Below, one piece after another: positions 1 through 44,427 of a stretch of DNA of 44,427 bases; the first letter of the stretch is position 1; the number at the start of each line of letters is the position of its first letter. The notes beneath the pieces are model-generated. The model ran no database searches, had not been told where the DNA came from, and saw only the letters and a program-made list of their open reading frames with translations. The stretch comes from Patescibacteria group bacterium (lineage in GTDB: Bacteria; Patescibacteriota; Patescibacteriia; UBA2591; JAQWAS01). The stretch spans positions 78,889-123,315 of the forward strand of contig JAQWAS010000002.1 of the NCBI GenBank assembly GCA_028707495.1, written 5' to 3'. A program made the position numbers and the translations under genes.

Positions 1-101
1 TGTCATCCTGAATTTATTTCAGGATCTGTAGTCAAGATAAACGTATTAATTAAAAAAATGTTTTAAGCGTTAACAGATGCTGAAACGAGTTCAGCATGAC
101 A
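1..101. repeat. Intergenic palindromic repeat, family A, copy 1
   Basis: Two arms, 1-28 and about 74-101, are near reverse complements of each other (TGTCATCCTGAA... and ...TTCAGCATGACA). Each arm is itself a small hairpin (CCTGAA/TTCAGG and ATGCTGAA/TTCAGCAT). The same element recurs at about 151-276 and at 39488-39556. No coding potential is visible. It resembles dispersed intergenic repeats seen in many bacterial genomes; its function is unknown. Confidence 0.8.
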
Positions 102-130
102 CTACGGTAGGATCTGTTGGCGCTCACGGA

Positions 131-277
131 GTTGTCATCCTAAATCCCCTGTTGTCATCCTGAATTTATTTCAGAGCCTGCCCTGAATTCAGTTCAGGGA
201 TCTGTTGGCGCTCACTCCGTTTATTTAAATGAAACGTTCGACTTGATCACAGATGCTGAAACGAGTTCAGCATGACA
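131..277. repeat. Intergenic palindromic repeat, family A, copy 2 (rearranged)
   Basis: A left arm TGTCATCC begins at 133 and again at 153. The second start is followed by an extra hairpin (CCCTGAATTCAGTTCAGGG, about 181-199). The right arm (CAGATGCTGAA...TTCAGCATGACA) lies at about 249-276. This looks like a partly duplicated copy of the element at 1-101. Confidence 0.7.
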
Positions 278-363
278 CTCACTTCACGCTTTCAATCTTG
301 GCGACTCTTGTTAGTTAAAATATAAACGTAATTTTGTTTTTTAGAAGTCATAAGGATATTTTT

Positions 364-616
364 ACGAGATTGCTTCGTCCCTCTCCTTTAGTAAAAGAAG
401 AGGGCTCGCAATGACCCTGAAAAAGTGTCATTGCGAAAGAATCCACCGAATTGGCGATGACGCCTGCCCGCCGACCGGCAGAAACGCAATCCCGTCTCCG
501 AGGTGTCATTGCGAGGGAGCCCACCAAGTCGGCGGGCGACGAAGCAATCCCGTTCCCAAAGTGTCATTGCGAGGAGGAGTCTGCCGACTCGGCAGACGAC
601 GACGCGGCAATCCCGT
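364..616. repeat. Intergenic repeat family B, four copies
   Basis: Three direct copies begin GTGTCATTGCGA and end GCAATCCCGT (425-495, 503-553, 561-616). An inverted copy lies at 364-415 (ACGAGATTGCTTCGTC...CTCGCAATGAC). The interiors vary and contain short G+C-rich palindromes. The copies are much more G+C-rich than their surroundings. Open frames across them are incidental. From 301 to 363 I see nothing. Confidence 0.75.
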
Positions 617-619
617 AAA

Positions 620-756
620 TCAACGCCTCACACTTTCAACCCCAACAACCTTTCTTTTTCTCCAATCATACACCAAATACCCGATACACCCGATTAAAGT
701 TATGCCCGAGATAAACAGGCCGATGTAGAAAAATTTCTGGGGCTCACCCCCGAAAT
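620..756 (-). pseudogene. Decayed 3' end of a YfhO/GT-C-like membrane protein gene
   Basis: Read on the minus strand, 744 to 654 encodes EPQKFFYIGLF followed by ISGITLIGCIGYLVYD and a stop at 620-622. This matches the last residues of the intact gene at 1029-3950 with about four nucleotide differences in 90. Nothing else of that gene is present here, so this is a truncated paralogue or duplicated tail. The GIY-YIG gene lies between the two copies. Confidence 0.75.
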
Positions 757-1017
757 TTATAAATTATTATAAAAATTATTTAATCTTTTATTAACGTATT
801 TATATCCCCACTGACCTTTTAAATATTTTTCTCTCATAAAAGCGTCTTTCTTGTTGAGACAAGCTTCGTAATAAATTAATTTTAAAGGTCTTCTGTTTTT
901 AGTAGAAAAAACTAATCCACTATTATGTTCTGCATAACGTCTTTGTAAATTATCTGTGCAACCAATATATCTTTGCTTATCCTTATCGCTCAATAAAACA
1001 TATACATAATAAAACAT
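757..1017 (-). CDS. Small GIY-YIG domain protein (endonuclease-like)
   Basis: An 86-residue protein consisting of a single GIY-YIG domain. YYVYVLLS near the N terminus and RYIGCT about ten residues on are the two halves of the signature, followed by NLQRRYAEHNSG with the conserved arginine and histidine. Family members are single-domain nucleases of the YhbQ/UvrC-N type; many are uncharacterised. There is no partner domain, so a DNA-repair or mobile role cannot be told from sequence. The gene sits exactly between two roughly 90-bp copies of the end of the neighbouring membrane-protein gene, suggesting insertion with duplication or recombination between paralogues. Its ATG at 1015-1017 has no Shine-Dalgarno. 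Confidence 0.8.
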   Translation of the reverse strand: MFYYVYVLLSDKDKQRYIGCTDNLQRRYAEHNSGLVFSTKNRRPLKLIYYEACLNKKDAFMREKYLKGQWGYKYVNKRLNNFYNNL

Positions 1018-1028
1018 GAAAAAATAAT

Positions 1029-3950
1029 TTATAAATTTCTTGAAATTTTTCTTTTTCTAAAATCATACACCAAATACCCGATGCACCCGATTAAAGTTAT
1101 GCCCGAGACAAACAGGCCGATGTAGAAAAATTTCTGGGGCTCAAACTCTAAAATAATCTGAAAATCATAACTCCCATCAGGATTGGTTTTAAAATCTAAA
1201 TTTTGAGATTTAAGCTGATCAATATCAATCCACCAGGCGTTGGCATAACCATTAATTAAAAAATGTTCATCACTAAATAAATCTTTTTTAAACCAATTTT
1301 CGTAAAATTTTCCCTCTGATAAATTATTGTTTTGAGTTGTTCCAGCTATTTCATTGCTAACGAATTTATCATTTGTTATTTTTTGTTCATCTGATAACCT
1401 TGGATAAATTTTCCATCCATCATGAAAACTTTCCAAAAAAGCTAAAGGAAAAGACTCTGTCATGTTTTTGACATTAACAATATATTTAACCGGATTAACT
1501 TTATTAAATTCAATCTTTGGCAATACGGTTACCTGTGATAAATTAGTTGCTCGTAAAATTATATCTCCAGGATTAACAACAGAAATTTGTGAATTATTAT
1601 TAAAAACTTTCACATTATAATTTCCTTCGTTTAATTTAAGACTACCCATTGATCGCCAATTTTCCTCTATATCAACAAGTCCACCTGTCACCTCTTTATC
1701 CCCGATCTTAATGATTAAATTTTTATTATTGTTCAAAACGCTTCCCTTTTTAACAAAAACTTTATATTCGTTTTCACTTGGTATATTAATTAAGTATTCA
1801 TCACCCAAAACAACCCTATTTTCTATTAAATCAAGCTCTTTTTCATATTCCTTTTTTATCTTTTCATCTTCCGTTTGTTCTATAAGTAATCTAATTTTTT
1901 CGACACTAACTTCGTCAACACTTATGGGGATAAAAATATCATTAACTTTTTCTTTTATAAAATTGTTTTCCAAAAATGAATTCTTAAATAAAATTCCATT
2001 TCTAATATTATAATCATTAAAAGAAATTACTTCTTCAAAATTACTAAAATCTCCCTTAATATAATTTAATTTTTGAGGAACATAAATATGGGGTAAAAAA
2101 TAATTATCATCAAATTCATAAATCTGCCATTCTCCAAATGTTTTTTCTAATTTTACTGGCAAATTATCAATTAAATTTTTATATCTAATTTCTCCATCTA
2201 AAGGATAAATCCAAATATATTTTTCTCTTATTTGATCAAAGTCATATTCATGCTCATTATAAATTTCGGAATTATAAACAAGATATTTAATATTTAATAT
2301 TCCCAAAAAATTACTAATTAAATTATAATTATTTCTTTCAAACATTATTTTAACATCTTTTGATAAATCAAAACGTAAACTCCTAAAAGAAGTTTTACCA
2401 TTAAAATCATCTTTTCCCGTCAATACTTTTATAGGAGAGCCTCCTATAAAAAGCCCTTCTTGATTCTGATCATTAATTATAGACCAACCACCCGTAGTAA
2501 AAGGAATCGTAACAACTCTTCCTTCTCTTTCTATTTTTTCTAAATATCTAATTGTAGATTTAAATTCATTATTAAAAGAAGTATTAAAATTAAAACCATT
2601 TAGATTTTCTGATAAAATCGAACGATTATTAGCATAGCCCCAAAAAAACGGAACACCCTGTATAAATAATACTAAAAATATTATTCCACCTAAAAAACAT
2701 TTGATCCATTTTCTTTTTATGATTTCAAATAATATATAAAAACCAAGACCAAAGCCAATAGAATAAAATAAACCATAAGCAAACACGGATTTGTGCCAAA
2801 AGTTTCTTAAAGAAACAAAACCAGGAATATGCATTATTAACCAGAAAAATATTTTTTTACCCCAGGGCCCAATATTTATTGTCATTAAAAACAAAATTAT
2901 TAAAAAAACAATTGATGTCATTAATAAATATTTTTTTTCTTTAAAGAAATATTTATTTTTAATAAAAATACCAATAAAAATAATTATTGGGAAAAGTATA
3001 CTTATATTTATAAAATTAAAATATTCTTTTGAAACCATGCCCCAAAACCCATCTATGTCACCAAAATTATCGCTTGATGTTCCACAGAAATGTTTTATTA
3101 AACTAATTTTAGGCAATACCCATTCTATTGTTTGCATTGCATTATCTTTACTGTCTGTAGCCAAAGAAACTGACACCTGATGATTTTCATAAAATGAGGA
3201 ATGAATAAAGGGTATTAACCAAAAAGAATTTAACAAAAAAATTAATAAAAAATAAAAAATAAAAAATTTTATAATACTTTTCCTTTTATTTTTAATTAGT
3301 AAAAAATAAAAAATAAAAAATAAAAAATACCCGATAAAAAAGGGTATTAAAAATGGAATAGAAAACAATGCGATACTAAAAATTAAACTACACCCAGCAC
3401 CTATAAATAAATATATTATTTTATCATTTTTAACGGCTTTTAAAAAGAATAAAAAAATCAAAGGACAAAGCGATAGACAATAAAAACCTTTTAAGGCGTT
3501 TGGCCAAATTAGAGAATAAAACAGAGGAAAAGAAATATAATATAACCCTGCACATATTTGAATAAAAAATTTACCCTTTTTATTAGTTTCTATTAATTCA
3601 TCTAAGATTTTATAAATTGATAAAAAAGATATTACAATAATTAATCCATAAATTATTTTTTGTAAATTTATAAAGGGTAACAAAAATTTTAAACATACCG
3701 TAATTATATTAAAAGGTAAATAAAAATATTGTGGGTTATAATTTTTAAATCCACCCGATAAACCATTATTAAACCAAGAATACAAAGAAACATTTTTAAT
3801 CCAATGTACAGGAGAATACGTATAAAGTCTTGAATCGTCTCCGCCCAAATTATATAAACTATTTTTACTCCAAAAAAATGGTAAAAAAAATAAAATAATT
3901 AAAATTATTACTAAAAAAAAATTTTTATTTAAAAAATTTTTATATTTCAT
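1029..3950 (-). CDS. Large polytopic membrane protein, YfhO/GT-C glycosyltransferase-like
   Basis: A 973-residue protein. The first two thirds hold roughly a dozen hydrophobic segments, then comes a long soluble region (about residues 440-930) and one last membrane segment (FYIGLFVSGITLIG) before a basic tail. The first loop contains GGDDSR soon after membrane segment 1, the place where GT-C glycosyltransferases keep their catalytic acids. The overall shape matches YfhO-type or arabinofuranosyltransferase-like enzymes that use lipid-linked sugars outside the membrane. Substrate cannot be inferred. It is the last gene of the polysaccharide operon and overlaps the upstream HPr-kinase-like gene by 11 nt. 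Two arrays of a seven-base repeat lie in the coding region (3246-3266 and 3300-3327) and could cause frameshifting slippage. Base composition is extremely A+T-rich. Confidence 0.7.
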   Translation of the reverse strand: MKYKNFLNKNFFLVIILIILFFLPFFWSKNSLYNLGGDDSRLYTYSPVHWIKNVSLYSWFNNGLSGGFKNYNPQYFYLPFNIITVCLKFLLPFINLQKIIYGLIIVISFLSIYKILDELIETNKKGKFFIQICAGLYYISFPLFYSLIWPNALKGFYCLSLCPLIFLFFLKAVKNDKIIYLFIGAGCSLIFSIALFSIPFLIPFFIGYFLFFIFYFLLIKNKRKSIIKFFIFYFLLIFLLNSFWLIPFIHSSFYENHQVSVSLATDSKDNAMQTIEWVLPKISLIKHFCGTSSDNFGDIDGFWGMVSKEYFNFINISILFPIIIFIGIFIKNKYFFKEKKYLLMTSIVFLIILFLMTINIGPWGKKIFFWLIMHIPGFVSLRNFWHKSVFAYGLFYSIGFGLGFYILFEIIKRKWIKCFLGGIIFLVLFIQGVPFFWGYANNRSILSENLNGFNFNTSFNNEFKSTIRYLEKIEREGRVVTIPFTTGGWSIINDQNQEGLFIGGSPIKVLTGKDDFNGKTSFRSLRFDLSKDVKIMFERNNYNLISNFLGILNIKYLVYNSEIYNEHEYDFDQIREKYIWIYPLDGEIRYKNLIDNLPVKLEKTFGEWQIYEFDDNYFLPHIYVPQKLNYIKGDFSNFEEVISFNDYNIRNGILFKNSFLENNFIKEKVNDIFIPISVDEVSVEKIRLLIEQTEDEKIKKEYEKELDLIENRVVLGDEYLINIPSENEYKVFVKKGSVLNNNKNLIIKIGDKEVTGGLVDIEENWRSMGSLKLNEGNYNVKVFNNNSQISVVNPGDIILRATNLSQVTVLPKIEFNKVNPVKYIVNVKNMTESFPLAFLESFHDGWKIYPRLSDEQKITNDKFVSNEIAGTTQNNNLSEGKFYENWFKKDLFSDEHFLINGYANAWWIDIDQLKSQNLDFKTNPDGSYDFQIILEFEPQKFFYIGLFVSGITLIGCIGYLVYDFRKRKISRNL
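3246..3327. repeat. Heptanucleotide arrays TAAAAAA x3 and x4 inside a coding region
   Basis: Three copies of TAAAAAA span 3246-3266 and four span 3300-3327. They encode FFIFYFLLI-like stretches of the membrane protein on the minus strand. Seven is not a multiple of three, so gain or loss of a unit would shift the frame. Confidence 0.8.
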
Positions 3951-5010
3951 CTAAATAATCAATAAATTTAAAAGGATTATCACTTTTAAACAAATAACAG
4001 TCGGAATTTTCTATGACATTTTTAATATTTTTTTCTTCTTCTTGAATAATTTTATTTATATTTATATTCACATTAAAATATGACATAGCTCTTAAAAAAG
4101 TATCATGAAAATATGTAAACTCTCCCCTATTAAGTATTAAAATTTTTCTTAGGCATTCTCTTTTGTCTAATTTTTTAATACCATTTCCCCCTTTTTCCAA
4201 AATGATTATTTTTTTAATATTAACTCTTTTCATTACTTTATTGCTATTAATAAAATTATCAAATCTTTCTGAGGAAGGTACTTTTTTAAATTTAAATATT
4301 TTAAATAAACTTAAAAATAATTTTAGAATATCGATAATCTCATCCAGTATTTTTTTATTTTTTTTAATAATTCTATCTTTCCTTTCGAAATTTTCATAAC
4401 AAGACCTATAAGATATTAAAGGAGCAGAATAGGCATAATTATCTTTTAATACAACCATATCTTCTGATATAAATTTATAACCTCTTTTAATACTTAAAAA
4501 TGATGTTAGACTCTTGCCTGTATTTGAACTTGCGACTATTAATATCCCATCATTATCCCTAGATATGCAAGAACAGTGCAACACTGAACATCCTATTTCT
4601 GCTAAAGAAAAAATTGCAGAATTTTGTAAATGCCCTCCGGGAGGATACATTCTATCAATCCTAAATGGACAATATTTTATATAGTTTTTATTGCAAATAA
4701 ACTCAAAATTATTACCAATCTTATTTATTAATAATTGAAATTTAATTTTATTAGAAAATATTTTTTCATAGAAAACCTTAGGTATATTATCCTCTCCCCA
4801 AAAATTTTCTAATTTTTTATTGAGTTCTTTGGGTTTATCAATATATTTTACAACCTTAAAAGTTAAATTTACTTCCGTATCTTCTTCATAAGTTTTATGC
4901 ATAAAAGCACCTAAAGAAAAATAAGGAATAAAATCAATTACATTAGTCTTTAATCCTAATAATTTAGGGATAATTACATATCTTTTATTTTTTTCTTTTA
5001 AATATTTCAT
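3940..5010 (-). CDS. HPr kinase-like P-loop protein in polysaccharide cluster
   Basis: 356 residues. A Walker A motif (ASSNTGKSL, about 160-168) is followed 13 residues later by ISEDMVVL (181-188), the acidic motif at the same spacing as in HPr kinase/phosphorylase-type ATPases. A histidine (LHCS, near 145) just before the P-loop also fits. The N-terminal 140 residues and C-terminal 150 residues are not recognisable. HprK-like orphan kinases occur in peptide-modification and capsule clusters, where the substrate may be a small molecule rather than HPr; that is family knowledge and the substrate here is unknown. No HPr gene is visible in the window. Its ATG overlaps the stop of the upstream methyltransferase (ATGA), so it is translationally coupled. 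Very A+T-rich. Confidence 0.65.
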   Translation of the reverse strand: MKYLKEKNKRYVIIPKLLGLKTNVIDFIPYFSLGAFMHKTYEEDTEVNLTFKVVKYIDKPKELNKKLENFWGEDNIPKVFYEKIFSNKIKFQLLINKIGNNFEFICNKNYIKYCPFRIDRMYPPGGHLQNSAIFSLAEIGCSVLHCSCISRDNDGILIVASSNTGKSLTSFLSIKRGYKFISEDMVVLKDNYAYSAPLISYRSCYENFERKDRIIKKNKKILDEIIDILKLFLSLFKIFKFKKVPSSERFDNFINSNKVMKRVNIKKIIILEKGGNGIKKLDKRECLRKILILNRGEFTYFHDTFLRAMSYFNVNININKIIQEEEKNIKNVIENSDCYLFKSDNPFKFIDYLDEI

Positions 5011-5681
5011 TTTTGAGCAATTATAAAATAAGTAGAATTAAAATACGGTAAATTAATTTTTATGGGAATAACGAAACTAAACTTTTTAGAATATCTATAA
5101 AAAAACGGTAAAAAAAGAACCTGCTTTATTTTAATTTTATTTTTTTGAAAACCCGCTTTTTGTAAAATATTAGCCCAATCCTGTGCCGATTTTACATTTA
5201 TATGTCCGTTTATATCAACAAATTTTTTATATGGAGGGGGGGTCGAACAAACCAAAATTCCATTTAACAAAAGCTTGTCATACATATTTTTCAGTGCCAA
5301 AATAGGACTATGCAGATGTTCTAAAACTTCAAATGAAAAAATATAATTAAACTTTTCATTAATTAAAATTTCTTTTTGCACATCAAAATTATAAAATTTA
5401 ATTTTTGGATGTTCTTTTTTTGCAACACTTAAAATATATTTAGAAAAATCTGAAGCATAAACATTAAAATTATGATTATATAAAATAGAGGAGAATGCTC
5501 CAATCGCACAACCAACCTCTAATACTTTACTACCTTTACCATCTCGCAAATCAATAAACCTATTAAGATATTTAAACCAACCCCAAAACCAATTAATGTT
5601 ACGCTTAATTTCATAATTTGTATTTTTTTTCAAATTTTTATAATAATTATTAAAATATTCTTTTTTATAAATATCTACCAT
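5007..5681 (-). CDS. Class I SAM-dependent methyltransferase
   Basis: A 224-residue Rossmann-fold methyltransferase. Motif I is VLEVGCAIGAF (about 55-65), the acidic end of strand beta-2 is YASDFS, and motif IV region is FNYIFSFEVLEHL followed by LKNMYDKLLLNGILVCSTP. The EVLEHL motif is typical of the Methyltransf_23/UbiG-like group found beside glycosyltransferases, where members methylate sugar hydroxyls or lipid carriers. The substrate is not predictable. It overlaps the upstream glycosyltransferase gene by 7 nt and the downstream kinase-like gene by 4 nt, so it is part of one operon. Confidence 0.8.
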   Translation of the reverse strand: MVDIYKKEYFNNYYKNLKKNTNYEIKRNINWFWGWFKYLNRFIDLRDGKGSKVLEVGCAIGAFSSILYNHNFNVYASDFSKYILSVAKKEHPKIKFYNFDVQKEILINEKFNYIFSFEVLEHLHSPILALKNMYDKLLLNGILVCSTPPPYKKFVDINGHINVKSAQDWANILQKAGFQKNKIKIKQVLFLPFFYRYSKKFSFVIPIKINLPYFNSTYFIIAQK

Positions 5682-6709
5682 CTCTTTAAATATAAAAATA
5701 AATTTTTAAGATTCTTTTTAAGTGAAAATTGATTATTATTTATATTAAAAATAGTCTTATCATTTATTATTCTAATTTTTTGTTGTATATATTTTCTTTT
5801 TTGAAAATTATTTCTAATATTTATTATATTCCATTTTATAGCTTTAATTATTGCCCAACCATTTTTGGTCCTTCCTTTAATAAAAAACAAGAAGCTTATT
5901 ATAACACATAAAAATAAATGAAGTGGTAAAATAAAAATTAAATTTTTAATTCCTAGATTTTTAATTAAAGTACAAATTCTGTTTTTAAAAGAATGATAAT
6001 CAATAAAAGGAGATGGTAAATTACGACTAGTCAATCCCATGTCATGATAAATTATTGATTGAGGTAAAAAAATAGTTTTACAGCCAGCCAGCCATGACCT
6101 CCAACAAAAATCTGTTTCTTCAAAATAAGCAAAATAATCATCATCAAATAAATTAATTTTTTCTATTAATTCTCTTTTTATAAGCATACAGGCTCCCTTA
6201 GCACTAAAAATTTCTTTTTCTTTGTTGTACTGTCCTCTATCTTTTTCTAAAAAACCAACATGTTGTAAAAAACCAGTTTTATTTAAAAAAGATCCAGTAC
6301 AATCAAGTAAGCCATCTTCTTTTGTTAGATATATTTTAGGCTGAACAACCCCAACATCTTTATTTTTATTTAAAAAAGCTACTAAAACCTCCAAAAAATC
6401 TTTAGTCACAATTGTATCGTTATTTAAAAGCAAAATATAATCTCCTGTAGAATTCTGATATCCAATATTATTTCCACCCACAAAGCCTAAATTTTCTTTA
6501 TTAATTATTATTTTAACTTCTGGATAAAACCTCTTTATTAATTCAACCGAGCCATCTATAGAGGCATTATCAACAAAAATAATCTCAATATTTTTATAAT
6601 TTTGCTCATGCAAAGAATCAAAACATTTTTTAATCCATTTCTTACCATTATAATTAACAATTATTATTGAGACTTTTTTATTCATTTTTTTATTAATATA
6701 ATTTCCCAA
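5675..6709 (-). CDS. Family 2 glycosyltransferase (rhamnosyltransferase-like)
   Basis: 344 residues. The GT-A fold begins with VSIIIVNYNGKKWIKKC and IIFVDNASIDGS, with the DXD-type motif LLNNDT near residue 97 and the acceptor-side motif FAYFEETDFCWR near 190. GENLGF-type sequence (NKENLGFVGGNN) is characteristic of WbbL-like rhamnosyltransferases. A hydrophobic stretch near residues 255-275 suggests a membrane-associated C terminus. It should add a sugar from a nucleotide donor to a lipid-linked chain on the cytoplasmic side. It overlaps the preceding methyltransferase gene by 28 nt. Confidence 0.85.
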   Translation of the reverse strand: MGNYINKKMNKKVSIIIVNYNGKKWIKKCFDSLHEQNYKNIEIIFVDNASIDGSVELIKRFYPEVKIIINKENLGFVGGNNIGYQNSTGDYILLLNNDTIVTKDFLEVLVAFLNKNKDVGVVQPKIYLTKEDGLLDCTGSFLNKTGFLQHVGFLEKDRGQYNKEKEIFSAKGACMLIKRELIEKINLFDDDYFAYFEETDFCWRSWLAGCKTIFLPQSIIYHDMGLTSRNLPSPFIDYHSFKNRICTLIKNLGIKNLIFILPLHLFLCVIISFLFFIKGRTKNGWAIIKAIKWNIINIRNNFQKRKYIQQKIRIINDKTIFNINNNQFSLKKNLKNLFLYLKRW

Positions 6710-7380
6710 TTATAATAACCTAATATTGGTATTTGAATTTTTCTTAAAATTTTAAAAAACTTATTATCATAGAAATTTCTATTATTAATTCCAAATCTTT
6801 TAATGAAAAAATCTATAATTGGAAATTTTAAAATTGTTTTTTTATTCTCTAATAATTTAAATTTACTTCGACTAAACAAATTTAACAATTCGCTGTCTTT
6901 TTTATATTCCCTTAAATGTGTAGGATCTATTACCCATTTTTTATTATTTCTATAAAAATACCACCCATACCGTTTCTTAAAAACAGTCGCAATATATATA
7001 ATCCCATTACTTTTAACTATTCGGTTTATATTATTTATCATTCTTTTGTCATTGACGTGTTCAATGACCTGAGTTGATACAAAAAAATCAATACTATTAT
7101 TTTTTATTGTTTTCATTTCTTCTGCATCATCTATGTTCGCAATAATATTTTGATTTATTTTTTTAACTAATTCTATTCTATTTTTTGACAAATCTATCGC
7201 AAAAATATTTTTATTATCAAAAAATTTATTTATTTTTAAAGCATACAACAAAGATCCATCGCCGCAACCACAATCTAAATAATTTTGCCAATTTATTTTT
7301 TTTAGATATTTTTTTAATAATTCTGGAATTTTATCAGAATAAAACTGAGGAGCTATTTTTGCATATTTTTCTATATTCAT
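6682..7380 (-). CDS. Class I SAM-dependent methyltransferase (Methyltransf_11-like)
   Basis: 232 residues. Motif I is YLDCGCGDGSLL (about 36-47), the strand-2 acidic loop is IFAIDLSKNRI, and the post-I/motif IV area reads DFFVSTQVIEHVND. The C-terminal third, with KKRYGWYFYRNNKK and DPTHLREY, matches methyltransferases common in surface-glycan loci. It starts 3 nt after the stop of the glycosyltransferase transcribed before it and is likely cotranscribed. Paralogous in role, but not close in sequence, to the one at 5007-5681. The substrate is unknown. Confidence 0.8.
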   Translation of the reverse strand: MNIEKYAKIAPQFYSDKIPELLKKYLKKINWQNYLDCGCGDGSLLYALKINKFFDNKNIFAIDLSKNRIELVKKINQNIIANIDDAEEMKTIKNNSIDFFVSTQVIEHVNDKRMINNINRIVKSNGIIYIATVFKKRYGWYFYRNNKKWVIDPTHLREYKKDSELLNLFSRSKFKLLENKKTILKFPIIDFFIKRFGINNRNFYDNKFFKILRKIQIPILGYYNWEIILIKK

Positions 7381-7383
7381 GTT

Positions 7384-8193
7384 TTATTTTTTACCAATTA
7401 TATACCCCAACCCTCCAAATCCAAATTTACAAAAATTATAAATTATAAATCCGGTTCCGAGAATTGGATGTTTTATAAATTTTTGCCAATTTTTAAAATA
7501 AACATTTCTAAAAAAACCTAATTGTTTTTTTGACTCATCTTGATTATTTTCTTTATAATTCACAAAGTCCTTGCCATAAATATAATACTTTTTCATGTGT
7601 TTCCAAAATTTCTTTGGCTCGCCCAAATGCAACGCTTCTGCCTCTATAAATCCGGTTTTATAATTATTCCTATTTAATTTATTTTGAAAATCATAATCCT
7701 CGCCAGCGGTTATTTTTCCATTAAACCCCCCTATTTTTTGATAAACTTCTTTTTTTACGAACCTGGCTGATGAATGCGTAATATCATATTTATACATATC
7801 AACTTCAAATTTTCTAATTTTTGCTATCCACGAAATTCTCACATCTGGAGAATTATGCACCACCACAGCCTCAAAACCTTCGGCTACCTTTTCAACGCAT
7901 TGTTTTACAACATCTTTATCTAAAATAAAATCTGAATCAACTTTATAGACATATTCACCATTGGATTTTTCTACTCCAAAATTAACTTGCGCCGATCTCT
8001 CTGGACCCTGATTAAAAACCTTGTCAGTATATCTTTGAGCGATTTCTTTAGTCTTATCTTTTGAATTATTATCAACCACTATAATTTCAATATTTTTATA
8101 ACTCTGTTGTTGAATTGACTCCAAACATTGGTTAATAAATTGCTCAGAATTGTAGGTTGGCACAATTATTGAAACTAGTGGCTTATTCTCCAT
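7384..8193 (-). CDS. Family 2 glycosyltransferase
   Basis: 269 residues. It starts VSIIVPTYNSEQFINQCLESI and IIVVDNNSKDKT, the nucleotide-sugar binding half of a GT-A fold, with the metal-binding motif VDSDFIL near residue 90. GEDYDFQNKLN supplies the catalytic-base region. A C-terminal weakly hydrophobic stretch (GTGFIIYNFCKFGFGGLGYIIG) may touch the membrane. It is the first gene of the very A+T-rich half of the cluster; the 242 bp upstream lack a gene. Confidence 0.85.
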   Translation of the reverse strand: MENKPLVSIIVPTYNSEQFINQCLESIQQQSYKNIEIIVVDNNSKDKTKEIAQRYTDKVFNQGPERSAQVNFGVEKSNGEYVYKVDSDFILDKDVVKQCVEKVAEGFEAVVVHNSPDVRISWIAKIRKFEVDMYKYDITHSSARFVKKEVYQKIGGFNGKITAGEDYDFQNKLNRNNYKTGFIEAEALHLGEPKKFWKHMKKYYIYGKDFVNYKENNQDESKKQLGFFRNVYFKNWQKFIKHPILGTGFIIYNFCKFGFGGLGYIIGKK

Positions 8194-8394
8194 ATTTTAA
8201 AATTATAATGATTTTGTTTAAAATTATTCCTAAAAAACGGAACTATATGAAACATTATAACACTTTATAAACGACGAGATAACATATAGCTAAATATATT
8301 TTTCTAAAAATATTAATAAAATCTATATATTTCATTTCTTTTTTTTATAAATTTTTATAATAATATGAAATAGATTATATATTTAATATATCAA

Positions 8395-8409
8395 ATATCT
8401 ATCAGATAT
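8395..8409. promoter_or_regulatory. Short dyad in the gap upstream of a glycosyltransferase gene
   Basis: ATATCT-ATC-AGATAT lies in the A+T-rich 8194-8435 gap, the only long gap within the polysaccharide cluster. A looser inverted pair (ATTTCAT.../ATGAAAT, about 8328-8374) lies beside it. The gap is where a promoter for the 1029-8193 genes would be. A regulatory role is inference; chance is possible at this A+T content. Confidence 0.25.
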
Positions 8410-8435
8410 ACCATTAAAATAAATAATTTTAAAAA

Positions 8436-9617
8436 TTATCTAGAGTTTAGAGCTTTTTTAAAATCCCGATAACTTTTTTCAAAATTAATCTCCCGACTCC
8501 ACTGCCAACCATTTTTTCTTAATCTGTCGTATTCTGTTTTATTTTCTAACAATTTAATTATATTTTCTGCTAAATTCTGGGGTGTATTCTGTTGACAAAC
8601 TAAACCGGTTTGTTGATTTTTAACACTATCTCTTAAACCATCAACATTGTAAACCACGGCTGGCGTGCCCTGTGAATTGGCCTCGGTGACTATTAAACCC
8701 CAACCCTCTTTAACCGATGTCACACAAATTAAATGTGATTTTTGCATTAATTCAATCTTTTTTTCTTTTGAAACTCGGCCGAGACATTTTATTGATTCTT
8801 TAAATTTTGATTGCTGAATATATTTTAAAACTTTTTGACCGTATTTATCTTGACTATCGCCAGCTATAATTAATTGTAAATCTGGTTTTTCTTTTTTAGC
8901 TATTTCAAAAGCTTTCACTATGTGCAAAGTTCTTTTCATGGCTCGCAAACTTCCTAAGCTTAAAATACTCGGCTGATCAAACTTAACATTCTCCCACCCC
9001 CTCTCAATCTCCCCTTCAGGCAGGGGGAGAATTTCTATTCCTTCGCTGATAATTTTAATATCATCTTTTTTAAATCCATATTTTAATAAATCGTTTTGCG
9101 TGCTTTGAGAAACTGTAATTACCTCTCGATCATTTAATAACCAAAGATAAATTGGTTCTAATAAATATCCAATTAAATTTAATGGAAACCATATCTGATA
9201 AAACCAAATTTGTCGACACAGTTGGTGAATAAACAGGATAACTTTCGAATTTTTTTTCTGGATTCCCGCCTCCCTCCGATTCGGCGGGCAGGACGCGGGA
9301 ATGACGCGAGGAGAAACATAAAACTTAGCTAAAAATGGAATAGTATTAATCTCATCAATCACTAAATCCGGCCAATCTTTTGAATTTTTTTTATAATATT
9401 TATATGCTTGCCAATAAACCGTCCAACGACCACCCAAACGAATTATTTTATAACCATCAATAATTTCTTCCTTTGCGCATCCATCAAACCCCCCAACTAT
9501 AAAAATAACCTCGTGTCCATCCTGTGCTAATCGCTTGGCTAATTCTTGATTAACTACCTCGGCCCCGCCAGCTAAAGGATTTTTTAAGTCTTTCCATGTT
9601 AACCACAAAATTTTCAT
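8436..9617 (-). CDS. Family 4 glycosyltransferase with two in-frame palindromic-repeat insertions
   Basis: 393 residues of GT-B fold. The N-terminal domain opens MKILWLTWKDLKNPLAGGAE with the acceptor-side GGAE motif; the C-terminal donor domain has ILSLGSLRAMKRT and CVTSVKEGWGLIVTEANSQGTPAV, the EX7E-like signature of GT4 retaining enzymes (EGWGLIVTEA). Two segments do not look like glycosyltransferase sequence: about residues 101-124, containing RVIPASCPPNRREAGIQ, and about 196-211, containing LPLPEGEIERGWEN. Each is encoded by a G+C-rich palindrome of intergenic-repeat type, 9258-9305 and 8988-9033. Both keep the frame open. Enzyme activity is probably retained, as both fall in inter-domain or surface-loop positions, but this is inferred. 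It starts 2 nt after the upstream GT2 stop. Confidence 0.85.
   Translation of the reverse strand: MKILWLTWKDLKNPLAGGAEVVNQELAKRLAQDGHEVIFIVGGFDGCAKEEIIDGYKIIRLGGRWTVYWQAYKYYKKNSKDWPDLVIDEINTIPFLAKFYVSPRVIPASCPPNRREAGIQKKNSKVILFIHQLCRQIWFYQIWFPLNLIGYLLEPIYLWLLNDREVITVSQSTQNDLLKYGFKKDDIKIISEGIEILPLPEGEIERGWENVKFDQPSILSLGSLRAMKRTLHIVKAFEIAKKEKPDLQLIIAGDSQDKYGQKVLKYIQQSKFKESIKCLGRVSKEKKIELMQKSHLICVTSVKEGWGLIVTEANSQGTPAVVYNVDGLRDSVKNQQTGLVCQQNTPQNLAENIIKLLENKTEYDRLRKNGWQWSREINFEKSYRDFKKALNSR
8988..9033. repeat. Palindromic repeat inserted in frame in a GT4 gene (site 2)
   Basis: ATTCTCCC at 8988-8995 pairs with GGGAGAAT at 9026-9033, and CTCCCC at 9009-9014 pairs with GGGGAG at 9024-9029. The tract is far more G+C-rich than the surrounding gene and encodes a proline/glutamate-rich insert (LPLPEGEIERGW) in the minus frame. 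Confidence 0.65.
9258..9305. repeat. Palindromic repeat inserted in frame in a GT4 gene (site 1)
   Basis: ATTCCCGC (9262-9269) pairs with GCGGGAAT (9295-9302), with an inner CCGCC/GGCGG stem. The flanks CTGGATTCCCGC and GCGGGAATGAC match a widely dispersed intergenic repeat type. Here it lies wholly inside a glycosyltransferase reading frame without breaking it. Confidence 0.75.
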
Positions 9618-9619
9618 TT

Positions 9620-10567
9620 TTATTCTTTAAAACCTTGTTTATCTTTTAAAATATATAATGGTCGATTCATAATTTCTTTATGAATACAACCCACATATAA
9701 AGCAATTAAACCCAAGCACGACAAAACCACCCCAATTAAAAAAATGTTTAAAACTGCTAACTGAGCTACATAAGAAAAAACCATTGATTGTGGACTAATA
9801 ATATATTGAACAATAATTATATATAAACCCAACAGTCCGGAAGTTATAACAATAAAAGTCCCTAAATAACCAGCTAATTTAAGAGGAAATAAGCTATACG
9901 TCACAAAAGATGATAAAGCTAATTTAATTAATTTAGGAAAACTATAAGTCGCTTTACCAAATTTTCTTTCATTAGCTGTAAAATAGACATAGTCTTTATC
10001 AAAACCCAACCAGTCAATTAAACCCCGTGTCATTCTGTCTCGTTCAGTAAATTTTTTGAATTCTCTAACCACTTTTTGATCTAATAAACGATAATCGGTT
10101 GCTCGTGGAGTAATTTTGTTGCGACCAATCTGATTCATAATTTTATAGAAAAAGAATGAGCCAATTTTTTTTGTCCAACCCTCACCTTTGTTCTTTTTTC
10201 TAATGCCAATAACTATATCTGCGCCATCGTGCCACTTTTGTAAAAACTCTGGAATTAATTCCGGCGGATGCTGTAAATCAGCATCAATCATTATAACCGC
10301 ATCGCCTTGGGTATAATGTAAACCAGCTGTTAGAGCAATTTCTTTGCCAAAATTACGACTGAGTTGTAAAAATTTAACCTTATAATCTTGTTGATAAATT
10401 TTTTTTATTTCATGGCTACTTTGATCTTGACTGCCATCATCAATAAAAATAATTTCATATTGGTATTTATCTTGTAAATTTTTAAAAACCTGAATTATAG
10501 CCTGATAAATCAGCTCCACATTTTGCTCTTCATTATAAATTGGAATAACTAAAGAAATTAATTGCAT
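9620..10567 (-). CDS. Polyprenyl-phosphate glycosyltransferase, GtrB/DPM1-like family 2
   Basis: 315 residues. The catalytic domain opens LISLVIPIYNEEQNVELIY, with IIFIDDGSQD, MIDADLQHPPE (the DXD region), and RDRMTRGLIDWLGF near residue 180, which is typical of bactoprenol-phosphate glucosyltransferases and dolichol-phosphate mannose synthase-like enzymes. Two membrane helices follow (about 232-255 and 268-292), as in GtrB/ArnC. It should move a sugar from a nucleotide donor to polyprenyl phosphate, giving the donor used by GT-C enzymes such as the large membrane protein at 1029-3950. It sits 11 nt downstream of the flippase gene. Confidence 0.85.
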   Translation of the reverse strand: MQLISLVIPIYNEEQNVELIYQAIIQVFKNLQDKYQYEIIFIDDGSQDQSSHEIKKIYQQDYKVKFLQLSRNFGKEIALTAGLHYTQGDAVIMIDADLQHPPELIPEFLQKWHDGADIVIGIRKKNKGEGWTKKIGSFFFYKIMNQIGRNKITPRATDYRLLDQKVVREFKKFTERDRMTRGLIDWLGFDKDYVYFTANERKFGKATYSFPKLIKLALSSFVTYSLFPLKLAGYLGTFIVITSGLLGLYIIIVQYIISPQSMVFSYVAQLAVLNIFLIGVVLSCLGLIALYVGCIHKEIMNRPLYILKDKQGFKE

Positions 10568-10578
10568 ACTTTTATTAA

Positions 10579-11859
10579 CTATAAATCATTATAAACTAAC
10601 AATTCTTTGACTCTCTTTATTTTACCTCTTGAATAAATAATCAACAAGTTAATTAAAATAATGGCCATACTGGCATTCATCACCCACACAATTTGCCACA
10701 AATTTTCGTGCCAGATAAAAATACCTGCGACTTGGCATAAAATTCCAACTAAAAGCACATAAATATATTTAACTGAGTAAATTGATAATAAATATCGACT
10801 CAAAGTATTAATTAATGAATATAACAACATCGAAATCGCAAACCAGCCTAAATACGGAGCCATATTTAAAAATTTATTACCAACTAAAATCTTAATAATT
10901 AAATTAGGTAAAATAAAATAACCCAAAACTCCCAATAAACCCATGCCTAGGGTCAAACCAATAGTTTGTTTGAAAATAGCATAATGCTTCTCTCCTCGAG
11001 TATGAGCGTGCGCCACCATTGGAAACATCACGGTGGCCATTGGTCCGGCTATAAAAATTATAATATGGCCAATCAAAGCTAAGGCACTATATTGCCCAGC
11101 AATTTCGGGGCTAAAAAAATGTTTAACTAAAACTACATCTAAATTGTATAATAAGGTAGTAAATAAAACCGTCCAAAAAACCGGCCAGATATATTTAAAA
11201 ATTTCTTTAGTATTAATGTCCGTTGTTTGTGTCTTTTTAAATAAAAATTTTAATGGCATAAAAGTAATTAAATAACCAATTATGCCCGATAAAACAATTG
11301 CGCCCAAAACTCCATTTACCCGCAAGCTTAATTTAACTAAAATAACCGCTAAAATCACTTTACTAGCGACGGTTAACAAATTAATTAAAGTAATAGATTT
11401 AAATTTTTGCAAACCCTGTAAAACACCGTGATTGATAGAATTAAAAAAAGCTAAAAGCACACTCAACGACAAAATTAAAATTGGAACGCTTGAATTGATT
11501 TGTAAAAAATCAGCCAAATGCGGACTAGCAATAATAATTATCGAAATTAAAACCAAGGCTATTAAACCAAATAATTTAACTGATTTAATAAATAAAGTAT
11601 AAATTTTGTTAATATTTTCTTCAGCTTTAAAATTAGCTACATATTTAACAATTAGTGTTAATAATGCTCCCGAAGGAATACTGAAAATCGCCGTTAAAGC
11701 AATTAAAGACTGCAACTCGCCATAGACTTGAACATCTAACATGCGCGCCATTAAAAAATGAAAAATATAATTACCTAGATTGACTGCAAAACTACCCACA
11801 AAAAAAATACCACTATTCACAACTAATTTATTATTTTTTATTTTTTCAAATCTAGTCAT
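10579..11859 (-). CDS. Wzx-like polysaccharide flippase (MOP superfamily)
   Basis: 426 residues with about 12 hydrophobic segments spread evenly over the length. The N terminus, NSGIFFVGSFAVNLGNYIFHFLMARML followed by VYGELQSL, is the usual opening of oligosaccharide flippases of the PST/MATE-like group. Members move undecaprenyl-linked oligosaccharides across the membrane, consistent with the glycosyltransferases downstream. Its ATG overlaps the end of prfB (AATGACTAG), so the polysaccharide operon is read on from prfB and may be translationally coupled to it. Confidence 0.85.
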   Translation of the reverse strand: MTRFEKIKNNKLVVNSGIFFVGSFAVNLGNYIFHFLMARMLDVQVYGELQSLIALTAIFSIPSGALLTLIVKYVANFKAEENINKIYTLFIKSVKLFGLIALVLISIIIIASPHLADFLQINSSVPILILSLSVLLAFFNSINHGVLQGLQKFKSITLINLLTVASKVILAVILVKLSLRVNGVLGAIVLSGIIGYLITFMPLKFLFKKTQTTDINTKEIFKYIWPVFWTVLFTTLLYNLDVVLVKHFFSPEIAGQYSALALIGHIIIFIAGPMATVMFPMVAHAHTRGEKHYAIFKQTIGLTLGMGLLGVLGYFILPNLIIKILVGNKFLNMAPYLGWFAISMLLYSLINTLSRYLLSIYSVKYIYVLLVGILCQVAGIFIWHENLWQIVWVMNASMAIILINLLIIYSRGKIKRVKELLVYNDL

Positions 11860-12953
11860 TTTTTTTTCTTAAATTACTTTCAATAATTTTATCTAAATCA
11901 CCGCCTAAAACTCCTTCGACATCTGAAGTTTCATAATTAGTCCGATGATCTTTAACTAATTGATAAGGGTGTAAGACATAAGAACGAATTTGATTGCCCC
12001 ATTCAGCTGATTTAAATTCTCCACGCAATTTTCTTTTTTCCTCATCTTCTTGGGTTTGATAATATTGATAAAGCTTTGATTTTAAAATTTTGAAAGCGGT
12101 TTCTTTGTTTTGAGATTGCGACCGTTCACTTTGACAAGAGGCTGATATTTTAGTTGGTAAATGTGTTATGCGCACGGCTGTCTCATTTTTTTGCATACCT
12201 TGACCGCCGGGACCAGATGACAAAAAAGTATCAATGCGTAAATCTTTGTCTTGAAGTTGAATTTCTTTTTCATCAATTTCATCCATCTCTGGCAAAACCT
12301 CTATCAAGGCAAAAGAGGTATGACGCATTTTCTCAGCGTCAAAAGGTGAGATGCGCACTAAACGATGGACCCCGGCTTCATTTTTTAACCAGCCATAAGC
12401 ATAATTACCTTTAATTTCAATTTGTACGCTTTTAAAACCGGCCTGACTGCCAACCGATTGATCGATAATTTTAGTTTGCCAACCTTGACTCTCAGTATAG
12501 CGTAAATACATTCTCAGCAACATAGCTACCCAATCTTGGGCATCATCACCACCGGCACCAGCATGCAAGGTCATTACGGCATTATATTTGTCATATTCGC
12601 CCGATAATAAAACAAAAAATTCGAGTTGTTCGAACTTTTGAACCAGTTTATTTAATTTTGTTTCAATTTCCTGACGTAAATTAACATCTTGATCCTCTTT
12701 GTCTAGTTGCGTTATTTCTAATAAATCTTGGGTCTCTTTTTTTATTTTTTGCCAATCTTCAATTATTTGCTTTAAATCAGCTGCTTGTTGACTAATTTGA
12801 GTTGCCTTAACCCTGTCCTGCCAAAAATTCGGCTGACTCATTTGTTTTTCTAATTGAATTAAATTATTTTCTTTTTGAGCAAGGTCAAAGAAACCTCCAT
12901 GTGCGGGAAATCCGAGATTGAAGCTCCTCAATTTGATTGATTAAGTCTTGCAT
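11852..12953 (-). CDS. prfB: Peptide chain release factor 2, with programmed +1 frameshift
   Basis: The true start is the ATG at 12951-12953. The first frame reads MQDLINQIEELQSRISRTWRFL and stops at TGA 12885-12887. A +1 shift at CTT-TGA-C (CTT at 12888-12890) continues as LDLAQKENN to the stop at 11852, giving about 366 residues. TGGAGG lies three bases before CTT, the same geometry as the Escherichia coli prfB site, where an internal Shine-Dalgarno drives the shift. Later motifs are typical: the SPF tripeptide in RISPFDAEKM and GGQ in SSGPGGQGMQKNE. RF2 reads UGA and UAA, so low RF2 lets the UGA be bypassed. An open frame from 12931 in the second phase begins with unrelated residues and is not the real start. 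Confidence 0.95.
12884..12899 (-). promoter_or_regulatory. prfB programmed frameshift site with internal Shine-Dalgarno
   Basis: Minus strand: TGGAGG TTT CTT TGA C. The purine run pairs with the 16S 3' end, CTT is the slippery codon, and TGA the RF2-dependent stop. The in-frame reading upstream and the +1 reading downstream match the two parts of RF2. Confidence 0.93.
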
Positions 12954-12956
12954 AAA

Positions 12957-13235
12957 CTATTTTAAAAATTTCTTTTGACTTTGAATAGCTATCTCAATAC
13001 ACTCTTTTGGATCATAATTTAAATCATCGCACCATCGAATAGTTGAAAAAATTATATTGCCCATTTCTTTTTTTAATTCTTCGTCTGTATGAAGATTTTT
13101 ATCTTTTATAGCGTCTCTTTCATAACGACAAATATCTCCAAAAACTTTACCCATTCTTACTATGATTTGATTTAAATTGAGCTTTTCTTCACCCCAAATT
13201 TGTCTGCCCATTATTAATAAATCTCTAACTTCCAT
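12957..13235 (-). CDS. MazG-like nucleotide pyrophosphohydrolase domain protein
   Basis: 92 residues, all helical in character. GEEKLNLNQIIVRMGKVFGD is followed by TDEELKKEMGNIIFSTIRWCDDLNYDP, with the acidic pattern E(E)xxxE and DDxxxD of the all-alpha NTP pyrophosphatase superfamily (MazG, dUTPase-2, HisE). Such proteins hydrolyse non-canonical or excess NTPs with magnesium. The length fits a single-domain member. It ends 3 nt before the prfB start and is probably in the same transcript. Confidence 0.65.
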   Translation of the reverse strand: MEVRDLLIMGRQIWGEEKLNLNQIIVRMGKVFGDICRYERDAIKDKNLHTDEELKKEMGNIIFSTIRWCDDLNYDPKECIEIAIQSQKKFLK

Positions 13236-13253
13236 TTAGTTTTTATTTAATGG

Positions 13254-13586
13254 TTATTTTGTATATTGTTGAATTAAATTATCAATTTCTTCTTGAGATA
13301 AATCTTGTAAATTTTTTGTTTGATTTTCTTGAAAAAGAGAATTAATTAAATTGCTTGGACTTGATTTTGTAAAATTTTCATATAAATTACCCAAGGATTT
13401 AATAAAAGGTGGCACATAAATTAAAGCCGAGGCAATTACCAAAAGAATAACTACAACCTGAAGACCAAACCAGATCTGCTGGAAAACTATCCATTTTCTA
13501 GTTCTTTTAGTCATAACTTTAATCTCTTGAGAAATTTGTAAATTTTTTTCTAACAAATCCTCTAATTTTTGTTTTTCTTCAGACAT
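13254..13586 (-). CDS. Small single-pass membrane protein of unknown function
   Basis: 110 residues, not recognised. The first 35 residues are charged and helix-prone (KQKLEDLLEKNLQISQEIKVM), then one membrane helix (about 40-62, FGLQVVVILLVIASALIYV), then a polar tail rich in N, Q and S ending LSQEEIDNLIQQYTK. Parcubacterial genomes carry many such proteins. It lies 18 nt upstream of the MazG-like gene on the same strand. No function is proposed. Confidence 0.6.
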   Translation of the reverse strand: MSEEKQKLEDLLEKNLQISQEIKVMTKRTRKWIVFQQIWFGLQVVVILLVIASALIYVPPFIKSLGNLYENFTKSSPSNLINSLFQENQTKNLQDLSQEEIDNLIQQYTK

Positions 13587-13648
13587 AAAATAATGCTTTA
13601 AAAAAATTAAATATATATCTATATTATAACAAAATAAAACTCAAAAAT

Positions 13649-14356
13649 CTAATCTAATCCACGCACATAACACTCTTGAAAATTATCTTTAATCTCTCGT
13701 TCTATGGCTAATAGTTCTTCTTTGGAATACGGCTTAATCTCAACCAAATCATGGTTAATCATGGTTTCCTGTGGAATAAACCGTTGGATAACATAACGCT
13801 GTGCACCTTTTAATGTTTGACTAATTTCTAAAATATCATCTTTATTTAATAAACCCGGAATAATGGTTGTTCTAAATTCATATTCAATATCTGAATCTTT
13901 AATTAATTTTATACTTTTTTTAATTTTTTCTACGTCAATTTCAACGCCGGTTAATTTTTTATACTTATCTTTTTCTAAGGGCGCTTTAATGTCAACTGCC
14001 AAATAATCAACCAATTTATTTTTTAATAAATTTTCAATAATTTCTGGCCTTGTAGCGTTAGACTCAACACCAACTTTTAAATTTAATTGATGCACTTTTG
14101 CTAAAAAATCAGCTAATTCCGGCTGTAAAGTCGGCTCGCCTCCGGTAATCATTAAACCGTCAATTAAATTTTTATTTTCTTCTAAATACTCTAGAATTTT
14201 ACTTTCTTCAAAAATCTTTAAATTAGTATTTTTTAAAACTAAATCCCGGTTATAACAAAATGGGCAGCGAAAATTACATCCCGCTACCCAAACAATTGAC
14301 ACAATTTTACCCGGCCATTCAATTAAAGAAGTTTTTTGAAAACCATTAAATTGCAT
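13649..14356 (-). CDS. nrdG: Anaerobic ribonucleotide reductase activating protein (radical SAM)
   Basis: 235 residues. The radical-SAM cluster motif CX3CX2C is CNFRCPFC (about 28-35), followed by the SAM-binding GGEPTLQ motif near residue 73. The opening FQKTSLIEWPGKIVSIVWVAGCNF is typical of NrdG-type activases. It should bind a [4Fe-4S] cluster and SAM and generate the glycyl radical in NrdD. It sits 3 nt after the nrdD stop on the same strand, which supports the pairing. Longer than Escherichia coli NrdG (about 154 residues) but normal for the long NrdG/PflA-like type. Confidence 0.9.
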   Translation of the reverse strand: MQFNGFQKTSLIEWPGKIVSIVWVAGCNFRCPFCYNRDLVLKNTNLKIFEESKILEYLEENKNLIDGLMITGGEPTLQPELADFLAKVHQLNLKVGVESNATRPEIIENLLKNKLVDYLAVDIKAPLEKDKYKKLTGVEIDVEKIKKSIKLIKDSDIEYEFRTTIIPGLLNKDDILEISQTLKGAQRYVIQRFIPQETMINHDLVEIKPYSKEELLAIEREIKDNFQECYVRGLD

Positions 14357-14359
14357 AAT

Positions 14360-16531
14360 TTAATTTTCTGGTTTAATTTGTTTTTCATCTAATTTTTCGG
14401 CTACATTAAGTTGTTTGTCATATTCTTTCCTCTGATGATATTCGGCTTGTTTGCCTTCATTCCATTGTTGTACTGGTCTTAAATAGCCCACCACCCGAGA
14501 ATAAACTTCTGATGGTCGACCGCATGAAGGACACTCAAAATGCTCCCCACTGATATAACCGTGCTCAGCACAAACGCTAAAAGTCGGCGTTAAAGTAAAA
14601 TAAGGTAAATGAAAATTTTCAGCAATTCTTTTGACTAATTTTTTAGTTGCTTCTATTGAGGGCATTTTTTCGCCAATAAAACCATGCAAAATTGTTCCAC
14701 CAGTATATTTAGTTTGGAGATCATCTTGAAGTTTTAAAGCTTCAAAAATATCATCAGTTTTGTCAACCGGCAAATGAGATGAATTGGTATAGTAAGGACT
14801 CACTTGATTTTCTTTGTAATCTAATTCATTGGCGCAAATTATATCTGGATATAATTTTTTATCTTTACGTGCTAAACGATAAGAAGTGCCTTCAGCTGGC
14901 GTCGCCTCTAAATTATAAATATTGCTGGTTTCTTCTTGATATTTAATTAATTTATCACGCATAAAATCTAAAACCTTAACCGCAAAATCATGACCTTCTG
15001 GCGTATCAATGCTTTTATCTTTGCCTAAAAAATTTAAGCAACACTCATTTAAACCAACCAAACCGATGGTGTTAAAATGATTTTTCCAATACTCATTAAA
15101 TCTTTCCTTGACACTTGATAAATAAAATCTTGAATAAGGATATAGACCTTCACTGGTAAATTTTTCCAAAGCTTCTCGTTTGATTTCTAAACTATTTTTT
15201 GCTATATCCATAAATTTAACCAAGCGTTCATAAAAATCTTTTTCAGTTTTAGCTAAATAACCTATCCGAGGCATATTGATCGTCACCACACCAATACTCC
15301 CGGTTAAAGGATTAGCGCCAAACAAACCACCACCACGCTTTCTTAAAACTCGATTATCTAAACGTAAACGACAACACATACTACGAACATCTGATGGGTC
15401 CATATCTGAATTGATAAAATTGGCAAAATAAGGAATACCAAATTTGGCAGTCATTTCCATAATTTTATCAACTATTGGGGAGTTCCAATCAAAATCTTTA
15501 GTAATATTATATGTTGGAATAGGAAAAGTAAAAACCCGACCGGCCGAATCGCCTTCAGTCATAACCTCTGCCAAGGCAATATTTAACATATCCATCTCGG
15601 CCTGAAATTCACCATAAGTCTCTTTTTGGGGTTGACCACCAAGAATAACCGGCTTATCTTTATAAGTCGAAGGAACATTTAAATCTAAGGTAATATTTGT
15701 AAATGGCGTCTGAAAACCAACCCGAGTCGGTACATTTGTGTTAAAAATAAACTCCTGCAAAGATTGTTTAACTTGTTTATAATCTAAATTATCGTATCTA
15801 ATTAACGGTGCCAATAATGTGTCAAAGCTCGAAAAAGCCTGTGCTCCAGCTGCCTCACCTTGTAAAGTGTAGAAAAAATTAACTGCTTGACCCAAGGCAG
15901 ATCGTAAATGTTTTGGAGGAGAACATTGTAATTTACCCCAAACGCCACCAAAACCCTTAAGCATTAAATCTTCCAAATCCCAACCGCAACAATAAGGCGC
16001 TAAGGTTTGTAAATCATGAATATGCAAATCGCCATTTTCATTAGCATCGCGAATTTCTTGAGGATAAATCTTTCCCGTCCAATAATGTTTAGAAACTGCT
16101 GAGGCAACATGATTATTTAAACCCTGCAAAGAATAACCCATATTGGCATTTTCTTTTACTTCCCAGTCTGTATTTTTTAAATAACCTTCAATTAAATTAT
16201 CAGAATCAATAAATTGTTGTAAATCACGTAACCGCGCATGCTGTTCACGATACAAAATATAAGCTTTGGCTGCTTTAATCTGTTTATCTTTTATTAAAGA
16301 CTCTTCAACCACGTCTTGAATCTCTTCAATCGCTGGAATTGATCTTGGATGAAACTTTTTATTTAAAGTTTCCATCGCTATATCAGAAATTTTTTCAGCT
16401 TTTTTTTCGTCTTCCAAGTCAACAGCTTTTAAAGCTTTAAAAATAGCTTGAGTAATTTTACTTTGGTCAAAATCAACAATTCGACCATCACGTTTGCGAA
16501 CTTGTTCAATTTTATTTTTTTTGTAAACCAT
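14360..16531 (-). CDS. nrdD: Anaerobic (class III) ribonucleoside-triphosphate reductase
   Basis: 723 residues. The N terminus is an ATP-cone (QVRKRDGRIVDFDQSKITQA, about 10-95), the allosteric domain. The catalytic barrel contains RSMCCRLRLDNR and GGGLFGANPLTGSIGVVTIN. The C terminus holds a zinc site (C654, H657, C667, C670) and the glycyl-radical motif RVVGYL with the radical glycine at about 682. It makes deoxynucleotides without oxygen, with NrdG as activase. No class I or II reductase is in the window, so the organism is at least capable of anaerobic life. Upstream, a hairpin terminator separates it from ftsZ. Confidence 0.95.
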   Translation of the reverse strand: MVYKKNKIEQVRKRDGRIVDFDQSKITQAIFKALKAVDLEDEKKAEKISDIAMETLNKKFHPRSIPAIEEIQDVVEESLIKDKQIKAAKAYILYREQHARLRDLQQFIDSDNLIEGYLKNTDWEVKENANMGYSLQGLNNHVASAVSKHYWTGKIYPQEIRDANENGDLHIHDLQTLAPYCCGWDLEDLMLKGFGGVWGKLQCSPPKHLRSALGQAVNFFYTLQGEAAGAQAFSSFDTLLAPLIRYDNLDYKQVKQSLQEFIFNTNVPTRVGFQTPFTNITLDLNVPSTYKDKPVILGGQPQKETYGEFQAEMDMLNIALAEVMTEGDSAGRVFTFPIPTYNITKDFDWNSPIVDKIMEMTAKFGIPYFANFINSDMDPSDVRSMCCRLRLDNRVLRKRGGGLFGANPLTGSIGVVTINMPRIGYLAKTEKDFYERLVKFMDIAKNSLEIKREALEKFTSEGLYPYSRFYLSSVKERFNEYWKNHFNTIGLVGLNECCLNFLGKDKSIDTPEGHDFAVKVLDFMRDKLIKYQEETSNIYNLEATPAEGTSYRLARKDKKLYPDIICANELDYKENQVSPYYTNSSHLPVDKTDDIFEALKLQDDLQTKYTGGTILHGFIGEKMPSIEATKKLVKRIAENFHLPYFTLTPTFSVCAEHGYISGEHFECPSCGRPSEVYSRVVGYLRPVQQWNEGKQAEYHQRKEYDKQLNVAEKLDEKQIKPEN

Positions 16532-16582
16532 ATTTTTAAAATATTTTATTATTTATTTTTTAAAAAATTAAGACTCAAAGAG

Positions 16583-16626
16583 AGCAAAAAAATAAGACAC
16601 TCATAAAAAGTCTTATTTTTTATTAT
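16583..16626. terminator. Hairpin terminator between ftsZ and nrdD
   Basis: AAAAATAAGAC (about 16588-16598) pairs with GTCTTATTTTT (16610-16620) around an 11-nt loop. T-runs follow on both strands, so it can end ftsZ transcription on the minus strand and may act in both directions. Confidence 0.8.
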
Positions 16627-16704
16627 CTGTCAAATCTAGTTATAACTTATCTAAAAAATGATTTAAATCTGCTAAAAGTTGATAATTTTATTTTGATTTT
16701 TATT

Positions 16705-17892
16705 TTAGTCTATTTTTTTACGCAAAAAAGCTGGAATTTCTAATTCTTTTTCTTCGTCAGATTTACGCAAAAAAGCTGGTTCGTCTAAATCTTTTTCATC
16801 GCTGGTGTATTTATCAATTTTTTTTATGCCACTTTCTTCATCCCTGTAACCCTTTTCAAAAAAATGATCTTTTTTGGTCTGATAAGGAACCGTTTGGGTT
16901 TTATTATCCAATAAATAATTTCGATTACCAGCTGATTTTATTTTTTCAAAACCAGCTGCAATCACTGTAATTCTAATTTCATCCTTAAGTTTTTCATCTA
17001 CGTCGGCACCAAAAATTATTTTAGCGTTAGTATCGGCCGATTCAGTAATAATTTTAGAAGCTTCATTAACTTCGTGCATAGCCATGTCTGGACTGCCAGT
17101 AATAGTAAATAAAATGCCCCGAGCACCTTCAATCGAACTTTCAAGTAACGGGCTAGTAATGGCCAATTTGGCTGCACTAACCGCCCGATTTTCACCATTA
17201 GCTTTGCCAATTCCCATTAAAGCCGTGCCGGCTTCTTTCATAACGGCTTTAACATCAGCAAAATCAATGTTAATTAAAGCTGGCACATTAATAATTTCTG
17301 AAATACCCTGGACTGCTTGTTTTAAAACTTCATCAACGACTTTAAAAGATTCGATTAAGGTTGTTTTTTTATCAATAATTTGTAACAATCTGTCATTAGA
17401 AATTGTAATAATAGCGTCTACTTTACCGGCTAGTTCTTCCCAGGCTCGATCAGCAATATTGCCACGCTGTAAACCTTCGAAAGCAAATGGTTTTGTTACA
17501 ATTGCCACAGTTAAAGCGCCACAATCTTGAGCAATCTCAGCTATTACTGGTGCTGCGCCACTCCCAGTTCCTCCGCCCAGACCACAAGTCACAAAAACCA
17601 TGTCAGATCCTTTTAATAAATCATGAATTTCGTTTTGGTTTTCTTCGGCTGACTTTTTTCCAACGTCTGGATCCATACCAGCTCCTAAGCCTTTGGTTAA
17701 ATTTTTACCAATATGTAACTTTTTGGGCGCCGAAATACGAAGTAAGGCTTGGGCATCTGTATTAACAGCTACAAATTCAACTCCACGAATTTTAGATTCA
17801 ATCATTCTTGAAATAACCGATCCTCCAGCCCCACCGACTCCTACAACTTTAATCCTGGCAAAAGTTTCTATGTTAGGTTTTACTTCTGGCAT
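16705..17892 (-). CDS. ftsZ: Cell division GTPase FtsZ, with duplicated C-terminal peptide
   Basis: 395 residues. The tubulin signature GGGTGSG is at 106-112, the N-terminal nucleotide-binding motif VGVGGAGGS at 17-25, and the T7 loop NIDFADVK near 209 carries the catalytic acids. It polymerises into the division ring. The linker is short and the C-terminal binding peptide, which usually occurs once (IPAFLRK in many bacteria), is present twice: EPAFLRK at 371-377 and IPAFLRK at 386-392. That peptide contacts FtsA, which is encoded 33 nt upstream, and other tethers. There is no Shine-Dalgarno upstream of the ATG. Confidence 0.97.
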
Positions 17893-17925
17893 ATATATTT
17901 AATTTAATAAATTTATAAAATATAA

Positions 17926-19167
17926 CTAAGGAATAAATTTTTTTATAAGTTTCTTTATTATAGCAAAAATTTTATTAACAGACGAGCCGATCAAATTGTT
18001 TAAATTATTTTTACTACCCATCGCTTGGCTTTGTGCCCCCCAAACGACTAAACCGATACTCGCAGCAAAACCAGGATCGTTTAATTTATCAATCGCTATT
18101 AACATATCTTGAGGATAACCCAAACCAACGGATAACCTTAAGACTCTTTTCGCCACATCTCCCAAACCTTTTAATTTCACGCCCTGACCACACAAGACTA
18201 CTCCTGCTGGCAACTTACCACTCCGATCAATTTCTTTTAATTCCTTGTCTACCATTTTAAAAATTTCTTCTACTCGCGCTTCGATAATCTCAGCGACGTG
18301 TTTTTGAGATACTTTTTCTTCCTCTTTTTCGTCAATTTTATGCAAATCAATTTCATCTCTTTTAGAAAAATCATCTGGTAAGGCTGATCCAAATTTTAAT
18401 TTAACGACTTCAGCTATGTCAACCGAAACCCTTAATCCTAAAGCAATATCATTAGTGATATGCGCCGAACCAATTGGTAAAACTTTAGCCGTTAATAAAT
18501 CTCCTTCTTCAAAGACTGCCACGCTAGTAGTTGTGTGACCAATATCAATCACTGCTACACCCAATTCTTTTTGTCGATTAGTTAAAACGGCTTCAGAGGC
18601 AGCTAAAATATTAAAAACCAATTGATTAATTTCTAAACCAGTTCGATAAACACATTTAGTTAAATTTTTAATTTGTGAAGATAAGCCTTCAATAATTTTA
18701 GCCTGAACTTCTAGTCTCACCCCTGTCATTCCAATCGGATCTTTAATATTATTTTGATTATCAACTGAAAAAACTTGAGGTAAAACATGAACGATTTCAT
18801 AATTCGGTGGAGTAGCTACGGCTTGTGCCGCTTCTAACGCTCGTTCCACGTCACCTTCTTTAATTTCACCATCAGCTTTAGCTACGGCAACCACACCCTT
18901 ACTGTCTTGAGATAAAATATGTGTACCTGTCACGCCCAAAATAACTTCTTCACAAGGCAAGCCCGTCATGCGCTCAACCTTTTCTAATGTTTTAGAAATA
19001 CTGGCCACGGTATCTTCAAAACTATTAATTACCCCTTTAGAAATTCCCTCAGAAGAATTTTCAACTCCGCCAATAATTTTAATTTTACCTTGGGCATCTC
19101 TTTGACCCACGGCTATTTTAATATTTTCAGAACCAATATCTAATCCAATAAAAGTTTCCTCTTTCAT
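17926..19167 (-). CDS. ftsA: Cell division protein FtsA (actin-like FtsZ membrane tether)
   Basis: 413 residues of the actin/Hsp70 ATPase fold. Phosphate-1 motif is FIGLDIGSENIKIAV, phosphate-2 is VAVIDIGHTTTSVAVFEEG (about 207-225), and the adenosine motif VVLCGQGVKLKGL is near 315. The SHS2-type 1C domain lies in the usual N-terminal half. The final residues, VNKIFAIIKKLIKKFIP, form the amphipathic membrane-targeting helix typical of FtsA. Gene order ftsA-ftsZ with a short gap is the common arrangement. It anchors FtsZ filaments to the membrane and recruits the divisome. Confidence 0.95.
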   Translation of the reverse strand: MKEETFIGLDIGSENIKIAVGQRDAQGKIKIIGGVENSSEGISKGVINSFEDTVASISKTLEKVERMTGLPCEEVILGVTGTHILSQDSKGVVAVAKADGEIKEGDVERALEAAQAVATPPNYEIVHVLPQVFSVDNQNNIKDPIGMTGVRLEVQAKIIEGLSSQIKNLTKCVYRTGLEINQLVFNILAASEAVLTNRQKELGVAVIDIGHTTTSVAVFEEGDLLTAKVLPIGSAHITNDIALGLRVSVDIAEVVKLKFGSALPDDFSKRDEIDLHKIDEKEEEKVSQKHVAEIIEARVEEIFKMVDKELKEIDRSGKLPAGVVLCGQGVKLKGLGDVAKRVLRLSVGLGYPQDMLIAIDKLNDPGFAASIGLVVWGAQSQAMGSKNNLNNLIGSSVNKIFAIIKKLIKKFIP

Positions 19168-19237
19168 GAAAGTTAAATTTAAAAATTAAACTTTATAATA
19201 TATTAATTATAACTCTTTTTTAAAACCCGTCCAATGT

Positions 19238-19663
19238 TTATAACTTTTTTAAAATCATTTCTTCTTTTGTCGACATCTTTTTAGCCTCTTCATCAGTCTG
19301 ATGGTCATGACCTATTAAATGTAATATACTGTGAACAATTAAAATTGTTAATTCTTTTTGGATTGAATGATTATTATCCTCGGCCTGTTTTTTAACTTGT
19401 GAATAATTTAAAATAATTTCACCCCAATAGTTTTTATCTTCTAATTTTATTCTTTTCTCAACTGGCACGCTAATTACATCTGTGACTTTGTTCTGTCCAC
19501 GATATAATTTATTAATTTTTTTAATTTCTTGATCATTAACTATGGCTAAAGAAATGTGTGTCTGTGAAGATAATTTTAGAATCTTTAAAATTTTTTCCAT
19601 AGTTTTTTTGAAAAAACCAGAGCTAATTCTACAAGACGTTAAATTGTTAATTTCAAGTTGCAT
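19238..19663 (-). CDS. ybeY: Endoribonuclease YbeY (rRNA maturation)
   Basis: 141 residues. The zinc-binding signature HSILHLIGHDH (about 115-125), three histidines in HxxxHxxxxxH spacing, is close to the family form HGxLHLxGYDH. YRGQNKVTDVISVP matches the upstream conserved NxxYRxxxxxTDVLSFP motif. YbeY is a single-strand RNA nuclease needed for 16S rRNA 3'-end maturation and ribosome quality control. It begins 3 nt after the stop of the envelope-protein gene transcribed before it, so expression is linked to that envelope protein. Confidence 0.92.
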   Translation of the reverse strand: MQLEINNLTSCRISSGFFKKTMEKILKILKLSSQTHISLAIVNDQEIKKINKLYRGQNKVTDVISVPVEKRIKLEDKNYWGEIILNYSQVKKQAEDNNHSIQKELTILIVHSILHLIGHDHQTDEEAKKMSTKEEMILKKL

Positions 19664-19666
19664 GTT

Positions 19667-21298
19667 TTATTCTCGACTTATTCCACCGGGAGTAGCTAAA
19701 TAATAACCAACATCATAATCGCCCGCTCCGACTTCTAACCTAAATCTTAACTCATAAGATTGATCATCTTGACTAACCTGATATTCATAATACATGCCAC
19801 CTGGCTCTGGGTTAGCTGGAATGCTTGGCAAATAAACATCATCTAAACTCCGTAAACTCTCGCCAGTAATTAAACTTCCAGGATATATTCCATGATCTTG
19901 ATAATACATTTCTAAAGCAGATTGAATCTGATCTATATGTTCTAAACGCACGGCGTCATATTGACTTTGGAGCTCTAAATCTGACAATTTAGGAAACTTG
20001 AAACTCTTAATCATCATTTTAAAAGTCGTTTTAAAATTAAGTTTTTCGTGACTGCCGTGATGATAGGTTAAACTATAAATTCTACCAGCATAGGCCGTAT
20101 AAAGAGTTTGGCCATCAATACTCCAAACTGCATCTTGTCCATCTATTTTATCACGCTCAAGTTCATCTATATCCATGCCCGCCATTTGATTTCGGTACCA
20201 AGTTTCAATTGAAATATTGTCCGGATTATCCATTATAATAATTTCGATTGTTTCGCCGGTTGCTGAAGTTATTAAAGCTTCTTGGTTAGTTTCATCTAAT
20301 GGTCTAGCTAGCCAACCCGCTGGATGAAAAACAGTATATTTATAAACTAAATTAGTATAAATGTTAATTAAACTTGAGGTCGCTAATTTAGCTCCATTAC
20401 CCGCAACTGGACTATAAAGATTTATTAATTCTTCTCCATCAGGATAACTATCACCATCAGTATCAGCCATTAATTTATCAGTGTTATATAGCTCTTCTTC
20501 CGTATCAGTTAAACCGTCGCCATCCGAATCAGTAGTTGCTGGTAATTTTCCTTCCATATTCATATCTTCTACCAATAAAGACCGATCGATAACTAAAGAA
20601 AAATTATTAGAAAGAAAAGCACTCACGCTGGCGCTCACTGAGTTATTAATCGTATCTATATTCGAATTAATTTTTAACCAAGCTCCCTCAACTAAAAAAG
20701 CTATACTTAATCTTGTTTCTAATTCTTCAGTTATTTTTTCATCTGGTAAATAAGTTAAAATAATATCAGACTGATCACTTAAAAATATATTTTGTGGCAT
20801 TAAAGTATAAACTGGACCAATAATTTTATATTTAGAATCAATATTTTGCATAACCTCACTAGGTATTTGTCCACTCAAACTAACTTCATCTGAAGAAATT
20901 TTGTCGGTTAAATTCAACCTTAATTCTGCCTTACCCTGAAAAGCTCCTTCGCTCTCAACATTATAGGATAATTCTAACGGTCCGACTGGTTGCGTCTCAA
21001 CTTCTTCTTGAGGTAATTCTTGATTATTTTCTATTTGTTCTATTTCTTCTTTTGAAGATGGTTTTGGTATAACAGATTTATTATAAAAGAAAAGAAAATA
21101 AACCCCACCAGCTATTAAACCTAAAATTATTAATCCAATAACTATATACAAAAATAAACGTCCTATATTGGTGTCTTTTTCTTTAGCGACTGATTGATAA
21201 CCAGCATCCACAAAACGTTCTGGCATGGTTTTAATTTTATCAATTTCAGACTGCCAAGCTGATTCTTCAATTTTAGGTGTTTTTTTATTTTCTTTCAT
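19667..21298 (-). CDS. Membrane-anchored protein with thrombospondin-3-type repeats and pseudopilin-like C-terminal domain
   Basis: 543 residues. A cytosolic basic/acidic N terminus (1-46), one membrane helix (about 47-72), a proline/glutamate-rich linker, an Ig-like beta region, then calcium-binding repeats DSDGDGLTDTEEELY and DTDGDSYPDGEEL (about 255-290). The last 100 residues, beginning RLEHIDQIQSALEMYYQDHG and ending with beta-strand-like sequence and LATPGG, resemble the globular part of type II secretion/type IV pseudopilins but lack a prepilin peptidase site. Location is inferred as cytoplasmic membrane with an external body. Function is unknown. The neighbour at 21349-21996 shares the helix-plus-repeat design. 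Confidence 0.7.
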   Translation of the reverse strand: MKENKKTPKIEESAWQSEIDKIKTMPERFVDAGYQSVAKEKDTNIGRLFLYIVIGLIILGLIAGGVYFLFFYNKSVIPKPSSKEEIEQIENNQELPQEEVETQPVGPLELSYNVESEGAFQGKAELRLNLTDKISSDEVSLSGQIPSEVMQNIDSKYKIIGPVYTLMPQNIFLSDQSDIILTYLPDEKITEELETRLSIAFLVEGAWLKINSNIDTINNSVSASVSAFLSNNFSLVIDRSLLVEDMNMEGKLPATTDSDGDGLTDTEEELYNTDKLMADTDGDSYPDGEELINLYSPVAGNGAKLATSSLINIYTNLVYKYTVFHPAGWLARPLDETNQEALITSATGETIEIIIMDNPDNISIETWYRNQMAGMDIDELERDKIDGQDAVWSIDGQTLYTAYAGRIYSLTYHHGSHEKLNFKTTFKMMIKSFKFPKLSDLELQSQYDAVRLEHIDQIQSALEMYYQDHGIYPGSLITGESLRSLDDVYLPSIPANPEPGGMYYEYQVSQDDQSYELRFRLEVGAGDYDVGYYLATPGGISRE

Positions 21299-21348
21299 AA
21301 ATTATAAATTAATTTATTTTTAAATTATCTTAATGATTTAATAATTAT

Positions 21349-21996
21349 TTAAAATCCCTGAGTGTCTTTGAGTTTTTGAAGCTCTTTTTCAAAATCCCTT
21401 AATTTACCTTCGCCCCGTGGATTATAATTATTTTTAACCTCTTCTCCGTCTGAATAACCATCACCGTCTGTATCTAAATTTAACGGATTAGTTTCATAAA
21501 TTTTAACCTCATCCCGATCAAACAAACCATCTCCATCAGAATCAACATTATTTAAATCTGTGCCTAAAGCCATTTCTTCTTCATCACTTAAACCGTCATG
21601 ATCTTGATCACTAATTTGCGTTTCCGCTTGTAATGGTATTGCAATTGGATTATCTGGAATTAAATTTTCTTCAGCTTGAATATTTATATTATCTAAATCT
21701 TTTTGAGTTACTGGTGATTTGTGTTTTAAAAAATACCAAACCCCGAAACTTAAACCAGCGACAATTAAAATTACTCCCACAATTAGGATAATTTTTTTTA
21801 TAACACCACTCTTATTTTCATCGCGAATTTCAATCAAGTCATCTGCCCTTTGTTGCACTTGCGGTTGGGACGAAAATTGATTTGAATTTTGATTTGCGCT
21901 TTGAAGCTTGACTGGTTGCGGTCTATTTTTTTCTTTAACCGGATCATGCTGTGAAAAAATATCCTCCGGTTCTTGGTTTAAATTATCATTAAACAT
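21349..21996 (-). CDS. Membrane-anchored thrombospondin-3-type calcium-repeat protein
   Basis: 215 residues. A glutamine/asparagine-rich cytosolic N terminus, one membrane helix (about 70-90, IILIVGVILIVAGLSFGVWYF), and three calcium-binding repeats: DQDHDGLSDEEEM, DSDGDGLFDRDEV and DTDGDGYSDGEEV (about 130-200). Such D-x-D-x-D-G repeats bind calcium and usually form rigid stalks on the surface. The protein ends soon after the repeats with a charged helix. It is likely an accessory of the adjacent large surface proteins, being cotranscribed with them; that is inference from position. Confidence 0.75.
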   Translation of the reverse strand: MFNDNLNQEPEDIFSQHDPVKEKNRPQPVKLQSANQNSNQFSSQPQVQQRADDLIEIRDENKSGVIKKIILIVGVILIVAGLSFGVWYFLKHKSPVTQKDLDNINIQAEENLIPDNPIAIPLQAETQISDQDHDGLSDEEEMALGTDLNNVDSDGDGLFDRDEVKIYETNPLNLDTDGDGYSDGEEVKNNYNPRGEGKLRDFEKELQKLKDTQGF

Positions 21997-22031
21997 AAAA
22001 TTATTTTTTAAAAATTAAATATTTTATAATC

Positions 22032-25000
22032 CTAACTTGCTGGACCTGTATATTTACATCCCTCTGGGGTAATTTTTAAATTAAAATCTCCGACATAATC
22101 ATGATCTATTGCTTCAGTCTGATAAAGAATTCTACCACTGGGATCCAACCATTTTGTTATGTTATTATATTCCAAAACAACAAACAAACCATAGCTTGAA
22201 TTTTTATCACAATTTCCAGAGGAGCATTCGCTATCATTCCAACAAGAAATCGGACATTTTGTAGTACTAAGACATGTTCCTACCCAACCAGTTGCGTCCT
22301 TACACCTACCCTCAATCCGATAACCATAAACATTTACATCAGCAACGCTACTAAATTTTTCACTGAGATTGTTCCAACAGGTTTCTTCATTCCAATTATC
22401 ACCCACGGCAGTACAAATCCACTGATTGTTGGGATCTGTTGGAAGGTTAATGCCCAGCTGACTACTTAAATTATTTTGCCATGATGGCCATTTACTATAA
22501 GTTTGGCCTTTAATATAAGAACCTGATTCTAATTTTGGATAATAACCATATTCCAATCTGTAATTTTCTAAAGCTTCAGCTATGTCATTTAAATCGGCCA
22601 ACCTAATTACATCACGAGCTAACTTTTGTTTATCTTCTAAACTAGTTAAATTTGTATTTAATTTAAAATTATTTAACATTTGATTAAAAATATTTATCAC
22701 CAGCTCAGAGGCTCCTTCAGAATAAGAAATTAAATAAATATTAGTATATAAATTTGATCCAGTATCATTAGCACTATTAATATAAACTGTTCGACCGATT
22801 TGGACAGATGGATAACCATCAACTGGCATATGTGAATCTGGGGTAGTATAAATACCCTCTTGTCGTTGTGACCATTTAATAGGTGATAAATGTAGAGGAT
22901 TTTTCCAAACCTGAATACCAATACTATTATGAATACATTCTCCCTGTTCTTCGGTACAGATTGTATTATTACAATTTATAGTTGGATCATTACTGCAATA
23001 GGCAAAAGGCATTAAATAGTTTGCTAACATACCGACTGTCGTATTACTAGGTGGCGTTTGCACGCTCGTTGGCACCGGTAAATCACCATCTTTACAATAT
23101 GAAGTGCTAAAATTCATATTATTTAATGGAAAACTATTCCACTCATCAGTACATGTGCCAGGTATCGGACCGGCAAAAGAAGAAATATTCACCGAAGCAG
23201 TGCCAATTTTTCCATTAGTCTCGGCCTCGATATTAGTTGTATCACCATCATCTAACGAACTAGCTAAAGAAATACCCATTTCCAAATCAATATTGGAAAT
23301 AACATTAGCAACCGAAAGATCGGTTGAACTCCAATTATAATTATCTACACACACACCGCCACCATCAACATCGTAAGCTTCAGCTCTAAAAACATCATTA
23401 TATGTTCTACCAGCGTCAACCGTTGTATATTCTTTTGATGTTGGAATAACTTCAATATTATTTATTTCGCACAAACTATCATTCACCGTAAATTCATAAA
23501 TACAATTGATTCCCTCACCAATACCTGTCACACCTCTTGATGTAGCATCTTCACAACCACCCTCCTTAAAAGAAATCCCTTTAATATTTTTTATACCTCC
23601 GCCTTCTTTACCTCCAATTAAGGTTATACTATAATCTCCAGGTTCCAATAAACAATCATCAGCTGATATAGAAAAACCAGAAGAATTTGTTCTAATAATA
23701 ATACCCGAGTCCGGACCATCAATAACTATATTGGTCGAATTTAAACTCGATTGATCCATGGAAATACTAGGATCAAAATTAAAATACCAAGTTGAATTTT
23801 TACATTGTTCTAAGGCTGGATTTGGCGTACTAATTAACCTAGGCGCCGAATAACAACAATTATCCAACAAACTACAGCCCAAATCTGCACTACCACCTGA
23901 AGCACATTGATCATCTCGAGTACAACCACAACACAAGCCTCGGTTATCTCCCATACATTCGCCAGCTTCAGTACAAACCAATGGGTTGGGACAAGTATTA
24001 GCTCCAATCTCACAACAACAATTACAATTACCGCCAGAAGACATACAATTATAAGCATCCCCCCTACAGTCACCAACACACATACCCTCAATAGAACAAT
24101 CTTCGTTTGGATCAAAAATGTCGCTACCAACCACCACATCAATATTACTTGTATCACTATAAATTGTACCATCAATTTCAACATTAATTTTGGTACTACC
24201 TACTTTCAAACCCTCTACTTCACACTCATCTCCTGACGAAATTGGGTTAGCGATGGACATATCTAAAACGTCCCAAATATAATTTAATCCCGAAATAATA
24301 ATCGGCGCATTATTACAATTTCCCGACGATGTTGGTGTGGCATGAAAATTATAATTTTTTCCAATAAAAATCGTTCTACTGTTGGGTGAAAGATCTACCC
24401 CATCTGCTTCACAGGGAGTTGGATCACTTTTTGTTTTAAAAATCCATGAATATGAATTATTAAAAGTCGCTCCATATTGATAATTTAAATCACCTAAAGT
24501 TCTTATAGAATCCATTGATGATTCTAAGCTTTCCATTAATACTATTCTGTAATAATGATCTGGGTTTAATGTATCAACGGGCTCAAAAATTACTTCATTA
24601 CCCTCACCACTACTTGGATTAAAATTAGTCAAACTAAGCTCTGTAGGAGATAAACAGTCAAAAGTCGTACAATCTAATAATTTAATATTTGAATTATTAA
24701 ACATATCTGCATTCATGTCTTCATTGAATTTAACTTTAAAAGCTGTATTTGTGCAAGCAAGTTTATCACAACTACCATCGTCACATCCACAGTTGGGCCA
24801 TTTATTTATCACCTTTGGATTATTTAGACAAGTACACCCAGGAATCTGACAAGTGCCATCTGGACACATGTCATGCATCGGATCACAACTTCCTGGCGTT
24901 GTTGGGGTACCATCACACGAAAGTGCTACCCCACACGGAATATAAAAATCTAAAAGATTACTGTCTTCAACCTTAATTGGGTAATACCCATTCGCAGCAA

Positions 25001-27053
25001 TCACGCTTGAATTAGGAATACTTACTCCCGCAATACGTGTCGTAGTGGCACCACTGTAGCTCGAATTAAAACTGCCAAAATAAACCTGGCCACTAGTCGG
25101 TAAATGTGTACCTATAATAATATTAACTGTTTCTCCGGCCGAATTACATTCCGGATCAACATAACAAATTCCAGGCCCAGCATCTGTTAAATAATTAAAC
25201 GTAAAAAGATTACTGTGACTATTGGCACCACTCAAATCAGCCCGTTTAATTTGTATTTCTCCTATTGTATTGGGAGCAACACCGGTTGGCACTTGAATAA
25301 TTATTCTTTTATCCGTCCAAGTATTTCCACATTCGATAGGTGGGGTAACTCCATCATATACACTTCCATTTGAAATAAACTTTACTACACCGTCCGCTCC
25401 AAAATTATAACCAAAAATTGTAATTAATTGACCTGGACCGCCTCTAGCTCCGTCACTACCACTTACATCTGTAATGTGTGGACTTAAAATTTTAAATGAA
25501 TTATTTGAAACAATGCTCATGCCATCACCTCGCACAACTTTAACTTTGCCAGACACAACACCGTTCGAAGTCCCACCAGCCGCTGGTGCCTTAACCCTTA
25601 TCTCTCCAGGCCCCCAATTATTCAAACATGGCAAACTTAAATCTATTTTATAGTATCCACTCATACCATTATCAAAACAATATTTTGTGCTCGAATCTAT
25701 AGTAATACCATTATTCAAAATCAATCTGCCGGTCGCACCTAAATAATTTCCCTGAATTACTATTTCATCATTATGATAACCTTCGTTAGTTACGCTAGTA
25801 ATACTTGGATAACATTCTACTCCAGTTCCGGTTTCAAAGTTCCAACTATAGTCACTAACCAATGGATTACCACACACGTCTCTAACGCCATCACCCATCG
25901 GGAAACGGGCATCCTTCCACTCATCTGCCCTACTCCCTCCTCCTCTTATTTTTACATCATAGGGAGTGTTTTCGAAATAATTTTCACCGAAGCTAAAAGT
26001 AAAACCATCACCACCCGAAAATAAAATATTTGCAATTTCTCTGGGTGGATTTAAAATAAAATTTGATTCATTTACAGTACTAATATACATTGACTCATTA
26101 AAAACTACATCCAAAGGACAGCTTAAATGAATATCCGTTGCTAAATTTTCCGGACTAGTAGATTCCACCATTGGACCTTCCCCATCTACCTCATCAGAAA
26201 ACCTAAAATACCACTCTTCGTCATCAATTAGACTCTTTCCATCGACACCACTTAAACCAGATCCAACTATTGCCTTATACCAATAATTAGGTTGATATAA
26301 GCCAGTGTCTGCCTGAAAAATAAAATAATTATTATTAATTTCAAAATTACCAACCAAAGAAGTTGTATTGCAAACATGTTCCATGATCGTATTATCTCCG
26401 GTTAAATCTTCTTCGCATTTTAAAACGCTAAAGTTATCTTCTACGGTTGATCTTTCTATATTTCTATCAAAAACAACTTGAACAGGACGACTAATATATT
26501 GACACATCTTTATATTATTACCTGTCGGATCTTTATATGTTATTTGCAACTGTGTTGAGTGATGAACCGGCGTACAATCGGGGTCACAACTACATCCAGG
26601 ATCACAACTTAGAGTAATGTCACATTCGCAATCTCCGGGAGGGTCATCTGGCCCCCACGGACCTTGTCCGGTTAAAATATTAAACACCACCATCACAATT
26701 ACCCAAGCTAATAAAATAATTGCTAAACCAATCACTCCATTGATTAAAGTTTTTTTAGCTTTATCAACTTTATCTTGATTGCCACCTGCCGTCATCCATT
26801 GAAAACCGGCATAAATAATAATAACGACTGCGATAAAACCCAAGAGAGCCAAAACGCCATCAATAATTTTTTCAATTGTTTCCATAATATCGACGTCATC
26901 CGAGATTGCATATTTAGAATCAGGTAAATACGGTAATTCCTGTGCTAAAACTTGGCCAATCGGCGTAAAAATAAAAAAGGCCAGCATTAATAAACTGGAT
27001 AAAACAAAACTAACCAATAAACCTTTTAAAAATGGTAATTTTTTGACAAGCAT
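22032..27053 (-). CDS. Giant surface protein: VirB2/TrbC-like pilin domain fused to Ig/IPT and Cys-rich ectodomain
   Basis: 1673 residues. Signal peptide (1-37, ending VLAQE), then two membrane helices (about 62-85 and 107-130) around GGNQDKVDKAKKTL, which is the VirB2/TrbC pilin layout often seen in Patescibacteria. The ectodomain then has, in order: a Cys-rich stretch (138-165), two SbsA/Big_5-like domains (to about 405), three IPT/TIG-like modules (ITSVTNEGYHNDEIVIQGNY, ITDVSGSD..., to about 700), a Cys-rich block, another Big_5-like domain, a Big_2-like domain, a second dense Cys-rich block (about 980-1070), more Ig-like modules, and a C-terminal pseudopilin-like region (RLADLNDIAEALENYRLEYG, about 1490). 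Many cysteines imply disulfides outside the cell. Probably an adhesin or host-contact fibre; this is inference. Confidence 0.75.
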   Translation of the reverse strand: MLVKKLPFLKGLLVSFVLSSLLMLAFFIFTPIGQVLAQELPYLPDSKYAISDDVDIMETIEKIIDGVLALLGFIAVVIIIYAGFQWMTAGGNQDKVDKAKKTLINGVIGLAIILLAWVIVMVVFNILTGQGPWGPDDPPGDCECDITLSCDPGCSCDPDCTPVHHSTQLQITYKDPTGNNIKMCQYISRPVQVVFDRNIERSTVEDNFSVLKCEEDLTGDNTIMEHVCNTTSLVGNFEINNNYFIFQADTGLYQPNYWYKAIVGSGLSGVDGKSLIDDEEWYFRFSDEVDGEGPMVESTSPENLATDIHLSCPLDVVFNESMYISTVNESNFILNPPREIANILFSGGDGFTFSFGENYFENTPYDVKIRGGGSRADEWKDARFPMGDGVRDVCGNPLVSDYSWNFETGTGVECYPSITSVTNEGYHNDEIVIQGNYLGATGRLILNNGITIDSSTKYCFDNGMSGYYKIDLSLPCLNNWGPGEIRVKAPAAGGTSNGVVSGKVKVVRGDGMSIVSNNSFKILSPHITDVSGSDGARGGPGQLITIFGYNFGADGVVKFISNGSVYDGVTPPIECGNTWTDKRIIIQVPTGVAPNTIGEIQIKRADLSGANSHSNLFTFNYLTDAGPGICYVDPECNSAGETVNIIIGTHLPTSGQVYFGSFNSSYSGATTTRIAGVSIPNSSVIAANGYYPIKVEDSNLLDFYIPCGVALSCDGTPTTPGSCDPMHDMCPDGTCQIPGCTCLNNPKVINKWPNCGCDDGSCDKLACTNTAFKVKFNEDMNADMFNNSNIKLLDCTTFDCLSPTELSLTNFNPSSGEGNEVIFEPVDTLNPDHYYRIVLMESLESSMDSIRTLGDLNYQYGATFNNSYSWIFKTKSDPTPCEADGVDLSPNSRTIFIGKNYNFHATPTSSGNCNNAPIIISGLNYIWDVLDMSIANPISSGDECEVEGLKVGSTKINVEIDGTIYSDTSNIDVVVGSDIFDPNEDCSIEGMCVGDCRGDAYNCMSSGGNCNCCCEIGANTCPNPLVCTEAGECMGDNRGLCCGCTRDDQCASGGSADLGCSLLDNCCYSAPRLISTPNPALEQCKNSTWYFNFDPSISMDQSSLNSTNIVIDGPDSGIIIRTNSSGFSISADDCLLEPGDYSITLIGGKEGGGIKNIKGISFKEGGCEDATSRGVTGIGEGINCIYEFTVNDSLCEINNIEVIPTSKEYTTVDAGRTYNDVFRAEAYDVDGGGVCVDNYNWSSTDLSVANVISNIDLEMGISLASSLDDGDTTNIEAETNGKIGTASVNISSFAGPIPGTCTDEWNSFPLNNMNFSTSYCKDGDLPVPTSVQTPPSNTTVGMLANYLMPFAYCSNDPTINCNNTICTEEQGECIHNSIGIQVWKNPLHLSPIKWSQRQEGIYTTPDSHMPVDGYPSVQIGRTVYINSANDTGSNLYTNIYLISYSEGASELVINIFNQMLNNFKLNTNLTSLEDKQKLARDVIRLADLNDIAEALENYRLEYGYYPKLESGSYIKGQTYSKWPSWQNNLSSQLGINLPTDPNNQWICTAVGDNWNEETCWNNLSEKFSSVADVNVYGYRIEGRCKDATGWVGTCLSTTKCPISCWNDSECSSGNCDKNSSYGLFVVLEYNNITKWLDPSGRILYQTEAIDHDYVGDFNLKITPEGCKYTGPAS

Positions 27054-27112
27054 GGGGGTTTTAAAAAATTATAAAATATTAAAAATACTAGAAAAATTAT
27101 TATTTAAATATA

Positions 27113-27571
27113 CTATTTACCAGCTAAAATTTCTTTTACAATTTGATTAACTAAATTACCATCAGCCTGACCTTTTAATTTGGGCATAATAGCTCCCATA
27201 ATTTTACCGAAATCTTGTAAGCTCACATTGCCCAAGCTTTCAATTGTATTTTGAATAATTTTTCTGACTTCATCTTCAGATAATTGTGCTGGTAAATATT
27301 GTTGAATAATTTCTAATTCTTTTTTTTCTTGATCGGCTAAATCTTGACGTCCGCCCTGCTCATAAGCTTGAATTGAATCCTGACGTTTTTTAGCTTCTTT
27401 AATTATAACGCCCAAAACATCATCTTCAGTTAATTCTTTTTTTGAGCTACGTAATTCTATCTCGTAATTAGCAATCGCACTTTTAACCATGCGTAAAGTT
27501 GAAACTAAAAACTTATCGCCAGATTTCATAGCGTTTTTAATATTTTGTTCGATATTATCTTTAAGAGTCAT
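27113..27571 (-). CDS. yqeY: GatB/YqeY domain protein
   Basis: 152 residues, the usual length for the stand-alone YqeY family. TLKDNIEQNIKNAMKSGDKFLVSTLRM at the start, ITVVIIKEAKKR-type EDDVLGVIIKEAKKRQDS in the middle, and LPAQLSEDEVRKII and GKIMGAIMPKLKGQADGNLVNQIV toward the end are the family's conserved blocks. It is related to the tRNA-binding tail of GatB amidotransferase subunits; its own role is not firmly known. It starts 11 nt after the stop of rpsU on the same strand, the common rpsU-yqeY pairing. Confidence 0.9.
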   Translation of the reverse strand: MTLKDNIEQNIKNAMKSGDKFLVSTLRMVKSAIANYEIELRSSKKELTEDDVLGVIIKEAKKRQDSIQAYEQGGRQDLADQEKKELEIIQQYLPAQLSEDEVRKIIQNTIESLGNVSLQDFGKIMGAIMPKLKGQADGNLVNQIVKEILAGK

Positions 27572-27582
27572 ATTAATCTAAT

Positions 27583-27831
27583 TTATTTTTTATATTGATA
27601 ACCACGCGGTTCATCTTCAATCTGACCAATTTTTTTAAGATATTCTCTTTTGTCTCGGCTTTGTTTGCGCTTTAAAGCTGACTCTTTTTGAGCTCGCTTG
27701 TTAGGTTTTTTGGTATAAAATTGACCAGATTTAACAGTAATTAAATGGCGAGTACTTTCGACTTTCTGACGAAATCGACGCAATAAATTATTAATTGACT
27801 CGTTATCTTTTTTCTTTACTTCTATGGACAC
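27583..27831 (-). CDS. rpsU: Small ribosomal subunit protein bS21, GTG start
   Basis: 82 residues. MSIEVKKKDNESINNLLRRFRQKVE is the bS21 opening, followed by a basic tail (RAQKESALKRKQSRDKREYLKK). It is about ten residues longer than typical bS21, with an extra EDEPRGYQYKK end. The start codon is GTG at 27829-27831, chosen because AAAGGAGGTG lies six bases upstream, one of the few strong Shine-Dalgarno sequences in the window. bS21 itself acts near the anti-Shine-Dalgarno in the 30S platform. A consensus-like promoter lies at 27900-27928. Confidence 0.9.
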   Translation of the reverse strand: MSIEVKKKDNESINNLLRRFRQKVESTRHLITVKSGQFYTKKPNKRAQKESALKRKQSRDKREYLKKIGQIEDEPRGYQYKK

Positions 27832-27899
27832 TTAAAACACCTCCTTTTCTTTAAAATTTAAAAAAATTAATAAATTACTTTAAAATAATTTCTATTCCC

Positions 27900-27928
27900 A
27901 TTATAGTTATATTTATAATTTAAGTCAA
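27900..27928 (-). promoter_or_regulatory. Sigma-70-type promoter of rpsU-yqeY
   Basis: -35 TTGACT (27923-27928), 17-bp spacer, -10 TATAAT (27900-27905), minus strand. The -35 overlaps the last codons and stop of mtaB. Confidence 0.8.
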
Positions 27929-29146
27929 GCCATTTTCTTCTACTAACACTCCGTTTTTAAAATTTTTAATTAACTTAACTTTAATAGTTTGATTATGTAA
28001 ATCTTTGTCTGTTTTAAAATAAGCTTTAATATAGTTATCTGTCCAACCCTGCCAAGTATCGCCAATTTTATTTTCAAATAGCACTTCACTATTTGTGTTT
28101 AAAAAATTATTAACTACTCGTTGACGTAAAATTAGATCTAATTGTCTTAATTCTAAACTCCGAGCCTTTTTGGTTTCTAAACTAATTTGATTTTTAAAAT
28201 CCGCTGAGCGCGTTCCCTGTCTTACAGAATAACGAAAAACATGTATCTTATAAAAACCAACCTGCTGACAAAAATCATACGTCTGTTGAAAATCCTTTTC
28301 AGTTTCACCGGGAAAACCGACTATAATATCGGCTGTAAAATTTATCCGCGGTTGTATCTGACGTAATTGCTGAATAATTTTTAAAACTTGCCGTCGGGTA
28401 TAATTTCGGCCCATTTTTTTTAAAATCTGATTACTGGCACTTTGCAAGGATAAATGGATGTGTGGACATAAACGCGGATGCTGAAATAATTTTATTAAAG
28501 CTGAATTTAAATGACTCGGCCATAATGAAGATAAGTGTAAACGTGGTAAAGACGTTTCTTCTAAAATTTGTTGAATTAAATCAGCTAAGTTAAAGCCTTG
28601 ATAATCATATTTTGCGATATTTGTTCCAACTAAAACAGCCTCTTGATGCCCAGCTTTAATTAAGTTTTTAATTTGTTGAATAATATCTCGATTAGAAAAA
28701 CTCTGTGGTCGACCCCGTAAAAAAGGAACAATACAATAAGCACAAAAATTATCACAACCGGATTGAATCTTAACTAAAGCCCGAGTTAAATTTTGTGCTT
28801 TATTTTTAACTGATAAAAGTTTTTTTATTTTTAAATGATCTTTTAGAATTAATGGCAAATTATCTTTTTTAAAATTATCTATCCATAAATCAATTTGAGG
28901 CAATTTATGATCCAATAAACAACCAGACGCTACAATTAAGGCCCGAGAATTTTGTTGCCGAGCTTGACTAATTTTTTGGCGTGATTCACGTTCAGCTTTT
29001 TGAGTTACGCTACAACTATTAATAATGTAGATGTCTGCCCGAGAATTAAAATTGACTATTTTAAAATTTTGACCTAAATAATTTTGCCAGTTTTTAATTT
29101 CAGCTTGATTAACCTTACAACCCAAACTATAAAACGCTAACTTCAT
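27920..29146 (-). CDS. mtaB: tRNA (N6-L-threonylcarbamoyladenosine(37)-C2)-methylthiotransferase MtaB
   Basis: 408 residues. The UPF0004 domain has KLAFYSLGCKVNQAE, INSCSVTQKAE and VASGCLLDHKLP, giving the three cysteines of the auxiliary cluster. The radical-SAM motif is CDNFCAYC (about 135-142), followed by PFLRGRPQS. A C-terminal TRAM-like segment (VLFENKIGDTWQGWTDNYIKAYF) ends the protein. The CKVNQAE form and order of domains fit MtaB (YqeV) rather than MiaB or RimO. It converts t6A37 to ms2t6A37 in ANN-decoding tRNAs. Its ATG overlaps the hisS stop (ATGA). Confidence 0.88.
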   Translation of the reverse strand: MKLAFYSLGCKVNQAEIKNWQNYLGQNFKIVNFNSRADIYIINSCSVTQKAERESRQKISQARQQNSRALIVASGCLLDHKLPQIDLWIDNFKKDNLPLILKDHLKIKKLLSVKNKAQNLTRALVKIQSGCDNFCAYCIVPFLRGRPQSFSNRDIIQQIKNLIKAGHQEAVLVGTNIAKYDYQGFNLADLIQQILEETSLPRLHLSSLWPSHLNSALIKLFQHPRLCPHIHLSLQSASNQILKKMGRNYTRRQVLKIIQQLRQIQPRINFTADIIVGFPGETEKDFQQTYDFCQQVGFYKIHVFRYSVRQGTRSADFKNQISLETKKARSLELRQLDLILRQRVVNNFLNTNSEVLFENKIGDTWQGWTDNYIKAYFKTDKDLHNQTIKVKLIKNFKNGVLVEENGLT

Positions 29147-30798
29147 TTCTTTTTGTGAATAAATTTCTTAACTTTAGTCTTAATTTTAGTTTTAAATTTA
29201 TTATTATTTTTGGGTTGAGGTTTGGTTGATAAATTTTTCTTTGCAACTGGCTTAATTTTTTTTATTTTATTAGATGTTTTTTTATTTTTAACCGTTAATT
29301 TAGTTTTAATTTTGAGTGATGATTTATCCTTTTCTCTTGTCCAACCACTATAACTTATTACTTTTTTTCTTTTTAATCTTTTTTTAACCTCCTCGGCTAC
29401 CCTATCAATATCAATTATTTCTTGCACACCGCTTTGCATGTCGCGAATTAAAATCGTGTTATCTAAAAGCTCCTTTTGACCTAAAATTAAAGTATAATCA
29501 ACACTATGTTTGTTGGCTATTTCCAATTGATCACGTAAACTATCTTTTGAAAAGGCTTGACCAACGTCTAGGCCTTCCAATCTTAAAGTTTCAAATAATT
29601 TTAGGATTTTCCTTTTGGCTGTCTGGCCAACATGAATTAAAAACACTCGACATTTACGATTAATTGATAAATTTTTAACCTTTCTTAGTTCTATAATTGT
29701 TCGATCAATACCAATCGCCATACCACAAGCTGATACATTTTGTCCGCCCAAATTTTGAATTAATTTGTCATATCGGCCACCGCCACCCAAAGCACTCTGA
29801 GCTAAAATTTCATCAGTCTTGGGCCAAATTTCAAAAATAGTTTTAGTATAATAATCTAAACCGCGAGCAATCCGCGGGTTTAAATTGTATAAAACTTCCG
29901 CCTCGTCTAGATATTCTAAAACACTAATAAAATGCTCCTTACACTCTTGGCATAAATAATCTACAATTTGTGGTGCCTCTAGAATGATGCGTTGGCAAGT
30001 TTCTTCTTTGCAGTCTAAAATTCGCAAAGGATTTTTGTCCAACCTCTTTTGACATTCCTCGCACAATAAACCCTTACGGGCTTTTAAATATTTTACCAAC
30101 TCTTCTTGATAAAGGGGCCGGCATTCCTGACAACCTAAACTGTTAATTTGAATTGTCACGTCAATGCCCAAACTTTTATATAATTTAAAAGCAATTAAGA
30201 TCATTTCGGCGTCTAAAATAGAATCTTTACTTCCCAAAGACTCTAAGCCAAACTGTTGAAATTCACGATAACGTCCCTTTTGGGGGCGCTCGTGTCGATA
30301 CATCGTGCCACTATAAAAAAGTTTAACTGGCTGTGGTAAATTTAACATGCCATGTTGAATATATGATCGACAAACTGAAGCTGTACCTTCGGGTCTTAAA
30401 GTAATCGACTCACCACCCTGATCTTCAAAAGTAAACATTTCTTTGTTCACAATATCCGTATCGTCACCAATACTTCTTTTAAATAAATCCGTTTCTTCCA
30501 GTAGGGGTAAATTAATTTTTTCATAGCCATAAATTTGAGCTAAACGTGAAGCCATGGAATTAAAATAATCAAAATATTTTTGTTCGGGCGGCAAAATATC
30601 GCGCATGCCACGCAAGTTTTCTATTTTGTCATTATGTTTTTTCTTGCTGGAATGATTTTTTTTTGTTAGCTTGATTGATGTATTTTTATTTAAATTTTTT
30701 GCCGGTCGCCCCTTGGGTCTATTTTTTTCTTTTTTAAAAAATTTATTTTTGGGAGACACCGCTGATGTCTTTTTGGAGACTATTTTTTTTAGGGCCAT
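29143..30798 (-). CDS. hisS: Histidyl-tRNA synthetase with lysine-rich N- and C-terminal extensions
   Basis: 551 residues against about 420-430 for usual bacterial HisRS. The core starts ENLRGMRDILPPEQKYF (about 60); motif 2 is TMYRHERPQKGRYREFQQFG; the histidine motif is ARGLDYYTKTIFEIW; the anticodon-binding domain (about 386-483) has VFLIHVGQ and IANKHSVDYTLILGQKEL. The start at 30798 is kept because the conserved RGMRD block must be translated and no closer start precedes it. The first 55 and last 65 residues are almost all K, N, S, T and look disordered; such tails could help bind tRNA. It overlaps mtaB by 4 nt and follows lepB by 10 nt. Confidence 0.93.
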   Translation of the reverse strand: MALKKIVSKKTSAVSPKNKFFKKEKNRPKGRPAKNLNKNTSIKLTKKNHSSKKKHNDKIENLRGMRDILPPEQKYFDYFNSMASRLAQIYGYEKINLPLLEETDLFKRSIGDDTDIVNKEMFTFEDQGGESITLRPEGTASVCRSYIQHGMLNLPQPVKLFYSGTMYRHERPQKGRYREFQQFGLESLGSKDSILDAEMILIAFKLYKSLGIDVTIQINSLGCQECRPLYQEELVKYLKARKGLLCEECQKRLDKNPLRILDCKEETCQRIILEAPQIVDYLCQECKEHFISVLEYLDEAEVLYNLNPRIARGLDYYTKTIFEIWPKTDEILAQSALGGGGRYDKLIQNLGGQNVSACGMAIGIDRTIIELRKVKNLSINRKCRVFLIHVGQTAKRKILKLFETLRLEGLDVGQAFSKDSLRDQLEIANKHSVDYTLILGQKELLDNTILIRDMQSGVQEIIDIDRVAEEVKKRLKRKKVISYSGWTREKDKSSLKIKTKLTVKNKKTSNKIKKIKPVAKKNLSTKPQPKNNNKFKTKIKTKVKKFIHKKK

Positions 30799-30808
30799 AT
30801 TTTTAAAT

Positions 30809-31444
30809 TTATTGTGAAATAATATTGTAAATTGGTGATTTAAAACTTTCTAAACGATCGACTGGCCAACCGCGTAACCAACTTCGACCAATAATTAAAT
30901 CCTTTGGCACAATGCCAAAAACTCTCGAATCTAAACTGTAATTCCGGTTATCGCCCAAAACATAATACTCCTTTTCACTTAATTCTATTTTAATATCACC
31001 ACGCGTCTGAGTGCCCGGAGCTAAATAATCCGTTTCGTCTAATTTAATTTCATTAGCCGTAGTTGATTTTTTTATAAAAACTTCACCATCTTTAATAATA
31101 ACTGTTTCGCCTGGCAAACCAATGACTCGTTTAATAAAATATTGCGTAGGATCTTTGGGATATTTAAAGACTATCACATCACCTCGACTAACTTCACCCA
31201 CCCGATAACTAATTTCATCAATAATTAAATATTCATGATCATACAAGGTTGGTTCCATGGAAGCACCTTTAACATAAAAAGGTTGAATTAAAAAATAACG
31301 GACTGGAATAATAATGGCCAAAGAAATAACCACAATTTTGACTAGTTCCCATACAAAAATTTTTAACCCAGTTTGAATACGTCTGGGGGGCAATAAATAC
31401 ATTTGTTGGCGACGTCTAAAAATCTTGTCGAAAAATTGTGACAT
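30809..31444 (-). CDS. lepB: Signal peptidase I
   Basis: 211 residues. One N-terminal membrane helix (about 30-52, LVKIVVISLAIIIPVRYFLI), then the catalytic serine in VKGASMEPTL (about 61), the catalytic lysine in DVIVFKYPKDPTQYFIKRVIGLPGE, and box E GDNRNYSLDSRVFG. All are in the S26 family order. It cleaves signal peptides of exported proteins on the outer face of the membrane and would process the secreted proteins in this window. Probably first gene of lepB-hisS-mtaB. There is no Shine-Dalgarno. Confidence 0.95.
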   Translation of the reverse strand: MSQFFDKIFRRRQQMYLLPPRRIQTGLKIFVWELVKIVVISLAIIIPVRYFLIQPFYVKGASMEPTLYDHEYLIIDEISYRVGEVSRGDVIVFKYPKDPTQYFIKRVIGLPGETVIIKDGEVFIKKSTTANEIKLDETDYLAPGTQTRGDIKIELSEKEYYVLGDNRNYSLDSRVFGIVPKDLIIGRSWLRGWPVDRLESFKSPIYNIISQ

Positions 31445-31479
31445 ATTTTTTAAATAATATAAATTTAATTGTTAATTAA

Positions 31480-31508
31480 ATTATAAACTATTTAAAATTA
31501 AACTACAA
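31480..31508 (-). promoter_or_regulatory. Candidate promoter of lepB-hisS-mtaB
   Basis: -10 TATAAT (31480-31485), 17-bp spacer, weak -35 TTGTAG (31503-31508), minus strand, 36 nt upstream of the lepB ATG and just after the terminator of the preceding gene. Confidence 0.5.
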
Positions 31509-31521
31509 GTTAAAAAAATAT

Positions 31522-31560
31522 TTTAAAAAAAGGGTGCGGATCGTTTAACAATCCGCACCT
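31522..31560 (-). terminator. Rho-independent terminator of the 31578-32486 gene
   Basis: GGTGCGGAT (31533-31541) and ATCCGCACC (31551-31559) form a 9-bp G+C-rich stem. On the minus strand it is followed by seven T residues. It lies 18 nt after the stop codon. Confidence 0.92.
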
Positions 31561-31577
31561 ATCTCTTTTAGGAAATT

Positions 31578-32486
31578 TTATTTATTGTCTCCCAAGGCAA
31601 GACCGGCGTTATTTCCGTAAGTTACAACATAATATTCTGGTAAATTGTCCCTTGGGTTGAAAATAAAGCAAACTTCGGAATTACCTGAAGCATCGCCCGG
31701 TTTTATACCTATAAAGGGTGACTTAACGTTATCGCCCTCTCCATAGCGAGAAACCGTATCAAGGCCTTTATTTACTAATTCCGGATTTAAAAGTGAACCG
31801 AATATCCGTAAACTTAAGGCCTGTTCGAAAATTCCAACTGACAAACCTCCGATTTTTGAGACATTTTGGAGAGATTCATTTATCAATACTACATGGTAAA
31901 TAAAATAAATCGCTCCCTTATTGTCTGTTGTCTCTAACGCGAATCGACGTGGGTCAAATGATTCCCCTCGACTGAATATTTCTGACCTAATATTACAGTC
32001 ACCCAAAGAGAGAAGCGTTGTTGAAGAAAACCATTCATTAGAGTTTAAAACTGGTATTGCTAAATAAACCCCTTTAGCAGCTAGACTCCCTAGTGTTTCG
32101 TCTGGATAACGAGCTTCCCATAAAGCCAGCATCCGTTCGATTGTTACCTTTCGTAAATTCTCTAAAGCGGTTTCTATCAGCTCTATCATAGCTTTTTGCC
32201 CATGGATAGTTAGGATCTCCTTAATCCGAGCTTTCCAAAGGGCGTAAAGCTTTTCTAGATCCGCTAAGCGTTGATTTTTCCTTTTCTTGGCAACGTTTTT
32301 CTCGGCCTCCTCAATTATATCCAAAAGATATTCTGCGGATATGCCTTTTTCTATCATTGATTCGAATTGACCAAGAAAATGTTGTCTTTTTCTGTCACTT
32401 TCAACCGCCTCAGGCTCAGGTTTTTCACCTCCCCTCTCGATAGAACTAAAACCTTTTTTTTCTTCGTGATTCTCTTCGTCTGGCAT
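31578..32486 (-). CDS. Orphan soluble protein with own promoter, Shine-Dalgarno and terminator
   Basis: 302 residues, not recognised. Residues 1-35 are acidic and disordered, 36-130 are charged and helical, possibly coiled coil (IIEEAEKNVAKKRKNQRLADLEKLYALWKAR... broken by hydrophobic heptads), and 135-302 form a globular part with GVYLAIPVLNSNEWFSS and FIYHVVLINESLQNVSKIGG. There is no signal peptide or membrane helix. GAGGAGG lies just upstream of the ATG, and there is a TTGACA/TATCAT promoter and a strong terminator. Codon use is visibly richer in G+C than the flanking lepB. It shares promoter design with the two orphan genes at 43158-44219. The function is unknown; horizontal gain is possible. 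Confidence 0.7.
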   Translation of the reverse strand: MPDEENHEEKKGFSSIERGGEKPEPEAVESDRKRQHFLGQFESMIEKGISAEYLLDIIEEAEKNVAKKRKNQRLADLEKLYALWKARIKEILTIHGQKAMIELIETALENLRKVTIERMLALWEARYPDETLGSLAAKGVYLAIPVLNSNEWFSSTTLLSLGDCNIRSEIFSRGESFDPRRFALETTDNKGAIYFIYHVVLINESLQNVSKIGGLSVGIFEQALSLRIFGSLLNPELVNKGLDTVSRYGEGDNVKSPFIGIKPGDASGNSEVCFIFNPRDNLPEYYVVTYGNNAGLALGDNK

Positions 32487-32570
32487 AGCAAACCTCCTCT
32501 ATTGTGTTGCTTAACTTTGAATTTCAGTAAATTATTTTTTACTTTTTATATATTTTAAATAACTATCTAT

Positions 32571-32599
32571 ATGATAGCATAAATTTAAAATCGTGTCAA
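32571..32599 (-). promoter_or_regulatory. Consensus promoter of the 302-residue orphan gene
   Basis: -35 TTGACA (32594-32599), 17-bp spacer ending TTTATGC (extended -10 TG), -10 TATCAT (32571-32576), minus strand. TTTTGC precedes the -35, as at 44286. Confidence 0.88.
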
Positions 32600-32633
32600 G
32601 CAAAACAGTGCATAACTTGTCTTCATTAAAAAA

Positions 32634-32662
32634 TAAAAAAATATCCAAAAATGGATATTTTG
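32634..32662 (-). terminator. Terminator after the nested tRNA-Val(UAC) locus
   Basis: AAAATATCC / GGATATTTT stem around a short loop with a T-run on the minus strand, directly after the encoded CCA of the outer tRNA 3' half. Confidence 0.7.
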
Positions 32663-32718
32663 GTGGACGATGTAGGATTCGAACCTACGGCCTTCTCGGT
32701 GTAAACGAGACGCTCTAG

Positions 32719-32865
32719 CTTCACCCTCACACCTATTAACCTATTAATATAAAGGTGGACATGGTGGACGATGTAGGATTCGAACCTACGGCCTTCTCGG
32801 TGTAAACGAGACGCTCTAACCAACTGAGCTAATCGTCCTAAAGTTTTAATAGGTGTGAGGGCAAG
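32719..32865 (-). repeat. Inverted-repeat-bounded tRNA cassette 1
   Basis: Ends CTTCACCCTCACACCTATTAA at the left and its near reverse complement at the right; 16 bp match perfectly (32724-32739 with 32846-32861). A conserved asymmetric mismatch lies near the base. The cassette is 147 nt long and holds a complete tRNA-Val. Next to the left arm CCTATTAA is repeated. Confidence 0.8.
32762..32838 (-). tRNA. Inner tRNA-Val(UAC)
   Basis: A complete, canonical 74-nt tRNA plus encoded CCA (32762-32764). Acceptor GGACGAT/ATCGTCC, D-loop AGTTGGTTA, anticodon stem TCTCG/CGAGA with loop TTTACAC (anticodon UAC), T-arm GTAGG TTCGAAT CCTAC. It lies inside the D-loop of the outer tRNA in the same orientation. 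Confidence 0.95.
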
Positions 32866-32921
32866 TCTGAGCTAATCGTCCAAATTTTTAACACGAAAAT
32901 TATCTTGATTTAAAATGCTCA

Positions 32922-32974
32922 GAGTGGGACTTGCCAGCCTATAGCTGGTCAGCCTCTAGCTGAAACCCACATTC
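32922..32974. other. Small three-way-junction-like palindrome between tRNA genes
   Basis: GTGGG (32924-32928) pairs with CCCAC (32966-32970), enclosing two adjacent hairpins: CCAGC-CTATA-GCTGG (32934-32948) and TCAGC-CTCTA-GCTGA (32949-32963). The two inner hairpins look like a duplicated 13-mer. The element lies between tRNA-Leu and the nested tRNA-Val locus. Function is unknown. Confidence 0.55.
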
Positions 32975-32980
32975 TAAAAA

Positions 32981-33064
32981 TGCGGACGAGAGGATTTGAA
33001 CCTCCACAGGATTTCTCCCACAAGCCCCTCAAGCTTGCGCGTCTACCAATTCCGCCACATCCGC
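32981..33064 (-). tRNA. tRNA-Leu(GAG)
   Basis: 84 nt. Acceptor GCGGATG/CGTCCGC with discriminator A, D-arm TGGCGGAATTGGTAGACGC, anticodon stem CAAGC/GCTTG with loop TTGAGGG (anticodon GAG), long variable arm, T-arm TTCAAAT. CCA is not encoded. It lies 67 nt after rplS on the same strand. Confidence 0.93.
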
Positions 33065-33131
33065 ATAATTCCAACCTGGGCACAAATTATTAGTGTCATT
33101 AGCATTCAATAAGTATCATTGGTGTTGTGCT

Positions 33132-33620
33132 TTATTCTTCGATATTCTTCTCTTTTAATTTCTTTTTAAATTTAAGATTGCGTAAAAAGAAAAGTTTAGC
33201 GCGACGCACTCTAGCCTGCTTGATCAATTTAACTTGAGCGATATTAGGTGAATATAAAGGAAAAATCTTTTCAACACCAATACCATTAGCGCCAATTTTA
33301 CGCACAGTAAAAGTGGCTTCTGGTTGTTGACCACCCTTTTGAGCAATGATAATACCTTCGAAAGGTTGTTGACGAATTTTATCATTACCCTTGGCGTCTT
33401 TTTCACGAATATATTGATAAACTCGGACTGTCATCCCGGGTTTAATTTTTTGACGCCAACTATTATCAACACTTTCCCCCTCTTCAACTTCTTCTTCAGT
33501 TGAAATAGATTCTTCAGGTGATTTTGTGTCATTTTGCGCTTCTGCGTTTGCAGTTTCTTCAGCTGGTTGATTATTTTGTTCCTCAACAACTTGATCGGTT
33601 GTTTGATCTTGATCGGTCAT
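33132..33620 (-). CDS. rplS: Large ribosomal subunit protein bL19 with acidic N-terminal extension
   Basis: 162 residues against about 115 for usual bL19. The core starts near residue 57 (IKPGMTVRVYQYIREKDAKG) and has FEGIIIAQKGG, TFTVRKIGANGIGVEKIFPLYSP and the basic end RRAKLFFLRNLKFKKK. The first 55 residues are mostly E, Q, N, T, A with no basic residue, so disordered and strongly acidic, odd for a ribosomal protein. bL19 lies at the subunit interface. It follows gmk by 42 nt and there is no Shine-Dalgarno. No alternative start lies between 33620 and the core, except an internal methionine within the conserved motif. Confidence 0.9.
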   Translation of the reverse strand: MTDQDQTTDQVVEEQNNQPAEETANAEAQNDTKSPEESISTEEEVEEGESVDNSWRQKIKPGMTVRVYQYIREKDAKGNDKIRQQPFEGIIIAQKGGQQPEATFTVRKIGANGIGVEKIFPLYSPNIAQVKLIKQARVRRAKLFFLRNLKFKKKLKEKNIEE

Positions 33621-33662
33621 AAAATTATTATTTAAAATTTAAAAATTATCTTTTATCCTAGC

Positions 33663-34250
33663 TTAATTATTAATCTCTGTCAACTCTTGTTGAATAATCT
33701 CCACCACTTCTTGAATAGCTTGATCTAATTTACCTTGATGATTAATTACTTCATAATCATATATGTTTCTATATTTTAACCATTCTCGAGTATATTCCAT
33801 TCTCTCTTTTATGTATTCATCCGTGACATTGCTACGTCCCCTTATTCTTTGCTCTAAAACATCCAAGGGCGCATTAATAAAAATTGCTATTATCTTTGGC
33901 ATCAACTTTTTAGCGGTTATAACTCCCTGATAATCAATTTTCCAAATACCAATTTTATCCGATAAATTTTTAATGCGTTCTATTTCTTGATGTGTAATGC
34001 CATAATATTCATTATTATATTGTTGAGCATATTCAAAAAAAAGATTATTTTTTATTCCAGCTTTAAATTCTTGACGAGAAATAAAATAATAAGGATGACC
34101 CGGTGATTCTTTGGGTCGCATTGAACGCGAGGTGGTAGTAATAGCAGCTTCGATTGGAAAATAATCTTTTAATTTTTGAATAATACTATCTTCGCCAGCT
34201 CCTGATGGGCCAGAAATTATAAAAATTTTATTGGTATAATTTTGTGTCAT
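33663..34250 (-). CDS. gmk: Guanylate kinase-like protein with altered P-loop
   Basis: 195 residues, the usual length. GMP-side residues are present: TTTSRSMRPKE (arginines binding GMP phosphate), PYYFISRQEF, FFEYAQQYNNEYYGI, and IDYQG, with the lid RIRGRSNVTDEYIKERM. The P-loop reads ISGPSGAGEDSII where almost all guanylate kinases have GPSGAGKST/S: the ATP-binding lysine is glutamate (codon GAA, checked on the strand). It may be a lineage-specific variant using another lysine or a protein with altered function. It overlaps the pseudouridine synthase gene by 4 nt (ATGA). Confidence 0.85.
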   Translation of the reverse strand: MTQNYTNKIFIISGPSGAGEDSIIQKLKDYFPIEAAITTTSRSMRPKESPGHPYYFISRQEFKAGIKNNLFFEYAQQYNNEYYGITHQEIERIKNLSDKIGIWKIDYQGVITAKKLMPKIIAIFINAPLDVLEQRIRGRSNVTDEYIKERMEYTREWLKYRNIYDYEVINHQGKLDQAIQEVVEIIQQELTEINN

Positions 34251-34957
34251 TTTATTATATTTAAAAAATCTTGCAATTCAATGGGTAAGTCGATTTTAAA
34301 TTCTTGCCACTCATTTTTTAAATCATTTAGACCTAGATGATATGAATGTAAAAATATTCTGTTTAAATCTGTTTTGTTTTTAAATTTTTTAAAAGTATAA
34401 ATTGAATCGCCCACGATTGGATAACCCAACTCTTTTAAATGTAATCTAATTTGATGAGTCCGACCGGTTTTAATTCTGACTTTTAATAATGTATAATTTT
34501 TAAATCTTTGTTCAACTTGATACTCGGTTAAAGCTGGCTTAAGATCTTTTAAAGTGTTGACTGACATCTGACCAAAATTTTTAGTTGAACGACCAATAGC
34601 TAAATTAATTATACCCTGATCGTCTTTGACTTGTCCATAAACTAAAGCTTGATATTCTTTTAAAATTTGATGAGTCTGAAATTGCTCTTTTAAATTTGTA
34701 AACATCGTTTGATTTAAAGTCACAACTAACAAACCCGAAACTTCCTTATCTAAACGATGCACAATTCCGGGCCGTTGTTCGTCGTCGCCGACATTTTTAA
34801 TTTGAGGATATTTTTGAATTAAAAAATCGACTAAAGTTTTTTCCTGACTATGTGGCGCCGGATGAACCAATAAACCCGCTGGCTTGTTTATAACTACATA
34901 ATCTTGATTTTTAGAAATAATGTTAATTTTGAACATAAATAACTTTTTTATCTCCAA
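34247..34957 (-). CDS. RluA/RluD-family RNA pseudouridine synthase
   Basis: 236 residues. The catalytic motif HRLDKEVSGLLVV (about 66-78) carries the essential aspartate; GLLVHPAP near residue 28, LKEYQALVYG and the RTHQIRLHLKELGYPIVGD motif are all family hallmarks. The N-terminal S4 domain of full RluD is absent, so it is a short catalytic-only member; the target uridine (23S rRNA or tRNA) is undetermined. The start may be the first ATG at 34957 or the second in MFKINII at 34936, which reduces overlap with the upstream CapA-like gene from 35 to 14 nt. Confidence 0.88.
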   Translation of the reverse strand: MEIKKLFMFKINIISKNQDYVVINKPAGLLVHPAPHSQEKTLVDFLIQKYPQIKNVGDDEQRPGIVHRLDKEVSGLLVVTLNQTMFTNLKEQFQTHQILKEYQALVYGQVKDDQGIINLAIGRSTKNFGQMSVNTLKDLKPALTEYQVEQRFKNYTLLKVRIKTGRTHQIRLHLKELGYPIVGDSIYTFKKFKNKTDLNRIFLHSYHLGLNDLKNEWQEFKIDLPIELQDFLNIIK

Positions 34958-36689
34958 AATTTTTAATTTGAAGATTGTAAAATTGATTTAAATCGCTTCT
35001 AAAATCATTATAAAAACTCCACTCATGCCAGTGCCAAATCGATAAATAATCTGCCACGGGGTTAGCTAAATTTTGATAATCTCCTTCTAAAACAATTAAT
35101 TCGTTTTGTTGATCATTATTAACGTCCTCAACCGCCATTTCTCTAATTGGAGCATCCAAACTTGACGAACCCCAAAACAATTTTATTTTAGCACCGTCCC
35201 ACTTATAAATAAAGAGGTGACTAGCCCAATCATTGATATTTTCGTCTAACCAAAAAGGTAAATCTGGGCCATATTTCCCAAATTTCCAAAGTGAAACAAT
35301 TATATCTATTTTTTGATCATTATCTATATCATCTAAAATCACGTTTTCAACTTGCCAATCACTTTCACTCTGCCAAATTATTTTTTCAGCCTGATAAATA
35401 TACAAAATCCCATCTTTAATTATAACTTTTTCATTCTGACCGTCATTATTTATATCTGCCTCTTGGGATGTTTTAAAAATATTTTCTTGATTTTTAAAAG
35501 ATAAATTTTGCCGCCAATTTTTTTGATAGTTTTCTCCATCCCAAATAAAGACTGGCTGTGATTGAAAATCTATTTTTAATTTTTTTAAAATACGTTTTTC
35601 TTCTTCTGCATCGGCGAATCTCGGTTGAGAAAAATCTTCTATAATGGTGGGATAAAATTCAATACCAACAATATCTTTATCCTCAAAAACAATCTCAGCT
35701 ATTAAACCCTCTCGAGTTTCCTGCGACCACATTTGGTCAAAGACAAAATTGCCTAAACTATAAAAAATAAAACCATTTTTATATTTTTCAAATGTTTGGA
35801 TGACGTGCGGGTGGTGACCTAAAACCAAACTCGCGCCAGCGTCAATTGCCGTATGAGCAAATTCTATCTGCCGACTACTGGGTTCGGGAGTATATTCCGT
35901 GCCCGAATGCATAGAAACAATCACAACATCTGACTTTTGTTTGGCTTGCTGAACATCAATTTTCATTTTATCAATATCCATAAAAACTGTTCCAGCTCTA
36001 TCTTGTGTTGCCTGATAATTATCCGGTACCACATCTGTATCATTATAAGCCAAAAAAGCAAATTTTATGCCTTTAATTTCTTTAATCGCTGGTTGACGTG
36101 CCTCTAAAATATTGTTGCCAGCACCAATATATGAAATATTAGCATCTTGTAAATATTTAAAAGTGTCTTTAAGTCCGGCTTCGCCAAAATTCGGCGTATG
36201 ATTGTTGGCCAAAGACAGAATATCGAATCCGGCATATTTTAAACCTTCAACTATTTCCGGATCAGACCTAAAAGACATACTTTCGGTTTGAACAATTTTC
36301 CCAGGCGTAATGGCTGTTTCCAAATTACCAAAAGTAATATCAGCGCTTTTAAGTAGTTCCGCCGTTTTTAAAAACGGATATTTATAATTTTGATGTTGAC
36401 GAATTTTAGTTGCCACGTCTCGCGACAACATAATATCCCCAACGGCCATTAATAAAATCCGTCTTTTTAACTCTTTTATTTCATTTTGATTAATCAAATT
36501 TTCTGTTTTTTTAATATTAATTAATGAATCGTTTTTTAAAGCTTGATTTTCTATGTTTTCTTGAGTTGCTGAATAAAAATACTCAACATCTTCAAAAAAA
36601 TATTGAGTATTTTTAAAATATATCAACGCAAAAATTAAACCAACAATTAAAACCAAAATAGAAAAGATTAACCAATAAATTTTACTCAT
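34923..36689 (-). CDS. CapA-like metallophosphatase-fold envelope protein with C-terminal FG-GAP/VCBS-like region
   Basis: 588 residues. One N-terminal membrane helix (about 5-26), then a PGA_cap domain: LLMAVGDIMLSRDVA, ITFGNLETAITP, DILSLANNHTPNFG, VSMHSGTEYTPEPS and LVLGHHPHVIQ, with the metal-binding D, N, H residues of this family (about 78-345). The C-terminal third has EADINNDGQNEKVII, LDDIDNDQKIDIIVS and VEDVNNDQQNELIVLEG, spaced like beta-propeller calcium loops. CapA relatives act in capsule or polyglutamate handling. Here the fused propeller suggests an extracellular binding role. It follows the DUF3160 gene by 6 nt and is likely cotranscribed with it. Confidence 0.82.
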   Translation of the reverse strand: MSKIYWLIFSILVLIVGLIFALIYFKNTQYFFEDVEYFYSATQENIENQALKNDSLINIKKTENLINQNEIKELKRRILLMAVGDIMLSRDVATKIRQHQNYKYPFLKTAELLKSADITFGNLETAITPGKIVQTESMSFRSDPEIVEGLKYAGFDILSLANNHTPNFGEAGLKDTFKYLQDANISYIGAGNNILEARQPAIKEIKGIKFAFLAYNDTDVVPDNYQATQDRAGTVFMDIDKMKIDVQQAKQKSDVVIVSMHSGTEYTPEPSSRQIEFAHTAIDAGASLVLGHHPHVIQTFEKYKNGFIFYSLGNFVFDQMWSQETREGLIAEIVFEDKDIVGIEFYPTIIEDFSQPRFADAEEEKRILKKLKIDFQSQPVFIWDGENYQKNWRQNLSFKNQENIFKTSQEADINNDGQNEKVIIKDGILYIYQAEKIIWQSESDWQVENVILDDIDNDQKIDIIVSLWKFGKYGPDLPFWLDENINDWASHLFIYKWDGAKIKLFWGSSSLDAPIREMAVEDVNNDQQNELIVLEGDYQNLANPVADYLSIWHWHEWSFYNDFRSDLNQFYNLQIKNFGDKKVIYVQN

Positions 36690-36695
36690 CTTTTT

Positions 36696-39059
36696 TTATT
36701 CTTGAGGTGCAACAAAAGAAGCTGTCCAATCGGCCATGGCTGGCTCTTCTCCATTTTTTAACATTTCTCGCCACTTCTCATCAGTTAAACGATCGCTTAA
36801 TGGCCACGGGAATTCATAATGTGTATATACGCCACCCTTGGTAATTCTTAATTCACCATCAATGGGCACAATTGCATAGATTTCTCCAATATAACCTGTG
36901 GCCTCTTCCAAAACTGAACCATTTGGGTCAGTCGCTACATCAGCTACCACCGCTGCCGGCTCCTCAGATAATTGACTTTTATTTTCTATACCCATATCTT
37001 TAACAGCTTGAATCCAAAAATGTTCTAAGCTTCCACCATAGGCGCGGATTAAATTATAATCTTCATCTGACAAAGCGACTCCATTTAATTCCTTTTCTGA
37101 AATTTCTTTAAGTTGCAAAACTAAAATTTCCATTTTATCTAAAAACTCAGTATTTTCTTCGGATAATAAACTTCTAATCTGTAATCCTTCTCTGGTCATT
37201 TTTAATAAACCTGCTAGACGCGCATAAACATATGGATTGGGCTCAACATAGCCACGATCATCTAATTTTTCGTTATCTCCGCCACCACCTAGTTCAGCAT
37301 AAACCTGTTTAGCATAAAGAATAGTATCGCGTTTTAATTCAGTCCAGCTACTTAAATAAGTAGTTAATTCTTTATGAACCCAGGCAGTATTTTGCATAAA
37401 AACCGGCCAGCCATTGCCTTTGATCTCTAATAACGGCCTTAACATATTTAACCAGCCCCAATAGAGATTTTGTGTCCAAGTGTTATCATTAAATGAGGCA
37501 ACGTATTGCTTCATTTTATTCATATTTTCCGAATAGCAAGTATAATCTGTTTCGTCTTCTTGCTCTAAAATATTTAAGGCTTCAACTGATCCCATGGCCG
37601 CGGGAATATCTAATCCTTTAGGTAAACACCTTGCTCCAGCTCGACAACCGGTTTGCTTGGGATCATAATTTGAACAAACTTGAGTTTTATCTCCAACCTC
37701 TCTGTAAATTAATCTTTGAAAAATTGAAGCATCAATCGTAAATCTCTGACCCATAAAACGAAACCCTTTTATTTCTTGATCTCTGTCCTCTTGGATACCA
37801 GCAGCAAAAATCGGCATAGAATTTATTTGCGGTGATTCTAAATTTTTAGTTTGTTGTAAAAAGGCATCCAATTTATCTTGATCACTCGTAATTAAACTTA
37901 AATTAAGATTTTCCGTATTATAAACTGATTTTAAAATATCATCATAATCATAAAAAGTAATATCATCACTCTTGCCCACAAAAAAGACCGTTGGCTCATA
38001 AACTCTATCCCATGATTTCTGTAAATTATTATTTTCTTCCAAAGCTATGCTCATTAAAATGGCCGATTTTGTCTCATCTAAACTTTTGAGACGAAAAGTC
38101 ATCCGCCCCAAATACATCATAGCTTTAAAATATTTTTTCAAATTTTCATCTCTGGTATAGTGACCACGAACATTATATTGAGAATAATCTTCTTTTAAGG
38201 CCTCGACAGGTAAAATACCCTGAGGCGTTGTAAACCAAGCATCCTGAACTAGGTCTTTACCTATATTTATCACTGGCGATAGCTGAATTTCTTGATGCTC
38301 TTCAATTAAATTTAATTCTGTTTCAACTTCTGTTTTAACATAATCAGGAATGACTGCCTCTGGATAAAGCAATTTATTAGCTACAATAAAAAAAGCTACA
38401 TTTCTCTTGGCGGCATTCTCCCATTCGGTGTCTTTTAATTGTTCGTATTGAGTTTCAGATGCTTTGCGCATTTCATAAGTTAAATTAGTCACCTCTTGAA
38501 ATAATTGCTGTTTTTCTAAATCTCTCAATAAATAATCAAAAGCTAAATGATAATTATGCAATATAGAATCAGTGGTAATAAAATTAGGAATTTGACGCAT
38601 GCGATTTAATTCGTAGATAGAAAAAAATTCTTGGTAATTTTGGGGAATAACTACAAATCCATTTTTGACTAATAAATTTTGAGCTGCATCAGAAAATTTA
38701 AATCTATCTTTATTAATTACGTTATCTAAATTTTGGGCTACACTATAAAAAGGTATCTGTGGATTAATTTCAACTGTGGGTTCTTCATAATCAGCAAATC
38801 TACTTGCTAAAACAGTAGCTGGTTTTAAAATATTTTCAATTAAATTGCGGGGTTGTTCTTTGTTTAAATTTTCATCAACTAAATTTTCTGTTTTGTTTAA
38901 ATAAAAATTAAGATATTTAAAAAGTCCATACCCTCCCACGCCTAAAATTATCGCAACAAAAAAAATAATCCCCAAAACTCGCCATGAAAATCGCTTTTTA
39001 TTATTTAAAGCATCAGGCGTTATTTGGTGAAGACTTTCGTCAAATTTTTCTTCAAACAT
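36696..39059 (-). CDS. DUF3160 domain membrane-anchored protein
   Basis: 787 residues. One N-terminal membrane helix (about 27-48), then a long extracellular region. FVVIPQNYQEFFSIYELNRMRQIPNFITTDSILHNYHLAFDYLLR (in short blocks) and RFMGQRFTIDASIFQRLIYREVG are typical of DUF3160. Conserved segments NLYWGWLNMLRPLLE and WTELKRDTILYAKQVYAELGGGG also match. The function of DUF3160 is unknown; it is common in Patescibacteria and often beside CapA-like proteins as here. Two possible promoters can be drawn upstream (TTAACA...TAGAAT or TTGTTT...TATATT), after tRNA locus 2. Confidence 0.82.
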   Translation of the reverse strand: MFEEKFDESLHQITPDALNNKKRFSWRVLGIIFFVAIILGVGGYGLFKYLNFYLNKTENLVDENLNKEQPRNLIENILKPATVLASRFADYEEPTVEINPQIPFYSVAQNLDNVINKDRFKFSDAAQNLLVKNGFVVIPQNYQEFFSIYELNRMRQIPNFITTDSILHNYHLAFDYLLRDLEKQQLFQEVTNLTYEMRKASETQYEQLKDTEWENAAKRNVAFFIVANKLLYPEAVIPDYVKTEVETELNLIEEHQEIQLSPVINIGKDLVQDAWFTTPQGILPVEALKEDYSQYNVRGHYTRDENLKKYFKAMMYLGRMTFRLKSLDETKSAILMSIALEENNNLQKSWDRVYEPTVFFVGKSDDITFYDYDDILKSVYNTENLNLSLITSDQDKLDAFLQQTKNLESPQINSMPIFAAGIQEDRDQEIKGFRFMGQRFTIDASIFQRLIYREVGDKTQVCSNYDPKQTGCRAGARCLPKGLDIPAAMGSVEALNILEQEDETDYTCYSENMNKMKQYVASFNDNTWTQNLYWGWLNMLRPLLEIKGNGWPVFMQNTAWVHKELTTYLSSWTELKRDTILYAKQVYAELGGGGDNEKLDDRGYVEPNPYVYARLAGLLKMTREGLQIRSLLSEENTEFLDKMEILVLQLKEISEKELNGVALSDEDYNLIRAYGGSLEHFWIQAVKDMGIENKSQLSEEPAAVVADVATDPNGSVLEEATGYIGEIYAIVPIDGELRITKGGVYTHYEFPWPLSDRLTDEKWREMLKNGEEPAMADWTASFVAPQE

Positions 39060-39202
39060 AATTTTATAATTAAAAAATTAAATTATTTTATCTATCTTTA
39101 ATATAACATTCTAAACAAATTGAAACAATTGTTAACTGTTTTTTTAGTGGGCGTACGTGGACTCGAACCACGGACCTTTTGAATGTGAATCAAACGCTCT
39201 AA

Positions 39203-39345
39203 CTTCACCCTCACATTTTAACAATATTTAAATTCAAAATTCTGATTTATGGTGGGCACATCTGGATTCGAACCAGAGACCTCTGCGATGTGAACGCAGC
39301 GCTCTAACCAACTGAGCTATGTGCCCATAAAAGTGTGAGGGCAAG
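39203..39345 (-). repeat. Inverted-repeat-bounded tRNA cassette 2
   Basis: Left end CTTCACCCTCACATTTTA (39203-39220); the right end (39328-39345) reads CTTGCCCTCACACTTTTA in reverse complement. The same CTT.CCCTCACA core and the same mismatch near the base appear as in cassette 1, but the upper stem differs. 143 nt, holding a complete tRNA-Val. Confidence 0.8.
39250..39326 (-). tRNA. Inner tRNA-Val(CAC)
   Basis: A complete 74-nt tRNA plus encoded CCA (39250-39252). Acceptor GGGCACA/TGTGCCC, D-loop AGTTGGTTA, anticodon stem CTGCG/CGCAG with loop TTCACAT (CAC), T-arm TCTGG TTCGAAT CCAGA. It lies in the D-loop of the outer tRNA, same orientation. Confidence 0.95.
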
Positions 39346-39487
39346 ACTGAGCTATACGCCCTCTATGCCAATTTTAATTTTATTTGTATTTTAAATATAA
39401 ACAATTAATCTAATAAATAATAATTGGGGTCTGGGGACGGTATTGAGCCACAGATATTTAAGCACCATCTTAAATTCGTTTTCTACC

Positions 39488-39556
39488 TGTCATCCTGAAC
39501 TTGTTTCAGGATCTGTTATACGCTAACCCAGATGCTGAAATAAATTCAGCATGACA
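39488..39556. repeat. Intergenic palindromic repeat, family A, copy 3
   Basis: TGTCATCCTGAACTTG... (39488-39517) and ...AATTCAGCATGACA (to 39556) are near reverse complements, each a hairpin. Same element as at 1-101. The rest of 39362-39711 holds only A+T-rich sequence and the promoter at 39664-39691. Confidence 0.8.
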
Positions 39557-39663
39557 ACTTTTTTTTTGTTTTCCCGTCGACCAAGCGGTATATATTCAAA
39601 CAACCCACAACTTATAACTTACATTTTTATTCTATATCTTCTTTTCATCTTACCACAACCATT

Positions 39664-39691
39664 TTGCTTTTTCAAGATTTTAATCTATAAT
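39664..39691 (+). promoter_or_regulatory. Candidate promoter of the LCP-der-pth operon
   Basis: -35 TTGCTT (39664-39669), 16-bp spacer, -10 TATAAT (39686-39691), about 20 nt before the ATG at 39712. The leader would be very short and has no Shine-Dalgarno. Confidence 0.6.
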
Positions 39692-39711
39692 AAAAGAAAC
39701 AAAAAAAATTT

Positions 39712-41208
39712 ATGGAACGAAAAATAGATGATGTTAGTAAAATAGATTTATTAACTGATTTCTCTCGTCGCCAAGTTAATCCTCAAGAAAGCGGTTGGTT
39801 AAAAGCTAAAAAAACTATTCTAAAATTAGCGCTTATTTTTTTATTTATTGCCATTTTATTTTTCACCAACATTTTATTCGCTGGTAATGGTTTGCTAGGT
39901 TCATCCAATCAGTCTTTACCCAAGACTGGTTTTATTTCTTTTATTAATCAAATCAAAGAAATTTTTATCCCCAGTGATAATGATTTATCTGGCGAAGATC
40001 AAGATCGAATTAATATTCTATTACTCGGAATGGGCGGAGTTCAACACGATGGACCATACTTGACCGATACAATAATTTTAGTTAGTATTAAACCCTCAAC
40101 CAATCAAGTAGCTTTAATTTCTATTCCGCGAGATTTGTATGCGCCTATTCCAAGCTACGGTTGGCGCAAAATTAATAACGCTAATTCTTTTGGCGAAGTT
40201 GATGGCACGGGCGGTGGTGAATTAGCCGCTCAAACTGTGAGCCAAATTTTAGATTTGCCTGTGCATTATTATGTTCGAATTGATTTTGACGGCTTTACTC
40301 AATTAATTGACGACCTGGGTGGTATTACTTTAGAAGTTGATAATAGTTTTATTGATAAAGAATATCCAGCGCCAAATTATGATTATCAAACTATCAGCTT
40401 TGAAGTTGGTAAACAAAAAATGGACGGTGAAACGGCTTTGATTTATGCTCGTTCGCGTCATGGTAATAATGGCGAAGGTTCCGATTTTGCTCGTGGTAAA
40501 CGGCAACAAAAAGTTATCTTAGCAGTCAAAGATAAGGTTTTTTCTTTAAATACTTTAATCCAACCACAAAAAATTTGGAAAATCTATGACAACATTAATC
40601 AACACGTTAAAACTAATTTAACGGTCAATCAAATAAATTCTTTATTAACCTTGGCTAAAAATTTTAATAAAGATAATTTAATTAATGTTGTTTTAGATGA
40701 TGGCATAAATGGTTATTTGAAATCTAATATCACGCCTGATGGTGCTTATGTCTTGATTCCAGTAACTGGTAATTTCCGTCAAATTGCTGATATGACTAAC
40801 AATATTTTTCAAAATAATTCTACGATTGAAAAAGATAAAGTTGATTCTGTAAATGATCAACTTGAAACTAAATCTACGCTATCAACACCTGAACCAGAAA
40901 TTGAAAAAATTAACGCTAAAATTATAATTTTAAATGGTTCTGGCCAAACTGGTTTAGCTTCTCAAGTAGCCAACCAACTTAGCCCCTTGGGTTATCAAAT
41001 TGTTAAAATTGGCAATGCCGATCGTTGGGATTATGAAAAAAGCGTTATTTATAATTTAAATTCTGAAAATAAACCAGAAAATTTAAAATTACTTAAACAA
41101 GAACTTGAAGCGAATATATCTGACACAACGCCCACTTACTTACAAGATTTAGTTGCTTTAAAGCCTGACTTTATTATTGTTTTAGGTTTAAATCACATTC
41201 AACCATAA
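39712..41208 (+). CDS. LytR-CpsA-Psr (LCP) family glycopolymer ligase with LytR_C domain
   Basis: 498 residues. Cytosolic N terminus, one membrane helix (about 36-56), then the LCP domain: INILLLGMGG, YLTDTIILVSIKPSTNQVALISIPRDLY (acid and arginine residues that bind pyrophosphate), WRKINNANSFGEVDG, and IYARSRHGNNGEGSDFARGKRQQ (about 245-267). The C terminus (about 402-495) is a LytR_C domain, AKIIILNGSGQTGLASQVA. LCP enzymes move glycopolymers from lipid carriers to the cell wall on the outer face, which fits the polysaccharide cluster elsewhere in the window. First gene of a plus-strand operon with der and pth. Confidence 0.9.
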   Translation: MERKIDDVSKIDLLTDFSRRQVNPQESGWLKAKKTILKLALIFLFIAILFFTNILFAGNGLLGSSNQSLPKTGFISFINQIKEIFIPSDNDLSGEDQDRINILLLGMGGVQHDGPYLTDTIILVSIKPSTNQVALISIPRDLYAPIPSYGWRKINNANSFGEVDGTGGGELAAQTVSQILDLPVHYYVRIDFDGFTQLIDDLGGITLEVDNSFIDKEYPAPNYDYQTISFEVGKQKMDGETALIYARSRHGNNGEGSDFARGKRQQKVILAVKDKVFSLNTLIQPQKIWKIYDNINQHVKTNLTVNQINSLLTLAKNFNKDNLINVVLDDGINGYLKSNITPDGAYVLIPVTGNFRQIADMTNNIFQNNSTIEKDKVDSVNDQLETKSTLSTPEPEIEKINAKIIILNGSGQTGLASQVANQLSPLGYQIVKIGNADRWDYEKSVIYNLNSENKPENLKLLKQELEANISDTTPTYLQDLVALKPDFIIVLGLNHIQP

Positions 41209-41218
41209 AAAAATATTT

Positions 41219-42556
41219 ATGTATAATAACTTACCCACTGTTGCTATTTTAGGCAGAGAAAATGTTGGCAAATCAACCTTATTTAATCGTTTAATTGAAA
41301 AACGTAAAGCGATTACTTCTCAAATTTCCGGCACCACTCGTGATCGTAATTATGGTATTTGTTTTTGGCGTGGTCAAAAAATTCATTTAATCGATACTGG
41401 CGGAATGAATATCAATAGTGAAAATAAACTCAAACGTGATATCTTAAATCAAAGTTTAACTGCCCTAAAACAAGCGGATATAATTGTTTTAGTTATAGAT
41501 GGCCAAATTGGCTTATTACCCGCTGACAAAGATGTTACTCAACTTTTACGCAAAACCGACAAGCCGGTTGTTTTAGCTATTAATAAAATTGATAATCCTC
41601 AACTTCGCGAAAATCTAGATTTAAATTTAGTTGGCAAATTGGGTTTTGAAAATTATTTTTTAATCTCAGCTGCTAATGGCAGTGGTATTGGTGATATGTT
41701 AGATGATTTAATTAAATTATTACCTGCGCCTGAAGCAGAAAATGTATCTATTGAAAAACCGATTAAAATTAGTATTATTGGCAAACCTAACGTCGGTAAA
41801 TCATCTTTGCTAAATAAAATTCTAAATGAAGATCGGGCAATTGTTTCGGCCATGCCCCATACAACGCGCGAGCCTCAAGATGCTTTTTTAAATTACAAGG
41901 GGAATCAAATTTTAATCGCCGATACCGCTGGTATTCGTCGTAAATCTAAAATTATTGATTTATTAGAAAAAGCGGGCGTACACCAAAGTTTAAAATATTT
42001 AAGAAAAGCTGATATTATTTTATTTGTGGTTGATGTTAATTTAAAAGTTTCCGCTCAAGATAAACGTCTGGCTGATTTAATTGTTGCTTCAGAAAAAAGT
42101 GTTATTATTTTAGCCAATAAATATGATTTGATTCCAGAAAAAGACACCGAAATACTTCAAAAATATGAAATATATTTTAAAAAGAATTTTCCACATTTAA
42201 GTTTTGCACCAATGATTTTTATTTCAGCTAAAACTAATTTTAATCTGCAACAAGTTTTAGAAAAAGTTTTAATGGTTAAAAATAATCGCCAACGCTTAAT
42301 TCCGGCTGATGAACTGAAAAATTTTATTCAAAATATCAGATTTAATCAACCTCAATCTAAAAATAAAAATAAAAAAAATAGTTTAATCCATGACTTAGTC
42401 CAAACAGAAACCAATCCACCACATTTTAATTTATATGTCTCTCGTCAAAAAAATTTAGCACCAGCTGTCTTAAATATTATTGAAAAAAAACTTTATCAAA
42501 ATTTTAATTTATCTGGCACGCCCATCAAAATTATTATTAAAGATGTTAATAAATAA
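41219..42556 (+). CDS. der: Ribosome-assembly GTPase Der (EngA)
   Basis: 445 residues with two tandem Era-like GTPase domains. Domain 1: G1 GRENVGKST (about 12-20), G3 DTGG, G4 NKID. Domain 2: G1 GKPNVGKSS (about 187-195), G3 DTAG, G4 NKYD. The C-terminal KH-like domain follows from about 360, ending FNLSGTPIKIIIKD, the expected finish. The first P-loop has E where P is usual (GRPN), a mild variation. Der acts in 50S subunit assembly. Starts 10 nt after the LCP gene. Confidence 0.95.
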   Translation: MYNNLPTVAILGRENVGKSTLFNRLIEKRKAITSQISGTTRDRNYGICFWRGQKIHLIDTGGMNINSENKLKRDILNQSLTALKQADIIVLVIDGQIGLLPADKDVTQLLRKTDKPVVLAINKIDNPQLRENLDLNLVGKLGFENYFLISAANGSGIGDMLDDLIKLLPAPEAENVSIEKPIKISIIGKPNVGKSSLLNKILNEDRAIVSAMPHTTREPQDAFLNYKGNQILIADTAGIRRKSKIIDLLEKAGVHQSLKYLRKADIILFVVDVNLKVSAQDKRLADLIVASEKSVIILANKYDLIPEKDTEILQKYEIYFKKNFPHLSFAPMIFISAKTNFNLQQVLEKVLMVKNNRQRLIPADELKNFIQNIRFNQPQSKNKNKKNSLIHDLVQTETNPPHFNLYVSRQKNLAPAVLNIIEKKLYQNFNLSGTPIKIIIKDVNK

Positions 42557-42557
42557 T

Positions 42558-43115
42558 ATGTTTTTAATCGCTGGTCTGGGCAACCCCGGACGTCAATATC
42601 AAAACACCCGTCACAATGTTGGTTTTATGGTTGTTGATCTTTTGGCTGGTGGAAACAAATGGCATACTAACGCCAAGTTTAAAGCTGAACATTGTCATCT
42701 TCAACTGCAAAATCAAGAAGTTGAATTATTAAAACCTCAAACCATGATGAATAATTCCGGCATGGCTGTTAAATCTTTTCAGCAAAAACATAATTTAGAT
42801 TTAGATAAAATTATTATTATCCATGACGATTTAGATCTCCCACTAGGTCAACTCCGTATTAGTCAAAATATTTCCTCAGCTGGTCACAATGGAATTAAAT
42901 CTATTATTCAATATTTAGATAGTCAAAATTTTATTCGTTTTAGACTTGGGATTAAAACTGATAAATTAGAAAAAATCCCAGCTGAAAAATTTGTTTTGCA
43001 AAATTTTAATGGTGCTGAAAAAAAACTTTTACAATCTGCTTTTGATAAAACGATTCAAGCTGTTGAATTTTTAATTACCCACACGCTAGAAGAAACTAAA
43101 AACAGTTTCAATTAA
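42558..43115 (+). CDS. pth: Peptidyl-tRNA hydrolase
   Basis: 185 residues. The start is the ATG at 42558, 1 nt after the der stop, because the protein then begins MFLIAGLGNPGRQYQ as in the family; an open frame reaching back to 42480 lies inside der and is not used. Catalytic histidine is in TRHNVGF (about 20), with LGNPG (asparagine 10), MMNNSG and IIIHDDLDLPLG (aspartate about 93). It frees peptides from tRNA after drop-off. Two hairpins follow the stop. Confidence 0.95.
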   Translation: MFLIAGLGNPGRQYQNTRHNVGFMVVDLLAGGNKWHTNAKFKAEHCHLQLQNQEVELLKPQTMMNNSGMAVKSFQQKHNLDLDKIIIIHDDLDLPLGQLRISQNISSAGHNGIKSIIQYLDSQNFIRFRLGIKTDKLEKIPAEKFVLQNFNGAEKKLLQSAFDKTIQAVEFLITHTLEETKNSFN

Positions 43116-43118
43116 AAA

Positions 43119-43139
43119 AGGAGACTGATTAGGCCTCCT
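43119..43139 (-). terminator. Terminator for the 43158-43625 gene
   Basis: AGGAG/CTCCT stem with loop GCCTAATCAGT when read on the minus strand, followed by six T residues. Located after the minus-strand stop at 43158. Confidence 0.65.
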
Positions 43140-43158
43140 CTATTTATAGAGTATTTTT
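43138..43158 (+). terminator. Terminator for the der-pth operon
   Basis: CTCTA-TTTA-TAGAG followed by TATTTTTTAA on the plus strand. Faces the opposite terminator, separating the convergent genes. Confidence 0.6.
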
Positions 43159-43625
43159 TAATCCACATTGATATAGACCACAACAGGTAGTTCGTGTCTA
43201 AAAACTTTTCCCCTACCTCGGTTACTCGACGATTCTATTCTCAACCATTCTCTGTCAGTAAGCGCACTAGCTACGCTAACTTTAATACGAGTGCCCGGAT
43301 CAACCTTGAAAAAACCTTCAACTTGCTGATCAGCCTGATGAGAATTTCCGCGCAATTCAACGTCCAGTAAAATTTCTTCAGTATAACCGAAGGTGGTTTT
43401 CTTCTCAATAGTAAAACGGACATAACGCCGTTCTATAACGTTTTTTTCGAGAAGAACCCGGTAACAGGTGTATAAAGAATTTTCATCTTCAGTTCGCTCG
43501 AATTTCATTCGAACGTTGTAAATGTCGAGAATGTTTTTGCCAGTTTCGGTATTAATCTCGAAAACTGGCTTAGCTCCAAACACGGAACCCAACATAATAA
43601 TTGTAATGAACATCCAATTTCTCAT
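43158..43625 (-). CDS. Orphan secreted protein with a long structured leader
   Basis: 155 residues, not recognised. Residues 1-18 form a signal peptide (NWMFITIIMLGSVFGA, cut probable after GA). The mature part is mostly beta-like (YVRFTIEKKTTFGYTEEILLDVELRG) and has GTRIKVSVASALTDREW and a C-terminal LPVVVYINVD. One cysteine only. A good Shine-Dalgarno (GAGGAG) precedes the ATG. Upstream is a 27-bp stem-loop leader (43655-43785) and a TTGACA/TAAGAT promoter (43807-43835). The gene is richer in G+C than pth. Function unknown; an envelope role is suggested only by the signal peptide. Confidence 0.68.
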   Translation of the reverse strand: MRNWMFITIIMLGSVFGAKPVFEINTETGKNILDIYNVRMKFERTEDENSLYTCYRVLLEKNVIERRYVRFTIEKKTTFGYTEEILLDVELRGNSHQADQQVEGFFKVDPGTRIKVSVASALTDREWLRIESSSNRGRGKVFRHELPVVVYINVD

Positions 43626-43654
43626 TCTTGCTCCTCTTTTAATTTTTTTTATTT

Positions 43655-43785
43655 TAATCTACACGTAGCTGTCCACTAGCGCAAGGAAATCTAGAATAAT
43701 CTAAATCACCTTATCTTACGACTACTAACGAAACTAAGGAGGGTTGTTTCGTGTTTGTCACTAGTAGACAACTATGTGCAGATTA
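43655..43785 (-). promoter_or_regulatory. Structured 5' leader RNA (candidate cis-regulatory element)
   Basis: 43656-43681 and 43759-43784 form a 26-bp stem with one mismatch when read as minus-strand RNA. Four of the differences between the arms become G-U pairs only on that strand, pointing to selection as RNA. Inside, ACGAAAC/GTTTCGT (7 bp) encloses a loop containing CCCTCCTTA, which could pair with the AGGAG of this gene's Shine-Dalgarno. It lies between promoter and start codon. Confidence 0.65.
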
Positions 43786-43806
43786 ATTTTTTAATTTACT
43801 ATCTAC

Positions 43807-43835
43807 ATCTTAGCATAAATTAAAATTCTTGTCAA
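43807..43835 (-). promoter_or_regulatory. Consensus promoter of the 155-residue orphan gene
   Basis: -35 TTGACA (43830-43835), 17-bp spacer ending TTTATGC (extended -10), -10 TAAGAT (43807-43812), minus strand. Confidence 0.88.
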
Positions 43836-43867
43836 GAACAGTAAAATATAATAAAGTGTAATTTAAA

Positions 43868-43899
43868 AAAATAAAAAAGGACTCGCGTTCTACGAGTCC
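43868..43899 (-). terminator. Rho-independent terminator of the 43899-44219 gene
   Basis: GGACTCG (43879-43885) pairs with CGAGTCC (43893-43899), then a T-run on the minus strand. The stem touches the stop codon. Confidence 0.9.
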
Positions 43900-44219
43900 T
43901 AGTCGAAAAGTGATGGCTCTTCGGCCATGCATTTCCTTCTCCGTTCTTTTAGAGACGTTGATGGTGTTGATGACGGTTTTGGCGCCTCTAACTTTTTTTC
44001 TTTTGGCTTTATATTTTTTTGCCATTCCCAAACTGGAATAAACCAATATTTTTCTGCCGGTAGATACATACCCATACGTTTTTCTGCCATTTTTCTGGCT
44101 TTCCACTCGGTACAACAACGAAATATTACTGGTTTACCGTTTTTTCTAAAAACAATCCTATTTGTCCAGTCTCCATAAACAACTACATACGGAATTTTTG
44201 TCCTCTTTTGTTTAGCCAA
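43899..44219 (-). CDS. Orphan small basic protein, TTG start
   Basis: 106 residues, not recognised. The start is TTG at 44217-44219, chosen because AAAAGGAGG lies just upstream and there is no ATG nearer than an internal one. The first 65 residues look folded and rich in aromatics and basics (KIPYVVVYGDWTNRIVFRKN, FRCCTEWKARKMAEKRMG); residues 70-100 are K/P/S-rich and probably disordered. The C terminus EEPSLFD slightly recalls a sliding-clamp-binding motif, but only loosely. It has its own promoter and terminator. Function unknown. Confidence 0.6.
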   Translation of the reverse strand: MAKQKRTKIPYVVVYGDWTNRIVFRKNGKPVIFRCCTEWKARKMAEKRMGMYLPAEKYWFIPVWEWQKNIKPKEKKLEAPKPSSTPSTSLKERRRKCMAEEPSLFD

Positions 44220-44262
44220 TTTTGGCCTCCTTTTAAAAGAACATTTTTATTTACTTTAATTT

Positions 44263-44291
44263 ATGATATCATAAATAATTTAAAATGTCAA
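44263..44291 (-). promoter_or_regulatory. Consensus promoter of the 106-residue orphan gene
   Basis: -35 TTGACA (44286-44291), 17-bp spacer ending TTTATGA (TG extended), -10 TATCAT (44263-44268), minus strand. Confidence 0.88.
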
Positions 44292-44402
44292 GCAAAAATA
44301 GGTGCATTCTACTCCGAAGTGAAACATCAAGACAACTTAAAGGGGCACACGTTTTCAAGTAAAATGATTATTGAGCAATCAATAATTAACTTGATAAACA
44401 AT

Positions 44403-44427
44403 ATGCCCTACAAACATTTTACCTTAG
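44403..44427 (+). CDS. Start of a possible IS30-family transposase (runs off the window)
   Basis: Only eight codons are visible, MPYKHFTL, which resembles the conserved opening of IS30-type transposases (M-x-YKHLTLEER). The frame is open back to an ATG at 44364. Upstream sequence from about 44300 (AGGTGCATTCTACTCCG) could be the element's left end. The identification rests on very few residues. Confidence 0.35.

Follow-up and report, generated by a model that had tools for sequence, protein, structure and literature searches.

REP/BIME palindromic elements are moved by RAYT (Y1) transposases and carry a GTAG-type foot beside a hairpin. The tRNA-bearing cassettes described here resemble them in being short and apparently non-autonomous, with inverted arms, a fixed 4-nt foot and no target duplication, but their foot is CTTG or CCTG instead of GTAG, a whole tRNA lies between the arms, and they are sited in tRNA loops. 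MITEs are likewise small, with terminal inverted repeats and several same-ended copies; the cassettes differ from them in that target-site duplication was not seen and in their cargo, a tRNA with the anticodon of the broken gene. Genomic islands and phages that target tRNA genes encode an integrase and restore the tRNA end by att-site identity. The cassettes share with them the targeting of tRNA genes and the retention of a functional tRNA, but they leave the gene interrupted, supply a second whole tRNA and contain no protein gene. The double-hairpin elements of mitochondria place twin hairpins within genes, as do inserts found in the T-loops of some of the interrupted tRNAs reported below, and, unlike the cassettes, are without a tRNA. 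In archaea, permuted tRNAs are known beside split and intron-bearing ones. Archaeal split tRNAs, and archaeal tRNA introns that spread between tRNAs, are treated in one report (PMC10714607); like the loci described here, they combine interrupted genes with mobile sequence within tRNA genes. The present loci differ from the archaeal systems in that a search for RtcB, an RNA ligase, was negative, in that the insert has its own complete tRNA, and in that the interrupted tRNA is in some cases decayed. No description of nested bacterial tRNA genes was found in the open-access literature that was searched, most subscription journals lying outside its scope, and the first-pass annotation of the locus likewise knew of none.

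The analysed DNA (the window) is a 44,427-nt stretch of a contig from a Patescibacteria group bacterium. On its minus strand, an outer tRNA-Val(UAC) gene is broken in the D-loop by a cassette containing a second, inner tRNA-Val(UAC), an arrangement referred to here as a nest. The 5' part of the outer tRNA, comprising one strand each of the acceptor and the D-stem up to position 16, lies at 32866..32881 and its 3' part, with CCA, at 32661..32718. Between them, the 147-nt cassette (32719..32865) is composed of the foot CTTG, the left arm CCCTCACACCTATTAA (32846..32861), a linker, the complete inner tRNA with encoded CCA (32762..32838), a second linker, the right arm TTAATAGGTGTGAGGG (32724..32739) and the foot TGAAG. 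The two arms form a 16-bp perfect inverted pair. These pieces, their common orientation, the cassette length and the perfect arms had been stated by the first-pass annotation, and all were confirmed at their positions. The inner tRNA is identical to both outer halves at all shared positions (15 + 57 nt, 72/72), and the outer halves, when joined, were identified by ARAGORN as tRNA-Val(UAC). The predicted fold of the 221-nt nest strand has z = -7.1.

The earlier account of a single nest holds for the UAC locus; it missed an equivalent nest in a tRNA-Val(CAC) gene 6.4 kb away (39145-39361), as well as leucine relics lying between the two. When the whole window was searched against Rfam at gathering thresholds, five matches were obtained, all of them tRNA and none an intron; sequence inspection at a weaker Rfam tRNA match (39148-39210) exposed the CAC nest. 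On the minus strand, this nest consists of the 5' part of the outer tRNA (39346..39361), a 143-nt cassette (39203..39345) with the ends CTTGCCCTCACA...TGTGAGGGTGAAG as in the UAC cassette, a complete inner tRNA-Val(CAC) (39250..39326), and the 3' part of the outer tRNA (39145..39202), which terminates in CTA in place of CCA. Its arms are 8 bp long and its predicted fold has z = -4.3. The ends CTTG-CCCTCACA...TGTGAGGG-TGAAG are shared by both cassettes, the linkers differ, and both cassettes contain only the tRNA and linkers, with no protein gene. The 12-mer CTTGCCCTCACA, with at most one mismatch, occurs twice in the 857-kb genome, each time within a tRNA-Val gene, while its reversed control gave one match; since the motif is confined genome-wide to these two genes, the shared ends of the window nests are not due to chance.

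The CAC outer sequence differs much from the inner one, and its joined halves are still identified by ARAGORN as tRNA-Val(CAC). In both window nests all outer stems are intact, with fully paired acceptor and T stems, as the first-pass annotation had stated of the UAC outer, and in the predicted folds the cassette arms prolong the D-stem. The joined outer tRNAs lack the G18-G19 stretch of the D-loop, yet they were accepted by ARAGORN. Run on the window itself, the program reported only the inner copies, so nests of this kind can easily be missed in public genomes. Among the 47 complete tRNAs of the source genome, the inner copies are the sole complete ones with the UAC and the CAC anticodon, respectively. 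GUA codons should require a UAC anticodon, and with a single complete copy the inner UAC tRNA must therefore function unless the outer one does. Eight neighbouring proteins were checked for families; seven were assigned (ribosomal protein L19, guanylate kinase, pseudouridine synthase, PGA_cap, DUF3160, a LytR-type protein and a GTPase), one had no family match, and no mobile-element gene adjoining the nests was recognised among the eight.

A third, decayed nest is probably represented by the tRNA-Leu(GAG) region at 32916-33082, between the UAC and CAC nests. Here, a complete tRNA-Leu(GAG), the probable inner copy (32980..33065), is preceded by what by eye is probably the decayed 5' end of an outer tRNA-Leu (33066..33082) and followed by a probable relic of its 3' half (32916..32970), all on the minus strand. 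The latter relic has a T-arm GTGGG...CCCAC, the loop of which is broken by a twin hairpin, and by-eye counting gave 6/7 acceptor pairs between the two relics. Hairpins resembling this one are present in the T-loops at loci L049, L056, L057 and L063. In another genome (G078, L112 1345-1460), a relic resembling the 3' part of tRNA-Leu(GAG) lies after that gene, and the Leu gene may have been replaced there too.

Uninterrupted counterparts of the window nests were found in relatives. Of the tRNA-Val(UAC) loci that were readable in the order, 9/10 are uninterrupted, the ten coming from part of the 26 genomes. In G003, G006 and G012 the uninterrupted UAC locus has a tRNA-Leu(GAG) no more than ~200 bp upstream of it, an order also found in the window; in G014 the upstream distance is ~1 kb. 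Given these loci, the window UAC nest is most simply regarded as derived. A tRNA-Val(CAC) located between T2SSF and formamidopyrimidine-DNA glycosylase genes (Pfam) has no insert in G024 and forms a nest in G001, the two flanking proteins being 65% and 62% identical between these genomes; G004 likewise has an uninterrupted tRNA behind the T2SSF (type II secretion F-type) gene. For the genus pair G078/G107, no matching tRNA-Val(CAC) locus was found in G107. In G008 (L145), a second copy of the T-arm and acceptor lies downstream of an intact tRNA-Val(UAC), perhaps as a relic.

The distribution of nests was analysed with sequence patterns, since the long insert could not be bridged by a covariance model (R1) built on the extended D-arm. 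The first pattern, applied with one mismatch to 145 genomes, returned only the source genome and one chance match without a tRNA (L031). A nest pattern of two close D-arms matched in 18/380 genomes of the class and in 12/379 genomes of a phylum-wide sample, the source genome being included in both of these overlapping sets. A stricter pattern, run against the genomes of 84,980 species, gave eight records from seven genomes, all assigned to Patescibacteria by record title or NCBI lineage, and all eight were nests by eye. When the pattern matches were inspected singly, arms were seen in most; L064, L066, L068, L127 and L132 were cut, masked or weak, L127 and L132 being weak matches in which a clear right arm or the outer 3' half is absent. 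Five more loci (L086, L084, L100, L102 and L077), some of them badly decayed, came from a DNA search of 26 genomes in the order. It should be noted that the nest searches required an inner D-arm, so the intactness of inner tRNAs is no independent result; the inner tRNA of L077 was rejected by ARAGORN.

A simple scan found inverted arms of at least 8 bp around 22/34 nested tRNAs compared to 5/104 control tRNAs; in this count the arm scored for L061 is its outer acceptor stem, and the five positive controls include both window nests and a nest-like tRNA-Ile(UAU) of G217. This last gene (L056 638-711, minus strand) is located between arms CCCCGCCACCAAAAA and is perhaps a nest of another isotype. 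In viral contigs the CTTG pattern had 0 matches, and a wider pattern had five, which by eye resemble fragments of tRNAs, inside tRNA arrays or close to them, and have no cassette ends. Three viral loci (L184, L185 and L186) have tRNA 5' fragments directly before tRNA-like genes, those of L184 and L185 within tRNA arrays, and none of the three has the cassette ends.

Three sets of cassette ends were distinguished. In an alignment of 11 CTTG-type D-loop cassettes, in which L060 and L071 form one shared row and L050 is omitted for its decayed arm, ten of the left feet read CTTG and one CTTA, and ten of the right feet read TGAA. The arms vary among the 11 cassettes, yet 98.5% of the cells are paired and the covariation score is 0.96 compared to 0.23 after shuffling, with 0/500 shuffles as high in pairing or score; 10/12 arm pairs are changed on both sides, a count also reached by 25/500 shuffles. 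As the arms were selected as inverted repeats, their pairing is given by construction, and the informative part is the occurrence of differing arms on the same feet. The anticodon-loop cassettes of L050, L070, L072, L123 and L131 have the reverse complement of the CTTG-type ends (TTCACC...CAAG), the inner tRNA still having the orientation of the outer one. A third set, CCTGCCCGCC...GGCAGGCGGG, is inserted at 37|38 and surrounds a CAC tRNA (L061 and L067), a GAC tRNA (L074) or no tRNA (the second insert of L054); its left end is common to L062, L168 and L174. The pattern TNACACCTGCCYGCC gave 14 matches in 380 genomes, comprising by eye (i) seven anticodon-loop insertions with tRNA cargo, (ii) three without cargo, one in an already replaced outer tRNA and two relic-like, and (iii) four outside tRNA genes. 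The ends of the anticodon-loop cassettes of L063, L073, L124 and L133 fall outside the two main kinds.

Insertions in the D-loop follow position 16, 19 or 21, and most of those in the anticodon loop follow 35 or 37; the site is ambiguous in a few nests (L058, L065 and L130). Most CTTG-type sites have lost ~2 nt of the loop and CCTG-type sites none; inspection of the junctions by eye revealed no target-site duplication. When the feet beside GC hairpins were counted, CCTG and AAAA were the commonest (10/430 each), CCTG being 8.7-fold enriched, a count that is only suggestive because the loci had been picked around nests. GC-rich hairpin inserts, mostly twin, are present in the outer T-loops of L049, L056, L057, L063 and L065, and for most of them the letters of the loop are intact once the insert is removed. 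These hairpins may constitute a palindromic element family favouring tRNA loops.

The cargo of the cassettes appears to be interchangeable. L061 (G067) and L074 (G141, a member of another family) have a nearly identical cassette around a CAC and a GAC tRNA, respectively; the left part of the same cassette surrounds, in L168 (G128), a CAC tRNA that is itself broken, and L054 has the same ends at the same site without a tRNA. That almost one and the same cassette occurs in two families with different anticodons is the strongest sign of mobility and changeable cargo. Stacked nests, each of three levels by eye, were seen at L050, L059, L073, L074 and L168. In L059 an identical unit is repeated within itself, which suggests recent activity. 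At L123, a single outer tRNA, still recognised by ARAGORN, contains two same-anticodon cassettes.

To assess the outer tRNAs, 26 of them were joined without the insert, and 14 were recognised by ARAGORN and 12 rejected. The table of outer tRNAs omits L050, L055, L058, L064, L065, L066, L068, L077, L084, L086, L100, L102, L127, L128, L130, L132, L168 and L174, in which a half was missing or masked, lay at a contig end, or was unreadable or unannotated. The anticodon of the recognised outers equals that of the inner tRNA in 12/14, L070 and L123 having lost one anticodon base at the junction; under random pairing, 12/12 agreement has p = 6e-6. Eight of the 26 are broken or incomplete (L052, L059, L060, L062, L063, L072, L125 and L133); for L059, L060 and L062 no 3' end was entered in the table and none was seen. 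L062 lacks its 3' half, as does L126. The outer tRNA of L056 is cut at the contig end. In L073, L124 and L131 the damage is confined to the anticodon loop or arm, and almost all pairs of the acceptor and T stems are kept. The part of the D-loop in which G18-G19 normally lie has been lost from all ten CTTG-type D-loop outers of the table (in L060 and L071 base 16 happens to be G). Decay of the outer tRNA is thus common, not universal. Mutated outer halves around a conserved inner tRNA had been named by the first-pass annotation as evidence that would count against its proposal; what was found, 12/26 unrecognised (8 broken) and 14/26 recognised, is mixed, and speaks mostly against a functional outer tRNA in two pieces.

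Over 14 loci, the mean identity of inner tRNAs is 0.76 to their own outer and 0.75 to other inner tRNAs of the same anticodon (permutation p = 0.17), and 12/14 are only 64-80% identical to their own outer. The exceptions are the window UAC nest (identical) and L129 (91%). Inner and outer tRNA have the same orientation in every nest inspected. The outer tRNA of L086 has a D-arm unlike that of tRNA-Val and its isotype is unreadable; no intact relative of it was found in the 26 genomes.

We consider it probable (about 0.64) that the UAC insert, a hairpin-bounded cassette, is a small mobile element, which broke a tRNA-Val gene in its D-loop and supplies a working replacement. This reading is favoured by the conserved ends, interchangeable cargo, stacking, empty sites and partial outer decay, and it corresponds to one of two interpretations offered by the first-pass annotation; mobile replacement gained from the relatives, and the other, a two-piece tRNA, lost ground. 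The cassette would be non-autonomous and would move as DNA with the help of a trans-acting enzyme. This enzyme probably handles single-stranded hairpins, which is proposed because the inserts lie in tRNA hairpin loops and target duplication was not seen. Insertions without a usable tRNA would be lost, so that surviving nests bear a stand-in tRNA. On the transcript, cleavage by RNase P and 3' processing would set the inner tRNA free, after which the outer copy could decay and the inner one be hit by the next cassette.

As to the mobilising enzyme, a Y1-type transposase acting on single-stranded hairpins is a guess, and a rather doubtful one. Y1 genes are present in 14/21 nest genomes and 6/15 others (Fisher p = 0.11), one of the latter (G011) possibly holding a decayed nest itself (L102). 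No link between Y1 genes and cassettes was seen: a simple scan beside 10 such genes found no cassette-like hairpin (perfect 6-bp stems, CCTG or CTTG feet). That no enzyme could be tied to the cassettes speaks against the replacement reading, and other observations fit it poorly. The second insertion of L123 is not explicable by rescue of an already broken gene: the alternatives are a continuing role of the outer tRNA, a fusion of two nests by recombination, or a preference of insertion itself for a like tRNA. Rescue would not seem to demand so exact a match of anticodons, that of CAC among them; 14/26 outers are still recognisable; and the ends of L063, L073, L124 and L133 are of other kinds. 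The double insert of L123, the identical UAC pair and the unreadable outer of L086 are the reasons for which our confidence is held near two thirds.

The identity of the UAC inner and outer tRNAs (72/72) is what would be expected from local copying, and the pair could stem from a local copy or from a same-species donor. Taken further, this leads to an explanation without any mobile element, in which replication slips at tRNA hairpins and recopies the resident tRNA into its own loop. The 91% identity in L129, the unit repeated within itself in L059 and the uniform co-orientation of inner and outer tRNAs point the same way. However, most inner tRNAs (12/14) diverge by far more from their outers and the set as a whole is no closer to them than to other inners, while the same end motif is found phylum-wide and cassette bodies are common to genomes of two families; we therefore regard local duplication as unlikely to account for the nests. 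It is decidedly improbable that, once the inner tRNA has been released, the outer one works as two pieces held together by its acceptor and D stems and by the stem of the cassette. The fully paired acceptor and T stems of the window outers, kept even though the CAC outer differs much from its inner, the extension of the D-stem by the arms in predicted folds, and the 14/26 outers recognised as tRNA, L123 with its two inserts among them, are consistent with it, and the window outers, all stems of which are intact, may retain some function. That three of the 12 unrecognised outers (L073, L124 and L131) keep their stems raised the weight of this alternative and slightly lowered that of replacement. 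Against it, the G18-G19 stretch is gone in 10/10 tabulated CTTG-type D-loop outers, the 8/26 broken or incomplete ones would have to be exceptions, outer T-loops carry hairpin inserts (L049, L056, L057 and L063), L062 and L126 are without a 3' half, and the window CAC outer ends in CTA while 33/47 tRNAs of the source genome encode CCA.

Excision of the cassette in the manner of an intron, with restoration of the outer tRNA and the inner tRNA as cargo, would suit the CCTG-type inserts, the flanks of which join to full-length loops (A21|G22, 37|38), and the joined L054, L057, L061, L067 and L074 were accepted by ARAGORN. Removal of a CTTG-type insert, in contrast, leaves a shortened D-loop without G18-G19, and the conserved core of group I and other self-splicing introns is absent from the window, in which Rfam finds no intron. 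RtcB, the ligase covered by the search of nest genomes, was found in 0/8 of them, the source genome included, and in 9/14 controls. Splicing is accordingly very improbable. An assembly or binning artefact could be suspected from the identical UAC outer and inner repeats and from the draft state of the genome (19 contigs), but two different nests lie on one contig and nests with their own linkers recur in many assemblies, which makes such an error barely credible.

If the replacement reading is true, a piece of selfish DNA has become indispensable through its own copy of a core translation gene, without encoding a protein, and the cell depends for an isoacceptor on the one copy that belongs to the element. 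Engineered 'home-and-rescue' drives follow the same logic, which would here be contained in a package of ~150 bases. That Patescibacteria host a natural 'home-and-rescue' element of ~150 nt, which breaks a needed tRNA gene and substitutes its own in repeated rounds, up to three deep, seems to us a claim with even odds. Replacement of this kind would help to account for odd tRNA gene sets in reduced genomes and would show tRNA loops to be insertion hot spots in Patescibacteria. The nests would also be natural test cases for the release, by RNase P and 3' processing, of one tRNA from within another.

The source genome has some further tRNA peculiarities. Its 47 complete tRNAs include no tRNA-Lys(UUU), and a gap or an insert may conceal one. 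At C4:38302 there is an odd 73-nt tRNA called as Ser(GCT). On C3, from ~93180 (L099), an intact tRNA-Thr(TGT) is followed by a fragment resembling the 3' half of a tRNA-Thr, in which a hairpin replaces the T-loop.
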